Positions 1-64,000 of a stretch of DNA of 64,000 bases are shown one piece after another. How positions within the stretch are numbered: the first letter of the stretch is position 1; every line of letters begins with the position of its first letter. The stretch covers positions 1 to 64,000 of the forward strand of contig JAJYIU010000018.1 of the NCBI GenBank assembly GCA_021789895.1, in the 5' to 3' direction. The position numbers and the translations under genes were made by a program. This stretch comes from Acidobacteriota bacterium (GTDB lineage Bacteria > Acidobacteriota > Terriglobia > Terriglobales > SCQP01). The notes under the pieces were generated by a model, which worked only from the letters and a program-made list of their open reading frames with translations, was not told where the DNA came from and made no database searches.

Positions 1-99
1 CGCATTCTGGAACGGCTGCCAAACCATCCCATCAATCGCATTGCCGAACTCCTGCCCTGGAATCTGGCAACGGCAGAATCCAGCAATCCGCTAGCCTAA
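1..99 (+). CDS. IS66-family transposase (TnpC), C-terminal fragment cut by the window edge
   Basis: Frame 1 is open from the first base to a TAA at 97-99 and encodes 32 residues. They include LPNHPINRIAELLPWNL, which matches the C-terminal signature of IS66-type DDE transposases (HPINRxxELLPW). The rest of the gene lies outside the window, so whether the element is intact cannot be judged. The terminal repeat just downstream (ending at 127) supports the call. Confidence 0.8.
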   Translation, partial: RILERLPNHPINRIAELLPWNLATAESSNPLA

Positions 100-127
100 A
101 CTCGAACGGCCTTCAGCGGTCGCTTAC
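1..127 (+). mobile_element. Right end of an IS66-family insertion sequence
   Basis: The transposase C-terminus is followed by GGTCGCTTAC, ending at 127. IS66 elements typically start with GTAAGCG and end with CGCTTAC, so 127 is the probable outer edge. The next 8 bases (128-135) would be one copy of the usual 8-bp target duplication, but the left end is not visible. The 56-bp direct repeat starts 24 bp further on. Confidence 0.65.
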
Positions 128-151
128 ACACTACCTGGGAATCGGAGCAGA

Positions 152-207
152 GGTTTTAGAGCACCCCTTCGCTTTTTGCAAGCAAAATCGATGAATAATG
201 CGGGCTA
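152..207 (+). repeat. Left copy of a 56-bp direct repeat flanking the catabolic island
   Basis: Bases 152-207 recur at 27563-27618 in the same orientation with one mismatch (A158 versus G27569). Similarity stops at both edges. The repeat contains an imperfect dyad, TTTTGC-AA-GCAAAA. It could be an attachment-site duplication or the end of an unrecognised element; no integrase gene is present in the window. Confidence 0.75.
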
Positions 208-273
208 GCTCTTGCTATTTCAGAGGAATGTTATATCTTTATTGCTTGGCTGAAAAGGCGACTTGATCGCCCA

Positions 274-1539
274 TTACAAATCATGCTTATTATCCTCATT
301 TCGCCAGACAATTTGTCCATCGATAATGGTCATTACCACGCTATAGGTTTCGTCAAGCACCGTAAGATCAGCATGCATGCCCACGGCAAGGGAGCCTTTT
401 TGTTGTGCTAAACCAATCACGCGTGCGGGATTAATGGTGGCGCATTGCACAGCTTCGGTAATTGGTAAACCGGCCATTTGCACCATATTCTGAACGAGCA
501 CGTTCATCCTAGTGATACAGCCGGCCAGCATGCCGCTTCTAAGGCGGGATACTCCATTTTTGATTACGATATCTTGTCCGCGAATGTTATATGTCCACCC
601 GTCCGGCATGCCACAACCACGAACGTTATCCGTGACCACGACGACGCCCCGGGTGCCCTTACAGCGCAATAGAATCTTGATCAGGGCAGGATGCACATGG
701 ATACCGTCTGCGATCACCTCTGTCGTTACCGAATCCTCACTTAAAGCGGCGCCCAGGACTCCCGGCAATTCGTTGATTTCAGTCGTAGGATCGCCGATTT
801 GGCGGGTTGTAATTCCTTTCATGGCGTTATATGTGTGCACCACATGTGATGCACCGGCAAGAAACGCCGCAATCGTCTGCTCATAATTTGCCGCACTGTG
901 CCCAACCGAGACAATGAATTGTCGTTGGCGCAATTCTCGAATAAACTCGCAGGCTTCCGGCAATTCCGGCGCCACCATGACGATTTTAATCAGATCCGAG
1001 TACTTATCAAATTCTTTTAAATAGATCGAGCGTTCGCATTCCAAAGCGTTTACAACATACTCAGCCGGTTGCGCCCCCTTTTGGCCGGGTCCCAGAAATG
1101 TTCCCTCCAAATTAACACCCAATATTCGCGCCCCCTCCCGCTTTGTTTTTCGCCACTGGGCAAGACTGGACAGGGTTCGGAAGGTATCCTCCGGAGCAGC
1201 CGCCCGTGTGGAGGCAAGAAATGCGGTGGTGCCCGATTTCAGGCGATCTTGCGCCAACATATCGAAAGCCTCATCCGTCGCGTCCATAACATCATATCCA
1301 ACTGCGCCATGCACCAATAAGTCTATGAATCCCGGCGTGATCCAGCGATGGTCCATATTTAGCAATACATCGTTTTGATGGCGATTATATTCACTGGCTA
1401 ATCCTATCTCACTGATTACTCCCCGCGCTAGGCAGATATAGCCGCCTCGAATAATTTTCCAGGGTGTGATCAAATTGCCGTTCATCAACACTAAGCGCGA
1501 TACATCATAGTGGAATTCCGTCATCTTGTGGTTTCGCAT
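274..1539 (-). CDS. nagA: N-acetylglucosamine-6-phosphate deacetylase-like amidohydrolase
   Basis: The 421-residue protein has the NagA layout. Known NagA enzymes remove acetyl from GlcNAc-6-P to give glucosamine-6-P in the cytoplasm. Visible landmarks are the metal ligand Glu145 (NLEGT), His214 (SVGHS), His235 (VVHTYNAM), substrate-side IADGIHVH (277-283) and catalytic Asp304 (VVTDN). The N-terminal HxH metal motif is altered to LVH, so the first His is Leu75; E. coli NagA also lacks both of these His (Q, N) and uses one metal. It is the last gene of the leftward train, 61 bp after the TauE-like gene. The real substrate may be another N-acylated amino sugar. An internal start at Met6 is possible. 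Confidence 0.88.
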   Translation of the reverse strand: MRNHKMTEFHYDVSRLVLMNGNLITPWKIIRGGYICLARGVISEIGLASEYNRHQNDVLLNMDHRWITPGFIDLLVHGAVGYDVMDATDEAFDMLAQDRLKSGTTAFLASTRAAAPEDTFRTLSSLAQWRKTKREGARILGVNLEGTFLGPGQKGAQPAEYVVNALECERSIYLKEFDKYSDLIKIVMVAPELPEACEFIRELRQRQFIVSVGHSAANYEQTIAAFLAGASHVVHTYNAMKGITTRQIGDPTTEINELPGVLGAALSEDSVTTEVIADGIHVHPALIKILLRCKGTRGVVVVTDNVRGCGMPDGWTYNIRGQDIVIKNGVSRLRSGMLAGCITRMNVLVQNMVQMAGLPITEAVQCATINPARVIGLAQQKGSLAVGMHADLTVLDETYSVVMTIIDGQIVWRNEDNKHDL

Positions 1540-1600
1540 AATGTCGCCTTGTTTGCCGGCTTGCGGTAGCTGCTGCCCACGCCTGGGCCGGGTAATGCAA

Positions 1601-2530
1601 TTACTTGCTGCATAGATTGCAGGCTTGCGCTACAATAAGCCAGTGTTGAGTGATAATCCAGCCTTGGCTAAGAATTACATGATATGTCCTGAATAACATC
1701 CGAACGGCCAAATATCCCATCAGAATAGAAGCTAACAGCTTGATCCAACGGCTACGGCAACGGTTCATGAGACCGGCGCCGATGAGGGTGCCTATGCCGG
1801 TTCCAACCACTACTGGCCATAATAGATTGGACACCCGCAGCACCCTGCTCATATACGGGAAGAATGCGATAATCGAAGTAACCCCGATAATCAACCGGCT
1901 TGTTGCTACCGCCGGCTTTACCGGCACATTCATAAATTGATTCATAACTGCGATCATTAATATGCCGCTGCCGGCGCCGAGCACGGCGGCTATGGCGCCT
2001 CCCAACACCGCTATCGCCGCTCCAAATACCGGCCGACGCACCGCATATTCAACTTGGCTAGACGCAGCCTTATCCAAATAGCTCCCGTTAAATACGCGCA
2101 TCAGATTGGCCTGGGGATAGAATGAGAATTTGCCGGCATGAATCCGTTGATCGTCCATTTTTTGCGTAAGAAACCCTGCAATTGACAAATAACCTAAGAC
2201 TACGGCAAACAGCGCCGTTATCATCCACCCTTGCAGATATGGGATTAAAAAGCCGCCCAAAAGCGCGCCAACGCCCATAAATAATTGCAGGTATGTACCC
2301 AAGCGATAGTTGATCATGCCCTGCCTATGGTAAACCACCGTCCCCACAATGGATACCATAAGTGTGCAGACCAGACTTATACCCACAGCAATCTTGACCG
2401 GCAGTAGCAGCAATAATACGAGCATAGGAACGATAAAGACTCCACTACCGGCCCCCATACCACCCAGCACTCCCGACAATATACCTACTACTATCAGAAT
2501 ACTATTGGAATAAGCAGGTAGCATGAACAT
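1601..2530 (-). CDS. TauE/SafE-family membrane exporter
   Basis: A 309-residue polytopic inner-membrane protein with the two-fold internal repeat typical of TauE/SafE (DUF81) proteins. Each half carries a glycine-rich signature: GVLGGMGAGSGVFIVP near residues 19-34 and AVLGAGSGILMIAVMNQ in the second half. Eight or so hydrophobic segments are evident, with a more polar stretch near residues 120-160. Family members export small organic sulfonates or sulfite, but many are uncharacterised. Here it probably exports or imports a small anion from the catabolic pathway. It is followed 61 bp later by the NagA-like gene and preceded by a 199-bp gap in which no gene is evident. Confidence 0.85.
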   Translation of the reverse strand: MFMLPAYSNSILIVVGILSGVLGGMGAGSGVFIVPMLVLLLLLPVKIAVGISLVCTLMVSIVGTVVYHRQGMINYRLGTYLQLFMGVGALLGGFLIPYLQGWMITALFAVVLGYLSIAGFLTQKMDDQRIHAGKFSFYPQANLMRVFNGSYLDKAASSQVEYAVRRPVFGAAIAVLGGAIAAVLGAGSGILMIAVMNQFMNVPVKPAVATSRLIIGVTSIIAFFPYMSRVLRVSNLLWPVVVGTGIGTLIGAGLMNRCRSRWIKLLASILMGYLAVRMLFRTYHVILSQGWIITQHWLIVAQACNLCSK

Positions 2531-2729
2531 GAATTCCTTACTTTAATAACGGAAATATGGATTGCAAATTTGCATCAGAACTGCATGCGAGGTGCCATCC
2601 TCGGCGACTGAGAGCAAGTCGAGGATGCGGCCTGCCGGTTGCATCGATATCGGTTTCTGATCAGCCTATATTGCGCAATCAGATCGGCATGTTGGAACCC
2701 ATTGCGATGTACACTGGAAACATCAGCTG

Positions 2730-3701
2730 TCAAAGTCCGCTCCTTCCCGCGTTTCCCGGTGCGGCGGAAACGGTTTTGTTTCTGCCCCATTGCGGGGTGA
2801 CCAGGGCATTACCCAGAAATACCAGCCCGCCACCGCAAACCATTGGCCAGGTCAACGACTCATGTCCCAACAAGACCGCCATCAAAACGCCAAATAAAGG
2901 AGATAAATATAAGGACAATGCCGCCTGCCCCAATTCAACCTGGGACAGTGCGAAGAGAAAGAACGCCATGGCCAGCCCTTTGGAAAATACTCCTACTGTT
3001 ATCAGACCCAGCCAAGTATTCAACTGATAACCAGGGATGGTCGCCCATAATCCGGGACGCATCAGCGTGATGCCGAGAGCAAGCATCCCGGCCGATCCGA
3101 TCCAGGTGGGAAGCAGCACTTCCGGAGTGGTAAAACTATGTAGCAAGCGTTTGCTGATTGCGCTATACGCGGCCGAGGAGACGCAACTGACTAAAATCAC
3201 AAAATCACCAGCGGCATGTTCTAGCCGCAGGCCCCGGAAGCCCATTAAACGGGGTTCTGAAATGATTGCCGCTCCAGTGATTGCAACGGCGTAACTCGTC
3301 CAACGCGCGACCGTCATTTTCTCCTGTAATGCGATCCATCCCAGCACGGATGCAAAAATAGGGATGCTCAAACCAAGGATCGCGGCGTCAGCCGCCCCTG
3401 CATGGGCAATCCCCCACGCCAGCGTGGGGCCGGTCGCCATGGCACAGAGCATCGCGCCTAAAAACGGCAGCCGATGCTTGCGCTCGCAGATCACTTTTCC
3501 CAACCGCCAAAGCGAGTGAGAGCGTCCTGGCTGGCGGTAAAACAAAGGGAGAATGACGATGCCTGCCAACAAGTGCTCCCAGAACGGCAGCAACAGTGAG
3601 CCCACGGCGTCCACCGTCCACTTCATAGCTAAAAATTCTGAAGCGAAAAGAATATTCGCAATGATCAACAGCGCTGGGGCTGTAAATTGAGATCGCCTCA
3701 T
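2730..3701 (-). CDS. EamA-type (drug/metabolite) transporter
   Basis: A 323-residue protein of about ten hydrophobic helices arranged as two EamA repeats. The N-terminal half has the typical LASEFLAMKWTVD start, and the second half ends with a helix pair (LSPLFGVLMAVLLGHE, VCGGGLVFLGNALV). EamA proteins are inner-membrane exporters of amino acids and other metabolites. A second EamA gene (19466-20461) lies on the divergent arm of the same island, so each arm has its own. It is 34 bp downstream of the M24 peptidase gene and probably cotranscribed. The substrate cannot be inferred. Confidence 0.88.
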   Translation of the reverse strand: MRRSQFTAPALLIIANILFASEFLAMKWTVDAVGSLLLPFWEHLLAGIVILPLFYRQPGRSHSLWRLGKVICERKHRLPFLGAMLCAMATGPTLAWGIAHAGAADAAILGLSIPIFASVLGWIALQEKMTVARWTSYAVAITGAAIISEPRLMGFRGLRLEHAAGDFVILVSCVSSAAYSAISKRLLHSFTTPEVLLPTWIGSAGMLALGITLMRPGLWATIPGYQLNTWLGLITVGVFSKGLAMAFFLFALSQVELGQAALSLYLSPLFGVLMAVLLGHESLTWPMVCGGGLVFLGNALVTPQWGRNKTVSAAPGNAGRSGL

Positions 3702-3735
3702 GCGTTCCTTACAGTCGTTATCTCCTGCGGCAGAA

Positions 3736-4854
3736 TCATAATTCCAGGGGGAAACGGCTCAAGCATTCACACCCTTGCTCCGTCACCTGATACAGATTTT
3801 CCAGCCGAATACCGCCTTGCAGCGCGTCGTCATAAAGTCCCGGCTCTATGGCCAGTACTTCACCGGCTTCTAGGATTTGATTACTGCCGGGAATCAGCCA
3901 CGGCTGCTCTTGCTCTTCCAAGCCGATTCCGTGTCCGGCATGGTGATCAAACGAGCCTCGCGCCGGCTCGAAGTCGTCCAACCGAGCTAGACACTTGCGC
4001 CATATCGTGGCCGCTGGCGTCCCGGGACGAATCGAAGATTCCGCTTCGGCCAGCGCCTCGTTGACCACAGACCAAGCCTTCAGTTGCAGTCTAGTTGGTT
4101 GCGATGCCGCAAAAGTGCGACAAAGATCAGCGTAGTAACCGTTGTATTTAGGAAAAATGTCCAAGATGAATAAATCCCCAGGCGCAATCTGGCAGGAAGA
4201 TGGTTTCCCACCTTGCCGGGCGCGCCTTCCCACCGCAAAATCGCCCTGTAACGGCACTGCCGTACCGGCAGTCTGCACCACCGCTGCCTGAAAAGTGTTA
4301 AACACTTCCCACTCTGCTAATCCCGGCACGAATTGCGCACGCACTGCCTGATATCCGGCTTCAACCAATGCAATCGTGGCTTGAATGCAGGCAATCTCAT
4401 CAGGATCCTTACGACGCCGCATTTCCAGTAGTTGCGGCGTTATCTCAACCAAAGTAGCATTCGGCCATGTCCGTACAACGGCTTCCCAGACCGGCCTATC
4501 CGCCCCATGGTCGAGGCCGATGCGCTCGACCTTAGCCATGGCATTCAGTTCCTGCGCCAGCATGGCAGCAGCTTCTGTCTGCACCGTTTGAATCGAAATC
4601 ACGCGCTGAATCGAATAGGATTCATACACCCTGCAGATCTGCGCCGCAGTCCTTGCTGGCGTCTGGCTGGCGATTAAGACCGATTCGCGGTCCCGCCCAA
4701 GGATAAGGATCGAAGGATGTTGTTTCTCCAGCAATGATCCCGAAAAGTAATACACCAGAAAGGGTGAACGGATAATCGCAATATCTAATTCTTCCTTTTC
4801 CATCAGCGTCCGCAACCGGGCTTGTCTGGTCCTACAGCCTTCAATCGATAGCAT
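3736..4854 (-). CDS. M24-family metallopeptidase (Xaa-Pro aminopeptidase/creatinase-like)
   Basis: This has a creatinase-like N-terminal domain and a pita-bread M24 catalytic domain. All five dinuclear-metal ligands are visible: Asp in LFILDIFP, Asp in GYYADLC, His in AGHGIG, Glu in AIEPGLY and Glu in GIRLEN. It should therefore be an active cytoplasmic Xaa-Pro peptidase or related amide hydrolase. Three starts compete: 4899 overlaps the upstream SDR gene, 4863 has AAGGA abutting the ATG, and 4854 has GAAGGA nine bases upstream. I chose 4854 for its ribosome-binding site. In the island it may cleave a peptide or guanidino/amide-type substrate. Confidence 0.85.
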   Translation of the reverse strand: MLSIEGCRTRQARLRTLMEKEELDIAIIRSPFLVYYFSGSLLEKQHPSILILGRDRESVLIASQTPARTAAQICRVYESYSIQRVISIQTVQTEAAAMLAQELNAMAKVERIGLDHGADRPVWEAVVRTWPNATLVEITPQLLEMRRRKDPDEIACIQATIALVEAGYQAVRAQFVPGLAEWEVFNTFQAAVVQTAGTAVPLQGDFAVGRRARQGGKPSSCQIAPGDLFILDIFPKYNGYYADLCRTFAASQPTRLQLKAWSVVNEALAEAESSIRPGTPAATIWRKCLARLDDFEPARGSFDHHAGHGIGLEEQEQPWLIPGSNQILEAGEVLAIEPGLYDDALQGGIRLENLYQVTEQGCECLSRFPLEL

Positions 4855-4867
4855 GCGCCGCATTCCT

Positions 4868-5620
4868 TCAATAGGTGGCCCGGCCGCCACTGATGTCATA
4901 GCATTGCCCGGTTACAAACGAACAGTCTTCGGTGCAGAGAAAATGCACGACGGCGGCCACTTCCTCCGGTGTGCCCAGCCGCTGCATGGGAATACGCGCG
5001 GTCATATAGGCTACCTGCTCCGGGGTTAACTGTTCCAGAATCGCCGTGCGCACCACGGCGGGGCTAACCGCATTGATGCAGATGCGGTGTGTGGCCACCT
5101 CTTTCGCCAAAGACTTCGTCAATCCGATGAGCGCGGCTTTCGAAGCCGAATAGGCCGCCATGTTGGGATTCCCCTCCTTGCCGGCGATTGAGGCCACATT
5201 GACAATCCGTCCCCAGCCCCGACGCAACATCATCCGGATGGCTGCCCGGCTGCAATAGAATGGGCCGTCCAGATTGATGGATAAAACGCGGTGCCACTCC
5301 GCATCGCTCACTTCCGTGATCGGCGTCGCACGGCCCGCAATGCCGGCGTTGTTAACCATAATGTCAATCCCGCCGCACTGCGCCTCCAGGGTGTGCATCA
5401 TGGTTTCGACGCTGGCGGCCTGGCTTACGTCCACTTCGATGCCGATTGCCTGTAATCCCTCTCGCGATAGTGCCGACGCGCTGGTTTGGGCGGCGCTGGC
5501 GTCGATATCCGCCAAATAAACCCTGGCGTGATATTCCCCCAAACGCCGGGCGATCGCGTGGCCAATCCCGTGCGCGGCACCCGTCACGACCGCAATTTTC
5601 CCGTTCAGGTCCAGCCCCAT
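4868..5620 (-). CDS. SDR-family NAD(P)-dependent oxidoreductase
   Basis: A 250-residue classical short-chain dehydrogenase. It has the cofactor motif TGAAHGIG near residue 12, NNAG, Ser in VASIAGKEG and the catalytic Tyr-Lys in YSASK. The C-terminus, FVTGQCYDISGG, is typical. The longer reading frame begins with TTG, but that codon lies inside the GGGGAGG ribosome-binding site, so ATG at 5620 is the start. It most resembles 3-oxoacyl-reductase, 3-hydroxybutyrate or sugar/polyol dehydrogenases. It probably oxidises a hydroxyl intermediate of the island pathway. It sits between the M24 peptidase and the PLP enzyme genes. Confidence 0.9.
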   Translation of the reverse strand: MGLDLNGKIAVVTGAAHGIGHAIARRLGEYHARVYLADIDASAAQTSASALSREGLQAIGIEVDVSQAASVETMMHTLEAQCGGIDIMVNNAGIAGRATPITEVSDAEWHRVLSINLDGPFYCSRAAIRMMLRRGWGRIVNVASIAGKEGNPNMAAYSASKAALIGLTKSLAKEVATHRICINAVSPAVVRTAILEQLTPEQVAYMTARIPMQRLGTPEEVAAVVHFLCTEDCSFVTGQCYDISGGRATY

Positions 5621-5647
5621 ATTCCTCCCCAACAGCCCGCTTGAGAT

Positions 5648-6763
5648 TCAGCAAACCTTGCCGCGCGCAGCGACTCGAAATTGATCGCACACGCTGTCGT
5701 CCTCTATGCCGTACACGACTTCATGCATATTGATCGTTGCGCATACGTGATTTGGAATTATCGTTAGCGACTCTCCGATACGAAAATGACGCTTACACTG
5801 CCGGACATCGATTAATCCATGCTCCTCGTTCATGTGCAGAAATCGAGCTTCCGGAGCCTCCCGGATAAATCCGAAACCGTGCCCATCGCCGCTGAGCAGC
5901 CGGTCGCTGGAAAAAGTTTTGGAGCCGCCATCAATGACGATCTGGCCGTCTACGGCAGTACTGATCACGCTAACGCGGACGCTGGCGGCACATTCTTCGA
6001 TCCGTGCGGCGCCCAGGGAACAGGTGTTCATATCGTTAAAGATGTATGTCCCTGGCCGAATTTCGGTCACTTCGGGCATCAAATGAGAGAAATAAGCGGA
6101 CGGGGTGGAGCCACCGCTGATTTGATAATTCTCAAATCCATTCTGTTTGAGCATAGCTGCGATGGTGGCGACTCTTTCCCCAACTTCTAGGCTGCGGGAT
6201 CGTCTATTTTCGGCGTCGCCCCAAATATGACCGGGATAAATCATCACTCCTTTGAACGTCAAGCCGGGGAGGGACGCAACGCGTTGGCATAGTTCGATCA
6301 AGTCCTTCCCGCTCGCGATACCGCATCGGTGATAGCCCACGTCGGCTTCCACCATGGCGCCGATTTCACATCTCCCCGTCCGGGCAGCCGAAGACAGGCC
6401 CTGGGCTACTTCCAGGGAATCGAATGCCACCGTTATCCCGGCGGTTTGCGCCAGTTGCGCTAATCTTTTCAGCTTGATTGCCCCGCAAATTGGATACGCG
6501 ATTAAAATATCGTCGATTCCTGCCGCATGCATGATTTCGGCCTCGCCCAGCTTGGCCACAGTAATTCCGTGGGCCCCCAGCGACAGCTGCATCCGCGCCA
6601 ACTCGGGGATTTTGTGCGTCTTCGTATGCGGTCGTAGTGATAAACCGTATTGGCGGCAGTATTGGGCCATTCTTTTAAGGTTGGCTTGCATAATTTTCAG
6701 GTCGACGATGACCGCCGGCGTATCCAAATCGGTTATGTTTCGCGTTGCCATTTTTGCCGGCAT
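5648..6763 (-). CDS. D-threonine aldolase / D-serine dehydratase-like PLP enzyme (alanine-racemase fold)
   Basis: The protein has an N-terminal alanine-racemase-type barrel and a C-terminal metal-binding domain. The PLP lysine is the first Lys of RPHTKTHK (about Lys48). The C-terminal NHVCATIN carries the His and Cys that bind zinc or manganese in D-serine dehydratase and D-threonine aldolase. Family members act on D-3-hydroxyamino acids, either by retro-aldol cleavage or by dehydration to an enamine. The frame is open further upstream into the neighbouring SDR gene. The start at 6763 (or 6751) restores the usual length near 371 residues. Dehydration products would suit the RidA encoded on the other arm. 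Confidence 0.87.
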   Translation of the reverse strand: MPAKMATRNITDLDTPAVIVDLKIMQANLKRMAQYCRQYGLSLRPHTKTHKIPELARMQLSLGAHGITVAKLGEAEIMHAAGIDDILIAYPICGAIKLKRLAQLAQTAGITVAFDSLEVAQGLSSAARTGRCEIGAMVEADVGYHRCGIASGKDLIELCQRVASLPGLTFKGVMIYPGHIWGDAENRRSRSLEVGERVATIAAMLKQNGFENYQISGGSTPSAYFSHLMPEVTEIRPGTYIFNDMNTCSLGAARIEECAASVRVSVISTAVDGQIVIDGGSKTFSSDRLLSGDGHGFGFIREAPEARFLHMNEEHGLIDVRQCKRHFRIGESLTIIPNHVCATINMHEVVYGIEDDSVCDQFRVAARGKVC

Positions 6764-6803
6764 CAGCCTTGCGCCCTCTCCTGCATCACGCCTCCACCGC
6801 GGC

Positions 6804-7556
6804 TCAGGCCAATTGGCCTCCGTCCACGACCAGTGCATGCCCTGAAATATATTGCGCTTCCTTGGATAGAAGAAACAACGCAGGTCCCACCACGTCGGCC
6901 GGGCGCCCCAGCCGTCGTAAAGGCACTTGCCGTTCATATGCTCGTCGTCGGCGTGGATTGCTCCATACCTCGCGATTTAAGCCAGTGCAGATAAACCCCG
7001 GCGCCAATACATTCACACATATCCCATAGGAGCCCAACTCACGCGCCATTGTGCGGGCCAGCAGCACGACACCGGCTTTTGAGGCGTTGTAGGCTGCCAA
7101 TTCCGGCTCGCCAACGAACGCATTCGTGGACGCTAATAACAAGATGCGTCCGGATCTTTGATGAATCATCTCCTGTGCCACACGTTTTGAAACCAGATAA
7201 GAGCCATGCAAGTTGACACGCAGTGTTTCTTCCCACACTTCATGCGTCGTTTTCAGTAGCGATGCAAACTTCGCCACTCCCGCGGCATGTACTAAGGCAT
7301 CAATTCTATGCGCAAACCGCCGGGCTGTAGTCACCAGTCGCTCCACATCCTTGTCATTGGTGATATCGCCCATCACCGCAATAGCTCGCTTTGGATGTGC
7401 TAAGGTCCGATGCGTACGGCGCAGGGGCTCGCTTCCCAGATCGGCAAGAACTAAACTGGCGCCTTCGCGTGATAAGCCACCGGCAATTGCTCGACCGATA
7501 CTGCCTCCCGCCCCCGTAACTAAAATGCATTGCCCGTCATATTTCATCTGAGTCAT
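6804..7556 (-). CDS. SDR-family NAD(P)-dependent oxidoreductase
   Basis: A 250-residue classical SDR. It has TGAGGSIG near residue 14, an Asp after the second strand (VLADL) suggesting NAD preference, HAAG in place of NNAG, Ser in LLASTNA and YNASK for the catalytic Tyr and Lys. The C-terminus, YISGHALVVDGG, is typical. Its start lies 2 bp after the stop of the upstream hydrolase gene, implying translational coupling. It differs clearly in sequence from the other island SDR (4868-5620), so the pathway probably has two separate alcohol oxidation or ketone reduction steps. Confidence 0.9.
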   Translation of the reverse strand: MTQMKYDGQCILVTGAGGSIGRAIAGGLSREGASLVLADLGSEPLRRTHRTLAHPKRAIAVMGDITNDKDVERLVTTARRFAHRIDALVHAAGVAKFASLLKTTHEVWEETLRVNLHGSYLVSKRVAQEMIHQRSGRILLLASTNAFVGEPELAAYNASKAGVVLLARTMARELGSYGICVNVLAPGFICTGLNREVWSNPRRRRAYERQVPLRRLGRPADVVGPALFLLSKEAQYISGHALVVDGGQLA

Positions 7557-7558
7557 AT

Positions 7559-10108
7559 TTAATTGCGCATCGCGACCCGGATGAGATCAGCATCGTATCC
7601 TGCAATTCTTTCCGGAATCCCCTTCGCAAGCTGCTTTGCCGTATAGAGCGTGGTCGTTTTACCCGGAAATGGACTTACATGATATCGCCCCGCCGGCAAT
7701 CGGAGCTTGAGCCGCCCCTCGACCGGATAGCCGAAATAGTTCATCAGCGCGACGATTTCGCTGGACCTGCCTACCAAATATTGAACTTGCAGTGTGGGGG
7801 AAGCAAACTGATTTGCGCCTTCAGTCTGTTCACTGTTTACGATCAGTCCTTCCACCGGCGTGTCAGGAACGAACTGCACCATGGGAACGATCCCATCCGC
7901 TTGCAGAAATTTCCTGATTAAGAAACGCAATTTCTTCAAGCTCGAGGACAGTACGGGTGCAGCCGAAGAGGTATAGGAATCGAGGCTGAAAGACAAGCGA
8001 AGAATCTTGCTCTGATCCGAAACCCAAATATGCTTATGCTTCTTGCGTCCAGCCACGGTGCGCGGGCGCGCGCCCAGAAGCCTTTGGATCGCTTGCCGGC
8101 GAGCTCCCTGCAAGCGGCGATTTTCGCCATCCCGCAGTGCCGGACGGCCATTGACCAGCAGACGTCCCCCTTGGGACAGATACGCTCGAATCACGGCACT
8201 CAATCCTGTTGGCCATACTCGCGCCTCATCGCCGACCACGAGCATGCGACATTGAGCCAATTCCGGCAGATTTCTTTCGGAGATGAAGCGGACGGGAATC
8301 TGTAGATCACGAAATAAAGCCGTTACTCCTGCCATCGGGGCGAGATTGACCCCATAAAGCGATGAGAGATCGGTGATCAAAATACCCACCGGAGCGGGAG
8401 GCATCCGAAGATGCTGCAGGGATGGCGCCAGCTGGGTCAGCAAGCGGTCGGTTTGCGCAACGTAGCGATACCAGGGCTGATTGGGCTGCATCGTCTGTCG
8501 ATCAAACAGGGACTGGTTCAGGGCAACATGTCTGCCACCAAAAGCCCAATAAGAGATGCCGGCGAAGGAACCGTGAAACACCTGCGCCACGGTCGAGGGC
8601 AGGGTTTGATCTTTGGTGTAATTCGATCCCCAGACGTGCATCGTTTGCACGACGGCCTTTCCATCATCCATGGCGATCTGGTCTAACAATGCCCCGCGGC
8701 TATCGTTGCTATCGCTGCCGATTCCCCGCGTCACCACATCCACCTCGGGCACCAGATCCCACCAGGAGGATAAAGAGCGCCAGTTGACCCCCCAATTATT
8801 GTGGGAACTGAGGTAGGTGTAGAGAGTCGGCCACACTGGATGATCAGGATCAACTTGATGAATCGAAACGTAAAGTTTATGGAAATAGTCTCGCAGCACG
8901 GACCGGCGAAAATGCTGCCAATCCGCAAAGCGCAGATCGAAGGCCTTACTTTTGGGCGACTTCACCGCCAACCAGGATGTATAACTTCGTTGCCATGCCT
9001 GATTCAGGGATGGCAACGATCCATATTTATGTTTTAGCCAACTCACAAAGCTGCGCTGGCAGGAGGAATCATAGCTGTACAGTTGGTAGTTTCCCGATGG
9101 CCAAGCGTACTCGTCGCCGGTATACCAGCCGAGCGTGGCGGGATTGGCTTTGAATGCCTGTACCACCTGAGATAAATACGCAGTCTGAGCTGATAACACC
9201 GCCGGGGCGCAAAATGAATCGGCCCAAGGGTGCTGCCGCCCATCCGCTCCTACCATGCGGTGCAAGGCCGGATTGAATGAAGCGTTCGCCGGAATCATTT
9301 GCAAATCCGGCATGGCAAAAAGCCCTCGGCTATAGGCCAGTTGTAATTGACGCCTCGATCCGTCGAAATCGTAGGCGTGGCGCCGTGGATTCCAATTTGC
9401 CTGCCAGGGGATGTCCACGGTATTGGCCGCCAGATCATCCCGCATATGATCGTAGAGTGAAACCAGTTTCGCCTCGCGCCCGGTATCCAGCCGAATGGAA
9501 TGTTCGTAAAAAAAACGGATGACGAATATCGGAGCGCCATTCACATAAAGCCGATGATTTCGCAGCCTGACGACATTGCCCTGTTCCCGCCCATAATGCA
9601 ACCATTTGAGAGCCGCCGCCCCCCTGGGGGTAGCTTGCAGACGGGTGGAAACAATGACCTGCGGCCGGAAGGGCGTCTCGCGAAAGGCGCGCCAAATGTT
9701 GGCGGAGATCACCTCGGGCGCGGTCATGCGCACCGGCACGAACCATTGTCGTACGCCATCGGAAATGGGGGTGGTGCCAAAATGCGAGGTTCGGCCGATA
9801 TACCACTGATAGACGATGGTTCTTCCGTCAGCGTCTCGAAGTCGCGTCGTCAGAAGCGCATGTCCATCCTGGGGGAGCCGGGTTAGATCGATGAGCGCGC
9901 TTTGAAAGGTCTGGTGTGTGAGCGCGCGTAACGAAGCCCCGGCCGCGCTTCTTTGTCCTGCTGGCACCGCGGGCGTTGCGGTCCCGGCTCGTCGAGCGTG
10001 GCTGACTGCGGCTGCGGCACCTGGCGGAGGGAGGGGCGGAACGGTTCTGGCGCCTTTCGCCTGCAGCCCCCCGAGCAGCCCGGCCAACAGGATTATGATT
10101 GTCCGCAT
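7559..10108 (-). CDS. Secreted GH42-like (clan GH-A) glycoside hydrolase, putative
   Basis: The 849-residue protein starts with a hydrophobic signal segment (residues 1-17). Residues about 150-560 look like a TIM barrel. GWYTGDEYAWP resembles the acid/base strand of beta-galactosidase-type enzymes (D-E-Y). KHKYGSLPSLNQAW is typical of GH42-type sequences between barrel strands. Residues about 580-700 (VGILITDLSS, GGRLLVNG) resemble the GH42 trimerisation/GATase-like domain. I could not find a clear nucleophile Glu, so activity is uncertain. It lies 36 bp after the SBBP gene and 2 bp before an SDR gene, and probably attacks a glycan before uptake by the island TonB receptor. Confidence 0.65.
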   Translation of the reverse strand: MRTIIILLAGLLGGLQAKGARTVPPLPPPGAAAAVSHARRAGTATPAVPAGQRSAAGASLRALTHQTFQSALIDLTRLPQDGHALLTTRLRDADGRTIVYQWYIGRTSHFGTTPISDGVRQWFVPVRMTAPEVISANIWRAFRETPFRPQVIVSTRLQATPRGAAALKWLHYGREQGNVVRLRNHRLYVNGAPIFVIRFFYEHSIRLDTGREAKLVSLYDHMRDDLAANTVDIPWQANWNPRRHAYDFDGSRRQLQLAYSRGLFAMPDLQMIPANASFNPALHRMVGADGRQHPWADSFCAPAVLSAQTAYLSQVVQAFKANPATLGWYTGDEYAWPSGNYQLYSYDSSCQRSFVSWLKHKYGSLPSLNQAWQRSYTSWLAVKSPKSKAFDLRFADWQHFRRSVLRDYFHKLYVSIHQVDPDHPVWPTLYTYLSSHNNWGVNWRSLSSWWDLVPEVDVVTRGIGSDSNDSRGALLDQIAMDDGKAVVQTMHVWGSNYTKDQTLPSTVAQVFHGSFAGISYWAFGGRHVALNQSLFDRQTMQPNQPWYRYVAQTDRLLTQLAPSLQHLRMPPAPVGILITDLSSLYGVNLAPMAGVTALFRDLQIPVRFISERNLPELAQCRMLVVGDEARVWPTGLSAVIRAYLSQGGRLLVNGRPALRDGENRRLQGARRQAIQRLLGARPRTVAGRKKHKHIWVSDQSKILRLSFSLDSYTSSAAPVLSSSLKKLRFLIRKFLQADGIVPMVQFVPDTPVEGLIVNSEQTEGANQFASPTLQVQYLVGRSSEIVALMNYFGYPVEGRLKLRLPAGRYHVSPFPGKTTTLYTAKQLAKGIPERIAGYDADLIRVAMRN

Positions 10109-10144
10109 TCGTATTTCAGCCCATCAAGTCCGGAGCATGCGTTT

Positions 10145-13100
10145 TTACTTGACCACAAGCGTCAGTGATTGCGTGTGGCTCAGTTTGGTGCCTTGGGCCG
10201 TGCCGACAATTTGCAGATGATAGATCCCGGCCGGAGTTCCCGGCGGCAACTTCACCGAGCATCCGGTCGCGCTAACCAGCAACAAGAGCCATGGGACAAG
10301 CCATACGATCCTTGCGGCGAGACGAGGAACACGGCGCCTACGGGCTGGACAAAATACAAATCTGATTTCTATACCGAGCGCAACCAACAACGATGCAATC
10401 CAAAGCCATCGCGAGCGCGGGCTGGATGGCCACGTCGGCGGTGGCGGAACCACACTGTGCCGATACATCGTCGTAACCGTAATGTCGGCATCGGCATTAG
10501 CGTTGCCGCTCAGCGAGAATTGAGCGGGCAATGCCGAGCAGGTCCCGGCCTGGGGAGCTCCGCTACAACTCAAAGCGATCGTCCCGTTGAATGCAGACAT
10601 CGGTTGGAATACCAAACCGAAATCAGCAGAGCTTCCAGCGTTGATGGTAACGGTGGGAGTACTCCCTGCACTCAGATTCATGTTGAAATCGGACCCCGTT
10701 CCCATAAGCGCGATCGTTTGCGGGCTGCCCGCGGCATTGTCGCTGAGGCTAAGCGTTCCGCTACGCGCGCCCACCGTTGTGGGGGTGAAGGAGACGTTAA
10801 TTGTGCAGCTAGCCTGTGCGGTCAGACTGGCGCCGCAATTATTCGTTTCCGAGAAGTCGCCTGATGTGCTAATAGCGGTAATCGTCAATGCAGCGCTTTG
10901 CGCGTTGGTCAAAGTTACCGTTTTCGCCGAACTGGTGCTGGTCACTACCTGCGCACCAAACGACAGGGTAGTCGGCGAGATTTCAACCGAGCTTCCCGAT
11001 CCGGAGAGGGGCACAGTTTGCGGACTGCCCAGTGCATTGTCGCTAATGGTCAGGGTGCCAGACTTTGTGCCTACACTTGTGGGAGTAAAGGTTACATTGA
11101 TGGTGCAACTGGCGCCAGGGGCCACAACATTACCCGAGCAGTTGTCCGTTTCCGCGTAATCTCCGGAAACGCTGACACCGGTAATGCCCAAACCTGCACT
11201 TCCGCTGTCGGTCACCGTCACGGTTTGAGCATTGCTGGTTGTTCCGATAATTTGTGGCCCGAAACTCAAACTGCTGGGCGATATCGCGACAGCCGGCAGA
11301 CTGGGAGGGACTTTCACGACAAAGGCATCCGGAGTCCCTGGAGAACTTGGCTCGTAAACGCCCGTAGTGGTCGGAAAATCAGATGCCGAAGTCGTGCCGG
11401 TCAAATAGGCGGCACCGCTGCTGTCGACGGCAAGGCTATTGCCGGAGGTCGTTCCCTTCGTGCCGCCAAGATAGCTGGAAAGATTCAGGACGTCGCCGGT
11501 GGAATCAAGTTCTGAAACGAAGCTATCCGCATTGCCCGTATAGCTGGCTTGAAAGGCGTTGGACGTCACCGGAAAATCGCTAGATTGGGTTTGCCCGGTT
11601 ACGTACATATTTCCACCGCTGTCAACCGCGATGGCGTTGCAGATATCTCCGCCGCTACCGCCCAAATAGGTGGAATAGGTCATGCTGGCCGCACCTGGAG
11701 GAAATTTAGTAATGAAGCAAGTACCGTTTCCTCCCGAGGCATTTTTCGCCTGCAGCGCGTTCGTCGTGATGGGAAAATCAGATGAGACAGTCAAGCCGGC
11801 CAGATATGCGTTTCCATTATCATCGACAGCCACGCCCTCGCCAATTTCACCCCCGCTGCCGCCTAAGTAAGTGGAATCAACCAGGCCGCTGCCACTCGCG
11901 TTTAGTTCGGTTAAAAAGGTGCTGAAGCCACTTGCCGGCAAGGTGGTATCGAATGCGCCGGCGGTGACGGGGAAATTCGATGAGGTAGTCCAACCGGTGA
12001 CGTAGGCGTTCCCGGCATTATCGACGGCAACACTGTCGATTTTCTCATTACCGCTACCACCCAGATAGGTAGAATACACATACGCCGTCGCCGTCGGATT
12101 CAGCTTGGTGATGAAGCCATCCCAGGTTGCGCCACCAAAGCCAGCTTGAAAGGCACCAGTAGTAACAGGATATCCGCCGGAGGTTCGGCCGGCAATAAAA
12201 GCGTCGCCTTGACTATCCAAGGCGAGACCTTCGCCAATATCGGTGCCGCCGCCGCCCAGATAAGTACTATAAATCAACGAAGACCCGTCAGAGCTGATTT
12301 TAGACACATAACGATCGGTGCCGCCGGAATATGAGCCATCCACCACGCCGCTGGTTACGGGAAAATCAATCGAGCCGGTTTGCCCGCTGATATAAGCGTT
12401 GCCCGAACTATCGATCGCGATATTGCTGCCGGTGTTCGCGCCGGCAAAGCCCTGTGCGGTGCTGCCCCCCAAATAGGTGGAGTAAAGCAGGGTCGAGCCA
12501 TCGGCGCTTAGTTTTGTGACAAAGGCATCGCTGCCTCCGCCCGGATATGTAGTTTTGTAGGCGCCGGAGGTAACGGGGAAATCTGTCGAGGTGGTCGTTC
12601 CCACTATGTAAACGTTGCCGTTCGTATCCACAGTGATTCCGTTTCCATTGTCACTCCCGCTACCGCCCAGATAAGTCGCATACACCAGGGTTGGATCAAT
12701 TACCAACATTTGCCGGTGATTGTAAGCAGCGACCTGCAAGCCGACATTGCCATCTCTCGCCAGGTAGTAGGCGGCGGGAATCCACTGCTTGCGTCCGTGG
12801 CTTATCTGATAAGCGCGCGGGCGCATCAGCCAAAATTCACCCGTGCGCTGCGAGAGGACCAGATCGCCATGCTGATCGAGCCGCGGACGACCGCCCAATC
12901 GCAGGCGAATCCGGTTTATCTGCGAGCCCGGATGCAAGAGGAAGTCGGCCTCCAGGCGGCCGGTATGCCCATAATATTTAAGATCAATACCGGGATAGAT
13001 ATTTCTGCACAGCACCGTGCTGTACATAGGAATTCGGGTGTGCCATAGATGGGGATTATTTCCGATAAAATAATTTGCCCACCCCGGCAACCGATTCCTT

Positions 13101-13474
13101 GACGTCAAGCGGGCATTGGGATTGGCCCGCTCAAGCTGCGCCTGGAGAATATGATCAGAGGACATGACTGCATTTGGACCGGCGCTTTGCGCTAAGATCG
13201 CCAGTTTGCTTTCTGCAAGGAAGACGGTATAGCCCTGACCGCGGGCTAGAAAACGGATATTCGGACGCGCTTGGCCCACATTTTTTTCAAACGCCAGGGG
13301 CAGTGCGCTTAAATACGGCTGTCGCCGCGTAGGGGCACGCAACCGCCGCGCGCGGGGGGAAAGGAAAGCTCGGATCGCGACGCCATGCTTGGCGAGACGA
13401 TTCCTTCCGGGCATGCCCAGAACTGTAGAGCAACCTAGTCCGATGATCAGCAGATATCGCCTGCGTGTGCGCAT
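10145..13474 (-). CDS. SBBP beta-propeller repeat protein with HYDIN-like domains
   Basis: A 1109-residue exported protein with a basic and hydrophobic N-terminus. An N-terminal module (about 50-240, with FEKNVGQ and RFLARGQGYTVFL) precedes around ten SBBP repeats (about 260-705), each with STYLGGSG and GNAYVTG strings. Two choice-of-anchor-D/HYDIN-like repeats follow (LSFGPQIIGTTS, LSFGAQVVTSTS). The C-terminus has two hydrophobic segments around a basic stretch (RRRRVPR). Such proteins are common in acidobacteria; the role is unknown, perhaps surface binding. GGAGGG eight bases upstream supports the start. It sits between the TonB receptor and the GH42-like gene. Confidence 0.85.
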   Translation of the reverse strand: MRTRRRYLLIIGLGCSTVLGMPGRNRLAKHGVAIRAFLSPRARRLRAPTRRQPYLSALPLAFEKNVGQARPNIRFLARGQGYTVFLAESKLAILAQSAGPNAVMSSDHILQAQLERANPNARLTSRNRLPGWANYFIGNNPHLWHTRIPMYSTVLCRNIYPGIDLKYYGHTGRLEADFLLHPGSQINRIRLRLGGRPRLDQHGDLVLSQRTGEFWLMRPRAYQISHGRKQWIPAAYYLARDGNVGLQVAAYNHRQMLVIDPTLVYATYLGGSGSDNGNGITVDTNGNVYIVGTTTSTDFPVTSGAYKTTYPGGGSDAFVTKLSADGSTLLYSTYLGGSTAQGFAGANTGSNIAIDSSGNAYISGQTGSIDFPVTSGVVDGSYSGGTDRYVSKISSDGSSLIYSTYLGGGGTDIGEGLALDSQGDAFIAGRTSGGYPVTTGAFQAGFGGATWDGFITKLNPTATAYVYSTYLGGSGNEKIDSVAVDNAGNAYVTGWTTSSNFPVTAGAFDTTLPASGFSTFLTELNASGSGLVDSTYLGGSGGEIGEGVAVDDNGNAYLAGLTVSSDFPITTNALQAKNASGGNGTCFITKFPPGAASMTYSTYLGGSGGDICNAIAVDSGGNMYVTGQTQSSDFPVTSNAFQASYTGNADSFVSELDSTGDVLNLSSYLGGTKGTTSGNSLAVDSSGAAYLTGTTSASDFPTTTGVYEPSSPGTPDAFVVKVPPSLPAVAISPSSLSFGPQIIGTTSNAQTVTVTDSGSAGLGITGVSVSGDYAETDNCSGNVVAPGASCTINVTFTPTSVGTKSGTLTISDNALGSPQTVPLSGSGSSVEISPTTLSFGAQVVTSTSSAKTVTLTNAQSAALTITAISTSGDFSETNNCGASLTAQASCTINVSFTPTTVGARSGTLSLSDNAAGSPQTIALMGTGSDFNMNLSAGSTPTVTINAGSSADFGLVFQPMSAFNGTIALSCSGAPQAGTCSALPAQFSLSGNANADADITVTTMYRHSVVPPPPTWPSSPRSRWLWIASLLVALGIEIRFVFCPARRRRVPRLAARIVWLVPWLLLLVSATGCSVKLPPGTPAGIYHLQIVGTAQGTKLSHTQSLTLVVK

Positions 13475-13531
13475 AATGCCCTCCGCAACTGGAGCACTCT
13501 ATCCAGGCCGCTTGGCCGGCCTGCTTCCACC

Positions 13532-16500
13532 CTAAAAGTTCAGCCTCATGCCTATTTGAAGATCGCGTCCATCCCTGGCTCCCATCACGGAACCATAGGA
13601 GCCGGTTCCGATACTGGCGTTGACGCCGATGAAATTTGGATGGTTCAAGGCATTGAACACATCCACTCGGAATAGACCATCAATGCGTTCCGTGAAATGG
13701 ATATCACGGATGAGCGAAAAATCTAAACCATAAAGACCCGGACCAAGAATAAAATCACGTGGGATGTCATCCAGTTGGCCCGGTGCCGGAGTGATAATAC
13801 AGTTAGTATTGAAGAAGTGAGTTGGCGTGCGCTGGCTTGCCGGTAATGTGCATTTCTGCCCGGTTACACTCACGCCCTGAGCCCCAGGATATTGCGGGCT
13901 GCCACCCTGCAGCGTCAGAATTCCTGCTAAATCCCAATTCGAAATAACGTGTTTGACCGCAGATGGCGCGTTGGGGAAAACTGTCTTCCCGAATGGCAGG
14001 TTATAGTCGCCACTGGCGTGGAATGCTTGCTCCAGATCCATGGCGCATCGCGCCCGAGTTACTCCGGGATACAATTGTTGTAGAGCCAGAGTATTATCTT
14101 CGACATCGCTGGTTGCTGAAGCGGTATCAATACATTTGGACCAGGTATAGGTTCCCTCAAAATATAGACCATGTCGCGTGCGTTGCTCTACCCGCGCCTG
14201 AAGAGCGTTATAATTGGCAAAACCGTTGCCCAGATATTCCCAGAAGGCGCCATAGTTAGGTATGGGTGGGGCAAAATTCTTGGCCCCCATGTTCATGACA
14301 AACTGACGCGATAGCTTTTGCGACTGCGAGCCCACGAAGGCCAACTGCGCCACCAATCCCGGCCCCATTTGACGCTCGATGTTGAGGTTGTATTGCATCG
14401 TATATCCATTCCGGATGCGTGGGTCGATGCCGAACATGGCAGTATGTGGGTTGATCAGGCTTACCCCCGGAGCAAATCCAAACCCATTGGCGAAGGGGTG
14501 ATTGGGCAGGCTGCTCTGGTAGCCAAAACCGGGGATCGCCGTAGCGGTCGGCGAATCCCAATAGGCGGTAACCACGTCCTCCGCGATTGAAAACGGCGCA
14601 TTGGCGCCGAGCAGGGCAATGCTCCTCTCCGGCGCCTCATTCCGAAAAACGCCGAAAGCCGAACGGATCACCGTCTTGGAATTGAGCGACCAGGCCAAGC
14701 CTAGGCGCGGCGCAAATTCATTCCGTTGCGGCACCGTCAACCCGGCGCCCAATTGCTCTCCTTCATAAACCGGACTCCCACCCGCGCCAAAATAGGCGAT
14801 GCTACCGCCGCTGGGACCAAATAAAGGCCAAGCATTGGCCAAATTCGGCACCACCTCCGGCTTCAATTGGCCTGCTGCATTGCTGGCGAAATTGTAAAAC
14901 GTATCCACCGGCAAGATTTGGATGGGTTGGTTGTACTCCCAACGCAAGCCAAGATTCAAGGTCAGCTTGTGGCTCACTTGCCAACTGTCATCACCATAGA
15001 GCGCGAACGCATTATAGCGGCTGTAAAGCGGGGCATCGGTAAATTTGCGGGTAGTAAAGGTGGGGAAACCCAACAGAAAATCAGCCCATGAATTTCCCCC
15101 CGGCTGACTATATTCAATGCCGTTGGCATTGGCCGGGGCTGTTCCCAGCCCCTGAAAGCCGAACGAGCCACGCGAAGCCTGGTTATTGATGGTACGAAAT
15201 CGGGTATAGCGAAAGTCAACGCCGAACAGCACCGTATGCGAGCCGGCAATCCAGGTCAGATTATTAATCCCTTGCAGCACATTGTCCTTATAACTGTCGG
15301 ACCCGGCGCCGTCACCCGGCGCGCCCGCGTTGTACCAGAGCCCACCCTCACCTTCCAGAATGAACTGCGGCAGTCCCGGATCGTTTTGCTGCGCTTGGGG
15401 AAGACCAATATCGAGAATATTGGCGGGCCAAAAGGCCTTCGCCGCCGACAGGCCGCTTCCATTGAAGTTTCTAACATTGTCGCGAATGAACCCTAAACGC
15501 AAGTTGTCAATCAGATGAGAGTTCAGCGTGTAATCCAGGTTGTAGGCTAAATTTTGCGCCGCATCGTCAGATAAGGCTACTCGGCCGGGAATATATTCCG
15601 GAGTGATAGCGGGCATGTCATTGTACATATAGCGTCCAAACATGCTCACCTTGCTGCCGAGAGTTTTATCCACTCGCGCATCGTATTCGTTGGAATTTAG
15701 AGTGGCCGCAGCGGTATTGATATAGTTAAGCCCCGTTCCAGGCAAATTGGGATTCGGCATGGTTGCGGCCAAGGCGGCGATCGCGGGAGGAATCATGCTC
15801 GAAGGAATTATATTCCCCGGAAAAGGCTGGCGATCGGCAACGGTAATGCCTTGACCATTGGTTCCAGTCTCTGGGTTGTAGATCGTATCAAGTTGGCCCT
15901 TAAACTGTCCGCTGGTGTAATACGTTTGCGAAAAATTGCCCATCCGCTCTAAGCTTGTCGGCACGTGGCTGACATTGCTGACCGATTTGGCCTGGCGCAC
16001 GCCTTCATAACTAAAGTAGAAAAACGCATGATTTTTCCTGCCATCGTAAGCACCTGGAAAGAGAATAGGGCCGCCGAAATCCAACCCGAAATCATTGCGC
16101 CGATAGGGAGGGACCGGGCCCGCCGGCGCAAAGAAATTCCGCGCATTGAGTACGTCATTATGCAAGTAATCGAAAACTGAACCATGATAATTGCGCGTGC
16201 CCGATTGGGTGATCACGTCAATTTGCCCGCCCGCATAACGCCCGTATTGCGCGCCGTAGCCGTTAGTGATCACATTGAATTGCTTGATGGCATCCAGAGG
16301 GGGCGAGAGCGAAACACTGGCAAAATTCGGGTTGACATCGCTGATGCCATCGAGTGTAAAGTTATTGGCTTCCGGGCGGCTGCCGCTTAAAGTTAATCCT
16401 GAAATTCCGCCGCGCCCGCTTTCCGTGAATCCTGCCCCGGGGGCCATGATCGCCAACTGCTCGAAATTGCGTAAATACAGCGGCAGCTCCATGATTTGTT

Positions 16501-16912
16501 TATGCTCGATAACAAATCCCATCGAGGCATTTTGGGTTTCTAAAACAGGCGTGGAAAGCACTCTTACGGTTTGAATCCGAGTGCCCAGCAACAAGCGGAC
16601 CGATTCCTTCACCACATCCCCGACCCGCAGGTGAATTGGACTGATACTCAGCGTTCGAAAGCCGCGGGCTTGCACCTGGAGGGAATACTGCCCGGGTAGA
16701 AGATAGACGAAACTGAATCGGCCCTGGCGATTGGTTGTCGATTGCACACCCACGCCAGTGGCGAGGTTAACCAAGTGCAACTGCGCCAGGGGAACTGCAG
16801 CCCCGCTGGGATCGTGAACCGTGCCGACGATGCGCGCGGTCAACCCCTGCGCGATCGCAAGACTCGAGCTGAGCATGAGCCAAGCAGCGGTCTTCAGTAT
16901 GTTGCGAAACAT
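13532..16912 (-). CDS. TonB-dependent receptor, Oar-like, with carboxypeptidase-regulatory domain
   Basis: A 1126-residue outer-membrane protein. It has a signal peptide (1-22), a CarboxypepD_reg domain (GTVHDPSGAAVPLAQ, about 30-110), a plug domain (IMELPLYLRNFEQL and GISGLTLSGSRPEANNFTLDG) and a long beta-barrel. The barrel ends in an aromatic residue (MRLNF), as expected for outer-membrane insertion. GGAGAAG precedes the ATG. It lies 60 bp downstream of the aminotransferase gene in the leftward train and is probably the uptake gate for the island's oligomeric substrate. It is clearly diverged from the second receptor (34092-37478). Confidence 0.93.
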   Translation of the reverse strand: MFRNILKTAAWLMLSSSLAIAQGLTARIVGTVHDPSGAAVPLAQLHLVNLATGVGVQSTTNRQGRFSFVYLLPGQYSLQVQARGFRTLSISPIHLRVGDVVKESVRLLLGTRIQTVRVLSTPVLETQNASMGFVIEHKQIMELPLYLRNFEQLAIMAPGAGFTESGRGGISGLTLSGSRPEANNFTLDGISDVNPNFASVSLSPPLDAIKQFNVITNGYGAQYGRYAGGQIDVITQSGTRNYHGSVFDYLHNDVLNARNFFAPAGPVPPYRRNDFGLDFGGPILFPGAYDGRKNHAFFYFSYEGVRQAKSVSNVSHVPTSLERMGNFSQTYYTSGQFKGQLDTIYNPETGTNGQGITVADRQPFPGNIIPSSMIPPAIAALAATMPNPNLPGTGLNYINTAAATLNSNEYDARVDKTLGSKVSMFGRYMYNDMPAITPEYIPGRVALSDDAAQNLAYNLDYTLNSHLIDNLRLGFIRDNVRNFNGSGLSAAKAFWPANILDIGLPQAQQNDPGLPQFILEGEGGLWYNAGAPGDGAGSDSYKDNVLQGINNLTWIAGSHTVLFGVDFRYTRFRTINNQASRGSFGFQGLGTAPANANGIEYSQPGGNSWADFLLGFPTFTTRKFTDAPLYSRYNAFALYGDDSWQVSHKLTLNLGLRWEYNQPIQILPVDTFYNFASNAAGQLKPEVVPNLANAWPLFGPSGGSIAYFGAGGSPVYEGEQLGAGLTVPQRNEFAPRLGLAWSLNSKTVIRSAFGVFRNEAPERSIALLGANAPFSIAEDVVTAYWDSPTATAIPGFGYQSSLPNHPFANGFGFAPGVSLINPHTAMFGIDPRIRNGYTMQYNLNIERQMGPGLVAQLAFVGSQSQKLSRQFVMNMGAKNFAPPIPNYGAFWEYLGNGFANYNALQARVEQRTRHGLYFEGTYTWSKCIDTASATSDVEDNTLALQQLYPGVTRARCAMDLEQAFHASGDYNLPFGKTVFPNAPSAVKHVISNWDLAGILTLQGGSPQYPGAQGVSVTGQKCTLPASQRTPTHFFNTNCIITPAPGQLDDIPRDFILGPGLYGLDFSLIRDIHFTERIDGLFRVDVFNALNHPNFIGVNASIGTGSYGSVMGARDGRDLQIGMRLNF

Positions 16913-16972
16913 AAGCGTCTTCTCCTACCGAGCAACTCGTTTCTGACCTGCCCGGCTATGATGCCGGGCTCG

Positions 16973-18298
16973 CTAGTCCAATTGTTTGAGCACATCCTCG
17001 CTGGCCTGCAAAGTCCGATCGATGTCTTCGACGGTATGGCTAAAACTAATCTGGCATCGCTTCAGGTTTAAGGGAATTTTGAAAATGCCGCGTTTCATCA
17101 GTTCCCGGCGATAGCGTATAAATCGTTCCGCATCGTTATGGAGCAAGTCGGAATAATCGCGAATGGGTCTCTCCGGCATGAAATAAGTCAGGAAAATCGA
17201 CCCATATCCCGCCACGATCGCCGGAATCTTCAAGCGTTGTAGAATGCCACGCAAGCCTTGGCGCATGCGTTCGCCCAGGGCAAAAAGATGGCGATGCACC
17301 TGGCCATCCTGTAACAGCTCCAGCGTGGCTAGCGCGGCTGCGCAGTTGACGGGATGGCCATTGAACGTACCCGCAAAAAATACATCGCCCCCCTGCCGGG
17401 TCGCAAAATGATCCAGAATTTCCGCTCGGCCGCAAACGGCAGCCATCGGAAAGCCGTTGGCGATGGATTTTCCGACCGTGGTCAGATCGGGTAACACGCC
17501 GCAGATTTGCTGAAATCCCCCTAACCCGTGCCGGAACCCGGTGATCACCTCGTCGAAAATCAACAGACTCCCGGCCTGGGACGCCATCGAACGTAATCCC
17601 TCCAAAAATCCCTGCGCCGGCAGGACGCAACCGATATTGTGCGGGATGGGTTCCAGGATAATCGCCGCCACTTCGCCATGATGGCGCTGGAGGGTTTCGG
17701 CAACATCGTTCAGATCATTGAACCGGCAGACCAGGGTAGCGTCTATGGCCGCATCCAGCATGCCGGCAGAAGCGGGATCGCGCTGCCCCACGCGCTCCGG
17801 CGCGCTGATGATATTCCGGCAGGCATAATCGTGCCAGCCGTGATAGCAGCCTTGAAATTTAATGAGCTTGGGCCGCCCGGTATACGCGCGTGCCACTCGA
17901 ATAGCATGATAGGTGGCTTCCGAGCCGCTGTTGCATAACAGCGTTTTTTCCGCCGAGGGAATACATTCCACAATCTTTTGCGCGACGGCCACCTCCAGCG
18001 GCGCGACGCCCACCCCGCATAAATCTTCTCGCTGCAGAATCTCGTTCACCCGCCGGACGACGGCCGGGTAGTTATGCCCAAGAATGATCGGGCCAAAGGC
18101 GGCGTGGTAATCGATATAGCGTTGCCCTTGAATATCGGTGAAGCTTGCGCCCTGTGCACTCGCGATCACCAGCGGCGGCTGAATCCGGCGTAACGAGGTA
18201 TTCACCCCTCCGGGCATGTAGCGTTCGGCCTGCTGGAGCAGGGCGAGTTCGGCTTCCGGACCGGTCAACTGACGCTGGACCGCAGTGTCCAATACCAT
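16973..18298 (-). CDS. Class III aminotransferase, glutamate-1-semialdehyde-aminomutase-like
   Basis: The 441-residue PLP enzyme has the GSAM-type N-terminus YMPGGVNTSLRR. Its PLP-phosphate segment is CNSGSEATYHAIRVAR, its strand Asp is in LLIFDEVITGFR and its Schiff-base Lys is in TVGKSIANGFP. Housekeeping HemL would normally sit with haem genes. Leading a catabolic train, this is more likely an omega-aminotransferase or amino-sugar/aldehyde aminotransferase. It is the first gene of the leftward train, preceded by AAAGGA five bases before the ATG and by the shared control region. Its substrate is not evident. Confidence 0.87.
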   Translation of the reverse strand: MVLDTAVQRQLTGPEAELALLQQAERYMPGGVNTSLRRIQPPLVIASAQGASFTDIQGQRYIDYHAAFGPIILGHNYPAVVRRVNEILQREDLCGVGVAPLEVAVAQKIVECIPSAEKTLLCNSGSEATYHAIRVARAYTGRPKLIKFQGCYHGWHDYACRNIISAPERVGQRDPASAGMLDAAIDATLVCRFNDLNDVAETLQRHHGEVAAIILEPIPHNIGCVLPAQGFLEGLRSMASQAGSLLIFDEVITGFRHGLGGFQQICGVLPDLTTVGKSIANGFPMAAVCGRAEILDHFATRQGGDVFFAGTFNGHPVNCAAALATLELLQDGQVHRHLFALGERMRQGLRGILQRLKIPAIVAGYGSIFLTYFMPERPIRDYSDLLHNDAERFIRYRRELMKRGIFKIPLNLKRCQISFSHTVEDIDRTLQASEDVLKQLD

Positions 18299-18342
18299 GG
18301 ACGTCCTTTCTTTCCTGCAGAATTACTGCCCTGTCATTGAAA

Positions 18343-18357
18343 CGGCAGCGGCTGCCG
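18343..18357. promoter_or_regulatory. Perfect inverted repeat, candidate operator in the divergent control region
   Basis: CGGCAGC-G-GCTGCCG is a perfect 7-bp dyad with a one-base centre. It lies 45 bp before the aminotransferase start and about 95 bp before the IclR-gene promoter. A second, AT-rich palindrome (ATAAATTTAT) lies at 18385-18394. Either could bind the adjacent IclR regulator. This is inference from position only. Confidence 0.4.
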
Positions 18358-18451
18358 GAGTCAATCGGCAAATGCTCGTAAGAAATAAATTTATCCAGCC
18401 CAATGGACGCCGGCGGGACGGGCCCTCCCCCTAGTACGGTTGGGCCGAGCC

Positions 18452-18480
18452 TTGACAGGCCTTTCGCGGAAACTTACGAT
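18452..18480 (+). promoter_or_regulatory. Sigma-70-type promoter of the iclR-like gene
   Basis: TTGACA (18452-18457, perfect) is followed after 17 bp by TACGAT (18475-18480, four of six matches). Transcription would begin near 18487, leaving a leader of about 20 bases containing GGAGAG before the ATG at 18506. This rules out the upstream in-frame ATG at 18479, which lies in the -10 box. Confidence 0.65.
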
Positions 18481-18505
18481 GAATCCACCCGGGAGAGATC
18501 CTTCT

Positions 18506-19288
18506 ATGCCGTTACTGCAGAAAACTCCTTCTGTGCCCGCGCTGGAGCGGGGCATCAGCGTGCTCGAGCTCATCGCCGATTCCAATCGCGGCCTGACTTC
18601 CTCAGAGTTACAGCGGCGGTTGCGAGTGCCGCGCAGCACCTTGCATTGCATCCTGGTTACCTTGCAACGCCGCGGCTATTTGCATCGTTATCCCAACTCC
18701 AATCGGTATATGTTTGGCCTCAAGCTCACCTGCATGGGACGCACGGCGATCGAACGGCTGGAATTGCGTGAAGTCGTCCGCCCCTTCCTGCAAGAATTGA
18801 TGGATAAAATCAATCTGACCTGCCACTTAGGCATCCTCGAACGCAACGAAATTGTGATCGTGGAAAAGATCGAACCGCGCGGGCCGGTCCGTATCGCCAC
18901 CTGGGTCGGCAAGCGGCTGGATGCCCATTGCTGTGCTCTGGGCAAGGCCATCCTGGCCTATTTGCCCGCGGGCGGCGCAATCGAAATCGCACGGAAATAT
19001 GGGCTGGCCAAAAATAATGCGAATACCATTCACACCTTACGGCATTTGCAGGATGAACTGACGCGCGTGCAGGATGACGGCTATGCTTTCGAAAATGAAG
19101 AAGGCGAACTGGGATTGCGCTGTATTGGCGCGCCCATCTTTAACTATCGCAGCGAGGTGGAAGCTGCGATTAGCGTGAGTGCACCGACTTCCCAACTGCC
19201 CACCTCCAAGGTTGTGTCCGTCAGCTTGCTGTTGAAAGATGCCGCGCGCCAGATCTCGCGTCAATTGGGCTATACCGGCCCGAGTTGA
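18506..19288 (+). CDS. IclR-family transcriptional regulator
   Basis: A 260-residue regulator with an N-terminal winged helix (about 10-70: ALERGISVLELIAD, LTSSELQRRLRVPRSTLHCIL) and a C-terminal IclR effector domain. The latter includes RGPVRIATWVGKRLDAHCCALGKA cut here at GKA and GLRCIGAPIFN. IclR proteins are usually local regulators of aromatic, sugar or amino-acid catabolism that respond to a pathway intermediate. The start at 18506 is preferred because GGAGAG lies eight bases upstream and the promoter ends at 18480. It sits at the divergence point and is the obvious candidate regulator of both arms. Confidence 0.92.
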   Translation: MPLLQKTPSVPALERGISVLELIADSNRGLTSSELQRRLRVPRSTLHCILVTLQRRGYLHRYPNSNRYMFGLKLTCMGRTAIERLELREVVRPFLQELMDKINLTCHLGILERNEIVIVEKIEPRGPVRIATWVGKRLDAHCCALGKAILAYLPAGGAIEIARKYGLAKNNANTIHTLRHLQDELTRVQDDGYAFENEEGELGLRCIGAPIFNYRSEVEAAISVSAPTSQLPTSKVVSVSLLLKDAARQISRQLGYTGPS

Positions 19289-19465
19289 TTTCCGCGCCGC
19301 ATCCAAGCCTGATCCGGCAGTCCCCTCCCTGCACCTTCCACGTCCAAGGTATCGGACGTCTTCTGTTGGTGGCGGATATTCCCAATTGACTCCGCGATCG
19401 GCGGCTGCTTATCTTAAGTGCTTCACTGCGGCAACTCACGAACGTTTTGAGCGAGAGAGCATTCC

Positions 19466-20461
19466 ATGCGCCGAAAACTCGATCTGTTAGGGCTGGTGCT
19501 GGTGAACGGCATGTGGGCGGGACAGTTTGTCGCCGCCACCCTGGCGGAACGCAGCTTGGGCCCCTTGGCAGTGACGGTTTATCCCATGTTGGTTTCGGTG
19601 CTGTTGCTCGCCTTTTTTCTGAAAAGGGAACGGGCGGCGGCAGGCCAGCATTTCTTCCGGCCTCAACTGCTTTCGCGAAAAACCCTGGGCCGCTTTCTTT
19701 TACTGGCCCTGTTCGGAATGGTGGTGGCTCAACTCGGCGCGACGGCGGGGGTCTACTTTACGCTCGCCTCTACCGCCTCTCTTCTAACTCTGACCATCCC
19801 GATCTTTGCCGCTATCCTGGGCGTCGTGATGTTGCGCGAGCGCCTGACCTGGATGCGCGCAGCGAGCTTCGTCCTTGCTTTGACCGGTGCGGCGCTGATC
19901 TCCCATCTGGGCACGTCCACGCTGCGCGGCCTTTCCACTCGCTATCTGCTCGGTGATCTGCTAGTTTTGAGCAGTTGTGCCGGCAGTGCCTTCTATAACG
20001 CCTATGGCAAGAAACTACTGCAGGATTTTTCCGAATTGGAGCTTCTGTTCTACAGCTCGGTCATCGCCGTGCTGTTCCTGCTGCCCATAACGGTGATTCG
20101 GGAAGGCGTTCTGCCCGCCAATTTTCACTTAGGATGGTCTGCCGCCGGAGGGTTGATCTATCTGGCGGTATTCCACTACACCTTAGCCATGGTGATTTTT
20201 CTACATATTCTTCGTCGGCTGGAAGTCACCGTCGTTGCAATCTCGTTTTACTTGATCCCGATCTTGGGTACAGTGATTGCCGCTATCGGCCTGGGGCAGC
20301 ACATCGGCCGACTCGAGCTGGTCGGAGGCTTGTTGGTTTTTGCGGGAACGATACTGGTCACCATCTATGATGCCGGGGCTGCTTCCAAAACGGGAGCTCC
20401 CTCTGCGCCGGGGGTGGGGAATGTTCTGGTGCGGTTGCCGGAAGAACGGGTTGAGAGATGA
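19466..20461 (+). CDS. EamA-type (drug/metabolite) transporter
   Basis: A 331-residue inner-membrane protein with about ten helices in two EamA repeats. The first half includes GATAGVYFTLASTASLL and the second GLIYLAVFHYTLAMV and SFYLIPILGTVIA. It is not a close copy of the other island EamA (2730-3701). Its stop overlaps the start of the next gene (ATGA, 20458-20461), so the two are probably translationally coupled. Upstream, 19289-19465 has no gene I can support. The likely role is export of a metabolite or amino acid produced by the pathway. Confidence 0.88.
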   Translation: MRRKLDLLGLVLVNGMWAGQFVAATLAERSLGPLAVTVYPMLVSVLLLAFFLKRERAAAGQHFFRPQLLSRKTLGRFLLLALFGMVVAQLGATAGVYFTLASTASLLTLTIPIFAAILGVVMLRERLTWMRAASFVLALTGAALISHLGTSTLRGLSTRYLLGDLLVLSSCAGSAFYNAYGKKLLQDFSELELLFYSSVIAVLFLLPITVIREGVLPANFHLGWSAAGGLIYLAVFHYTLAMVIFLHILRRLEVTVVAISFYLIPILGTVIAAIGLGQHIGRLELVGGLLVFAGTILVTIYDAGAASKTGAPSAPGVGNVLVRLPEERVER

Positions 20462-22599
20462 ATGCGATTCGTAAGCCTGAACTCGCCCGGACTCTGCTGC
20501 TGTGCAGTCTAGCCTTTCCGCTGGCCGCCAGTGTATCCGCCGGCAGCCCGCGGCCTGCCGTGCAGCTGCGCCAGGGGCTTTGGCTGCTGCACAGCCGTCG
20601 GCTGCGGATTACTTTTGCCCCACATTCCTTGACCGTGACCGTGCGAGAGCTTCATGGTTGCACCTGGAAAATGCAACCTAACGGCGCACATGATCTTCAG
20701 ATCCGCCTTCACGGTGCGCTGCGCTGGCTACGCTTGCGCCCGGCCGCTGTGGTCCCGGTTCGGGTGGGCTCCTGGCAAGGAATCGAAGTCCGACCTCTCC
20801 ACGCCGGCCTGCGCATCCAGCTCTTGCTGTTGCGCGCGAAAGACGAACTCCGCTTTCGCCTAATACCCGCTCCGGGGAATCCCGTCATTGCCCTGCAATA
20901 CCCGCGCCCCTTCCTGTTGCCCGCCTCCGCTTCGTCCTATTCCGTCGTTCCTATTCAGGAAGGATTTCTGCTTCCCGGCAATTACCCGCAAGCGCTTCGT
21001 ATTGGCAGCTGGCAGCAGGGAGGAGTGCTGGGGCTGCAAATGGCCTATCAAAAGCTGTCCATGCCCTGGTGGGGACAGGTAAACGGCCACAGTGCCGTGA
21101 TGGCCTTTATGAATACACCGGACGACGCGACCATCCGGCTGCGGCATGCGCCTGGCGGGCCGTCGCGACTCAGTACGCTTTGGCTCCCCTCCCTAGGCAA
21201 GCTGCGTTACCCCCGCGAAGTCACTTATATTTTTCGCCGGCATTGGGGCTATGTCGCGATGGTGCGCTGGTTCCGGCATTGGATGCGCCATCATGTCGCT
21301 TGGCGCATTCTGGCGCAGAAAGCGCAGCGCATTCCGGCACTACACCATTTTCCCGGCGCCGTTCACATCAATGCGATGGGGGTAGTGCACCTCTCGACCG
21401 CTCATTATGATCACATCAACTCTTTCACTCAGATCGGCGATTGGCTGCAACAGGCCCGGAATAAATATGGGCTGCGCCAGGCGGTGTTTCAACTATATGG
21501 TTGGAGCGCGCATGGGGCGGACAACTCCTGGCCAGACAGCTTGCCGCCGAATTCGGCGGCGGGAGGAGTGCACGGCCTACAAGCGCTCGGTCGCCTCACT
21601 CACCAACTCGGCTTTCAGTTCTGGCTGCATGTGGATTTTGACGATATTTATGCCAACGGAAAAGATTTTTCTCCGCGCATCCTGATCCGCGACCAGAACG
21701 GCCATTGGCCGCGCGTCGCCGCCTGGGCGGGTGGACGCAGCTCCTATATTTCGATCGCACAAGCGATGCCCTTCATAGTTAGAGATATGCAACGGGGATA
21801 TGACGGTTCACCGGGCATAGTGCACTTGGGCCCCCCGGATGGCGTTTTTCTCGACACCTATCCCACGGATTTCGAAACCTTCGGCCCCCCTTCGATCTCG
21901 CGCTCGCAATGGCGCCGGATTCTACTGCACCAACTCCGATATTTTTCCGGATTAGGCCTGGAAATCTCGGTGGAAGGCTCCGAATGGTATGCCATGCCAT
22001 ATGTGGACGACCTGTGGTCCACCCAGTTGGCCGGCTTCCCGGCATACACCCCCAAGCTTCGCTACGGCTTTGGCATTCCGGTGCCGTTATTCAATCTCGC
22101 CTTCCACGATATGGTGCTGATCGGTTTTGCCGTCAACCGTAAGCAATATTATCCGCTGGCCAGCCCGCGCACATTGTTTCTTTACGGACTGCTCTGGGGA
22201 GATATGTTGAATATTCCCTTGAACCACTCCCGTTACGTGCCGGTCAGTGGAAACTCCGTCTATTTGACCGACACCTCACCGCGCGCTCAGACGATTATTC
22301 GGCAGGAGTTGCTGCTGGCTCGACTCGGCCGCTGCCTGGGTTTCAGCCGCATGCTGAACCATCGTTTTTTGGGGCGTAGCTTCGAACTCCAGGAAACCAC
22401 TTTCAGTTCCGGCGTGAGCGTATGGGCCAATCTGGGGAACGGGCAGTTTCGTATTCGCGGCTGCCCGGCCATTTCCGCGCGCCTGCGCGTCGCCAAGGTG
22501 CCCGCGACGTGGGCGGAAGAGCAAGCCCCCAGGCGCGCCCAAACCGGCCCGTACGCGCGCACGCGCCCCTCGCGCCGAAATCCTGCGCCTCCGAGATAA
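20458..22599 (+). CDS. Secreted glycoside-hydrolase-like protein of uncertain family
   Basis: A 713-residue protein with a signal-like N-terminus (residues about 10-28, ending ASVSAG). An N-terminal beta-rich part (about 30-290) is followed by a region resembling a TIM barrel. Barrel-like strands include FQFWLHVDFDDI, GPPDGVFLDTYPTDF and LGLEISVEGSEW, which place acidic residues at strand ends as in retaining hydrolases. The layout recalls GH101/DUF5696-type proteins, but I cannot assign a family with confidence. The C-terminal 45 residues are rich in Arg and Pro. The ATGA overlap with the EamA gene suggests coupling. It may act on the island's polymer outside the cytoplasm. Confidence 0.55.
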   Translation: MNAIRKPELARTLLLCSLAFPLAASVSAGSPRPAVQLRQGLWLLHSRRLRITFAPHSLTVTVRELHGCTWKMQPNGAHDLQIRLHGALRWLRLRPAAVVPVRVGSWQGIEVRPLHAGLRIQLLLLRAKDELRFRLIPAPGNPVIALQYPRPFLLPASASSYSVVPIQEGFLLPGNYPQALRIGSWQQGGVLGLQMAYQKLSMPWWGQVNGHSAVMAFMNTPDDATIRLRHAPGGPSRLSTLWLPSLGKLRYPREVTYIFRRHWGYVAMVRWFRHWMRHHVAWRILAQKAQRIPALHHFPGAVHINAMGVVHLSTAHYDHINSFTQIGDWLQQARNKYGLRQAVFQLYGWSAHGADNSWPDSLPPNSAAGGVHGLQALGRLTHQLGFQFWLHVDFDDIYANGKDFSPRILIRDQNGHWPRVAAWAGGRSSYISIAQAMPFIVRDMQRGYDGSPGIVHLGPPDGVFLDTYPTDFETFGPPSISRSQWRRILLHQLRYFSGLGLEISVEGSEWYAMPYVDDLWSTQLAGFPAYTPKLRYGFGIPVPLFNLAFHDMVLIGFAVNRKQYYPLASPRTLFLYGLLWGDMLNIPLNHSRYVPVSGNSVYLTDTSPRAQTIIRQELLLARLGRCLGFSRMLNHRFLGRSFELQETTFSSGVSVWANLGNGQFRIRGCPAISARLRVAKVPATWAEEQAPRRAQTGPYARTRPSRRNPAPPR

Positions 22600-22619
22600 C
22601 GGACAAACCGAAAACGCGA

Positions 22620-24182
22620 ATGCCTGAAATCATTCTTGAAGGCGGTGAAGTTCTGGATGGCAGCGGCAAACCGCGTTTCCGCGCCGATATCGCCATCGAG
22701 CGTGGCCGGATTTTAGCGGTAGGCGACCTGAAAGGGGTCGAGGCCGGGCAACGTTTCCCCGCCCACCACTGCTTTGTCGCGCCCGGCTTTATCGACCTCC
22801 ACAGCCATGCCGATCTAGCCCTGCTGGCTCGGCCTGGCCATGAAGAAAAACTCTTGCAAGGAGTCACAACCGAAGTCTTCTCCAACTGTGGGTTGGGGTT
22901 TGCGCCAGTGAACCCGGCAGCTTTGACCTCGCTGGCGGAATTATCCGGATCTTTATTCGGCAGTGCGCCCCCGGCGGAGAAAAGCTGGACCAGCGTACGC
23001 TCTTATCTGGAGCTTCTGCATGGCCGGACCGCGGTGAATGTGGCTTATCTGGTACCGCACGCCGCCTTGCGAATCTCGAGCATGGGCCCTGCGCCTCGGC
23101 CGGCAACCCCGAACGAGATCGCACTGATGTGCCAACAGCTCGAGCGCGCCTTCGAGGAAGGCGCCCGGGGTTGGTGCACGGGCCTGCATTATGCACCTTT
23201 GAACGCGGCCACCACCGAGGAAATCCAGTCATTATGCCGGGTCGCGGCCGCCCGGCAGGGTTTATTCGCCATTCACTTGAGAGACTATTATTTTCGCCTG
23301 TTCGAGAGTATTGAAGAAGCCCTCGATGCCGCCACCGTATCGGGAGTTCGCCTGCAATTATCACACTATCAAGCGCCCGGTAAAAACCATCTGGGAAGGC
23401 AGCAGGGCGAGCGCCTGATCGAGAAATTAACGGAGACCCGCAGCGCTGGTATTGATGTTTGTTGTGATGTTTACCCCTATACGGCCGGTTCCACGTTGCT
23501 GAGCAGCTTTCTGCCGCCAGCAGCCGCGGCTGCGCCCTTGGCAGCCGCATTGGCAATGCTGCGCGATCCATTTTCGCGCGCAGAGCTAGCGGCTTATCTC
23601 GAGCACTGGCCGCACGAGTGGTCACGGGTGATGATTGCCGGCGTCGAGCAGATGACGCCTCAATGGGAAGGCGTTTCGATCTTTGACGCAGCCAACCAGG
23701 AGCGTCGCACCATCGGTGATTTCGTATGTGAGCTTCTGCTGCAGACTGAACTACGCGCCCTGGGCATCTTTCATCAGCAAGATGAAGCGGATATGCATGC
23801 CATTCTGCAATCCCCCTATTGCCAGATCGGGAGTGATGGTCTGCATATACCGGGCAAACCCCACCCCCGTTTGTATGGCACCTTCCCCAGGGTCTTGGGC
23901 CATTTCGTACGGGAAACCGGCCTGCTCGGCTGGGAAGAAGCTGTACGAAAAATGACTGGCGCGAGCGCTGATCGCCTACGGCTACCGGATCGTGGCAGGA
24001 TCATGCCGGGAATGGCAGCGGATGTGGTGGTGTTTGATCCACAAACCGTGCTTGATCGTGCGACGTATGAGTCACCTCGCCAGTTCCCCCAAGGCATTCG
24101 GTGGGTCTTTGTCAATGGCCAGCTTGCTGCTCGGGCAGGTGAACCCACGCGCGTTCTCGCCGGAAGAGTATTGACACAATGA
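22620..24182 (+). CDS. N-acyl-D-amino-acid deacylase (D-aminoacylase) family amidohydrolase
   Basis: The family hydrolyses N-acyl-D-amino acids to D-amino acids. This 520-residue protein has the small beta-domain start (EIILEGGEVLDGSG), the HSH metal motif in GFIDLHSHADL and FSNCGLGFAPV with the Cys typical of D-aminoacylases. IHLRDY and QLSHYQAPG supply further His ligands, and the late Asp lies in QIGSDG. The C-terminus, GRIMPGMAADVVVFDP, closes the beta-domain. The frame is open upstream, but ATG at 22620 aligns with the family start. It overlaps the next gene by 4 bp. It suggests that the substrate carries N-acylated D-amino acids. Confidence 0.9.
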   Translation: MPEIILEGGEVLDGSGKPRFRADIAIERGRILAVGDLKGVEAGQRFPAHHCFVAPGFIDLHSHADLALLARPGHEEKLLQGVTTEVFSNCGLGFAPVNPAALTSLAELSGSLFGSAPPAEKSWTSVRSYLELLHGRTAVNVAYLVPHAALRISSMGPAPRPATPNEIALMCQQLERAFEEGARGWCTGLHYAPLNAATTEEIQSLCRVAAARQGLFAIHLRDYYFRLFESIEEALDAATVSGVRLQLSHYQAPGKNHLGRQQGERLIEKLTETRSAGIDVCCDVYPYTAGSTLLSSFLPPAAAAAPLAAALAMLRDPFSRAELAAYLEHWPHEWSRVMIAGVEQMTPQWEGVSIFDAANQERRTIGDFVCELLLQTELRALGIFHQQDEADMHAILQSPYCQIGSDGLHIPGKPHPRLYGTFPRVLGHFVRETGLLGWEEAVRKMTGASADRLRLPDRGRIMPGMAADVVVFDPQTVLDRATYESPRQFPQGIRWVFVNGQLAARAGEPTRVLAGRVLTQ

Positions 24183-25261
24183 GAAGCCAAGCGGAGATTC
24201 GATTATCTTCGGCAACACTGGTTGGGCAACGCGACCACCGCCCCGCAGCACCGCTCGGGGTGCTGGGCTTGGGCCTGATGGGCAAAAGCATCGTGGCTTG
24301 TTTACTTGCCAGCGGCGACCGGATCATAGCGTTGGAAACCGATCAGCGGCGGGCGAGAGCCGCGCTTGCAAAAGTACGGAATCTGCTGCGCGATATGAAA
24401 CGGCGCGGGTTCATGGCTGGCGAGCCCGATGAATTGATCACGCATTTGAGTTTGGCGCGTAATTATGGAGATTTCCGGGGCTGCGCCCTGGTAATCGAAT
24501 CGATTGTGGAGGACCTGCCAGCCAAGCGCAGCGTGATTCGTGCACTGGAACGGGTGGTTTCGCCTGCAACCCTGATTGCAAGCAATACCTCCGCAATTCC
24601 AGTGTCCTCGTTGCAACGCGGCGCCGCCCACCCTGGCCGCATTCTTGGCCTGCACTGGGCCGAGCCGGCGCATATTACACGTTTCATGGAAATTATCTGC
24701 GGCCAACAAACCCGGAAACAATACATCCGTCTGGTGGTAGCCCTAGCCCGTAGATGGGGGAAGGAACCTTCGGTGCTCCGGCGCGACTTACCCGGGTTTA
24801 TCACTAACCGCTGCATGTATGCGCTCATTCGGGAAGCATTCTATCTGGTGGAATCCGGCTATGCCACCGTGACGGACGTGGACCGCTCGTTGCGCAACGA
24901 TCTGGGGTACTGGATCACCTTGGCCGGTCCATTTCGCTTCATGGATCTCACCGGCATTCCCGCATATGCCAAGGCGATGCAACGGATTCTGCCCACTTTG
25001 AGCTGCCAGACCCGAGTCCCTCGCCTGATGCGGCGATTGATCACTGCGGGCGCGGAGGGCGTGGGCAATGCCAGGGGCTTTTATCGTTATACCCCGGCGC
25101 AAGCGCGGCGATGGCAGCGCGTGTTTTTGCAATTCAGCTACGATATTCGGGATTTGGCCCAGGCCTATCCGGAAGACATCGGCGATCATAACACCCGGCA
25201 CGGTCCATCCCGCCGTCGAACCCGGCACGCTAAAGGCTTGAGCGGAACCCAGGCGTTTTGA
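24179..25261 (+). CDS. 3-hydroxyacyl-CoA dehydrogenase-like NAD-dependent dehydrogenase
   Basis: A 360-residue protein. A Rossmann domain (GVLGLGLMGKSI, about 24-35) is followed by VIESIVEDLPAKRSV, SNTSAIPV and the catalytic His of LGLHWAEPAH. The C-terminal helical domain contains PGFITNRCMYALIREAF and GVGNARGFYRY. Relatives oxidise 3-hydroxyacyl-CoAs or free hydroxy acids such as L-gulonate and carnitine. The stand-alone form without an enoyl-CoA hydratase partner points to a small hydroxy acid. It is coupled to the deacylase gene by ATGA overlap. The last 30 residues are unusually basic and may be an unstructured extension. Confidence 0.88.
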   Translation: MRSQAEIRLSSATLVGQRDHRPAAPLGVLGLGLMGKSIVACLLASGDRIIALETDQRRARAALAKVRNLLRDMKRRGFMAGEPDELITHLSLARNYGDFRGCALVIESIVEDLPAKRSVIRALERVVSPATLIASNTSAIPVSSLQRGAAHPGRILGLHWAEPAHITRFMEIICGQQTRKQYIRLVVALARRWGKEPSVLRRDLPGFITNRCMYALIREAFYLVESGYATVTDVDRSLRNDLGYWITLAGPFRFMDLTGIPAYAKAMQRILPTLSCQTRVPRLMRRLITAGAEGVGNARGFYRYTPAQARRWQRVFLQFSYDIRDLAQAYPEDIGDHNTRHGPSRRRTRHAKGLSGTQAF

Positions 25262-25280
25262 ACGGAACGGTAGAAATATT

Positions 25281-25922
25281 ATGGCGATACGAGTAGTTTT
25301 TATCGGCCCACCCGGCAGCGGCAAAGGCACCCAGGCTGTCCGGTTAGTGCAACACGGCTTTGTGCATATCTCAACCGGCGATCTGTTGCGCGCGGAAATT
25401 GCCCGCGGCACACCTCAAGGACAAAAATTATTGGCGACGGTGCGCGCCGGCGGGCTGGTGGACGACGAAATTCTATTCCGCCTGATCCATGATGTCATGT
25501 TGGCGCAAGCGGACAGCTCGATCGTGTTTGACGGCTACCCTCGCACCCTAGCCCAGGCCCATCACCTGGATCGCATCGGAATCGATGCCGCATTTTTCTT
25601 TTTGATTGCCGATGCCGTGCTCTTGCGCCGGCTGCGATCCAGGGTCATCGGCAACGATGGCGTCATTTACGATCTGGAGCAACATCCCCCGCCCGCCGGC
25701 GTCACTTATTATCGCCGGGTGGACGATACGGAGGCCGTACATCTACAACGCTTGCGCGAATATCGCTGCCATGAAAATTGGCTTCGGGATTTTTATCGCG
25801 AGCGCGGCCTTTTTTATCCGCTTGCCGCCGAAGCCCCGGTTGACAGTGTGGCCTCCAGGATCGCCGATCGCATCCGGGCATTGCGGCTGCCGGCGCTGCG
25901 CCCGGAAACCGCGCCCCCGTAA
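25281..25922 (+). CDS. Adenylate kinase-like nucleoside monophosphate kinase, island paralogue
   Basis: Adenylate kinases convert AMP + ATP to 2 ADP. The 213-residue protein has the P-loop GPPGSGKGTQ (9-18), NMP-binding STGDLLR, VFDGYPRT and the C-terminal RVDDTEAVHLQRLREY segment. The LID looks shortened: VIYDLEQHPPP is present, but the usual KVEGKDD-type segment is missing. The housekeeping adk normally lies in a ribosomal-protein operon. Its place here, 19 bp after a dehydrogenase gene and before an FAH hydrolase, is unusual. It may recycle AMP made by an acyl-CoA ligase encoded elsewhere, or phosphorylate another substrate. Confidence 0.88.
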   Translation: MAIRVVFIGPPGSGKGTQAVRLVQHGFVHISTGDLLRAEIARGTPQGQKLLATVRAGGLVDDEILFRLIHDVMLAQADSSIVFDGYPRTLAQAHHLDRIGIDAAFFFLIADAVLLRRLRSRVIGNDGVIYDLEQHPPPAGVTYYRRVDDTEAVHLQRLREYRCHENWLRDFYRERGLFYPLAAEAPVDSVASRIADRIRALRLPALRPETAPP

Positions 25923-25987
25923 TGTCCACGCGCGGGGGTAGCTCAAGCGGGGATGGATTTGTTCGAATCTTTTAGCGAGGCATAGGC

Positions 25988-26866
25988 ATGAAAGCAGGCC
26001 GTTATGCGATTGGCTTGGAAGCAGAGCCCTTCATCTTACAAGATTCCAAGATCATTCCCTGGGCGCGGCTCGTCGCGACAGATTTACCGGCGGAATTGCG
26101 CCAGCTGTTGTGCGACGCGATCAGAACCAAGGATCATGAGCCTTTCTGCACCGCCTTACCTTTACTGGCCGCTGCCGTACCGGATTTATGCCTGCCAGCA
26201 GGCATTCCTTTGCCGCGCCGTTTGCCATCTCCGGTCAGCCCTCGAAATTTTCTCTGTGTGGGGCTGAACTATAGCGATCATGCGGCGGAATCCTCGGCTT
26301 CTTTGCCCTCTGAACCCTTGCTGTTCGCCAAAACCAGCAATGCTTTAACTGGCCATGGCTGCCCGATTCAACTGCCGCCGGGCAGTTCGCAGGTGGACTA
26401 TGAAGCCGAACTGGCCATTGTGATCGGCCGCCAGTGCCATGCCATTTCGACCGGGCATGCGTTCGAATATATCGCCGGTTATTGCTGCGCAAACGACATC
26501 AGCGCGCGAGATTTCCAATTTCGGGATGGGCAATGGTTTAGGGGCAAGAGCGCCGATACGTTTGGACCGCTCGGGCCCTGGATGGTCACTCCAGACGAGG
26601 TGGGCGACGCTCAAGCTTTGGAGATTCAACTGCGGTTGAATGGTAATCTCATGCAGCATTCCAATACGCGCCGGATGATCTTCCCGATACCGCGGCTGAT
26701 CGAACATATTTCACAAATCATCACCCTGCAGCCTGGAGACGTGATACTGACAGGTACCCCCCCCGGCGTGGGGTTTGCGAGAAAGCCGCCGGTTTTTCTG
26801 TGTTCGGGCGACCATGTGGAAGTAGAAATCCAGGCGATCGGCATTCTTTCCAATTCGATCGCTTAA
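25988..26866 (+). CDS. Fumarylacetoacetate hydrolase (FAH) family protein
   Basis: A 292-residue protein with the FAH C-terminal fold: NFLCVGLNYSDHAAES, metal ligands in DYEAELAIVIG (two Glu) and NDISARDFQFRDGQW, then GPWMVTPDE and TGTPPGVGF. Family members cleave C-C bonds in beta-diketo acids, decarboxylate oxaloacetate, or act in aromatic and sugar-acid pathways. Similar proteins are often found in L-fucose, L-rhamnose or hydroxy-acid breakdown. In this cluster it could take a diketo or keto-hydroxy acid formed by the dehydrogenases. It lies 65 bp after the kinase gene and 29 bp before ridA. Confidence 0.9.
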   Translation: MKAGRYAIGLEAEPFILQDSKIIPWARLVATDLPAELRQLLCDAIRTKDHEPFCTALPLLAAAVPDLCLPAGIPLPRRLPSPVSPRNFLCVGLNYSDHAAESSASLPSEPLLFAKTSNALTGHGCPIQLPPGSSQVDYEAELAIVIGRQCHAISTGHAFEYIAGYCCANDISARDFQFRDGQWFRGKSADTFGPLGPWMVTPDEVGDAQALEIQLRLNGNLMQHSNTRRMIFPIPRLIEHISQIITLQPGDVILTGTPPGVGFARKPPVFLCSGDHVEVEIQAIGILSNSIA

Positions 26867-26895
26867 TGGCGAACAATGACTGAGGAGAGTCAATC

Positions 26896-27288
26896 ATGAC
26901 CAAGCGGGAAATCCGCCATCCGGATAAGATCGCATCGACCGGCGCGTACTCGGCGGGCGTGGAAGTGGATGGCTGGCTATTTGTCAGCGGGCAGGGGCCG
27001 ATCGATATGCAAACCGGCAAAGTCGTGCCTGGCACGATCGAGCAAGAGGTGCGGCTGACCCTATCCCATGTGGGGAAAATACTGGCCGCGGCTGGATCTG
27101 GCTTTGAAGATGTGGTCAAGTGCACTTGCCACTTGAACGACATTGCCGATTTCGACCGCTTCAATGCGACCTATGCGGAATTTTTCACTGGCGTACGTCC
27201 AGCGCGTACCACCGTGCAGTCGAAGCTGGGAGGCGGAATGAAGGTGGAAATTGATGCTATCGCGCGGGTGCCGGAAGGGCGCCGCTAA
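26896..27288 (+). CDS. RidA-family enamine/imine deaminase
   Basis: RidA proteins hydrolyse reactive enamines and imines released by PLP enzymes such as serine/threonine dehydratases. The 130-residue protein has the usual length. The key Arg is in RPARTTV, with GAYSAGV, FVSGQGPID and the C-terminal KVEIDAIARV conserved. GAGGAG lies upstream of the ATG. It is the last gene of the rightward arm and fits with the D-serine-dehydratase/D-threonine-aldolase-like gene on the other arm. A second RidA gene (54464-54856) sits in the housekeeping region. Confidence 0.93.
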   Translation: MTKREIRHPDKIASTGAYSAGVEVDGWLFVSGQGPIDMQTGKVVPGTIEQEVRLTLSHVGKILAAAGSGFEDVVKCTCHLNDIADFDRFNATYAEFFTGVRPARTTVQSKLGGGMKVEIDAIARVPEGRR

Positions 27289-27643
27289 GCAGCGCCACCG
27301 CATTCGACGCAATCAAGCGCAACACCCAAAAGACTCGCACCATCACCCGGTAGCGCCTTCTCTGCCCGTCGTGCAAGCGGTTGAACGCCTATTAGCATGC
27401 GGCCAGTTGCTTCCCCACGCGCAGGGAAGCTTGTGCTACATGACGAGCATGCCGCCGTCACATTTCAGCGGGCTGCGCGTACAACTGCCGCCGCGATTCC
27501 ACCAAGAAAAAGCGATCTCCAAAACCTGCATGAACACTGGATTTTAGACGAATCCGGCGTTCGGTTTTGGAGCACCCCTTCGCTTTTTGCAAGCAAAATC
27601 GATGAATAATGCGGGCTAAGCCATTTTTAACAGCCTCACGCCA
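27289..27643. other. Non-coding stretch at the right edge of the island
   Basis: I see no gene here that I can support. Short frames (for example 27397-27609) resemble nothing I recognise and run into the 56-bp repeat copy. The DNA may be the relic of a mobile element. Right of 27618 the sequence leads into the 3' end of the XRE gene. Confidence 0.5.
27563..27618 (+). repeat. Right copy of the 56-bp direct repeat flanking the catabolic island
   Basis: Identical to 152-207 except for one base, in the same orientation, 27.4 kb away. It marks the end of the island just after the ridA gene and before the XRE regulator. A recombination between the two copies would excise the whole catabolic cluster as a circle. 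Confidence 0.75.
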
Positions 27644-28045
27644 CTAATTGCGCATCAACCGTTCTGTCAAACGCATTATGGTTTCTTTATCTTCCTTGCG
27701 CAGCTTTTCGTACCTTTCCAAAAGGCCTAACCCCTCCTGGCTAATGGATTTGGCCTTCGAAACCGACGTTTGTGGGATTTTTCCCCCAAACAGTTCATCG
27801 AAATATTCTGGCTCGTGCGTGCGCATTATCACGGCGATCAGTTGGCGCCGGGGACAACCCAGGACATCGGCCAAACGCAATGTCAACATCGGTGAAGGCG
27901 TGCGTTTGCCGCCTTCGATCAAACCGATATATCCGGGAGTGCGAATCCCCACCTGTTCTGCGACTTCGGTTTGAGTAAGACCGCGCTGTTCGCGCAGGTG
28001 CGCGATCAGCCGGCCAAACGTTAGGCCAGAATTGAAGTTGATCAT
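27644..28045 (-). CDS. XRE-family helix-turn-helix regulator
   Basis: A 133-residue protein. Residues about 9-63 form a HTH_3 domain (LIAHLREQRGLTQTEVAEQV, then IGLIEGGKRTPS and LADVLGC). The C-terminal half is charged and helical with no recognised domain. GGGGAAG lies eight bases before the ATG. It stands alone just outside the right 56-bp repeat and may be a remnant regulator of a mobile element or of the toxin-antitoxin-rich region that follows. No partner gene is adjacent. Confidence 0.85.
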   Translation of the reverse strand: MINFNSGLTFGRLIAHLREQRGLTQTEVAEQVGIRTPGYIGLIEGGKRTPSPMLTLRLADVLGCPRRQLIAVIMRTHEPEYFDELFGGKIPQTSVSKAKSISQEGLGLLERYEKLRKEDKETIMRLTERLMRN

Positions 28046-28318
28046 AAAAGCATCTTCCCCGTTCCAAACAATTAACGACGGTGTAGCCCGTGCAGCGCGA
28101 TGCGAGCTCAGCCTGCCATCGTCAGGGGCAGCGGACTTGTTCCGCGGATCCAGCGGCGGCTCAATGTCCGGCGGTTACTGGAAGAGACAAAACCGCAGCT
28201 CAAGACCGTAGCTCTTTTTCCACACAATTTCCTCACAATTACGTCTTAATTAGGGCCAAAACCGGGTACCAGGAGAACCGTAAGTGCATGATACGCAAGG
28301 ACCGGCCATGGTTGTACA
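28046..28318. other. Intergenic DNA without a recognisable gene
   Basis: This lies between the XRE gene start and the tRNA fragment. Only short random frames occur. It should contain the XRE promoter, but I found no convincing -35/-10 pair. Confidence 0.4.
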
Positions 28319-28361
28319 GGGTTTATGAGACCGTCGCTCTAACCACCTGAGCTACGCCGCC
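28319..28361 (-). pseudogene. 5' half of a tRNA-Met(CAU) gene, truncated after the anticodon loop
   Basis: Read on the minus strand, the sequence starts with acceptor GGCGGCG, then TA, D-stem GCTC, D-loop AGGTGGTTA, GAGC and anticodon stem-loop ACGGT-CTCATAA-ACC. These 43 nt match the 5' half of bacterial tRNA-Met. After 28319 the expected 3' stem end, variable loop and T-arm are absent, and no CGCCGCC acceptor partner is nearby. It is therefore a broken tRNA gene, which often marks a past integration or rearrangement. Confidence 0.8.
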
Positions 28362-28454
28362 GTGATCTTTTCATTTTAGCCGAAGCCGGCGCCGGCGGTG
28401 ATCTCCCCCCGTCCGCCGCAACCGCATCCCGAAAGCCCCGGGATGCAGGGTTAA

Positions 28455-28781
28455 GATGCTGGGCGAAGCGATAAGCGTCGCTGGGCTTCGTTGTTTTGTC
28501 ATGCTTTAAGCAAAACCTGCGGTTTTGCTATTGGCTCGGCAATCCTCATGTACGTCCATGTACACCAGGTCGCCTCGCGGCATTGCTAAAAGCAATTTCT
28601 GCGAAATTGCTATTGCGCCTCGCTCTGCTCGCGACTTCTCCTTTCGCAAAACCTTCGGTTTTGCTTGGCTTCGCCTTGGCGTTACTGAATCGCGGAGGGT
28701 CGGGACCTGACAGCAAACCCCGACCTTCCCACTCGACCTCGGCATATCTAACTCCCATCGGTGGACTCGTGGGCCGCCGCT
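28455..28781 (+). repeat. Hairpin-rich interspersed repeat, copy A
   Basis: This 327-bp block is almost the reverse complement of copy B (37692-37955). It is built of small hairpins: AGCAATTTC-GCA-GAAATTGCT-type, GCAAAACC-GCA-GGTTTTGC-type, TGTAC-ATGGAC-GTACA, and a distal hairpin CCCA-loop-TGGG containing GGTGGACT. Copy A has two extra GCAAAACC/GGTTTTGC hairpin modules missing from B. Protein-like frames across it are shared with B, but indels break them, so the element is not a gene. Confidence 0.85.
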
Positions 28782-28924
28782 GATGGATTTACGGAAGGCA
28801 TTCCACCCGCAGGCTAACTATATTTTCGAAATGCCGGCGGGGGTTGGCGAGGCGTGTGAGGCGGGGTTGGAGCGCGGTCGCAGCGATCAATCAATCCAGA
28901 TCACCAATGGAAGACGCAGCCGTT
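28782..28924. other. Short gap between repeat copy A and the toxin gene
   Basis: No gene or clear signal is seen; the two short frames here have no recognisable features. Confidence 0.4.
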
Positions 28925-29314
28925 TCAGATGGCTCGATTGTGCGGCAATAGTTTCAATCCCGGGATATCGCGGAAATCCCTGTGATTGAGCGTCCAGAAT
29001 CTGGCTTCGTGTGTAATCGCGCAAGCGGCGATGGCGAGATCCATTTCCCGGCCGCGCGCCCGCCGTAAGCCATGATAGAGTTCTGCGCTGAGTTGGGCCT
29101 CTTCGATCCCGAAAAGCACCGCCCGGCTGGCGGGTAACAGTTCTTCCTGCAGGGTCAATTCCCGTTCCCGCCGGGGACCGCGCCACCATTCATACAGCAC
29201 CAGCGACGCGATCGTGAGTGGCTCGCCTCGTGCGATATGCGCGCGCAATTCCGGCAGCCGGCGCAAATCGGCGGTGAAGCAGGCGATCAGCACCGAGGTA
29301 TCCAACATAATCAT
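28925..29314 (-). CDS. PIN-domain ribonuclease toxin (VapC-like)
   Basis: VapC toxins are Mg-dependent RNases that cut tRNA or rRNA and are held inactive by their antitoxin. The 129-residue protein has the PIN acidic residues: Asp5 (MLDTSVL), Glu42 (YEWW), Asp92 (EMDLAIAA) and Asp103 (NHRDF). Length is typical. Its start overlaps the antitoxin stop by 4 bp (ATGA), as in most vapBC operons, which supports coupled translation. It sits in the rearranged region between the tRNA fragment and the sugar-nucleotide genes. Confidence 0.92.
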   Translation of the reverse strand: MIMLDTSVLIACFTADLRRLPELRAHIARGEPLTIASLVLYEWWRGPRRERELTLQEELLPASRAVLFGIEEAQLSAELYHGLRRARGREMDLAIAACAITHEARFWTLNHRDFRDIPGLKLLPHNRAI

Positions 29315-29604
29315 GTTTGGGGGTACGTCCGATGCCGGCGGCCACCGGCGCGGCGGGCGCGCTGGATTTCTTTTAATTCCCGCTCCGCTTCCGCCCGGCT
29401 GCGGGTGGGGCCGTGGGCCAGATAGCGGTCAATTAGCGCCAACATCCGTTGTTGTTCTCCCGGCTCCAGCTTGTCTGTCCGTATTTCATATTCCCGAATC
29501 GCCGCGCGCACAATCTCGCTTTTCGGCTTGGCCAGCCGGCGGGCGGTGCGGTTTAAACGCCTCGCGCTTTCTTCATCCAGGCTGAAGGTCATCTTGATGG
29601 CCAT
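29311..29604 (-). CDS. Ribbon-helix-helix antitoxin (VapB/CopG-like)
   Basis: A 97-residue protein with an N-terminal ribbon-helix-helix: MTFSLDEESARRLNRTARR, then KSEIVRAAIREY. The basic C-terminal tail (RSRAEAERELKEIQRARR) probably wraps the toxin. As in related modules it should bind the operon's own promoter and neutralise the PIN toxin encoded 4 bp downstream. A decayed copy of this gene lies immediately upstream (29630-29790), indicating an old tandem duplication. Confidence 0.9.
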   Translation of the reverse strand: MAIKMTFSLDEESARRLNRTARRLAKPKSEIVRAAIREYEIRTDKLEPGEQQRMLALIDRYLAHGPTRSRAEAERELKEIQRARRAGGRRHRTYPQT

Positions 29605-29629
29605 ATTATGGCCATACTACCAGAGCGAG

Positions 29630-29790
29630 GAGATGGCGCCAGGGGCGCTGCTCCGCCTCGGCCGGCTTCGAGCGGGACCTTTGCCGGACAGCGGGCCAAT
29701 CGGCGCCAGCATTCGTTGTTGTTCTTCCGGCTCCAGCTTGGCAACAGCTGCTCGGCTGGAGGTTTTCGTACCCTTGCTGGCGGCTGGGTA
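29630..29790 (-). pseudogene. Relic of a second ribbon-helix-helix antitoxin gene
   Basis: On the minus strand, near 29695-29742, a frame reads KLEPEEQQRMLAPIG. It matches KLEPGEQQRMLALID of the intact antitoxin (29427-29474), with about nine differences over 48 nt. It continues as GPARSR against GPTRSR. The N-terminal ribbon-helix-helix part and a proper start are lost. It also underlies the promoter area of the downstream phosphomannomutase gene on the other strand. Confidence 0.65.
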
Positions 29791-29816
29791 AAATAGAGTG
29801 GTCCCTTCCTGCTGCC

Positions 29817-31202
29817 ATGATTGCCCCCCAGATCTTCAAAAGCTACGACGTCCGCGGCATCATTCCCACCGAGCTCGACACCGCCGGCGCGGGGCTCATC
29901 GCGCGGGCGTTTGCCGACATGGTTTCCGCCCGGCGCCTGGTGCTGGCGCGCGATGTCCGCGCCACCGGCGCGGCGCTCGCCGCCGCCGCCCGCCAGGCCC
30001 TGCTCTCGGCCGGCGTGGACGTGCTCGATATCGGCGTGGTCTCCACCGACACCTTCTACTTCGCCGTCTCCCATCTGGACGCCGATGGCGGCTTCACCAT
30101 CTCCGCCTCGCACAATCCCAAGGAATGGAACGGCTTCAACTTCTGCCGCCGCGGCTCGCAGCCGGTCTCGCTGGCGAGCGGCCTGACCGAGGTGCGCGAC
30201 CGCGCCCTGGCGCTGGAAAAGCTGCACCCCGCGCCCGCCGCCCGGCCCGGCGAATATTCCCAGCCCGACGTCCGCGCCGCCTACGCCGATTACGTGCTCG
30301 GGTTTGTGGATAAATCCAAAATCCCCCCGCTCAAGCTGGTCGCGCATGGCAACTGCGGCATGCAAGTGGAAATGCTGCGTCGCATCCGCGACGCCGGCCG
30401 CCTGCCGCTCGCGCTGCACGCCATCTACGACCGCCCCGACGGCAATTTCCCCGTCCCCGGCGGCATCCCCAATCCCCTTCTTCCCGCCAACCGCGGCGAG
30501 CTGATCGAAACCGTCCGCCGCGAACACGCCGACCTCGGCGTCGCCTGGGATGCCGACGGCGACCGCTGTTTTTTCGTGGACGAGACCGGCTACTTCGTCT
30601 CCGGCTACTTCGCCACCGCCATCCTGGCGCAGTCGGTGCTGCTGCACACCCCCGGCGCCGCCGTCGTCATTGATCCGCGCAGCGTCTGGGCCACCGAGGA
30701 AACCATCGCCCGCCTCGGCGGCCGCACCGTCATCAGCCGCGCCGGCATGACCATCATCCCCGACGCCATGCGCTCCAGCGGCGCCGAGTTCGCCGGCGAA
30801 ATGTCGGCCCACTTTTACTTCCGCCGCAACCACTATCGCGATAACGGCATGATCCCGCTGCTGCTGCTGCTCGAGCTGCTGGGCCTCAAGCAATGCCGCC
30901 TCTCCGACCTAGTCCGGCCGCTGCGCGAGCGGTATTTTCCCTCCGGCGAGCGCAACTTCACCCACGCCGATCCGCCCGCCGTGATCCAGGCGGCCGCGGG
31001 CCGCTTTGCCGACGGCGCCGCCGACTGGACCGACGGGCTCTCGGTCGCCTATCCCGAATGGCGCTTCAATCTGCGCCCGTCCAATACCGAGCCCCTGCTG
31101 CGGCTCAATGTCGAGGCGCGCAGCGCCGCCGCGCTCGCCGCCGGCGAGCACCGCGTCGAAGCCTTCCTGCAGGAAGCCGGCGCCCTGCCCGCCGCCCATT
31201 GA
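29817..31202 (+). CDS. Phosphomannomutase/phosphoglucomutase
   Basis: This converts mannose-6-P or glucose-6-P to the 1-phosphate for GDP-mannose or UDP-glucose synthesis. The 461-residue protein shows four alpha-D-phosphohexomutase domains. They hold the phosphoserine loop SASHNP (Ser98), the Mg-binding DADGDR (Asp225/227/229), the sugar-binding GEMSAHFYFR and the phosphate-binding RPSNTEPLLRL. GEMSAHFYF is typical of the bifunctional PMM/PGM group. A possible -10 box (TAAAAT, 29789-29794) lies upstream. The gene is followed by UDP-glucose dehydrogenase, so the pair probably serves polysaccharide or LPS precursor supply. Confidence 0.94.
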   Translation: MIAPQIFKSYDVRGIIPTELDTAGAGLIARAFADMVSARRLVLARDVRATGAALAAAARQALLSAGVDVLDIGVVSTDTFYFAVSHLDADGGFTISASHNPKEWNGFNFCRRGSQPVSLASGLTEVRDRALALEKLHPAPAARPGEYSQPDVRAAYADYVLGFVDKSKIPPLKLVAHGNCGMQVEMLRRIRDAGRLPLALHAIYDRPDGNFPVPGGIPNPLLPANRGELIETVRREHADLGVAWDADGDRCFFVDETGYFVSGYFATAILAQSVLLHTPGAAVVIDPRSVWATEETIARLGGRTVISRAGMTIIPDAMRSSGAEFAGEMSAHFYFRRNHYRDNGMIPLLLLLELLGLKQCRLSDLVRPLRERYFPSGERNFTHADPPAVIQAAAGRFADGAADWTDGLSVAYPEWRFNLRPSNTEPLLRLNVEARSAAALAAGEHRVEAFLQEAGALPAAH

Positions 31203-31321
31203 GCCGGCCGGCCGCAGCCCGGCTCGCCCGGCCATGCCCGCCTGTCTGCGCTCCGCCGTCCTGCCCGGAGTCTGGCATTGCTTTTGCTAGACTGGTACTC
31301 GGGTAGAGGCACGAGTTCGCA

Positions 31322-32716
31322 ATGAAACTATGCATCATCGGAGCCGGCTACGTCGGCTTGACCACCGGCGCTTGCCTGGCCGAAATCGGGCATCCGGTCA
31401 TCGTCACCGACTGCGATCAGGCGAAAATCGCCGCCCTCCAGCGCGGTGAAATCCCGATTTATGAGGAATTTCTCGACGCCGTCGTGGCCCGCAACCAGTC
31501 TGCCGGCCGGCTGCAGTTCACCACCGACGCCCCCGCCGCCATCGAAGCCGCCGACGCCATCTTCGTCTGCGTCGGCACCCCGCCCGATCATGACGGCAAA
31601 GCCAACCTCGCCGCGGTCGAGCGCGTTACCCGCCAGATTGCCGAGTGCGCCACCGGCGACAAGCTGATCATCGGCAAAAGCACGGTGCCGGTGCGCACCG
31701 CCGATCACATTCGCCGCACCCTCGCCACCTATACCCGTTCCGGCGCCCGTTTTCAGGTCGCCTCCAATCCCGAATTCCTGCGCGAAGGCACCGGCATCTT
31801 CGATTTCTTCCATCCCGACCGCATCGTGGTCGGCTGCGATGGCGAGCCCGCCGCCGCCGGTCTGCGCGAAATCTATCGTCCCGTGGTCGAGGGCGCCTTC
31901 CACTGCCCTTGCCACGACCGCCCCGCGAATCAATGCGGCTGGCGCCCCCCGGTCTGGCTGGAAACCTCCACCACCAGCGCCGAGCTCATCAAGCACGCCG
32001 CCAATTCCTTCCTCTCGCTGAAAATTTCCTACGCCAACGCCATCGCCGATATCTGCGAGCTCGCCGGCGCCGATGCCCTGGCGGTGCTGCGCGGCATCGG
32101 CCTCGACCATCGCATCGGCGAAGCCTTCCTCCGCCCCGGCCTCGGCTTTGGCGGCTTCTGCTTCCCCAAAGACCTGAGCGCCTTCCTCGAAATCGCCGCC
32201 GAGCTGGGCTATGACTTCCGCCTGCTGCGCGAAGTCCAGGCCATCAATGCCGAGCGCGTCGAAATCTTTCTGCGCAAGCTGCGCGAATCGCTCTGGGTGC
32301 TGGAAGACAAAACCCTGGGCGTGCTCGGGCTCGCCTTCAAGCCCGGCACCGACGATATACGGCTCTCGCCGGCAATGGCGGTGGTGCAAGCCCTGCTGGC
32401 CCGTAAGATGCGCCTGCGGGTCTTCGATCCGCGCGCCATGGAGCGCGCCCGCCGCGAGTTGCCCGCCGAGGTGATCTTCTGCGATTCCCCCGAAGCCGTA
32501 GCCGAGCAGGCCGAAGCGGTGCTGATCCTGACCGAGTGGCCCGAGTTCCGCGCCGCCGTCTGGCCGCGCATGAAGGCGCGCATGCTGCGCCCGCTGGTCC
32601 TGGACGGGCGTAACCTGTTTCGCCCCGATGAACTCGCCCGCCTGGGCTTCGAATACGTCGGCCTGGGCGCCGGCGCCGCCGCCCCCGCCCCTCTCCCCGC
32701 CGCCGCCGCCCGCTGA
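31322..32716 (+). CDS. UDP-glucose 6-dehydrogenase
   Basis: This oxidises UDP-glucose twice to UDP-glucuronate with NAD+. The 464-residue protein has the N-terminal Rossmann motif GAGYVGLTTG (7-16), VGTPP, SNPEFLREG, Lys224 in ELIKHAANSF, catalytic Cys280 in GFGGFCFPKDL and a C-terminal NAD-fold domain with LGLAFKPGTDDIR. An unusual insertion near residues 193-211 contains HCPCHDRP and another Cys, absent from ordinary UGDs. It probably forms a two-gene unit with the upstream phosphomannomutase gene (119 bp apart). Confidence 0.93.
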   Translation: MKLCIIGAGYVGLTTGACLAEIGHPVIVTDCDQAKIAALQRGEIPIYEEFLDAVVARNQSAGRLQFTTDAPAAIEAADAIFVCVGTPPDHDGKANLAAVERVTRQIAECATGDKLIIGKSTVPVRTADHIRRTLATYTRSGARFQVASNPEFLREGTGIFDFFHPDRIVVGCDGEPAAAGLREIYRPVVEGAFHCPCHDRPANQCGWRPPVWLETSTTSAELIKHAANSFLSLKISYANAIADICELAGADALAVLRGIGLDHRIGEAFLRPGLGFGGFCFPKDLSAFLEIAAELGYDFRLLREVQAINAERVEIFLRKLRESLWVLEDKTLGVLGLAFKPGTDDIRLSPAMAVVQALLARKMRLRVFDPRAMERARRELPAEVIFCDSPEAVAEQAEAVLILTEWPEFRAAVWPRMKARMLRPLVLDGRNLFRPDELARLGFEYVGLGAGAAAPAPLPAAAAR

Positions 32717-32735
32717 ACCATCCTCGCTTCCCGGC

Positions 32736-33114
32736 TCACCATTTCAGTCTTGGATCGAATGGATACGCGATGGCCTGCGTCATTTGCAATTCCTTCGCCT
32801 GCGGGTGTAAAGGATTGAGCAGTATATTCACCGTATCCGGAACGATTGCGCTCGGCACTGGAAGCAGCGCGCTCTTGTTTTGCCGCAACCCGTCTGTTCC
32901 CAGATCGCGGGTCACTTCGGGATGTATCCGCCAAGCCTCGGGTCATTCCTGGGCCGTGACCATGGGAACGGAGATATCCGGTCCTTCAATTTTTAGTAAT
33001 GTGAAATCCGGCGGTATATCGTTCGCACTGGTGTGTACGCAAACTTCAAGCAGCGCCGCCGCCGGGGTTTTCGCCAGGTAAAAAAACGCGGGCAATTGTG
33101 AATTTTTAGCTTCT
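32736..33114 (-). pseudogene. RES-domain toxin-like gene, 5'-truncated and with an in-frame stop
   Basis: On the minus strand one frame reads FYLAKTPAAALLEVCVHTS, then DIPPDFTLLKIEGP, then an internal TGA (32943-32945), then WRIHPEVTRDLGTDGLR, VPSAIVPDTVNILLNPLHP and a stop at 32736. This is the C-terminal two thirds of a RES domain, which degrades NAD+ in Xre-RES toxin systems. The internal TGA replaces the codon expected for Trp. The N-terminal half is missing, and no antitoxin gene is adjacent. It abuts the stop of the aldo-keto reductase gene. Confidence 0.75.
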
Positions 33115-33999
33115 TCACCGCAGGCTCGCCGGCGGCGGCTGGAACGCCAGCAGCCGCCGGTAGGCCGCCTCCGGCAGCCGCAGCCCCGCCGCCGCCACGT
33201 TTTCTTCCAAATGCTGCACCGAAGCCGTGCCCGGTATCGGCAGCATCCACCGCGACCGCCGCAGCAGCCAGGCCAGCCCCACTTGCATCGGCGTAGCCTC
33301 CAGTTCCTGCGCCACCCGTTCCAGTTCGGCCGAGGCCTCGCGCACCTGCCCCAGCGGCGCCCAGGGGATGAATGCGATTTTTTCGCGCTCGCAGTGCGCG
33401 GCCAGGTAATCCCATTCGCGGTCGCCAAAACTGTACCGGTTTTGCACCGAAACGATGGGCGCGATCTTGCGCGCCCGCTCCAGGTGCTCGAGCGTGACGT
33501 TGGAAAGCGCCAGCTCGCGAATCTTGCCCTGCTCGCGCAGCCGCGCCAGGGTTTCCATCGAAGCTTCGAACGACACCGCCGGATCGGGCACGTGCAGTTG
33601 ATAGACCTCGATCCGCTCCAGCCGCAACCGCCGCAGGCTGCCCTCGACCGCTTTTTCCAGGTGCCGCGGGCTGGCGTTATGAATCCACTGTCCCGGCCCC
33701 ACCCGCTCCCAGCCGCCCTTGGTGGCGATCGCCAGTCCCTGCGGATAGGGATACAAAGCTTCCGCGATCAACTCTTCGCTGACGTACGGCCCATAGGAGT
33801 CGGCGGTGTCTATGAACTGCACGCCCAGTTCCACCGCGCGCCGCAGCGTCCGCAGGCAGGCGGCGCGGTCCGCCGGCGGACCCCAGATGCCTGCGCCGGT
33901 GAGGCGCATGGCGCCATACCCCAGCCGGTTGACTTCCAGCTCGCCCAGCCGTATCTTTCCGGCCGCTCCCGCCGCAGCCGTCAATGTCGTAGTGGACAT
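33115..33999 (-). CDS. Aldo/keto reductase
   Basis: A 294-residue NADPH-dependent aldo-keto reductase of the TIM-barrel family. The catalytic tetrad is visible as Asp64 and Tyr69 (DTADSYG), Lys94 (IATKGG) and His136 (YQLHVPD). The C-terminal cofactor site is PIPGTASVQHLEENV. The sequence recalls the YdbC/PdxI-like bacterial AKRs acting on small aldehydes. It appears to be a single gene, transcribed leftward away from the second TonB receptor gene's 3' end. The RES-domain relic follows directly after its stop. Confidence 0.92.
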   Translation of the reverse strand: MSTTTLTAAAGAAGKIRLGELEVNRLGYGAMRLTGAGIWGPPADRAACLRTLRRAVELGVQFIDTADSYGPYVSEELIAEALYPYPQGLAIATKGGWERVGPGQWIHNASPRHLEKAVEGSLRRLRLERIEVYQLHVPDPAVSFEASMETLARLREQGKIRELALSNVTLEHLERARKIAPIVSVQNRYSFGDREWDYLAAHCEREKIAFIPWAPLGQVREASAELERVAQELEATPMQVGLAWLLRRSRWMLPIPGTASVQHLEENVAAAGLRLPEAAYRRLLAFQPPPASLR

Positions 34000-34091
34000 G
34001 CTTCATTTATAGCAATTTTGCCGCCGCCCCGCTCTGTATCGCGCCCGGCGCGCCTCGGCAATAGGCAGCGCGCCGGGCCGAAGTTTAGTTG

Positions 34092-37000
34092 TTAGAAGGT
34101 CAGCCGTGCCGTCAACTGGATCATGCGCGGCGAGGCGTCGCCGCCCAAAAACGAGCCTAGGATGCTGGTCGGCGGATTGACCGGGATGAGGATCTGCCCG
34201 AACGAGCTGTTGGCGATGTCCGCGACCGGCAGGTCCATATTGGGATGGTTGAAGAGGTTGAAAGCCGTGACCCCGATGCCGAGCTGGCCCTGTTCCCAGC
34301 CGGGTATCTGCGTGTTTTTGATGATGCTGAGATCGGTGTCGAAGAAGTTCGGGCCGCGGAACTGGTTGCGTTGCTGCTGTCCGAAGCCGGCCGCGGCCGC
34401 GCTGAAGCCGGAAAGCGGCAGGCAGGGGTTGGACGGAAATTGGGTGTAGTTGTTTTTCACCGTGCAGCGGCTCTGCGGCGCGCCGTTCCAGTTGGCGAAG
34501 AGCGTGCCGCCGTAATTGAAGCTGGAAAGCATGCCGGTATCGGCGGTATCAATCACGGTAAACGGCAGCCCGGTGCGCGCGAACACGGTTCCCGCCACCA
34601 CCCAGCCCTGCCACAACTGGCTGGGCCCCCAATGCACATACGAGTGGAACGGCACCTGCCAGAGATAGCTGAGGTTGCCGGAATGCCGCACGTCGTAGTC
34701 GGCGTTGCCGTAGTTATAGCGCTTGACGTTGAACGGATCCTGCGGGCTGAGAATGCTGGCATCGGTGGTGGCGTTGAACGGCAGCAGGCCGCCATTCGAG
34801 ACGTCGTCGAGCGCATGGCTCCAGGTGTAGTTGGCCTGCAGTTGGAAACCGGCCGAGAAGCGGCGGGTCAAGGAAACCGTCACGCCGTTGTAGTTGGAAA
34901 CGCCCATGCTCTGCACCTGCGTGACGGTGCCGAAGCGGGCGTCCGGCGGAGCGGCGGGCAGGCCCGCAAAACCCGCCGGGCATCCGGGCATGCCCGCGCC
35001 CGCCGGCGGCGGGCAATAGGCGTTCAGCCCGTTGTTGGCGATCGGGATATGGATCCCGTGGTTGCCGACGTAATTGATGCTGATCGCATTGTCGGCGCCG
35101 AATCCCTGCTGCAGCTCCAAGTTCCATTCCTGGAACCGCGGCGTGCGCACCACCAGCCCGGGGGTATAGAAATTGGGCGGGGTAAAGGCGGGGTTCGAGG
35201 CCATCATCTGCGCCACCGTCTGTCCGCTGGCAAAGCCGCTGAGGAAGGTGCTGTTGGCCGAGGCGGCGGCGCCGAACATGCTGTTCGCGGCCGTGGTCGG
35301 CCCCAGCGGCACGCCGGCGACGACGAAGGTGTTATCCAGCGGCGGGTTTTGCGCGATGCTGTCCACGATGAAGCTGGGGAACGTATCGTCGAACAGCCCC
35401 ACCCCGCCGCGCAGCACGGTCGAGGCTTTCATCCCGAACGGCGTCCAGGCAAAGCCGAAGCGCGGCTGCCAGTTCCAATGGTCGTAGCCCGCGAACGCCT
35501 GCGCCAGCCCGGTCTGGATCACGCGGTTATAGGGAACGCTGGCGTCGTGCGCCAGCCGGTTGAACGGCGTTGTCAGCCGCGCAAAGCAGTCGTGCAGGCA
35601 GACCGGGTTGGAATTGTGGTCGGTGCGGATGGAAAACGTCATCCGCAGTCCCGGCGTCACCGACCAGCCATCCTGGATGTAGCCGCCGAGCGAGTAGAGC
35701 CGCACCGGCTCGTTCAGCGATGATGGGAAGGATTTCACGAACGCGCTGGCATTGCCGCTATAGAAATCGCTGAGGGTTTCGGCGCCGGCGGTCGAGCCGC
35801 TGGAAAAGAACCCGAAATCATGATCGCTGACGTCGTCGCGCAGGAAATTGCCGCCGATTTTCAGGCTGTGCGCCCCCATCTGGTGCGCCACGTCGTCCAC
35901 GATCTGGTATTGAGTCACGTTGCGTCCCTGCGGCCAGACGTCCAGCGCCCCGCCCATGGTTTGAAAAGCCCCGCCGGAGAAGCTGAGCGTGGTGGGGAAG
36001 GTGGCCAGCGCCGCCGCCAGGTTCTTCGGCTGGAAGATGGCGCTGTAGTAGGCGAACGAGCCGATGAACTGGTTCACCGTCGCCGGCCCGAACGTGTGGG
36101 TCTCGTTGAACTGCCCCTGGTATTCGGGCTGATTGCTGACCGCGTTGAAGGCGGAATTGATCGGATCGGTGTAGGTGGCCTGCAGCCCGCGATCGGTTTG
36201 CAGCCGCAGGAAAAAGTGGTCGGAGCTGCCCAGAATCTGGTCGTAGCGCCCCGAGAGATACCACTCGTGCGTGAAGTTGCCGGCGGTCGAGCGGAACTGC
36301 AGCGCGCAGGGCGCTCCCCCCAGCGTGGTAAAGCTGCCGCAGCCGGTATCGCCGCCGGGCAGCGGCACGGCTTTGCTCGCTCCCGGCGCGCCATTGTAGA
36401 GATTGAAAATCTGGTTGTAGAAGGGCAGTTCCGCCGGGTTCGTGCTGCCAATGTTGCTCAGCGTTGCCGCCTGGAAGGCGGGGCTGGGTATTTTCACCTC
36501 CGCCGTCGTCGGCAGCACCACCCGCAGCCCTTCCTGGTCAATGAAGAAAAAGCTGTGGTTTTTGACGATCGGGCCGCCGATGGACCAGGCCCATTGGTTG
36601 ACGTTGTCGAACGGACGCTTCTGCGCGGTGGCGTTGTTGAAGAAATCGTTGGAGTTCAGCACCCGCCCGTTCCACCAGTACACCGCGTTGCCGTGCCAGG
36701 CATTGCTGCCCGATTTGGTGACGTAGTTGACGTTGGAGCCGACCAGATGCCCGTACTGCCCGGAATAGCCGTTGTTCACTACCGTCGCCTCCTGCATGTC
36801 GTTCTGGCCGAGCAGCAGGTTGGTGGCGCCGGAATTGTTCAGGTTGAGGAACGGATCGTTGTCGTTCTCGCCGTCCACCGTGAACAGGTTGGAGGTGCCG
36901 GGCAAGCCGAAAGTCTCGAAATTGCCGTAGCCCGATTGGGTGTTCATCACCGCCCCGGGCGAGGTTTGGGGTATATAGCTGAGATCGTTGCCGGGATTGG

Positions 37001-37478
37001 GAACCAGCGCAATCTGCTGCGCCGTATAGTTGGTGGAGATATTCCCGTTCTGCGTCTGCACCACCGGCGCCGCCGAGGTCACGGTAATGGTTTGCGTCGA
37101 GGTCGTGACCTGCAGCAGCGCGTTCAGCGAGGTGGATTGCCCCACGCTGATCGGCACCCGCCGCTGGACGGTTTTGAATCCATGCGCCCTGAAGGTCACC
37201 AAGTAATTGCCCGGTTGCAGCAGCGCGAACCGGTACTGCCCGGTGGCGCCGCTGGTGGCGGTCTCGGTTTGCCCCGTCGCGGAGTTCCGGACGGTCACCG
37301 TCGCGCCCGGCACCGCCGCCCCGCTCGGATCGGTGATCCGGCCGTTGAGACTGCCGGTGATGGTGCTGACTTGCGCCGCGAGCGGCGTCAGCGCCAGCCC
37401 GGCGCAGAGCGCGAGCCATGGCAGCCAGCTCCAGCCCCGCCGGCTGAAAATGATGGGTTTGATCGTGGGAACTTGCAC
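34092..37478 (-). CDS. TonB-dependent receptor, Oar-like, with carboxypeptidase-regulatory domain
   Basis: A 1128-residue outer-membrane protein. The N-terminus is long, with a signal segment (about 14-36, ending PLAAQV). A CarboxypepD_reg domain follows (GRITDPSGAAVPGATV, about 48-130), then a plug (NISTNYTAQQIALVPNPG and FETFGLPGTSNLFTVDG) and a barrel ending in RLTF. Such receptors take up large or complexed substrates with TonB energy. No degradative genes flank it, unlike the island receptor. Copy B of the hairpin repeat lies about 210 bp upstream in the same orientation. Confidence 0.93.
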   Translation of the reverse strand: MQVPTIKPIIFSRRGWSWLPWLALCAGLALTPLAAQVSTITGSLNGRITDPSGAAVPGATVTVRNSATGQTETATSGATGQYRFALLQPGNYLVTFRAHGFKTVQRRVPISVGQSTSLNALLQVTTSTQTITVTSAAPVVQTQNGNISTNYTAQQIALVPNPGNDLSYIPQTSPGAVMNTQSGYGNFETFGLPGTSNLFTVDGENDNDPFLNLNNSGATNLLLGQNDMQEATVVNNGYSGQYGHLVGSNVNYVTKSGSNAWHGNAVYWWNGRVLNSNDFFNNATAQKRPFDNVNQWAWSIGGPIVKNHSFFFIDQEGLRVVLPTTAEVKIPSPAFQAATLSNIGSTNPAELPFYNQIFNLYNGAPGASKAVPLPGGDTGCGSFTTLGGAPCALQFRSTAGNFTHEWYLSGRYDQILGSSDHFFLRLQTDRGLQATYTDPINSAFNAVSNQPEYQGQFNETHTFGPATVNQFIGSFAYYSAIFQPKNLAAALATFPTTLSFSGGAFQTMGGALDVWPQGRNVTQYQIVDDVAHQMGAHSLKIGGNFLRDDVSDHDFGFFSSGSTAGAETLSDFYSGNASAFVKSFPSSLNEPVRLYSLGGYIQDGWSVTPGLRMTFSIRTDHNSNPVCLHDCFARLTTPFNRLAHDASVPYNRVIQTGLAQAFAGYDHWNWQPRFGFAWTPFGMKASTVLRGGVGLFDDTFPSFIVDSIAQNPPLDNTFVVAGVPLGPTTAANSMFGAAASANSTFLSGFASGQTVAQMMASNPAFTPPNFYTPGLVVRTPRFQEWNLELQQGFGADNAISINYVGNHGIHIPIANNGLNAYCPPPAGAGMPGCPAGFAGLPAAPPDARFGTVTQVQSMGVSNYNGVTVSLTRRFSAGFQLQANYTWSHALDDVSNGGLLPFNATTDASILSPQDPFNVKRYNYGNADYDVRHSGNLSYLWQVPFHSYVHWGPSQLWQGWVVAGTVFARTGLPFTVIDTADTGMLSSFNYGGTLFANWNGAPQSRCTVKNNYTQFPSNPCLPLSGFSAAAAGFGQQQRNQFRGPNFFDTDLSIIKNTQIPGWEQGQLGIGVTAFNLFNHPNMDLPVADIANSSFGQILIPVNPPTSILGSFLGGDASPRMIQLTARLTF

Positions 37479-37691
37479 GGAAGATACCTCCGCTGCGGCA
37501 ACTTTGCTCTAACCTCGTGCAGTTTCCTGGCCAGATACCCCCATCCCGGCATAACCCAGCCGCCACCGTGACTTAGCCGTACGGCCCAGCTCGGCATCTT
37601 CCTCTCCACTGCGGATATCCGAAGTGGAAGGAAATCCGGCTTATGAATTCCCAAATCGTGATCTGCTGCATGGTGTGTGGAAGCAGCCGCT
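37479..37691. other. Upstream region of the second TonB receptor gene
   Basis: This non-coding stretch should carry the receptor promoter. I found no convincing promoter hexamers. It ends in a perfect 12-bp palindrome, GCCGCTAGCGGC, that overlaps the edge of repeat copy B. Confidence 0.4.
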
Positions 37692-37955
37692 AGCGGCGGC
37701 CCACGAGTCCACCGATGGGAGTTAGATATGCCGAGGTCGAGTGGGAAGGTCGGGGTTTCCTGTCAGGTCCCGACCCTCCGCGATTCAGTAACGCCAAGGC
37801 GAAGGGAGAAGCGAGCAGAGCGAGGCGCAATAGCAATTTCGCAGAAATTGCTTTTAGCAATGCCGCGAGGCGACCTGGTGTACATGGACGTACATGAGGA
37901 TTGCCGAGCGACGAACCAACGAAGCTATGCGACGCTTATCGCTTCGCCTAGCATC
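37692..37955 (-). repeat. Hairpin-rich interspersed repeat, copy B
   Basis: A 264-bp block, inverted relative to copy A (28455-28781) and nearly identical to it over the shared parts. It keeps the AGCAATTTC/GAAATTGCT and TGTAC/GTACA hairpins and the distal CCCA/TGGG hairpin. It lacks the two GCAAAACC/GGTTTTGC modules present in A. With A it forms a 9-kb-spaced inverted pair that could mediate inversion. Confidence 0.85.
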
Positions 37956-38044
37956 CATATTGCACCCCGGACCGGAATAGATAAGCTGAGATGTGCGGTT
38001 GAGGCCGGTCAAAGCTAAGCTGTGACTTGCGCCCGCCGGAGCTT

Positions 38045-39106
38045 ATGCCGCGAAAATCCATCCCGCTCAGCCCCGAAGCGCGGCGCGTGGAAGCTTGCTG
38101 CCGCCGCTATGGAATGCTGCGCCCGGGTTGGCGCGTCGGCGTGGCGGCCTCCGGCGGCGCCGATTCCACCGCGCTGCTGTGCCTGTTGCTGGAACTGGCC
38201 CCCGCCTGGGGGCTGCAGCTCTCGCTGCTGCATGTGCAGCACCACCTGCGCAGCGAGGCCGAAGCCGATGCCGGTTTTACGCGCGCGCTGGCGGATCGCT
38301 TCGGACTGGAATGGCGGCGCTTCGATCTCGCGCCGCCGGCCTCGTCCGCCAATCTGGAGCAGTGGGCGCGCCGCGAACGCTATGACTGCTTTCGCCGCTA
38401 TCTCGCCGAGGGCGGCGCCGAGGTCGTCGCCACCGGTCATCACCGCGACGATCAGGCCGAAACCGTGCTGCTGCGGCTGCTGCGCGGAGCCGGCCCGCGC
38501 GGCCTGGCCGGCATCTGGCCGGTCACGCTGCGCCGTCCGCCGGAGCCCGGCGCCGCGCTCCGGCCGGCGATCATTCGTCCCTTGCTGGAGCTTGGCCGCA
38601 GCGAGCTGCGCGCCTATCTGCGCGCCCGCGGCCAGGCCTGGCGCGAAGACGGCAGCAACCGCTCGCCGCGCTTTTTGCGCAACCGCATACGGCTCGAGCT
38701 GCTGCCCTGGCTCGAGCGCGAGTTCAATCCCGCCATCGCGCTCGCGCTATCCCGGCTGGCGGAACTGGCGCGGGCGGAAGAATTGGATTGGGAAGCGCGG
38801 GTGGCTCCGCTCGCGGCCGGGATCTGGCGTCCCGGTCCGGCGGGCGAGTGGCGCGCCGAAACGCCCCGTCTGGCCGCGCTGCCGCTGGCGCTGCGCCGCC
38901 GGGTGGTGCGCTCCGGGCTGGAAACCGCCCGCGGCGCCCGCCTGCCGGCCGCCGGCAATGTAGTGGAATCTATTTGCCGCTGGATCGAATCCGCCCCTGC
39001 CGCCTCCCGCCCCCGCCGCTGCCATCTGGCCGGCCTCCGCATCATGGTCACTCCCCGCCGCATCGCTCTCCAGAGCCTCTATCCGGCTGAAAAGCCGGCC
39101 TTGTAG
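38045..39106 (+). CDS. tilS: tRNA(Ile)-lysidine synthase
   Basis: TilS modifies C34 of tRNA-Ile(CAU) to lysidine, changing its decoding from AUG to AUA; it is essential in most bacteria. The 353-residue protein has the N-type ATP-pyrophosphatase loop SGGADS (36-41), HVQHHLR and ATGHHRDDQAETVLLRL, then RPLLELGR and DGSNRSPRFLRNRIR, all typical. The frame extends to a TTG at 38027, but the ATG at 38045 with GGAG just upstream is the likelier start. The C-terminal domain is short compared with E. coli. It is followed by ftsH, a common bacterial order. Confidence 0.93.
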   Translation: MPRKSIPLSPEARRVEACCRRYGMLRPGWRVGVAASGGADSTALLCLLLELAPAWGLQLSLLHVQHHLRSEAEADAGFTRALADRFGLEWRRFDLAPPASSANLEQWARRERYDCFRRYLAEGGAEVVATGHHRDDQAETVLLRLLRGAGPRGLAGIWPVTLRRPPEPGAALRPAIIRPLLELGRSELRAYLRARGQAWREDGSNRSPRFLRNRIRLELLPWLEREFNPAIALALSRLAELARAEELDWEARVAPLAAGIWRPGPAGEWRAETPRLAALPLALRRRVVRSGLETARGARLPAAGNVVESICRWIESAPAASRPRRCHLAGLRIMVTPRRIALQSLYPAEKPAL

Positions 39107-39271
39107 CCCCTGAACGTGTTTCCAAGGGGGGAATCCGCGCAGGAACCCTCCGGCGCCGCGTTCCCCGATCAGGCTCGGATATAATGGTTTTATCCGCCAC
39201 AGGTCCGGACGCACGCGGGAAGACTCGGGTTCCGGTGCGGACGCCGCCACGGAGGAAGCCGAGGAAGTCCG

Positions 39272-41185
<1,914 letters not shown>

Positions 41186-41212
41186 GGCCCGGCCGCGCGG
41201 GCCGCGGCAAAG

Positions 41213-41287
41213 CGACCTGGAAACCCCGACCTTCCCGCTCGATCGTAGCCTGGTTAACTTCCCGCGGTGGACTTGCGGGCCGCCGCT
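41213..41287 (+). repeat. Hairpin-rich repeat, degenerate short copy C in the kaiC leader
   Basis: This copy keeps only the distal end of the element, with CCCGACCTTCCC, a CTCG box, AACT and the terminal hairpin. The hairpin is CCCGC-GGTGGACTT-GCGGG, against CCCA/TGGG around the same GGTGGACT loop in copies A and B. The A-T to G-C change on both arms is compensatory. It ends 14 bp before the first kaiC ATG. Confidence 0.7.
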
Positions 41288-41301
41288 AAACGATAATTTG
41301 A

Positions 41302-43023
41302 ATGGGAATTGCCATGAGACAGCGCAAGCGCGGCCGCCGACCGATTGCGGCGATTGAGAAATGCCCGACCGGGATTCAGGGTCTGGACGATATCACCTTG
41401 GGCGGCCTACCCAAGGGCCGCTCGACCCTGGTTTGCGGCGGGGCGGGATCAGGCAAGACGATGCTCGCCACGGAGTTTCTGGTGCGCGGCATCATGCAAT
41501 ACCAGGAGCCCGGCGTCTTCATGGGTTTCGAGGAAACCGTGGAAGAATTAGTCGAAAATGTGGCGGCCATCGGGTTTGACCTGCAAAAATTGATCGCAAG
41601 AAAAAAACTGGCGATGGATTATGTTTACATCGAGCGCGCGCAAATCGAAGAGACGGGCCAGTACGATCTGGAAGGTCTTTTTGTCCGCTTGAATGAAGCG
41701 ATTCAAGCGGTGGGCGCCAAGCGCGTGGTGCTGGATACGATCGAAGCATTGTTTGCCGGCTTATCCAATGCGGGCATCCTGCGCGCCGAATTGCGCCGCC
41801 TTTTCCGCTGGCTGAAGGATAAAGGCGTTACGGCGGTGATTACAGGCGAGAGCGGCGGCGAATCGCAGCTTACACGCCACGGCCTGGAAGAATACATCTC
41901 CGATTGCGTAATCTTTCTCGACCATCGGGTGGAGGAGCAAGTGCCCACGCGGCGTTTGCGGATTATCAAGTATCGCGGTACCTCCCATGGCATGAATGAG
42001 TATCCTTTCCTGTTCGACCAGCAGGGCATCACGGTGGTGCCCATTACCTCGATCAAGCTGGACGCGCCGGCGCCGGTGGATCGCATTTCCAGCGGCATCC
42101 CACAACTCGACACCATGCTCGGAGGAAAGGGCTACTACCGCGGCAGCACGATATTGGTTACGGGAAGCGCCGGCTCGGGAAAAACCAGCCTCGCCGCGCA
42201 TTTTGTGGATGCCGCGTGCCGGCGGGGCGAGAAGGCGCTGTATTGCAGCACGGAGGAATCCAGCGCTCAGATCCTGCGCGACATGAACTCGATTGGCATC
42301 AACCTAAAACGCTGGCAAAACAAAGGCCTGCTCCATTTCCAATGTATTCGTCCCACAGCCTTGGGCCTGGAAATGTATCTTTCCAAAGTTTATAAAGCCT
42401 TGCGGGATTTCCAACCTCAGGTCATGATCATGGATGCGGTGACCTCCTTCCATGGCGCCGGCAGCCTGGCCAATGCGCAGGCGATGCTGATGCGCGTAGT
42501 GGATTTTACCAAGATGCAGGGCATTACGGGCTTGTTTATCAGCCTGGCCAATACGGCGGGGGATCTGGAAAACGGAATTGGCATATCTTCGTTTACAGAC
42601 ACCTGGCTGTTGCTGCGCAATCTGGAGTCTTCGGGCGAGCGGAACCGCGGATTGTATATCCTGAAGTCCCGCGGCATGGCGCATTCCAACCAGATCCGGG
42701 AATTCCGCTTGACCGCTCGCGGCATTCAACTCGCCAATGTATATCTCGGGCCCAGCGGCGTCTTGACGGGATCGGAGCGCGCCCTGCTGGAAGCCAAGGA
42801 AAAGGCTGCCACGCAGGCCCATCACGAGGAAATTAAGCGCCTGCAAAGCAATCTGGAATTCAAACGCCAAGCCATGGAATCCAGAATCGCAGCCCAGCGA
42901 GCGGAATTCGCCGCCGATGCGGCGGATTTTCATACCGCGATTTGGCGCGACGAGCAATTGAAAAAGGATGAGAGAACCTTAAAAACTGATCTCGCCAAAC
43001 TTCGGAGCGGAAATTCAAAATAG
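41302..43023 (+). CDS. kaiC: KaiC-like double-domain RecA/circadian-type ATPase
   Basis: KaiC is the ATPase/autokinase of the cyanobacterial clock; homologues outside cyanobacteria often act in stress or signalling. The 573-residue protein has two KaiC domains. Domain I has Walker [10 protein letters not shown] (Lys52) and catalytic Glu77-Glu78. Domain II has Walker [10 protein letters not shown] (Lys294) and Glu318-Glu319. The position of the Synechococcus phosphosites Ser431/Thr432 is Ser429-Ser430 in GISSFTDTW, so phosphorylation remains possible. Residues about 490-573 form a charged coiled-coil tail not found in cyanobacterial KaiC. It heads a four-gene operon with two kaiB genes and a PAS sensor; no kaiA is present. 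A start at 41314 is also possible. Confidence 0.94.
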
Positions 43024-43148
43024 GGAGGCAAACGGCGGCAGCCGGGTTAACGGCGCGAATCCGACCGTGGTTTACGGCGAAGAGAACTGGCGGCGTCAAG
43101 CAGGAGGGTGGAGGGCGCGCCACCGCGCCCCCAAAGGGCGGAGGAAGC

Positions 43149-43463
43149 ATGAAAACATCCGGACGGGCACCCAAACCGAAGGCGGCAGCGAATAAATTCT
43201 ACCTGAGGCTCTACGTCGCCGGGCAGACTCCACGATCCTTGGCGGCTTTCGCCAATCTCAAAAAAATATGCGAAGAACATTTACACGGCAAATATAAGAT
43301 TCAGGTGATCGATTTGCTGCAGAACCCCAAATTGGCGCGCGGCGATCAGATTATCGCCGTTCCCACCCTGGTTCGGCGCCTGCCGCCGCCGGTTAAGAAA
43401 ATCATTGGCGACCTTTCCAGCACCGAACGCGTCCTAGTAGGGTTACAGCTTCGAGAACACTGA
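43149..43463 (+). CDS. kaiB: KaiB-like protein, first copy
   Basis: KaiB binds the KaiC ring after switching to a thioredoxin-like fold. The 104-residue protein has the KaiB core: [49 protein letters not shown] and [17 protein letters not shown] precedes the ATG. It lies 125 bp after kaiC and 85 bp before a second kaiB gene. Two KaiB copies beside one KaiC suggest that they compete for or bind different rings, or different partners. Confidence 0.94.
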
Positions 43464-43548
43464 TGGGGAGCAGAGTGCATTTGCCGCCAATGCGATAAAG
43501 TTCAGAACGCCAACATCGCAGCTTTAGGTTGAAAAGAGAGGAGCAGCC

Positions 43549-43884
43549 ATGGCAAAAGCGCAGAAGAAAAGGGCCATCCCCGAAGACCACGGTGAAAATT
43601 CCCGAAGTGGAAAATATGTCCTTCGCCTTTATGTAACTGGGATGACATCGAATTCCACACGGGCCATCCATAATCTCAAAAATTATTGCGAAGAATATCT
43701 TCCGAATCATTATGAACTTGAGATTATAGACATCTACCAGCATCCGCATTTGGCGAAGGAGCAGCAGATCATCGCGGCGCCGACGCTGGTCAAAAAACTC
43801 CCTTTGCCGCTACGCAAGCTGGTGGGGGATCTATCCACGAAGGAGAAGGTTCTTTTCGGCTTGGATCTTCAGCCAAAACTCTGA
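43549..43884 (+). CDS. KaiB-like protein, second copy
   Basis: A 111-residue KaiB homologue with YVLRLYVTGMTSNSTR, NLKNYCEEYL, YELEIIDIYQHP, IIAAPTLVKKLP and RKLVGDLSTKEKVLFGL. It is clearly diverged from the first copy, so this is an old duplication rather than a recent repeat. GAGAGGAG lies upstream of the ATG. It is followed 41 bp later by the PAS sensor gene. In cyanobacteria SasA, a kinase with a KaiB-like domain, competes with KaiB. One of these copies could play such an adaptor role toward the adjacent sensor. Confidence 0.94.
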   Translation: MAKAQKKRAIPEDHGENSRSGKYVLRLYVTGMTSNSTRAIHNLKNYCEEYLPNHYELEIIDIYQHPHLAKEQQIIAAPTLVKKLPLPLRKLVGDLSTKEKVLFGLDLQPKL

Positions 43885-43925
43885 TCGCTTTGCCTCATAC
43901 TTAAATTCAGAGGGGACGGAAGGGA

Positions 43926-45494
43926 ATGAAGCCGGTCAAATTAAAAAGCAGGGAGGAACTCAGCCGGGAAATCGAGAATCTTCGACTGAAAATGACCGAG
44001 TTCCATGAAGTCTTGCGCGGCATTCAGAACCAGGAAGTCGACGCGCTGATTATCCATGGCGCCGAGGAAGATCAGATCTATACATTAAAAGGCGCTGAAA
44101 AGCCCTACCGGGCGATGGTCGAAGCCATGAATGAAGGCGCCATCACGACCAGCCCGGAGGGAACGATTCTTTATTGCAATGAATCTTTTGCGGCGATGGT
44201 CAGCAAGCCGGCGCGGCAGGTTGCCGGCGCACTGCTGAAAACGTACGTGGCCGATACCGAACAGCAAAAGATCGCCCAATTCATTGAACAAGGGCGAAGG
44301 GTAAAGGCCACGGCAGAAGCGGAGTTGCGCACGGCGGACGGCCGGCACTTTCCCGCGCTCCTTTCCGCAGTGCCATTCGCCACGGATGATTTGCCATTCA
44401 TCTGCATCATCGTCACGAATCTTAGCGATGTGCTCGCATCACGGGAAAGCCGCCTGCACCTTGCGACGATCATGCATTCATCAAACGACGCCATTTTCAG
44501 CGTGGCGGCTGATGGAACGATCCTGAGCTGGAATTCCGGCGCAGAACACCTCTTCAGCGTTTCCGTCAAAGAGGCCATCGGGCATCCGGTTTCCATGGTG
44601 GCTACCCTCGATCGTCCCGAGGAGTGGGCGAAGGCGGTAGCGGAAGTGCTGGAGCGAGTCGAGACCCGGCATGTCGAGGTGGCTTGCCGGCTGAGGAATG
44701 GAGTAAGCGTGAGCCTCGCTTGCTCGATTTCTCCTTTCCGGGACGCCCGGGGTAATGTCATCGGAACGTGGCGCATTATCCATGACATCACACGGCGCAA
44801 GCGCCTGGAAACGGAAATGCAAGCCCTGCCCCACCGCCTGATCAAGGCCCAGGACGAGGAATACGAGCGGATGGTTCACGAGTTGTACGACAACATAGCT
44901 CAGAATCTATCCGCCCTGGCGATTAATTTGAGCCAGATCAAAGCGGTCATCGGGAAAGTCGAGGGCGGCCGCGCGCCGAACTCCGAAACCATGGTTCAGG
45001 TTGAATTGGCGATGAGCGAAGTCCGCAATATATCCTCGATGCTGCATCCTCTCCTGCTGGAAAGCTCGGGGTTGCCACCGGCCCTCGTCCATTTTGTGGC
45101 CGGTTACAGCAAACGCACTGGAATCCCCGTGAAACTGGAGATTTCCCCGGAACTAGGACGCTTTCCGCGGGCGGCCGAGGAAACCTTGTTCAGAATTGTG
45201 CAGGAAAGTTTGAGCACTGTTCACCACCACCCTGGAAGCAAGAGCGCCAAAATTGTGATGGTGAAAGATGATACGGAACTCAGGCTGGAAATTTCGGATT
45301 ACGGCCGAAGTCTATCCTCGGCATCGGCCGATCTATTGGAACCCATAGGAAAAAAGAAGGGGACCGGCATTCCAAATATGCGTGAACGCGTCAGGTTACT
45401 GGGAGGAAATTTCAACATTGAAACCGGCACCCAAGGAACCACCCTATGCGTCCGCTTGCCGTTAAAGATGGTGGACGCGGCGGAAATTGCCTAA
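43926..45494 (+). CDS. PAS-domain HisKA_3-type sensor with degenerate kinase core
   Basis: The 522-residue protein has an N-terminal coiled coil (about 8-35), two PAS domains (about 60-170 and 180-300), a HisKA_3 dimerisation helix and a HATPase. In the H-box the usual ELHD reads ELYD, so the phosphoacceptor His is Tyr321; a His lies three residues earlier (His318). The N-box Asn is Thr431 (ESLST), and the G1 box reads DYGRS instead of DxGxG. The later GxGIPNMRERV segment is intact. It is probably not a conventional histidine kinase and may be a ligand-sensing scaffold for KaiC/KaiB. No response regulator gene is adjacent. There are no membrane segments. Confidence 0.85.
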   Translation: MKPVKLKSREELSREIENLRLKMTEFHEVLRGIQNQEVDALIIHGAEEDQIYTLKGAEKPYRAMVEAMNEGAITTSPEGTILYCNESFAAMVSKPARQVAGALLKTYVADTEQQKIAQFIEQGRRVKATAEAELRTADGRHFPALLSAVPFATDDLPFICIIVTNLSDVLASRESRLHLATIMHSSNDAIFSVAADGTILSWNSGAEHLFSVSVKEAIGHPVSMVATLDRPEEWAKAVAEVLERVETRHVEVACRLRNGVSVSLACSISPFRDARGNVIGTWRIIHDITRRKRLETEMQALPHRLIKAQDEEYERMVHELYDNIAQNLSALAINLSQIKAVIGKVEGGRAPNSETMVQVELAMSEVRNISSMLHPLLLESSGLPPALVHFVAGYSKRTGIPVKLEISPELGRFPRAAEETLFRIVQESLSTVHHHPGSKSAKIVMVKDDTELRLEISDYGRSLSSASADLLEPIGKKKGTGIPNMRERVRLLGGNFNIETGTQGTTLCVRLPLKMVDAAEIA

Positions 45495-45582
45495 GAGCAA
45501 GGCCATTCCGGGCCGGCAGCAGCAGCCCGGATGATTCGCGGCCTGCTTGGTTCGAAAGCTCCGCGCCGCCGCGCGGGCGGCG

Positions 45583-46356
45583 TCAAAAAGGGGTGATCAG
45601 GCCGCCGGTGGTGAAAGTATCGAAGTCGAGCGCGCGCAGGTCGCCGGCGCGCAGCGGCGCCGGTGAAATGTAAGGCTCGCCGTAGCGGACGCCGATCATC
45701 ATCCCGTAGTACCGCGCCAGGGCTTCCAGCCGCGGCAGAATCTCGGCTTCCGGCGGAAAGATGGCCGCTCCGGCCGCCTGGTCGGCGTATTGCGAGCGAT
45801 AGGCGAGCAGGGCTTCGGTGCGGCGCTCGAACTGGGAGCTGATATCCACGATCAGGCTGGGCTCGCGCCGGGCGTAGAGCGAGGCATAGAGGATCGAGTG
45901 GGGGCGGAAGGCGGGCTCGCCGCCCGGCAGCGCGAGTTTGCTCAAGCCGGCGAGAAAAGCGGCGCGGTAGCCGAGGCGGCCGGCGATCGCATGGTCGGGA
46001 TGCCGCGCGCGCGGATACGGCAGCAGCAGCAGGCGCGGGCGCAACCGGCGGATGGCGGCGGCGGCGGCATGCACGAATTCGGGCCGCAGGTCGAGCCCGC
46101 CGTCGGGCAGTTGCAGGTTGCCGCGCCAGGCCAGGCGCAGGCAGCGGGCGGCGGCTTCGGCCTCCTGGGCGCGGCGGGCGGCGTCGCCGCGCGTGCCCAT
46201 TTCACCCCCGGTCAGCTCCAGCGCCGCGGTGCGGGCGCCGGCTTCGGCCAGGCGCAGCAGGGCGCCGCCGCAGGTCTGCTCGACGTCGTCGCGGTGCGCC
46301 GCCAGCGCCAGCGCATCCACCGCCGCCGGCGCGGAAGGGGTAGAGATGGAAGCCAT
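45583..46356 (-). CDS. bshB1: PIG-L-family deacetylase, probable bacillithiol enzyme BshB1
   Basis: BshB1 removes acetyl from GlcNAc-malate during bacillithiol synthesis. The 257-residue protein has the LmbE fold with TGGEMGTRG, NLQLPDGGL and HPDH (119-122), then SLIVDISSQFERR, AYRSQYA and ARYYGMMIGVRYGEPY, characteristic of BshB1. The first metal motif, usually HPDD, reads HRDD (21-24); His and Asp are kept and Pro is changed. It is divergent from the SDR gene, with only 23 bp between the two starts. No other bsh gene is in the window. Confidence 0.87.
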   Translation of the reverse strand: MASISTPSAPAAVDALALAAHRDDVEQTCGGALLRLAEAGARTAALELTGGEMGTRGDAARRAQEAEAAARCLRLAWRGNLQLPDGGLDLRPEFVHAAAAAIRRLRPRLLLLPYPRARHPDHAIAGRLGYRAAFLAGLSKLALPGGEPAFRPHSILYASLYARREPSLIVDISSQFERRTEALLAYRSQYADQAAGAAIFPPEAEILPRLEALARYYGMMIGVRYGEPYISPAPLRAGDLRALDFDTFTTGGLITPF

Positions 46357-46379
46357 GGGCCAGTGTAGGATAACTCTTT

Positions 46380-47165
46380 ATGGTCCGCCGCCCGCCCACT
46401 TCGCCTCCGCCGGCGCCGCCGGCGCTCCCCCCGCGCCCGCTCGAGGGGCAGGTGGCCATGGTCACCGGCGGAGCGCGGCGCATCGGGCAGGCGATTGCGC
46501 TCGATCTCGCCGCCGCCGGAGCGCGCATCGCGCTCGCCTACCTCCGCTCGCGCGAGGCCGCGGTCGAGACCGCGCGCCTGATCGCCGCCGCCGGCAGCGA
46601 AGCCTGGCTGCTGCGGCTCGATGTCACCCGCGAAGCCCAGATTGCGCGCGCCATGCTACGCCTCGAACGCCACTGGGGACGGCTCGACCTGCTGGTCAAC
46701 AACGCCGGCGTTTACGAGGAAGCCGAGTTTTCCCAGCTCCGCCGGGCGCAGTGGGACGAAATGCTCGCCACCAATTTAACCGGGCCTTTTCTGGTGAGCC
46801 AGGCGGCGCTGCCGCTGCTGCGCCGCGCCCGCCCCGGGCGCATCGTGCATCTCGCTTCCGTCGGCGGCGTGCGCGCTTTCCCCCGCCATGCCCATTACAG
46901 CGTCTCGAAAGCGGCCCTGATCCATCTCACCCGGGTCATGGCGCGCGCGCTGGCGCCGGCTATACAGGTCAACGCCGTCGCCCCCGGCTTGATCGTCACC
47001 CGCCGCCAGCCGCGCGGCTGGGAAGCGCGCCTGGTCGAGCGCACCCCCGCGCGCCGCGCCGGCAGCCCGCGCGACGTCGCCGAAGCGGTGCGCTTCTTCG
47101 CCACCTGCACTCCCTTCATTACCGGCCAGGTGCTGTTGGTGGATGGCGGGCTGTCGCTGGCCTGA
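46380..47165 (+). CDS. SDR-family oxidoreductase, pteridine-reductase-like
   Basis: The 261-residue protein has TGGARRIGQAIA instead of the commoner TGxxxGIG; this Arg-containing motif occurs in pteridine/dihydrobiopterin reductases (FolM, PTR1). LAYLRS after strand 2 suggests NADPH use. The catalytic residues are Ser in HLASVGG and YSVSK. The C-terminus, FITGQVLLVDGG, is standard. The N-terminal 20 residues are Pro-rich and may be partly untranslated. It may supply or salvage reduced pterins, but the substrate is uncertain. Confidence 0.85.
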   Translation: MVRRPPTSPPPAPPALPPRPLEGQVAMVTGGARRIGQAIALDLAAAGARIALAYLRSREAAVETARLIAAAGSEAWLLRLDVTREAQIARAMLRLERHWGRLDLLVNNAGVYEEAEFSQLRRAQWDEMLATNLTGPFLVSQAALPLLRRARPGRIVHLASVGGVRAFPRHAHYSVSKAALIHLTRVMARALAPAIQVNAVAPGLIVTRRQPRGWEARLVERTPARRAGSPRDVAEAVRFFATCTPFITGQVLLVDGGLSLA

Positions 47166-47248
47166 TCGCGCCGCGCGCGCGGCTTCCCGGTGTGATGGCG
47201 ATCAACTGCCATCGCCCCCGCCCGCCGCCGCCGCGTGTTAATATAAAA

Positions 47249-48037
47249 ATGCAGCGCGATCAAATGGACACGAATATTGCAGTTCTTTTACAGCTCCACG
47301 TCCTGGAGCAGCGGATCAAACAGCTACAATCTCAACTCGCCGCCGGGCCGCTCAAGCAAGCCGGCCTGGAACGCGAACTCGCGCCCGCCCGCGAGGAGCT
47401 GCGCCAGCGCCAGGCGATGCTCGAAGCCAATCAGGCCGAACGCCGCCAAATGGACGAGCAGATTCAGGAACTGCGCCTGAAAATCAGCCAGTTCCGCTCC
47501 CATTCCGCCGAAGTCAAAACCAATCAGGAATATCGCGCCATGCTCGACGAAATCGGCTATGCCGAGCGCGAAATCCGCCAGCGCGAAGACCGCATCCTGG
47601 CCCTGATGGAACAATCGGAAGAAATCGAAAAGCAAATCGGCGCGGCGAGCGAGGCCTTGTCGGTGCAGGAAGCGAAACGGCAGGAATGGCAGCGCGCTTG
47701 GGACATGGAAGCCGCCGAAGCCCGCCTCGCCCAGGAGCAGCTCATCGCCCAGTGCGAGCAGTTGCGGGTGCAGGTGGAAGCCAGCCTCCTCTACCGCTAT
47801 GACCGCCTCGCCAAGCTGCGCGGCAATGCGCTCTCGGAGCTGGAACACGAAACCTGCGGCGCCTGCCGCGTCCGCCTGCGCCCGCAGTTCCTGCAGGAAT
47901 TGAATAACCACCCCGACCGGGTGTACTTCTGCGAATTCTGCGGCCGCATTCTCTACCACCAGCCCGCGGTCGAGCCTCCCTTCACCGGCGATGTGCAACT
48001 GGCGGCCAAAGAACACGGCTTGGGCGCCGGAGACTAG
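47249..48037 (+). CDS. Coiled-coil protein with C-terminal C4 zinc ribbon (CT398/zf-RING_7-like)
   Basis: The 262-residue protein is mostly a long helical hairpin (about 10-190, rich in Glu, Gln and Arg). It ends in a zinc ribbon with CGACRV and CEFCGR, the layout of the CT398/YbgA-like family. Members are thought to be nucleic-acid or secretion-associated chaperone-like factors, but their role is not settled. Two starts are possible (47249 and 47264); neither has a clear ribosome-binding site. It precedes the RNase HI and rsmI genes, an order that may reflect a housekeeping operon. Confidence 0.85.
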   Translation: MQRDQMDTNIAVLLQLHVLEQRIKQLQSQLAAGPLKQAGLERELAPAREELRQRQAMLEANQAERRQMDEQIQELRLKISQFRSHSAEVKTNQEYRAMLDEIGYAEREIRQREDRILALMEQSEEIEKQIGAASEALSVQEAKRQEWQRAWDMEAAEARLAQEQLIAQCEQLRVQVEASLLYRYDRLAKLRGNALSELEHETCGACRVRLRPQFLQELNNHPDRVYFCEFCGRILYHQPAVEPPFTGDVQLAAKEHGLGAGD

Positions 48038-48141
48038 CCCGTTTGAAGCCGCGTTTTCCGGATTTCTTTCGCGTGACCCCGCCGCGCATACTGTAATCGC
48101 CCCGGCTCCGTGAAATTTTAGCTTCTTCACCGGCACGCGCA

Positions 48142-48675
48142 ATGAAACGCCATACTCTCTATGTGGACGGCGGATCGCGTGGCAACCCCGGCCCGGCCGG
48201 CTATGGCGCGGTCATACAGTTTCCCGAGGAAGGCATAGAACGGGAACGCCTCTCCGCTGCCCTGCCGCGCAGCACCAACAACGAAGCTGAATATCAAGGA
48301 CTGATCGCCGGGCTGCGCCGCCTGCGCGAGTTGGGCGCCGTACGCGTGCTGGTGCGGGCCGATTCGGAGCTGATCGTCCGCCAGATGCAAGGCCGCTACC
48401 AGGTGCGCAGCTCGCAACTGCGCCCATTGTATGCGCTGGCGCGGGAATTGACGGGCGGCTTTGCCGATTTCCAGATTGAGCATATCCCGCGCGAGCTCAA
48501 TCGCGAAGCCGACCGCCTCGCCAACCAGGCCATGGACCGCGCCGCCGGCAAAGCGCCGGCCGCGGATCGGACGCCGCCGGCCCAGGCGGCGGGCATCCTC
48601 GAAGATGGCGTCGTCCGCTTCTTCGCAACTCCGCCCTGGCCCGATGGCACCCGGGTCCGCGTGCGTAAGGCCTGA
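48142..48675 (+). CDS. rnhA: Ribonuclease HI-family protein
   Basis: This cleaves the RNA strand of RNA-DNA hybrids. The 177-residue protein has YVDGGSRGNPGPAGYG (Asp9), TNNEAEYQGL (Glu48), RADSELIVRQMQG (Asp74) and NREADRLANQAMD (Asp124), so the DEDD set is complete. The GNPGPAGYG form is of the archaeal-type/YpdQ-like RNase HI group. A C-terminal extension of about 45 residues has no recognised domain. Its stop is 4 bp before the rsmI start. A 23-bp sequence also found at 33098-33120 lies in its leader (48110-48132). Confidence 0.92.
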   Translation: MKRHTLYVDGGSRGNPGPAGYGAVIQFPEEGIERERLSAALPRSTNNEAEYQGLIAGLRRLRELGAVRVLVRADSELIVRQMQGRYQVRSSQLRPLYALARELTGGFADFQIEHIPRELNREADRLANQAMDRAAGKAPAADRTPPAQAAGILEDGVVRFFATPPWPDGTRVRVRKA

Positions 48676-48679
48676 AACC

Positions 48680-49621
48680 ATGCCCGATCTTCCCACCCCG
48701 CCCGCGGGCCGGCTTTGGGTGGTCGCCACCCCGATCGGCAATCGCGAAGATATTTCCGCGCGCGCTTTGCGGGTGCTGGCCGGCGCCGATGCCGTCGTCT
48801 GCGAAGATACCCGCCACAGCGGCCAGTGGCTCGCCGCCCTGGGACTGCACAAGCCGCTCATCAGCTTTTACGACGCCAACGAGCGGCAGCGCCTGCCGGA
48901 ACTGCTGGCCCGGCTGCAGGCGGGCGAAACGTTGGCGCTGATCAGCGACGCCGGCACCCCCACCATCTCCGATCCCGGCTACCGGCTGGTCAGCGCCGCC
49001 GCCGGCCGCGGCGCCGCCATTGCCCCCGTCCCCGGTCCCTGCGCCGCCATCGCGGCCCTGATGTCCTCCGGGCTGCCCACCGATCGCTTCACCGTCTATG
49101 GCTTCTTGCCCGCCCGCCAGGCAGCCCGCCGCCGCCGCCTGCAGGAACTCGCCGGCCGCGACGAAACCATGATCTTTTTCGAAGCCCCGCACCGGCTGGC
49201 CGCCTGCCTGGCGGATATGGCCGCCGTCTGGGGCGGCGAGCGCCCGCTGGCGGTGGCGCGCGAGCTGACCAAGCTGCATGAGGAAATCCAGCGCGGCCCG
49301 CTGCGGGAATTAGCCGCCCACTGGCTGGCACGCGCCCCGCGCGGAGAATTTACCCTGGTGGTAGGCGGCGCTCAGGCCGCGCCGCCGGCCGCCGCGCCCC
49401 CTGCCCCCTCCCCGGATGCCGCCGCCCTCCAGCGCCTGCGGCAATTGCTGCAGTCCGGGCTCGATCCGCGCGCCGCGCTCAAGCAGGCCGCGCGCGAGGC
49501 GGGCATGCCCCGCAGCCGGCTTTATCGCGCCTGGAACGCGCTCAAGCCCCCCTCCAGCCGGCAGCCCCGTCCCCGGCTCTCCCCGCGTTCTCCTACGGAC
49601 GATTTTGGCGGGGATACTTAA
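48680..49621 (+). CDS. rsmI: 16S rRNA (cytidine1402-2'-O)-methyltransferase
   Basis: RsmI 2'-O-methylates C1402 in the 16S rRNA P-site using SAM. The 313-residue protein has the tetrapyrrole-methylase fold: VVATPIGNREDIS, CEDTRHSG, SFYDANERQRLP, LISDAGTPTISDPGYRLV, VPGPCAAIAALMSSGLP and FFEAPHRL. The C-terminal segment (about 240-300) is Ala/Pro-rich and includes a helix-turn-helix-like end. The reading frame is open upstream inside rnhA, but the ATG at 48680 matches the family start. Confidence 0.95.
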   Translation: MPDLPTPPAGRLWVVATPIGNREDISARALRVLAGADAVVCEDTRHSGQWLAALGLHKPLISFYDANERQRLPELLARLQAGETLALISDAGTPTISDPGYRLVSAAAGRGAAIAPVPGPCAAIAALMSSGLPTDRFTVYGFLPARQAARRRRLQELAGRDETMIFFEAPHRLAACLADMAAVWGGERPLAVARELTKLHEEIQRGPLRELAAHWLARAPRGEFTLVVGGAQAAPPAAAPPAPSPDAAALQRLRQLLQSGLDPRAALKQAAREAGMPRSRLYRAWNALKPPSSRQPRPRLSPRSPTDDFGGDT

Positions 49622-49624
49622 GCA

Positions 49625-49653
49625 TTGCCCGGCCCTGTGGATTGACTTACAAT
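49625..49653 (+). promoter_or_regulatory. Candidate sigma-70 promoter of rpsU
   Basis: TTGCCC (49625-49630, four of six matches) is separated by 17 bp from TACAAT (49648-49653, five of six). Transcription would start near 49660, giving a leader of about 75 nt before the rpsU ATG. The box begins right after the rsmI stop. Confidence 0.5.
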
Positions 49654-49733
49654 TTAAAATAGGTGTTTGGAGCGCCATCGTCGGGAATGGTTCATCCACG
49701 CCAACGTTAATGCCGGAAAGCAGGTGATCGTGG

Positions 49734-49931
49734 ATGGCTGAAGTACGGCTGCAGGAAGGTGAATCGTTGGAAAACGCCTTGCGGCGTTTCAAACGCAAAG
49801 TGCAGCAGGAAGACATCATCAAAGAAGTCAAGCGGCACTCGTATTATCTGAAGCCGGGTGAAAAAATGCGCATTAAGCAGGCCCTCGCCCGCAAGCGCAA
49901 TCGCAAGAAGATCAAGCGCGAAGCGGATTAA
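49734..49931 (+). CDS. rpsU: 30S ribosomal protein S21
   Basis: S21 is a small basic protein of the 30S subunit that helps initiation on mRNAs. The 65-residue protein is full length, with EGESLENALRRFKRKVQQED and a Lys/Arg-rich C-terminus (ARKRNRKKIKREAD). In many bacteria rpsU precedes dnaG and rpoD. Here dnaG is 2.1 kb away on the opposite strand, with a zinc-ribbon protein and a peptidase gene between. A candidate promoter lies at 49625-49653, and a row of hairpins follows the stop codon. Confidence 0.96.
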   Translation: MAEVRLQEGESLENALRRFKRKVQQEDIIKEVKRHSYYLKPGEKMRIKQALARKRNRKKIKREAD

Positions 49932-49941
49932 ACGCACAGAC

Positions 49942-50149
49942 GCCGGAGCCGCTCGCCAGGGGCGGCATCCGGCGGCGGCTTCCGCCCGCTGTGCGCCCAC
50001 AGTCGCGGCAGCCGTCACGCTCTCCGGCAAGCCGCCGGAGGCGGGCGTCCCCTGGACCAGGGACGCACTCTGGCGCTGGCCGTCTTGGCGGCCAGTTGTA
50101 GTTCGGGCCCCCGCGGAGTCGGTTTGCCCTACCGGCAGGCCGACCTGCC
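49942..50149. ncRNA. Array of six strong hairpins, candidate structured RNA (strand unknown)
   Basis: Six consecutive stems are visible: 49942-49973 (GCCGGAGCCGC with its partner, 11 bp with one bulge), 49989-50002 (CTGTG/CACAG) and 50022-50040 (CTCCGGC/GCCGGAG). The others are 50045-50066 (GCGTCCC/GGGACGC), 50076-50095 (CTGGCCG/CGGCCAG) and 50134-50149 (GGCAGG/CCTGCC). Loops are 4-9 nt. No protein-coding frame with recognisable features covers the gap. It does not match RNase P RNA, tmRNA, SRP RNA or a riboswitch known to me. GC-rich DNA forms hairpins easily, so this is a hypothesis. Confidence 0.4.
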
Positions 50150-50257
50150 CCCCGCCGCGGGCAGGATTGCCAGCAAACCCCTCCGCACCCGTGCCTTTGA
50201 CGGCGCGGGGCTTGGTGCCGCCCAATGAGCAGCACCACCGGAAACGGAGGGGCGCTC

Positions 50258-50548
50258 ATGGAATTTCAAGACCGCCACTTAATCTGCCAGGATTGTGGCC
50301 AGGATTTTACTTTCACCGCCGGCGAGCAGGTCTTTTTTTTTCAGCGTAGTTTTCAACACGAACCCAAACGTTGTAAAAACTGTAAAGCCAAGCGTAACCA
50401 GGCGCTGGGATTGAAGGTCCGCACCCGCACGGAAACGATCGCGGTTTGCAGCCAATGCGGCAAATCCACCACGCTGCCTTTCAAGCCCACGCAGGGACGC
50501 CCGGTGTTTTGCCGCGAGTGTTTCCAACAGGTGCAGGAAAAAAGATAA
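50258..50548 (+). CDS. Small protein with four CxxC zinc-knuckle motifs
   Basis: The 96-residue protein has CQDCGQDFTFT, CKNCKAKR, CSQCGKS and CRECFQ, a paired zinc-ribbon arrangement of the zf_Tbcl/zinc-ribbon type common as CxxC small proteins in acidobacteria and delta-proteobacteria. Function is unknown; nucleic-acid binding is possible. The ATG at 50258 has ACGGAGG eight bases upstream and is preferred over 50225. It lies after the hairpin array downstream of rpsU. Confidence 0.85.
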   Translation: MEFQDRHLICQDCGQDFTFTAGEQVFFFQRSFQHEPKRCKNCKAKRNQALGLKVRTRTETIAVCSQCGKSTTLPFKPTQGRPVFCRECFQQVQEKR

Positions 50549-51754
50549 TTACGGCAGCCCCGCCAGATAAGCAATGATGCCGGGCGCATTCGGGCTGCCC
50601 AGGCCGGTCACGTAATCGTAGCCGGCGGCGGCGTTGCAAAGCGTGCCGCAGGTGCCGTTGCTGCCGTTGATGATGTCGTGAAAGTTGGCGGCATAGCTGG
50701 AGCCGGCGGCGGCATCGTAAACCGAATAATTCGTGCCTGACAGCGCGCTCTTGCCTTTCGCCGCGCGCTCCGAATTGACAATCGCAAACAGCGCCGCCCA
50801 CTGCGGCGAGCCGGCGCTGGTGCCGCCCACCTGAAACCAGCCGGCTTGTCCCTGATAGCGCACTGTGTCATACACCGCCACGCCGGTGTTCGGATCGGCA
50901 TCGTAGGCGACGTCGGGCACGCCGCGCACCCCGGCGCTGTCGTAGGGAATGGGCAGGTTCGATTGATACCCCGGCTCCGGTTCGTACTTGCTCTGCCCGC
51001 CGCCGCTGCCGCTCCAGGCGGTCTCGCCGAGATAGCTGCCGTTGCTGTTGGTGGTGATCGTCGTGCCGCCCACCCCGATCACTTCGCCGGATGCGGCCGG
51101 GTATTCCACCCCGCTGCCGCTGTCGCCGCTGGAAGCGGTGAAGGTGACGCCCGCCTGGTTGAAGTTGGCGTCGTAGCTGGTTTCGCCGCTGGATTCCCCG
51201 CCCCCCCAGCTCATCGAAACGCTGGTGGCGCCGTCGCTGACGGCCACCTGCACCGCCTGCAGCAAATTGGTGAAGCTGTTCGATGCCGCCTCCACCAGCA
51301 GGATATGCGCCTGCGGCGCGATCGCGTGCGCCCACTCCACATCCAGGGATATTTCCAGCGCCCAGCCGCTGTTGCTGTTCGGCTTCTTCCCGGCGGCGTA
51401 AACTTTCGTGAAACAGCCATTGCTGGAGTTGCAGGGCGCCAGGCCATAGTAGCTGTCGAAATAGTTCAGGTCGCTGGCGATGTTGGGGTCGTCGTAGGCG
51501 TCCACGAGGGCGATCGTCTCGCCCGCACCCTGGTTCGCGACCTGGCTGAATCCATAAAAATTGCGAATCGCCGCCGGACTCAATCCGGTGGGGCTCGATC
51601 GGGCCGGCCCTTTCAGATGGAACGGCGGGCGGGCGTAGCCCCGGGGCGGCAGTGTGGAATTTTTAATATGCAGCGGCGGAGTCGCCTGCGCCGCCAGCCA
51701 CAGGCTGCCGAAGATGCTGATCGCCACGCTCCACATCATCCGCTGGTATCGCAT
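50549..51754 (-). CDS. S53-family (sedolisin/kumamolisin) serine-carboxyl peptidase lacking the usual propeptide
   Basis: Sedolisins are secreted acid peptidases with a Ser-Glu-Asp triad. The 401-residue protein has a signal peptide (1-23). It shows Glu134 and Asp138 in WALEISLDVEWAH, the oxyanion segment SMSWGGGE, GTSAGSPQWA with Ser303, and a calcium-site-like GYDYVTGLGSPN near the C-terminus. Most secreted sedolisins have a propeptide of about 150-200 residues; here only about 30 residues separate the signal peptide from the mature-like SPAAIRNFYGF. The ATG at 51754 is chosen because the signal peptide begins there. Confidence 0.87.
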   Translation of the reverse strand: MRYQRMMWSVAISIFGSLWLAAQATPPLHIKNSTLPPRGYARPPFHLKGPARSSPTGLSPAAIRNFYGFSQVANQGAGETIALVDAYDDPNIASDLNYFDSYYGLAPCNSSNGCFTKVYAAGKKPNSNSGWALEISLDVEWAHAIAPQAHILLVEAASNSFTNLLQAVQVAVSDGATSVSMSWGGGESSGETSYDANFNQAGVTFTASSGDSGSGVEYPAASGEVIGVGGTTITTNSNGSYLGETAWSGSGGGQSKYEPEPGYQSNLPIPYDSAGVRGVPDVAYDADPNTGVAVYDTVRYQGQAGWFQVGGTSAGSPQWAALFAIVNSERAAKGKSALSGTNYSVYDAAAGSSYAANFHDIINGSNGTCGTLCNAAAGYDYVTGLGSPNAPGIIAYLAGLP

Positions 51755-52044
51755 GATATTGCCCCCGGGGAAGACAATCGCACAGCCTTTTGGCTCGAAT
51801 CCCACTCACATGAGCTCAGCCTAACTTCATCTTTTTGCGCTTTCAACTGAATTCAATCTCTTGCGCAGGATTCCACCCTTCCGGCACTACATCCCCTCCG
51901 GCTGGCCGGCTGAAAGCGGCACGGCCGCCGCCCCCTGCGCCGCGTAAGTACCCGTTTTCGGAAAGAATTAGTGCCCGGCTCGGCCGTTACGCTGATTGCC
52001 CAACTCTTTGCGCAGCCAATGGCAGTTGGCCGGCGGCTGGCGAT
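51755..52044. other. Intergenic region between the peptidase gene and dnaG
   Basis: No gene is supported. On the minus strand TTGAAA is followed 17 bp later by TAGGCT, a weak promoter candidate for the peptidase gene. No terminator is obvious after dnaG. Confidence 0.35.
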
Positions 52045-53808
52045 TTAATGCGTGCGTCGGCCGAGGTCGATGCGGAAGGCTTCCTGAACCAGTTTTTTGC
52101 GTTCCAGGTATGCCGCCTGCATCTGTTCGCGGCTGCCGCCGGCGGCGCTGGCGGTTTGCAGGCTGCGGGCGCGCATGCGCAGCGCGCTGAGCGCGCCTTC
52201 CACCGCGCCCGGGTCGCTGATCAGGCCGGGCATGAACTGTGTGTCGAACCAAAGCTGGCGGTCGGATTCATTCCAATGCTCCGCCAGCGCCAGCCAATCG
52301 GCCGTATCGGCGTTTTCGGCGCGCAGCAATTCCTGAAACAGCGAAGCCGACGCCAGGCCGTCGAGAATCGGCTCCGCCGCCAGAATCGGGGCCAGCCGCT
52401 TGCGCGCCTCTTCCGCTTCCGCCCAGGCGCGCAGCAGCACGCGCTCGTTCTCGGTGACGGTGACGGACGGAGCGTCATGCCATTCGGAGCGGCGCTCGCG
52501 CACCGCCTGTAAAAAGCTGCGGCGCAGCACCGCGCCGTCAATCTGCAGCGCGCCGGCCAGCTTGTCGGCGGTGGCGGCGCGCAGGATGGGATCGTGTATG
52601 CGGTTGCAGTAGGGCAGCAGCATCTTGAGCGCCGCCGTCTTTCCTTCCGGGGTGGCAATTTTATAGCGCTGCCGGGCGCGGGCGAGCAGGAAATCGAAGT
52701 AGGGCTGGCTGGCCGCGAGCGCTTCCTGGTAGGCTGCGCGCCCGTGGCGGCGTATAAACAGATCCGGATCCAGGCCGGGCGGAAGCTGCAGCACCCGGAT
52801 GCGCAGGTTCTCTTCCAGCAGCAGGCCAATCGAGCGCTCGGCGGCGGCGGCGCCGGCGCCATCCGGATCGTAGCTCACCGCCACATTGCGGCTATGCCGC
52901 GCCAGCAACTGCACCTGGCCGCTGCTAAGTGAAGTGCCGCAACTTGCCACTACATTTTCGAACCCGGCTATCCAGACCGCCAGGCAGTCGAAATACCCTT
53001 CCACCAGGATGGTGTAATCGAAGCGGCGAATGGCATCGCGGGCGCGGTTCAGGTTATAGAGCACGCGGTGCTTGGTATAGATCGGCGATTCGGGGGAGTT
53101 GAGGTACTTGGGTCCGCCGCTTTCGTCCAGCCGCCGGCCGCCAAAGGCGATGGCTTTGCCCGCCTCGTTTTGGATCGGAAACAGCAGCCGGTTGCGGAAG
53201 CGGTCGTACGCCTGGTCCCATTCGGTAATCGTGGTGGTGGCGGCTTCCGCGTTGGCGCGGCGCGGCTGCACCAGCCCGGCTCGCAGCGCCGCTTCCGGCG
53301 TGACCTTGCGCTCGCGCAGATACTGCACCAGGGCGCGGCCGGATTCGGGCGCGTAGCCCAGTCCGAAACGCTCCCATGCCGCCTCGCCCACTCCGCGCTC
53401 GGCCAGATGCGCCCGCGCGGCCGCGGCTTCGCCCTGGCCCAGGCAGCGCCGGTAGAACTCCGCCGCCAGCTCGTTCACCCGCAGCGCCTCGCGATAGCCG
53501 GCATCCTGGCCTTCCCCTCCGGCGCCGGCGGGTACGGGTATGCCGTAGCGCTCGGCCACCGCCGCCACCGCTTCGCTGAAGCCGATTTTCTGCCGCTCCA
53601 TCAGGAAGCGGTACACATCGCCCTTGGCCTGGCAGCCGAAACAGTAATAAAACTGCCGCTCCGCATGCACATGAAATGACGGGGTTTTTTCCTGGTGAAA
53701 CGGGCACAACCCGATCCAGTTGGCGCCCACCTGCCGCAAGCGGACGCTTTCGCCGATGATTTTGACGATATCGGCGCGCGACTTGACCTGATCGGAAAAG
53801 GCGGACAT
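52045..53808 (-). CDS. dnaG: DNA primase
   Basis: DnaG makes RNA primers at the replication fork. The 587-residue protein has the CHC2 zinc finger (Cys35, His38, Cys56, Cys59 in CPFH and CFGC). It also has the catalytic core with ERYGIP and a TOPRIM domain (ILVEGYFDCLAV, AVSYDPDGAGAAA). The C-terminal helicase-binding region is short and diverged. The usual neighbours rpsU and rpoD are not adjacent: rpsU is 2.1 kb away on the other strand and no sigma gene is seen. It lies 353 bp from the small zinc-ribbon gene, on the same strand. Confidence 0.95.
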   Translation of the reverse strand: MSAFSDQVKSRADIVKIIGESVRLRQVGANWIGLCPFHQEKTPSFHVHAERQFYYCFGCQAKGDVYRFLMERQKIGFSEAVAAVAERYGIPVPAGAGGEGQDAGYREALRVNELAAEFYRRCLGQGEAAAARAHLAERGVGEAAWERFGLGYAPESGRALVQYLRERKVTPEAALRAGLVQPRRANAEAATTTITEWDQAYDRFRNRLLFPIQNEAGKAIAFGGRRLDESGGPKYLNSPESPIYTKHRVLYNLNRARDAIRRFDYTILVEGYFDCLAVWIAGFENVVASCGTSLSSGQVQLLARHSRNVAVSYDPDGAGAAAAERSIGLLLEENLRIRVLQLPPGLDPDLFIRRHGRAAYQEALAASQPYFDFLLARARQRYKIATPEGKTAALKMLLPYCNRIHDPILRAATADKLAGALQIDGAVLRRSFLQAVRERRSEWHDAPSVTVTENERVLLRAWAEAEEARKRLAPILAAEPILDGLASASLFQELLRAENADTADWLALAEHWNESDRQLWFDTQFMPGLISDPGAVEGALSALRMRARSLQTASAAGGSREQMQAAYLERKKLVQEAFRIDLGRRTH

Positions 53809-53873
53809 GGACGGGAAGGCGGCGGTCAGTTGACAGCATACCGGAGACGGCCGCGCCTCGCCAGCCCCTGCCT

Positions 53874-54161
53874 TTATTTATTTCTGCGGGTTTTGCGCGG
53901 GTTCGCCGGCGGGCTGGCCGCGGGAGCTTCGCCCGACTGCGTAGCCAGAATCCCGGCCAGCACCTGCTCGAAAGCCGATTGTTTGGCCTGCGTTTTCTTG
54001 CGCTTGGGCTCCTGGCCGTGTTTATACGCATGCTCGCGATGGCAGGTCCGGCATGAAACCTTGACCACTTGGCCATTCACCAGCGCGGCAATGGAATGGT
54101 CCAGCAGGTGGCCGCATTGCGTGCAATAATCCTCGATGACGTCGCCGATTCGGGCTTCCAT
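53874..54161 (-). CDS. Small protein with two CxxC pairs and a basic tail, unknown
   Basis: The 95-residue protein has CTQCGHL and CRTCHREHAYKHG near the N-terminus, which could bind zinc. It ends in a basic Pro/Lys/Arg-rich tail. GGGAGG lies five bases before the ATG at 54161, so the GTG two codons upstream is unlikely. I recognise no family. It is divergent from rpmB and downstream of it lies dnaG in the same direction. Confidence 0.7.
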   Translation of the reverse strand: MEARIGDVIEDYCTQCGHLLDHSIAALVNGQVVKVSCRTCHREHAYKHGQEPKRKKTQAKQSAFEQVLAGILATQSGEAPAASPPANPRKTRRNK

Positions 54162-54270
54162 GCGCACCTCCCTGCCCCGGCCGGCCGGGCCGTGGCAATA
54201 TCTGCTAAACTTATTTTTACTCCTGCGGCCCGCGCGGCCGTGAAATCCATCTTTCCGTTAAGGACATCTC

Positions 54271-54459
54271 ATGGCACGCGTCTGTGAGCTCTGCGGCAAA
54301 GGGCCGCAATTCGGCAACCGTATCAGCCACGCCCATAACATCACGAAACGGCGCTGGAACGTCAATTTACAGCCGGTGCGGATGCGCGTTGGCGGCAGCA
54401 CCCGCCGGATGCGCGTCTGCGCCCAATGCCTGAAATCCGGCCAGGTGGTGAAAGCCTGA
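54271..54459 (+). CDS. rpmB: 50S ribosomal protein L28
   Basis: The 62-residue protein matches L28: [21 protein letters not shown] cut here after CELCGKGP, ending [11 protein letters not shown]. The two CxxC pairs make it the zinc-binding form. Length is as expected. AAGGA lies seven bases before the ATG. Confidence 0.95.
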
Positions 54460-54463
54460 GCCT

Positions 54464-54856
54464 TCAGCCCTGCGCCAGCGCCACCGCCTCGATTTCCACC
54501 TTCACGTTCAGCGGCAAGCGCCGCACCTCGACCGTGGCCCGCGCCGGCGGATTGCTGGCAAAAAAGCGGGCGTACACTTCATTCATCGCCGCGAATTCCC
54601 CCAGGTCGGACATATAGACCGTCGTCTTGATGACCTGCTCCAGCCCGCTGCCGGCGGCTGCCAGAATCGCCTGCACATTGCGCAGCGTGCGCTCGGTCTG
54701 CACCCCGATATCGGCTTCCGCCAGCAGTTGCCCGCTGCCCGGATCGATCGCCAGTTGGCCGGCGACGAAGATCAGGTTGCCGGCGCGCACGGCCTGCGAA
54801 TAGGGGCCGCGCGCCGCGGGGGCGTGGGGGGTGGCGATGATGGTTTTTTCTGGCAT
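54464..54856 (-). CDS. ridA: RidA-family enamine/imine deaminase, housekeeping copy
   Basis: RidA clears reactive enamines from PLP enzymes. The 130-residue protein has the canonical GPYSQAVRAGNLIFVAGQ signature, split here at GPYSQAV and FVAGQLAIDP, with Arg106 in PPARATVEV and KVEIEAVAL at the end. This is the classical RidA/YjgF subgroup, unlike the shorter-motif copy in the island (26896-27288). The ATG at 54856 fits the family start. Upstream of it lie 44-77 bp to the end of the rel/spoT gene. Confidence 0.93.
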   Translation of the reverse strand: MPEKTIIATPHAPAARGPYSQAVRAGNLIFVAGQLAIDPGSGQLLAEADIGVQTERTLRNVQAILAAAGSGLEQVIKTTVYMSDLGEFAAMNEVYARFFASNPPARATVEVRRLPLNVKVEIEAVALAQG

Positions 54857-54933
54857 GGCTCGGCTCGCGCTGGAGTTGCGGGAAAGCACAGCCTAACGGA
54901 AATCCGGCAGCCGGGCAAGCGCCCGCGCCGCGC

Positions 54934-57168
54934 TTAATCGGCGCTTTCGGCCACCGGGGGCGCCGCCGCCGGCCGGCGCAGGCGCAGCGCTTCGTGAACG
55001 CCTGAAATCTTCCGCAGCCCGGCCAGGATGCGCTCCAACTGCTTCATGTCCGAGACCGAGACGACCAGCTCGATCGTCGCCTGTCCTTCGCCGGTGCGGG
55101 CGCCGACGTTTTGGATGTTGGCGCCGTGGTCGGCGATCACCGCCGTAATCGAGGTCAGCAGCCCGGCGCGGTCGTCGGTGCGCAGCAGCAGCTTCACCGG
55201 CTGGGCGCTCTGCGGCTGGGCCGCCCACTGCACGTCAATCCGCCGGTCGGCTTGATAGAGCAGGTTCTGCACATTGGCGCATTGTTCCGAATGCACCGCC
55301 ACGCCTTTGCCGCGCGTGATGTAGCCGACAATCGGCTCGCCGTGCAGCGGCGAGCAGCAGCGCGCGCGGTACACCATCAGATCGTCGAAGCCGCGCACCA
55401 GGATGGGGCTGCTGTCGCGCGGATGCAGCAGCCGCCGCGCCGGCCGCGCGCCGCCGTCGCGCGGCTCGGGCAGGCTTTGCCCGGCGGGCAGCAGCCGCCC
55501 CAGCACCTGCCGGGCCGAGAGCTGCCCGAACCCGATGTTGGCGAAGACGTCTTCCGGCTTTGTCAGCCCGCTTTCCTGGCCCACGCGCTGGTAATCGGCC
55601 TCGGTGAAGGCTTTCAGCGCCACGTCGTAGCGGCGCGCCTCGCGCTCCAGCGCCCGCCGCCCGATCTCGATCGCGCGCTCGCGCTCGGCGGCGTTGAGCC
55701 AGTGCTTGATCTTCTGCCGCGCGCGCGACGTCTTGACGAACGCCAGCCAGTCGCGGCTGGGCGTGTGTCCGGCCTGGGTCAGAATCTCGATCCGGTCGCC
55801 GTTCTGCACCCGGTAGCGCAGCGGCACGATCCGCCCGTTGACCTTGGCCCCGATGGTGTGGTGGCCGATTTCGGTGTGGATGGCGTAGGCGAAGTCCACC
55901 GTCGAGGCCTCGCGCGGCAGCGTGATCACCTGCCCTTTGGGGGTGAAGGCGTACACCGCTTCCGGATAAAGATCCACCTTGAGCACCGAGAGAAACTCCG
56001 CCGGATCGCGCATCTCTTGCTGCCAGTCGAGCACCCGGCGCAGCCAGGCGATGCGCTCGTCGTCGGGCGAGGGCGCGCCGCCTTCCTTGTATTTCCAGTG
56101 CGCGGCGATGCCCTCTTCCGCCATGCGATGCATCTCCTCGGTCCGGATCTGCGCCTCGAAGGGCTGCCCCGATTCGTGTACCACCGTGGTGTGCAGGCTG
56201 CGGTAGAGGTTGGGGCGGGGGACGGCGATGAAATCCTTGAACCGCCCCGGCACCGGATGCCAACTGTTGTGGATCACTCCCAGCGCGGCATAACAATCGC
56301 GCACCGAGGGGGTGATGATCCGCACCGCGAGCAGGTCGTACACCTGGTCAATGCCGGAATTCTGCCGCTGCAGTTTCTGCCAGATGCTGTAGAAACGCTT
56401 GATCCGGCCCTCCACCCGCGCGTTGATGCCGGCCTCGGTGAGCAGCTTGGCGATCCGCTCGCGCACTTCGTCGAGAAACTGCTGGCTGGGCTTGCGCTTG
56501 CTCTCCACCGCCTCGCGCACTTGCTGGTAGGCGGCCGGCTCGAGATAGGCGAAGGCCAGGTCTTCCAGCTCGCCGCGCATTTTGCCCATGCCCAGCCGGT
56601 GCGCCAGCGGCGCGTAGATCTCGCGCGTCTCGAGCGCGATCTGGCGCTGCTTTTCCTCCGGCAGATGCTGCAGCGTGCGCATGTTGTGCAGCCGGTCGGC
56701 CAGCTTGATCAAAATCACCCGGATGTCATCCACCATCGCCAGCAGCATCTTGCGAACGTTATCCGCCTGCGCGGCGCCCTCGCGGGTGAAATCAATCCGC
56801 TCGATCTTGGTCACCCCTTCGACCAGGTGCGCCACCACCGGCCCAAACTCGCGCTCGATGTCCTCGCGGGTGGCGGGCGTGTCTTCCACCGCGTCGTGCA
56901 GCAGGGCGGCGGCGATGCCGGTCGCGTCCATGCGCATGTCGGTCAAAATCGCCGCTACCTCCAGCGGATGCACGATAAACGCCTCCCCGGAGCGGCGTTT
57001 CTGATCCTGGTGCAGGCGGGCGGAAAAGGCGAAGGCGCGGCGCAGCAGTTCCGGATCGTCCTGCGGGCGGGCGGCGCGCAGGGCGTCAATCAAGGCCTGC
57101 AGGCGCTGCTTCGGCGAGGCCTCGTGCAGCTTGAAATGCCAGCCGGAAAGCGGCAATGCGGGCGGCAT
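54934..57168 (-). CDS. Bifunctional (p)ppGpp synthetase/hydrolase, Rel/SpoT type
   Basis: The enzyme makes and degrades the stringent-response alarmone ppGpp. The 744-residue protein has an HD hydrolase domain (His67 in FIVHPLEVA and His91-Asp92 in LLHDAVEDT). The synthetase domain carries GRFKDFIA, the RxKD-type motif of bifunctional enzymes, and YRSLHTTVV. A TGS domain (VYAFTPKGQVITLP) and a C-terminal ACT domain (LLRTDDRAGLLTSI) follow. Both activities look intact. Confidence 0.96.
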   Translation of the reverse strand: MPPALPLSGWHFKLHEASPKQRLQALIDALRAARPQDDPELLRRAFAFSARLHQDQKRRSGEAFIVHPLEVAAILTDMRMDATGIAAALLHDAVEDTPATREDIEREFGPVVAHLVEGVTKIERIDFTREGAAQADNVRKMLLAMVDDIRVILIKLADRLHNMRTLQHLPEEKQRQIALETREIYAPLAHRLGMGKMRGELEDLAFAYLEPAAYQQVREAVESKRKPSQQFLDEVRERIAKLLTEAGINARVEGRIKRFYSIWQKLQRQNSGIDQVYDLLAVRIITPSVRDCYAALGVIHNSWHPVPGRFKDFIAVPRPNLYRSLHTTVVHESGQPFEAQIRTEEMHRMAEEGIAAHWKYKEGGAPSPDDERIAWLRRVLDWQQEMRDPAEFLSVLKVDLYPEAVYAFTPKGQVITLPREASTVDFAYAIHTEIGHHTIGAKVNGRIVPLRYRVQNGDRIEILTQAGHTPSRDWLAFVKTSRARQKIKHWLNAAERERAIEIGRRALEREARRYDVALKAFTEADYQRVGQESGLTKPEDVFANIGFGQLSARQVLGRLLPAGQSLPEPRDGGARPARRLLHPRDSSPILVRGFDDLMVYRARCCSPLHGEPIVGYITRGKGVAVHSEQCANVQNLLYQADRRIDVQWAAQPQSAQPVKLLLRTDDRAGLLTSITAVIADHGANIQNVGARTGEGQATIELVVSVSDMKQLERILAGLRKISGVHEALRLRRPAAAPPVAESAD

Positions 57169-57239
57169 ACGTTATTATAAAACCCTCGGCCGGCGCGCCG
57201 CCGCTTCCGGCCGCCGAGTTACCCTCGGCCTCTAAGTCT

Positions 57240-58163
57240 ATGGCTGACAAAACTCCCGATCTCGGCGCCCCCCACCTCCTCGACAGCTCCGCCCTGGCCT
57301 ATCAAAACATCCCCTTCCTCAATACCCCCGACGCCCGCCCGCTGCGCATGCTGGCTGAGTACCTGGAGCCGCTGCGCCGCCTGCGCTTTGAAAACATCCA
57401 CGACACCATCGTCTTTTTTGGCTCGGCGCGGATCAAAAGCCAGGCCGCCGCCCAGGCCGCCCTGGATGAGTTCGATTACCAGAACCGCGTCGCGGCGCTG
57501 CGCGAAGGCCATCCCCCCGACCAGGTGCTGGCGGAAGCGCGGCGGCGGGTGCAGCTCAAGGCGGTCGAGTTTTCCCGCTATTACGAGGACGCCCGCGCCC
57601 TCGCCCACCGCCTGACCGAATGGGCGCGCGCGCTCAAGCACCCCCGCCGCCGCTTCGTCATCGCCTCCGGCGGCGGCCCCGGCATCATGGAAGCCGCCAA
57701 CCGCGGCGCCGCCGAGGCCGGCGGCCAGACCATCGGCTTCAACATTCAACTGCCCTTCGAGCAGCATCCCAACGGCTTCATCACCCCCAGCCTCAATTTC
57801 CAGTTCCATTACTTCTTCATGCGCAAGTTCTGGTTCGCCTACCTGGCCAAGGCGCTGGTCGCCTTCCCCGGCGGCTTGGGCACGCTCGACGAAGTCACTG
57901 AGTTGTTGACTTTGTCGCAAACCCAGAAACTGGCCAAGAAAATCGTCATCGTGCTCTACGGCAAGTCTTACTGGAACGAGATTCTCAACCTCGACGCCTT
58001 GGTGGATTGGGGCACGATCTCGCCCGCCGACCTCGACCTGTTCCGCTTTGCCGACTCCCCCGAGGAGGCCGCCGATTACCTGATCGCTTCGCTCACCCGC
58101 ATTTACCTCCAGCCGCCGGCCGAGGAGGAAGGGCCGCCGCCGGGCATTGCCAAAACCCGCTGA
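57240..58163 (+). CDS. LOG-family Rossmann-fold nucleotide-binding protein
   Basis: LOG-family enzymes remove phosphoribose from nucleoside monophosphates (cytokinin activation) or act as nucleotide 5'-monophosphate phosphoribohydrolases. The 307-residue protein has VIASGGGPGIMEAANRGA and the signature PGGLGTLDEVTELLTL. Its N-terminal extension of about 90 residues is longer than in plant-type LOGs and resembles the bacterial TIGR00730/YgdH-like long forms. The ATG at 57240 is the natural start; the open frame upstream overlaps the rel/spoT control region. Confidence 0.88.
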   Translation: MADKTPDLGAPHLLDSSALAYQNIPFLNTPDARPLRMLAEYLEPLRRLRFENIHDTIVFFGSARIKSQAAAQAALDEFDYQNRVAALREGHPPDQVLAEARRRVQLKAVEFSRYYEDARALAHRLTEWARALKHPRRRFVIASGGGPGIMEAANRGAAEAGGQTIGFNIQLPFEQHPNGFITPSLNFQFHYFFMRKFWFAYLAKALVAFPGGLGTLDEVTELLTLSQTQKLAKKIVIVLYGKSYWNEILNLDALVDWGTISPADLDLFRFADSPEEAADYLIASLTRIYLQPPAEEEGPPPGIAKTR

Positions 58164-58180
58164 GCCCGCCTGTTTCCATC

Positions 58181-58924
58181 ATGCTGCCGACCGCGAGCAT
58201 CATCGGCTTCATCCCGGCGCGCCTCGCGTCCACCCGGTTGCCGCGCAAGCCGCTGCTGCCGGTTGCCGGCCGCGCGATGCTGGAGCGCGTCTTTGCCGGC
58301 GCCAGCGCCTGCCGCCGCCTGGCCGCGCTTTGGGTCGCCACCGATGCCGAAGAAATCGCCGCCTTCTGCCGCGCGCGCGGCATCCCCGTCAAACTGACTT
58401 CGCCGGCTCACCGCTCCGGCTCCGACCGCATCCTGGAAGCCCTCGCCGGCCTGCCCGCCGAAGCGGTGGTCAACATTCAGGGCGACGAGCCGATGGTGCG
58501 CGCGGAAATGCTCGATCGCCTGCTGGACGCGCTCTTCGCCCGCCCCGAAATCCAGGTGTCCACCCTGCGCACTTTGCTGCCGCCGGAAGCGGCGGGCTCG
58601 CCCGATACCGTCAAAGTGGTCTGCGATCGCCGCGGCCAGGCGCTCTACTTCTCCCGCGCCGCGATTCCCTTCCCCCGCGGCGGCGCCGCCGCCTGGAAGC
58701 ATCTCGGGTACTATGCCTACAGCCGGGCTGCGCTGGAGCGCTTTGCCGCCCTGCCCGCCGGCGAGCTGGAATCCGCCGAGCGCCTCGAACAGCTCCGCTT
58801 CCTCGAAAACGGCATCCCCATCGCCGTCGCCGACGCCGGCTGCGACACCATCGGCGTGGATACCCCCGAAGACCTTGAACGTGCGGAACTGTACTTCCGC
58901 GGGCAATCCCGCTCCCCCGCTTAA
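58181..58924 (+). CDS. kdsB: 3-deoxy-manno-octulosonate cytidylyltransferase (CMP-Kdo synthetase)
   Basis: KdsB activates Kdo with CTP for LPS core synthesis. The 247-residue protein has IIGFIPARLASTRLPRKPL, VATDAEEIA, HRSGSDRI, VVNIQGDEPMV, YFSRAAIPFPRG, LGYYAYSR and the end DTIGVDTPEDLERAE, all typical. It indicates that the organism makes Kdo-type lipopolysaccharide. It begins 17 bp after the LOG gene stop and probably shares a transcript with it. Confidence 0.95.
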   Translation: MLPTASIIGFIPARLASTRLPRKPLLPVAGRAMLERVFAGASACRRLAALWVATDAEEIAAFCRARGIPVKLTSPAHRSGSDRILEALAGLPAEAVVNIQGDEPMVRAEMLDRLLDALFARPEIQVSTLRTLLPPEAAGSPDTVKVVCDRRGQALYFSRAAIPFPRGGAAAWKHLGYYAYSRAALERFAALPAGELESAERLEQLRFLENGIPIAVADAGCDTIGVDTPEDLERAELYFRGQSRSPA

Positions 58925-58933
58925 AATTGATCC

Positions 58934-59332
58934 ATGGCAAGAATCGTCAAAAGCGAAGCCGAATGGCGCGGACAGTTGACGCCCGTGCAGTTCGCCGTCA
59001 CCCGCTGCAAAGCCACCGAGCCGCCGTTCACCGGCGAGTTCTGGAACCATCATCAGCCCGGCGCCTACGCCTGCGTCTGCTGCGGGCAGCCGCTGTTCGC
59101 GGCCGAAACCAAGTTCGACTCGGGCACTGGCTGGCCCAGCTTCTATCAGCCCGCCTCGGCTGCGGCGGTGCGCGCCGAAGCCGATGACAGCCTCGGCATG
59201 CGGCGCACGGAAGTGCTCTGCGCCGCTTGCGACGCCCACCTCGGCCATCTCTTCCCCGACGGCCCTCCGCCCACCGGCCTGCGCTATTGCATCAACTCCG
59301 CCGCCTTGCGCTTTTTGCCGCCTGCGAAATGA
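58934..59332 (+). CDS. msrB: Peptide-methionine (R)-S-oxide reductase
   Basis: MsrB repairs Met-R-sulfoxide. The 132-residue protein has the zinc-binding CVCCGQ (Cys47 and Cys50) and [10 protein letters not shown] (Cys96, Cys99) pairs, [11 protein letters not shown] and the catalytic Cys119 in [11 protein letters not shown]. The start ATG lies 9 bp after kdsB, suggesting cotranscription. Confidence 0.96.
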
Positions 59333-59435
59333 CCCGGCGCGCGCATGATGGTTTATCCAACCGCTTAATGCTAAAATTCCGCCGGATAGACCAGGCGTGA
59401 CTCGGCCTCTATCACTCATCGCCTCAGGAGAACCC

Positions 59436-61586
59436 ATGCGTCCTTCCAGCCGGCTCGCCGCCGCCCTCCTTGCCTCCGCCTTGTTGCTCGGCTTGGGACT
59501 CTTCGGCCAGCAGCGCCCTTTCCAGCCTAATTTGAATTCGCCGCAAGTGGCCGCCGCCGTGGCCCGGCTGATGCCAAAGCTGAATACCCGGCAGAAAATC
59601 GAGCTGCTGGCGGGGTACACCGGCCCCGGCTATCCCCACGGCATGTTCACCCATCCCTTCAAGCAATTCGGCATTCCCGGCTTGAAAATGAGCGATGCTT
59701 CCGTCGGCGTGCGGGTCTGGGGCCCGTCCACCGCCTATCCCGCTTCGGTGGCGCTGGCCGCCGCCTGGGACCCGGCCCTGGCCCGCCGCGAAGGCGCCGC
59801 CGTCGGCCAGGATGCCCGCGCCCGCGGCGTGCACATCGTGCTCGGCCCGGGCATGGACATTACCCGCGAGCCGCAATGCGGCCGCAACTTCGAATACCTC
59901 GGCGAAGACCCCGACCTGGCCGGCCAGATCGGCGCCGCCTGGATCGAAGGGCTGCAGTCGCAGCAGGTCGCCGCCTGCGCCAAGCATTATGCCGGCAACG
60001 AGCAGGAAAACGGCCGCAATTCGGTCAACTCCATCATCAGCCGCCGCGCGCTCGAGGAAATCTACCTCGCCCCCTTCCGCACCGCCGTCCTCCAGGGCCA
60101 TGTCATGACCCTCATGGCCGCCTACAACCGCGTCAACGGCCGTTTCTCCACCGATAACTCCTACCTGCTCACCCAGGTGCTGCGCCGCCAGTGGCATTTC
60201 AAAGGCGTGATGATGTCGGATTGGGGCGCCACCCACGCCACCCTGGCCTGCCTGACCGCCGGGCTCGATCTGGAAATGCCCGATAACAGCTATTACAACG
60301 CCGGCAAAATCATGCCTCTGCTGCACAGCGGCAAGCTGCCGATGTCGAATATCAACCAGCACGTCCGCCGCCTGCTGCGCGTCATGGCGGCCATGCACTT
60401 CCTCGATCGCCCGCAAAAAGATGCTTCCCTGCCGCTGCAGAACCCCCACAGCGCCGCCGTCGCCCTGGCCGTGGAGAGCGAAGCGGTGGTGCTGCTGAAA
60501 AACCAAAACCACGCCTTGCCGCTCGATCCCGCCCATCTGCGCCGCATCGTGCTGGTGGGCCCCGACGTGGCCCCGGCCGTCACCGGCGGCGCCGGCAGCT
60601 CCTTTACCCGGCCCAATGTCACTCCGGTCAGTCTGCTCGACGCGGTTCGCGCCGCCGCTCCTTCCGCCCAGGTCGCGCAAATTCCCTATCCCTACCCGCT
60701 GCGCAGCCTGCGCCACTGGTGGCAGCACCTCGCCCCCGCCTCGGCCGCGGGGCCGATGTTCACCGTCCGGCAGCGCGACGCAATTCGCCGCGCCGACGTC
60801 GTCATCGCCGGCATTGGGCCGCGCGAAGGCGAAGGCTGGGACCGCCCCTATGACCTGCCCGGCCGCCAGAATGCCTATCTACAGGCCGTGGCGCAGTTGA
60901 ATCCCCATCTGGTGGCCGTGCTTTACGCCGGCGCCAATGTCGGCATGAGCGCCTGGATTCACCAGGTGCCGGCGCTGCTCGACGCCTGGTACCCCGGCGA
61001 AAACGGCAACACCGCCGTGGCCGGAATCCTGTTTGGAAAATTGAACCCCAGCGGCAAGCTGCCCGACAGCTTTTCCCGGCGTTGGAACGACGAACCCGCC
61101 TTCGGCCATTACCCCGGCCACGACGAGCACGTGCATTTCGCCGAGGGAATCTTCGTCGGCTACCGCTGGTACGACAGCAAGCACATCGCGCCGCGCTTCC
61201 CCTTCGGCTTTGGCCTGTCGTACACCACCTTCGCCATTCATCCGCTGAGCGTCCACGCCGCCGGCAGCGGACGCCGGCGCCGGGTCACCCTCACCGCGCG
61301 CATCACCAACACCGGCGCGCGCGCCGGCGCCGACGTGGTGCAGCTCTACGTCCGTCCGCCGCACGCTGCCGGCGTGGTTCGCACCTTCCAGCAACTGCGC
61401 GCTTTCCAGCGCGTCGAACTGGCCCCGGGCGCGTCGCGCACCCTGCGGCTGCGCTTGCGCTGGCGCGATTTCGCCTACTACGATACCGCCGCCAACGCCT
61501 GGCGCGTTCCCGCCGGCAGCTATGGCCTCGCGGTGGGCGATTCCAGCCGCTCCATCGCCGGCGTCCTGCCGGTTCACATGCCGTAA
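59436..61586 (+). CDS. GH3-family beta-glucosidase, exported
   Basis: The 716-residue protein has a signal peptide (about 6-25, ending GLFGQ). The GH3 N-terminal barrel holds PGLKMSDASVGVR, GPGMDITREPQCGRNFEYLGEDP and AKHYAGNEQE. The nucleophile is Asp262 in GVMMSDWGATH. The C-terminal domain has HALPLDPAHL and KLNPSGKLPDSF. A fibronectin-III-like end follows (VQLYVRPPHA, TNTGARAGAD). AGGAG lies five bases before the ATG at 59436. It probably cleaves beta-linked gluco-oligosaccharides in the periplasm. No transporter or regulator gene is adjacent. Confidence 0.94.
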   Translation: MRPSSRLAAALLASALLLGLGLFGQQRPFQPNLNSPQVAAAVARLMPKLNTRQKIELLAGYTGPGYPHGMFTHPFKQFGIPGLKMSDASVGVRVWGPSTAYPASVALAAAWDPALARREGAAVGQDARARGVHIVLGPGMDITREPQCGRNFEYLGEDPDLAGQIGAAWIEGLQSQQVAACAKHYAGNEQENGRNSVNSIISRRALEEIYLAPFRTAVLQGHVMTLMAAYNRVNGRFSTDNSYLLTQVLRRQWHFKGVMMSDWGATHATLACLTAGLDLEMPDNSYYNAGKIMPLLHSGKLPMSNINQHVRRLLRVMAAMHFLDRPQKDASLPLQNPHSAAVALAVESEAVVLLKNQNHALPLDPAHLRRIVLVGPDVAPAVTGGAGSSFTRPNVTPVSLLDAVRAAAPSAQVAQIPYPYPLRSLRHWWQHLAPASAAGPMFTVRQRDAIRRADVVIAGIGPREGEGWDRPYDLPGRQNAYLQAVAQLNPHLVAVLYAGANVGMSAWIHQVPALLDAWYPGENGNTAVAGILFGKLNPSGKLPDSFSRRWNDEPAFGHYPGHDEHVHFAEGIFVGYRWYDSKHIAPRFPFGFGLSYTTFAIHPLSVHAAGSGRRRRVTLTARITNTGARAGADVVQLYVRPPHAAGVVRTFQQLRAFQRVELAPGASRTLRLRLRWRDFAYYDTAANAWRVPAGSYGLAVGDSSRSIAGVLPVHMP

Positions 61587-61596
61587 TCCGCTGCTT

Positions 61597-61926
61597 TCAG
61601 GCGGCCCGCTTGTGGCTTCCCCGGGCGCGTGAGGTGGAGCGCCCCCGCGCCCGGGTCGCGCCCGGTTTTCCCCGCTGCAAGTCGCGGGTGGCCTTGCGCC
61701 GCGTCGCCGCCGAAGCTTGCCCGCGCTTGGGCGGCTTGACTTTTACCCCCGACCGCCTCGCCTTCGATAAACCGATGGCAATCGCCTGGCGGCGCGATTT
61801 GACGGCATGCTTGCCCGTGCGCGCGTGTTCCATCTCTTCGCGCACGTATTCGCCGGCTTGCGTGCTCGCGGCTTTGCCCTGGCGGGCCGCGCGGCGCGCG
61901 CGTGCTTGGGTTTGTTTTTCCGGCAT
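61597..61926 (-). CDS. Small Arg/Lys-rich DUF6496-like protein
   Basis: The 109-residue protein is strongly basic, with YVREEMEHARTGKHAVKSRRQAIAIGLSKARRSG-type sequence; here KSRRQAIAIGLSKARR is the recognisable part, matching small DUF6496/Ku-associated basic proteins common in acidobacteria. The tail is rich in RGR and SR. Function is unknown; DNA or RNA binding is likely from charge. AGGAGG lies seven bases before the ATG at 61926. It converges on the GH3 gene. Confidence 0.75.
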   Translation of the reverse strand: MPEKQTQARARRAARQGKAASTQAGEYVREEMEHARTGKHAVKSRRQAIAIGLSKARRSGVKVKPPKRGQASAATRRKATRDLQRGKPGATRARGRSTSRARGSHKRAA

Positions 61927-62098
61927 CGGCCATCCTCCTGCCTGCATCAGATGCCGCCGGCCGCCCTTCAGGTAGCGCCCGCGCGCGCGCTTCCGCGCTT
62001 TCCTTGCGTCTGCGCAGCTTATAAAATTGTTTCCAGGCGCCCAACCGCAGCCCCGGCCCGCGATCGGCCCCCGGGCCTGGCCAGGGCGCGGCCCAGCT

Positions 62099-62803
62099 AT
62101 GGACCGGAAAAAAATTCAATTGCTCCTGGCGCTGGCGATCCTGGCGGCCGGCCTCCGCCTGGCCTGGATCTTATATCGCCGCCATGAAGAATCCCGCGCC
62201 CGCCCGCGCCCGCCATCGGCGGCTGCGCCCGCCATCCTCTCCAGCGACTACGCCGATGTCCCGCAGAGCGGCGTCTACGATGCCGCTTCCGCGCGCCAAC
62301 TGGTCGGCAAAACCGTCTGGATCAAGCTCGGCTACAGCAGCCCCGCCTATCCCGTCGCCGCCGGGCGCGTGCTGGCGCACGCCGGCGTTCCGCTGCCCCC
62401 GCTCACCCCGCTGCGCATTGCCGGCGTGCTGCGCCAGCGCTGGCAGGGCCGCCCAACCGTCTTCTATACCTTTCACTATTCCGGACGCCTGCGCGCCGTC
62501 CCTATCGGCGTCGAAGCTGCCTACGGCAGCGCCCAGATGCAGGTGGATACCCTCTTCTTCATCGCCAATCCGCGCCAAATCTACCATTTCTGGCCGGCTA
62601 AAACCTGGAGCCTGATTTCCCATCACCAGGTCGCCGTCGGCATGTCCGATACCCAGGTGATGCTCGCGCTCGGCGGCGCCGAATCCCTCTCGCTCGGCTC
62701 CGCCCGCCAGTCCTACCTCTTCCCCGGCGTCCATCCGCCCATGGAAGTCACTTTTTCCAACCGCCGCGTGGTCAGCTTCCATCCGCAAAAATCACCGCCC
62801 TGA
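62099..62803 (+). CDS. Membrane-anchored protein of unknown function with an SmpA/BamE-like end
   Basis: The 234-residue protein has one hydrophobic helix (about 6-25) as a signal anchor, a Pro/Arg-rich linker and a mixed beta domain. Near the C-terminus VAVGMSDTQVMLALGGAESL resembles the GMSxxQVxxALGxP motif of SmpA/OmlA/BamE-like domains. I cannot name its role. It is followed 28 bp later by another small anchored protein gene, possibly in one operon. Confidence 0.65.
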   Translation: MDRKKIQLLLALAILAAGLRLAWILYRRHEESRARPRPPSAAAPAILSSDYADVPQSGVYDAASARQLVGKTVWIKLGYSSPAYPVAAGRVLAHAGVPLPPLTPLRIAGVLRQRWQGRPTVFYTFHYSGRLRAVPIGVEAAYGSAQMQVDTLFFIANPRQIYHFWPAKTWSLISHHQVAVGMSDTQVMLALGGAESLSLGSARQSYLFPGVHPPMEVTFSNRRVVSFHPQKSPP

Positions 62804-62831
62804 GCCGCCCTATTTTGGCAACATAGGCTCT

Positions 62832-63461
62832 ATGCCAACGCCCGCTTGCGCTTCCTCCCTTGACGCTTTGGAAAGCCGGCTGCGAAAGCTGGAAGTTCAA
62901 AACCGCCGCCTGCGGCGCGGATTGCTGGCGCTCGCCCTGGGCCTCGGCCTGGCCGCCGCGCCGGCATGGATGCCTCGTCCGCGCTCGCCCCTTCCCGCCG
63001 TGCTTGCGGCCCGCTCCTTCGTCGTGCGCGATGCCCTCGGCCGCCGCCGCCTCGTGCTGGGAACCGGAGCGAATAGCGGCAGCGGCTATCTTCGCCTCTA
63101 CACCCCCGACGGCCATATGGCCGCCGAATTGGCCGTCTGGCCGCGCATCGGCCCCGCGCTCCGGCTGCTGGATGGCCATCGCACCCCGCGCCTCGATCTG
63201 TCCTATCTCACCGGCATCGGCTCGTCTTTGGAGTTCTTCGATGCGCGCGGCCGCCGCCACCTCGCCATCCGCCTGTCCGGAAACGATCGCCCTGCGATTC
63301 AATTGAACGACAATGCCGGGCGCCGGCTCGTGCTCGGCAGCGCCCGGGTGCGCTTGCTCCCCGGCCGGCCGCCGCAGTTGACCCCCGCCAATGCCCTGCT
63401 GCGCCTCGGCCGCCACGGACGCCTGCTCTGGCAGGCGCCTGCCGCGCCTGCCCGCCCTTAA
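62832..63461 (+). CDS. Membrane-anchored protein with coiled coil and beta-rich repeats, unknown
   Basis: The 209-residue protein starts with a short coiled coil (LESRLRKLEVQNRRLRR, about 13-29) followed by a membrane helix (about 30-46). The rest is beta-rich with repeated units such as VVRDALGRRRLVLGTG and LRLLDGHRTPRLDL, each about 30-35 residues. This layout recurs in acidobacteria without assigned function. Confidence 0.6.
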   Translation: MPTPACASSLDALESRLRKLEVQNRRLRRGLLALALGLGLAAAPAWMPRPRSPLPAVLAARSFVVRDALGRRRLVLGTGANSGSGYLRLYTPDGHMAAELAVWPRIGPALRLLDGHRTPRLDLSYLTGIGSSLEFFDARGRRHLAIRLSGNDRPAIQLNDNAGRRLVLGSARVRLLPGRPPQLTPANALLRLGRHGRLLWQAPAAPARP

Positions 63462-63542
63462 GCTGCCCCGCTGGGTTTGTGTTTGTGTTCGCGAACGCTG
63501 CTCGCGCTCGTCGTGGCCGGCGCCCGCCCGGCCGCTTTCGCC

Positions 63543-64000
63543 TTACTTCGCCGCGCGCGGCAGGATTTTGAACCGCGTGTTGCGCGCGATCCCCCGCCCC
63601 CCCGCCAGCACGACCGCCTGCAGCCGGTACAGCCCCGGCGCCAGGCTCTCCGAGGGCACGTTGGCGATATACGGTATCCGCCCGTGCGCGTCCGGCGCCG
63701 GCAGCGGCACGGTCGTGCTGGCATACAGCCGGTCGTTGCGGATGAAGGTCAGCGTCAGCTTGGGCGGCGGCAGCCCTTTGGGCACATAGACGATGAAATA
63801 GAAGCCGATCACTTTGCCCGGCGACGACTGCATGACATGGCTGTAATTGGGGTAAATGCGGCGGTATTCCCCGTTGCCGGCATAATTCAGCGGATCGTAG
63901 CGCGCCGGCACGACGCTCAGCTTGCGCGCGCTTTCGACCACCACGATGCTGCTCATGCGCACGTCGTCCGGCTGGCCGGCAATCACGTGCAGCGGTTCCC
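63543..64000 (-). CDS. C-terminal part of an unidentified protein, cut by the window edge
   Basis: The frame is open to position 64000, so the N-terminus is outside. About 150 residues are visible. They include NGEYRRIYPNYSHVMQ, FYFIVYVPKG and GLYRLQAVVLAGGRG, beta-rich text ending in RFKILPRAAK. The pattern resembles the C-terminal domain of acidobacterial VWA-type or secreted repeat proteins, but I cannot assign it. Confidence 0.5.
   Translation of the reverse strand, partial: EPLHVIAGQPDDVRMSSIVVVESARKLSVVPARYDPLNYAGNGEYRRIYPNYSHVMQSSPGKVIGFYFIVYVPKGLPPPKLTLTFIRNDRLYASTTVPLPAPDAHGRIPYIANVPSESLAPGLYRLQAVVLAGGRGIARNTRFKILPRAAK

Follow-up and report, generated by a model that had tools for sequence, protein, structure and literature searches.

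A dispersed, structure-conserving element with variable hairpin modules in an acidobacterial family: a candidate for movement as folded single-stranded DNA

Two segments of the window, that is, the whole 64,000-nucleotide stretch of DNA analysed here, match each other closely in inverted orientation and differ by small hairpin-forming insertions, which raises the questions of what kind of repeat they belong to, how it might spread, and how its hairpins come and go. The first-pass annotation described them as members of a modular hairpin-rich repeat family with gain and loss of hairpin modules, and this description is supported at the scale of the genome. In the 3.75-Mb source genome (G000, 79 contigs), the search for other copies that it called for returned 74 matches to the right end, whereas the reversed control pattern gave 2, and 58 to the left end, for which the control gave 0; after de-duplication, these correspond to ~64 distinct right-end and 52 distinct left-end flanks. 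The family is a dispersed, sharp-ended element with more than 60 copies in this genome. Membership in a known IS or an rRNA-linked sequence gained no support: no element match was found in plasmids and phages, and Rfam gave no relevant match at gathering or permissive thresholds, the weak RNase P and tRNA hits being sub-threshold and off target. The right-end pattern was absent from viral contigs, where a 17-base pattern gave two hits in unrelated sequence devoid of the element. Beyond the initial description, the family displays covarying stems, an N4-G rule at its right flank, no target duplication and an orientation bias.

The core of the element is 233 bp long and is made up of a stem-loop domain of ~120 nt (Domain I) followed by a second domain of ~90 nt (Domain II) that ends in ...CCGCCGCT. 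Both ends are sharp (left, GATGCTGGGCGAAGC; right, GTGGGCCGCCGCT); the first four bases of the left end vary in a minority of copies, and the last G of these four is invariant in all 52 left ends. Lengths range from 233 to 383 bp depending on the optional hairpin modules X1 (one to three units), X2 and X3: 264 bp with X2, 267 with X1, 294 with X2 and X3, 297 with X1 and X2, 327-328 with all three, and 355 or 383 when, in addition, X1 is doubled or tripled. Most copies diverge from the consensus by only 2-9%, which indicates that the family has been active recently. Many contigs of the genome break ~126-142 bases into a copy, as expected of an unresolved repeat, and these partial copies are thus best regarded not as truncated elements but as places where assembly stopped roughly one k-mer inside the repeat.

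Table 1. The element and neighbouring features in the window.
Feature	Position	Strand	Description
Copy A	28455-28781	+	Full element with X1+X2+X3, 327 bp
Left end GATG of copy A	28455-28458	+	Commonest left end of the family
Domain I of copy A	28458-28680	+	Long stem-loop containing the modules; base stem GCTGGGCGAAGC / CTTCGCCTTGGC
Module X1 of copy A	28501-28534	+	Hairpin 28510-28528; 0, 1, 2 or 3 units elsewhere in the family
Module X2 of copy A	28580-28616	+	Hairpin 28592-28610 (37833-37851 in copy B); optional
Module X3 of copy A	28632-28668	+	Hairpin 28646-28664; optional
Domain II of copy A	28692-28777	+	GCGG/CCGC closing stem around two inner stems
Inner stems of Domain II, copy A	28698-28725; 28728-28773	+	Hairpin GGTCGGG/CCCGACC; stem CCCAC/GTGGG
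Right flank of copy A	28782-28786	+	GATGG, four bases then G
Copy B	37692-37955	-	264 bp, with X2 as sole module; flanked by an outer-membrane beta-barrel gene and a PP-loop (tilS-like) gene
Solo diverged Domain II (right end)	~41199-41287	+	Between ftsH-like and KaiC-like genes; flank AAACG, fits the N4-G rule
Half tRNA gene	28316-28361	-	Just upstream of copy A; broken-off 5' half
Helix-turn-helix protein gene	27644-28045	-	Flanks copy A
PIN-domain protein gene	28925-29311	-	Flanks copy A

The positions and orientations first assigned to copies A and B are correct (Table 1), and dozens of further copies have exactly the same ends. The two modules reported as extra in copy A are X1 and X3, whose hairpins occur nowhere else in the window (chance expectation, 0.02-0.05 matches), and the hairpin common to both copies is X2. 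As for the surroundings of copy A, its flanking genes are a possible toxin and regulator; the half tRNA gene resembles tRNA-Met around the CAT anticodon, scores 19.5 bits with the Rfam tRNA model, which is sub-threshold, and is not reported as a tRNA by ARAGORN.

X1 expands in tandem as a 28-bp unit present in one to three copies, and X2 is itself optional, since 14 of the 40 complete copies, 233-235 bp long, lack all modules. Same-style hairpin modules are found at matching positions in genomes G001 and G004. A pair of copies in paralogous segments, L020 (contig C3) and L142 (contig C48), is informative in this respect. They represent the same insertion, with matching flanks on both sides and private changes in common at alignment positions 4, 111, 179 and 227, and one of them harbors X1x3+X2+X3 while the other has no module, indicating that modules change in place. 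Only occupied paralogues of this site were found. Because the private change at position 111 falls between the X2-linked and the X3-linked differences, this outcome requires a minimum of two distinct exchange tracts, or else independent gains or losses. Module state is moreover linked to substitutions beside each module. Of the proposal that modules move in and out as units, the change of module content at a fixed site is thus confirmed, while free insertion of hairpins fits less well: the private substitution between two exchanged segments and the module-linked adjacent substitutions are better accounted for by short gene-conversion tracts between copies. The segment shared by L020 and L142 has at least three occurrences, located at contig ends of the genome, with ~85-97% identity, the third being L141 on contig C15; it includes this insertion of the element and, downstream, sequence rich in repeats (AACGCGGACGAAACAGAC). 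In G000, GCAATTCCTGCGGAATTGC hairpins also form tandem arrays outside the element, with a period of 134 bp at L179 (4070-4522) and as short hairpin strings at L192 (8140-8290).

The flanks of the copies provide indications about insertion. Target duplication was not detected, the longest string shared by the two flanks averaging 3.75 bases, compared with 3.47 for shuffled pairs, and comparison of the ends by eye revealed no inverted match of 15-30 bp. The right flank conforms to a CT-N4-G pattern, with G in 62 of 63 independent flanks of the source genome (p ~1e-32), A or C at the following base in 53 of 63 (p ~1e-7), and A or G as the first base of N4. The N4-G rule is also obeyed by 15 of the 17 copies of G004 and G008, which belong to another genus. 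Left flanks have no conserved base. Joining the flanks across copies restored reading frames no more often than in shuffled pairs, indicating that copies sit between genes, for whose direction they have no clear preference. Neither excision products nor circles were observed, nor any orthologous site devoid of the element.

Conservation of Domain I bears on structure more than on sequence, as its length and layout are kept across genera of the same bacterial family while its bases differ. Thus, one of its stems reads GGCGAAGC/GCTTCGCC in G000, CGCTCAGGGA/TCCCTGAGCG in G004 and GCGGGGCGA/TCGCCCCGC in G010. Among 54 distinct sequences, compensatory changes between copies and species were found in 33 of 46 base pairs, with double changes in 297 cells, compared with 109 in shuffles. 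For an alignment fitted to the model, the covariation score is 0.283, slid structures giving 0.03-0.07, and an unfitted alignment points in the same direction (0.224 against 0.04-0.07). Domain II, in which GCGG/CCGC enclose two stem-loops, has weaker covariation support. At the well-paired positions of Domain I, non-Watson-Crick cells comprise 36 G.T and 36 A.C. This equality provides no indication that selection acts on a transcript and is expected for DNA folding, although it could instead reflect neutral decay of old copies.

These observations bear on the possibility that the element is a mobile structured RNA, which would be transcribed, fold, and spread by reverse transcription or as a transposon guide RNA of the HEARO/IscB or TnpB type, the one-sided flank motif being its TAM. 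A conserved, covarying fold of 120 nt with conserved loop motifs, a flank rule restricted to the 3' side and the lack of target duplication would all suit such an RNA. However, G.U pairs are no commoner than A.C, Rfam is silent even at permissive thresholds, and searches for the nucleases found no IscB (PF14239) in six genomes, where no positive control matched, and no TnpB (PF07282) in five genomes, where positive controls did. We therefore regard this explanation as unlikely.

The copies are strongly co-oriented along contigs. According to a list compiled by hand from end-match searches, all copies face the same way in 25 of the 27 multi-copy contigs of the source genome, against 10.5 expected and a maximum of 20 in 200,000 simulations. 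Copies agree in 55 of 59 same-contig pairs, some of them 75-141 kb apart, and the longest co-oriented span reaches ~141 kb on contig C7. The two discordant contigs include that of the window, where copies A and B are opposed. In G004, the seven multi-copy contigs, as read from the table, are all co-oriented. This bias is likely tied to replication, although its direction relative to GC skew has weak support: the element strand is on the G-rich strand in 42 of 60 copies, and its relation to the GC-skew sign of the leading strand, calculated with gene-corrected third positions, yields p 0.015 in a Wilcoxon test; agreement with GC skew at the level of contigs is 20 of 32, which is not significant (sign test, p 0.22).

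Co-orientation might also be maintained by selection, if the element were a polar chromosome signal comparable to KOPS, Chi or gyrase-binding BIME, and not result from the insertion mechanism. The extent of co-orientation on contig C7 and the intergenic placement are in keeping with this idea. Nevertheless, both the divergent copies and their number are particular to each species, several members of the family have few or none, and lone Domain II fragments persist, and a polar signal thus appears highly improbable. Neither does the bias fit readily with a MITE of an ordinary DDE transposon whose parent would now be gone. Size, intergenic dispersal and absence of coding capacity match those of bacterial MITEs (PMC3733652), but the element is devoid of terminal inverted repeats and target duplication, and its co-orientation is strong, although other families with beta-clamp-binding transposases can likewise be biased in orientation (PMC5371812). 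This origin is distinctly unlikely in our opinion.

Relatives of the element have a narrow distribution. Diverged relatives are present in at least four further genera of the bacterial family, and across 399 genomes of the class the matches of model R1 were confined to that family (f1). When 84,980 species were scanned with the Domain I core, 13 hits were obtained in two acidobacterial MAGs, ZJ1.bin67 and YP1.bin64, and the 4 others correspond to the chance level, estimated at ~4. The sister genome G001 contains a second repeat family (L055, L057, L058, L060) with a loop motif (GGGACCTAAC.GGAACCCC) near-identical to that of Domain II, X2-like hairpins and the end ...GACTCGGCCGTTAACG, which may be a Domain II-only mobile element. 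In G002, loci L073, L077, L080 and L083 harbor Domain I-like hairpins without Domain II, followed by a short varying sequence and a second GGCGGGGCGA; these are possibly Domain I-only relatives.

Which enzyme might mobilize the element has been addressed by searching for candidate partners. IscB, TnpB, Y2 and Y1 proteins gained no support as partners, being either not detected in the genomes searched or distributed in a manner that does not track the element; for Y2 transposases, none was found in five genomes, where no control matched. The sole Y1 gene of the source genome is RAYT-like (L051, C40:1400-1735) and lies beside its own array of GGACGTCC palindromes. The element might then be a REP-like (BIME) sequence moved by this resident transposase, as its mosaic of intergenic palindromes and the presence of one RAYT-like gene would suggest. 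However, the GGACGTCC palindromes have only short, chance-level matches to the element; gene and array form a separate REP-like system. Furthermore, G001, G004, G005 and G008 have copies and no Y1 match, G003 has Y1 genes and no detected element, and no GTAG/GTGG foot was noted. Mobilization by the RAYT is accordingly very unlikely.

The interpretation that we favor, slightly more probable than its contrary, is that of a lineage-specific, non-autonomous mobile element that is recognized through DNA secondary structure and moves as folded single-stranded DNA in a replication-coupled manner. Such movement is indicated jointly by the lack of duplication, the folded domains near both ends, the DNA-like pairing and the uniform orientation, and IS200/IS605 elements show the same orientation effect through replication-coupled single-strand transposition (PMC5371812). 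The element strand as written would fold in its single-stranded state, which probably arises at the replication fork on the lagging-strand template. A putative enzyme acting in trans might then cut at the base of each folded domain, and the element would be joined 5' of an N4-G target. Re-amplification of species-specific master copies would explain why stems differ between genera and still pair, and homologous exchange between copies after insertion could shuffle or expand the modules in tolerant loops. The complete scenario, in which a replication-coupled single-stranded DNA family relies on a putative enzyme outside Y1/IS200 and RAYT, inserts 5' of N4-G and undergoes post-insertion module exchange, is more doubtful and is proposed tentatively. 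If correct, it would define a new kind of short parasitic element in bacteria, for which shape takes the place of terminal repeats in recognition, the target rule is simple, orientation gives a strong signal and past module exchange can be traced. Young copies, ends and a target rule are now defined and offer a concrete route to the putative transposase.

The element has features in common with several known systems. Integron attC core sites (RYYYAAC...GTTRRRY) were not seen on reading its ends. Like REP/BIME/REPIN sequences associated with RAYTs, it is palindromic, intergenic, mosaic, structure-conserving and present in many copies, but at 233-383 bp it is much longer than their 20-65-nt units, it does not lie beside the RAYT of the genome, and its ends are GATGCT... 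and ...CCGCCGCT, with no GT[AG]G foot noted. It is short, non-coding, dispersed and hairpin-forming, as are the bacterial MITEs ERIC, RUP, NEMIS and Nezha, and differs from them by its lack of terminal inverted repeats and target duplication. HEARO/IscB omega-RNA elements are structured, often ORF-less, and have a 3' flank motif on one side; the element resembles them in its structure and one-sided 3' motif, but no Rfam model matches it, searches yielded neither an IscB nor a TnpB gene, and it shows no G.U preference. Relative to IS200/IS605, it has no conserved tetra- or pentanucleotide directly 5' of its left end, and it lacks the conserved tetranucleotide that usually marks the cleaved flank itself in Y1 transposition; its right flank follows N4-G, on either strand, instead of a fixed tetranucleotide, and its ends are two large multi-stem domains, with no cognate Y1 transposase or TnpB found. 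IS200/IS605 elements have hairpins near both ends, generate no target duplication and follow replication in their orientation (PMC5371812, PMC6006769), and with them and their non-autonomous derivatives (PATEs) the element shares folded domains near both ends and insertion without target duplication.

Follow-up and report, generated by a model that had tools for sequence, protein, structure and literature searches.

A structured gap between rpsU and a zinc-ribbon gene in an Acidobacteriota genome and a candidate stem-GGGCC leader motif in its order

The window, a stretch of 64,000 nucleotides of genomic DNA from an Acidobacteriota bacterium, contains a gap of 327 nt between rpsU and a downstream zinc-ribbon gene in which hairpins follow one another closely, and this raises the question of whether the gap carries a structured RNA and, if so, to which of its two neighbors that RNA belongs. 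The initial annotation of the locus, made from the sequence alone, had described six tandem hairpins within 208 nt, the first beginning 10 nt past the rpsU stop (49931), and had proposed a candidate structured RNA that was either processed from the rpsU message or a separate RNA for the next gene. Inspection of the sequence and folding recovered all six hairpins in place and in order, with the first stem at that distance from the stop codon. Some stems are longer than had been described, since H1 has 6+7 bp round a one-base bulge and H2 consists of three stacked helices, and the series continues beyond the 208 nt with at least two more hairpins (50188-50209 and 50213-50237) before position 50258. 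The features of the gap and of the flanking genes are listed in Table 1; the start codon of the zinc-ribbon gene was placed by us at 50258, and the Pfam names of its families are zf_Tbcl and zf_Tbcl_2.

Table 1. Features of the gap between rpsU and the zinc-ribbon gene in the window
Feature	Positions	Strand	Basis
rpsU, 30S ribosomal protein S21 (upstream gene)	49734..49931	+	Pfam PF01165, E 1.3e-17; NCBIfam TIGR00030, E 1e-20
H1, terminator-like hairpin, 6+7 bp, one bulged base, without T run	49942..49973	+	fold
H2, three stacked helices (7+4+6 bp)	49974..50016	+	fold
H3, hairpin, 3+7 bp	50018..50043	+	fold
H4, hairpin, 7 bp	50045..50066	+	fold
H5, 8 bp, conserved stem-loop of the motif	50076..50095	+	fold, congener, relatives
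GGGCC block of the motif (GGGCC at 50105-50109), preceded by a 9-nt spacer	50103..50126	+	congener, relatives
H6, hairpin, 11 bp	50118..50144	+	fold; same hairpin in congener
CCCCTCCG, perfectly complementary to the Shine-Dalgarno region 50245-50252	50178..50185	+	sequence; pairing predicted only
H7, hairpin, 8 bp	50188..50209	+	fold
H8, hairpin covering the in-frame upstream ATG (50225)	50213..50237	+	fold
Shine-Dalgarno region CGGAGGGG of the zinc-ribbon gene	50245..50252	+	sequence
CxxC zinc-ribbon (treble-clef) protein (downstream gene)	50258..50548	+	PF13451, E 1.7e-17; PF23477, E 2.8e-16; TIGR04272, E 7.3e-17

The density of hairpins had been thought to exceed what base composition would give, and the shuffling that was suggested as a check agrees with this: no shuffled sequence folds as well as either the 208 nt (z -4.69, none of 200 dinucleotide shuffles as stable) or the whole gap (z -5.99, none of 100). 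Among 99 other 208-nt windows sampled along the 64 kb (plus strand, 20 shuffles per window), none matches the hairpin run in z or in energy. The impression that no frame in the gap looks coding is likewise borne out, as insertions and deletions relative to the congener ignore the frame. The structured gap is real and beyond chance. Its sequence matches only itself in its own genome, which does not fit a REP-like repeat, and with the Rfam covariance models, including those of riboswitches and ribosomal-protein leaders, there were no matches in the window at the curated score, the best sub-threshold E values being 1.3 and 4.5.

In the sole other genome of the genus that was examined (G001), 319 nt separate the two genes and fold at a z of -4.9, and when the two gaps are folded separately the order of the hairpins is identical. 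In the 5' part of the gap only 70 of 143 aligned columns agree (~49%), yet there is a hairpin at each place. At the position of H1 the congener has a 12-bp hairpin in which, by eye, an A-T pair is changed to C-G by a double substitution; H2 corresponds to a two-helix hairpin (22/49 columns identical), H3 to a 9-bp hairpin of different sequence, and H4 to a weak one of only 4 bp. Farther downstream, H7 is matched in place by a hairpin of different sequence (9/27 columns). Of the 27 aligned columns across the H5 stem-loop (50069-50095), 25 are identical; the GGGCC block is unchanged (24 of 24), and the stretch from H8 to the start codon (50213-50257) differs in a single column (44 of 45 identical); for scale, coding identity is 168/198 in rpsU and 226/273 in the zinc-ribbon gene. 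Because the stem-loop and the GGGCC block are both conserved round a spacer without one identical base (0/7 columns), these comparisons point to selection acting on the two elements, two genomes being few and this being the main weakness for the window.

The hairpin nearest to rpsU can be considered separately. H1 resembles an intrinsic terminator in being a GC-rich hairpin directly after the gene, 10 nt past the stop codon, and differs from one in that no T run follows it; there is no T-tailed plus-strand site in the gap, whereas some relatives do have a T run (at least four T in the 9 nt following the hairpin in 32 of 140 distinct gaps). Across 49 loci chosen from a range of genera, the longest stem within 75 nt of the rpsU stop has a mean length of 9.4 bp as compared with 5.9 bp after shuffling, and it reaches at least 8 bp in 39 of them. 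The family of the window also includes rpsU loci without an adjoining zinc-ribbon gene, and a hairpin was seen by eye in all 11 of these, four of which have TTTT. Because a long stem after rpsU is common and sister loci without the zinc-ribbon gene keep the hairpin, H1 is best read from these comparisons as an ordinary 3' hairpin of rpsU, although it lacks a T run in the window. The proposal of processing from the rpsU message fits H1 only.

The zinc-ribbon gene occurs in most of the order (221 of 249 genomes). Within the window's family it is confined to the window's genome and its congener, the remaining 12 genomes lacking it, and it is present in most of the sister family. Among the 150 loci that were kept, rpsU lies upstream in 142, and the median distance between the two genes is 280 nt. 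Beyond the order, an upstream rpsU is separated from the gene by 20-47 nt in six of seven loci and by 177 nt in the seventh, and 14 loci have no rpsU upstream; L049, which is outside the leader set, has a gap of 21 nt. In most other families of the phylum in which the S21 and zinc-ribbon genes adjoin, they form a tight pair. The simplest story is that of a tight ancestral rpsU-zinc-ribbon pair in which the gap grew in this order. The predicted fold of the zinc-ribbon protein has a mean pLDDT of 81 and a pTM of 0.41, and a Foldseek search gave no match at E ≤ 0.001 (best Z 3.4). To our knowledge, nothing indicates that it is a ribosomal protein.

The relatives used for the leader comparison were hand-picked for spread over genera, and the by-genus set comprises 52 loci from 51 genera, one genus being represented twice. 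The leader set excludes 14 loci, five of which duplicate the window or its congener, the other nine lacking a downstream zinc-ribbon gene or coming from outside the order; L003, L004, and four more rpsU loci without a zinc-ribbon gene were also excluded. Identical leaders were merged, and motif counts were made on leaders of at least 150 nt (n = 145). The motif was defined as GGGCC at 65-170 nt before the start codon, with 0-4 nt separating it from a preceding stem of at least 5 bp. GGGCC is found in this range in 127 of the 145 distinct leaders and is missing from its place in 18, as compared with a mean of 39.6 and a maximum of 50 in 40 shuffled sets; stem and GGGCC together occur in 101 (shuffled mean 5.8, maximum 13). 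On the reverse complement the corresponding counts are 66 and 7. These pooled counts are inflated by relatedness, which affects the by-genus counts less: of 50 leaders, 39 have GGGCC and 31 have stem and GGGCC, and 200 shuffled sets give means of 14.1 (maximum 27) and 2.5 (maximum 9), respectively. The motif lies a median of 118 nt before the zinc-ribbon start in the by-genus set (range 77-166). At other GGGCC sites within the 3-kb loci, such a stem accompanies 73 of 427.

Covariation was examined in an alignment of 51 of the 56 GGGCCGA leaders, from which L152 was omitted as too short and L084, L085, L090, and L107 by hand. The alignment was not fitted to the structure, and 91% of the stem cells nevertheless pair, 37 cells carrying a double change. 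On each of five measures, all 500 shuffles fall short of the real alignment, and the signal is destroyed when the pairing partners are slid against each other. The covariation that the initial annotation had proposed to look for in relatives is thus present in the leader stem, and its candidate structured RNA has the backing of the shuffles, of the same hairpin order in the congener, and of this covariation. At the level of sequence, the comparisons across the order show a stem that is kept while its sequence changes, a GGGCC that is kept as sequence, and a limited range of positions before one gene. The same data bear on the possibility that the motif acts as DNA, its inverted repeat serving as an operator for a transcription factor. 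There is indeed an inverted repeat upstream of the zinc-ribbon gene, and a GCAGTC hexamer in the linkers could be part of a promoter or operator; against this, the arms change freely with compensation and the loops vary in length, as expected of RNA pairing and not of a fixed DNA site, and the motif is kept in one orientation (7 on the reverse complement versus 101), which makes such an operator highly improbable.

The window itself fits the motif in position, its GGGCC lying 153 nt before the start codon, and departs from the strict definition in spacing, because in both the window and the congener the 8-bp stem is separated from GGGCC by 9 nt and not by 0-4 nt. The covariance model R1, which represents GGGCCGA-type leaders, matches neither of them; it matches 3 of 82 loci at E < 0.001, all of the GGGCCGA type. 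GGGCC is cheap at 75% GC, and the membership of the window consequently rests on where the motif lies, which genes flank it, and how conservation is distributed in comparison with a single congener.

The motif follows the zinc-ribbon gene. L007 and L202 keep it although no rpsU is present in the ~3 kb examined, and paralogous zinc-ribbon copies elsewhere in the genomes are without it in seven of seven cases and have another kind of leader. These paralogues (L195-L201) have a promoter-like GCTGTACA stretch close before the start in six of seven, the exception being L200. When R1 was run across 60 genomes, the strongest matches in G020, G034, and G040 were zinc-ribbon leaders. A riboswitch-like regulon was considered and rejected, six other good R1 matches that were inspected being read as chance: five overlap open frames, and the one in the genome of the window lies between ORFs. 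Because the paralogues lack the motif and the top R1 matches are zinc-ribbon leaders, the pattern suggests control of one gene and not of a regulon.

These distributions can be set against the view that the gap holds nothing beyond the usual hairpins of a 3' end, which would serve rpsU in a GC-rich genome as a tandem terminator or as RNA-stabilizing elements and would have no part in regulating the next gene. H1 fits such a series, and the sequences of H2-H4 are not conserved even between window and congener. This view would not account for a conserved core in a limited range before the zinc-ribbon start with GGGCC kept as sequence, for the two loci that retain the core without a nearby rpsU, or for the paralogues that lack it, and the window has no T run; we regard it as unlikely. 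Less likely still, in our judgment, is that the gap encodes a distinct small RNA acting in trans. The stem is compact and covarying, the gap is ~280 nt long, and where relatives have a terminator after rpsU a new promoter must lie in the linker. In the window, however, nothing resembling a terminator lies between the motif and the gene, the motif remains before the zinc-ribbon gene at loci where no nearby rpsU is seen, and no Rfam match was found, so that this proposal too is highly improbable. The initial annotation had envisaged a separate RNA for the next gene; the conserved part does appear to belong to that gene, most simply as its 5' leader and not as a separate RNA.

A leader of this kind could act on translation through the Shine-Dalgarno region. 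In the window, predicted folds with and without the CCCCTCCG pairing differ by ~1 kcal/mol or less and both pair the Shine-Dalgarno region, which is therefore predicted to be hidden by either of two near-equal pairings. This prediction is for the window and is not general. Blocking of the Shine-Dalgarno region by the GGGCC core was rejected as a general mechanism, because the duplex between the core and the ribosome-binding region (-13.0) is weaker than with permuted partners (-13.9) in the 132 of 147 leaders that had the anchor. The accessibility of the ribosome-binding region in 67 leaders is not lower than with shuffled leaders (0.355 versus 0.370, p 0.31), and whole leaders across the order are not unusually stable (mean z -0.5). 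In a genus-level group (A3; 23 of 25 sequences, L097 and L098 being left out), a helix and a hairpin over the Shine-Dalgarno region have one strand in common, and the pairs are well kept. Covariation of the helix is weak (four pairs with double changes, a value reached by 80 of 500 shuffles), that of the hairpin is absent, and RNAalifold preferred another structure; in view of these results no two-way switch is claimed.

A metabolite riboswitch or an RNA thermometer controlling the zinc-ribbon gene would agree with the long leader and with the two alternative folds of the window that both cover the Shine-Dalgarno region. The conserved core is small, however, and no Rfam riboswitch matches; the ribosome-binding region is not generally hidden, and the element is not found before other genes, the strongest matches in GGGCCGA-type genomes being zinc-ribbon leaders. 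On balance such a sensor seems rather improbable, if somewhat less so than the operator or the small RNA. The possibility that GGGCCGAAYCC is tRNA-like was weighed by eye and abandoned.

Among the explanations, we consider it reasonably probable that the gap consists of a 3' hairpin of rpsU followed by a long 5' leader of the zinc-ribbon gene with a stem-loop-GGGCC core that acts in cis. The rpsU message would end at H1, the terminator-like hairpin; the long leader would act post-transcriptionally in cis, its stem-loop and GGGCC being recognized by a trans-acting factor, and expression of the zinc-ribbon protein would thereby be set apart from that of S21. We interpret the motif as a lineage-specific, gene-specific cis-regulatory RNA that may act post-transcriptionally. 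That the factor is the zinc-ribbon protein itself, in an autoregulatory loop, is a guess. The fuller proposal, of a new order-confined class of cis-regulatory RNA in Acidobacteriota that is read by its own zinc-ribbon protein and arose when a terminator and a leader split an ancestral gene pair, is offered tentatively and with some doubt.

For the leader, the closest known systems are ribosomal-protein leaders and two structured RNAs of the same phylum. The present leader resembles ribosomal-protein leaders, such as the set of PMC7247131, in being structured, gene-specific, confined to a single lineage, and adjacent to a ribosomal-protein gene; it differs in preceding the zinc-ribbon gene and not rpsU. 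The terms S21, rpsU, and Acidobacter- do not occur in the main text of PMC7247131. Acido-1 and Acido-Lenti-1 (Weinberg et al. 2010, PMC2864571) are also computationally found structured RNAs from this phylum, listed in that paper as not cis-regulatory. Both are in Rfam, whereas the window has no Rfam match to either, nor do 14 relatives at E up to 1. No description of the leader was found in the open-access literature, including by term in the available text of PMC2864571, PMC11109978, PMC8632094, PMC7247131, and PMC12316311, and the stem-GGGCC leader motif is apparently undescribed before, as far as open-access listings and term searches show. If the cis-regulatory reading is true, a common and little-studied soil phylum gains its own regulatory RNA open to experiment, linked to an uncharacterized zinc-ribbon protein that travels with S21, and the locus becomes a small case study of the splitting of a two-gene pair in which each half gains its own control.

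Several minor features of these loci were also noted. The convergent gene on the minus strand at 50549-51805 has a sub-threshold match to a subtilisin-like protease family and no Pfam match. A sigma-54 promoter was sought in the leaders and rejected, the strict pattern occurring in 0 of 150. Of 37 linkers separating the rpsU hairpin from the motif, 11 contain GCAGTC (expected ~0.75), for example those of L067, L068, L081, and L089, often close to a GCATT stretch, and the hexamer may belong to a promoter or operator of the zinc-ribbon gene. In the window, the ATG at 50225 within H8 is in the zinc-ribbon frame 33 nt upstream of the start codon, and it is kept in the congener.
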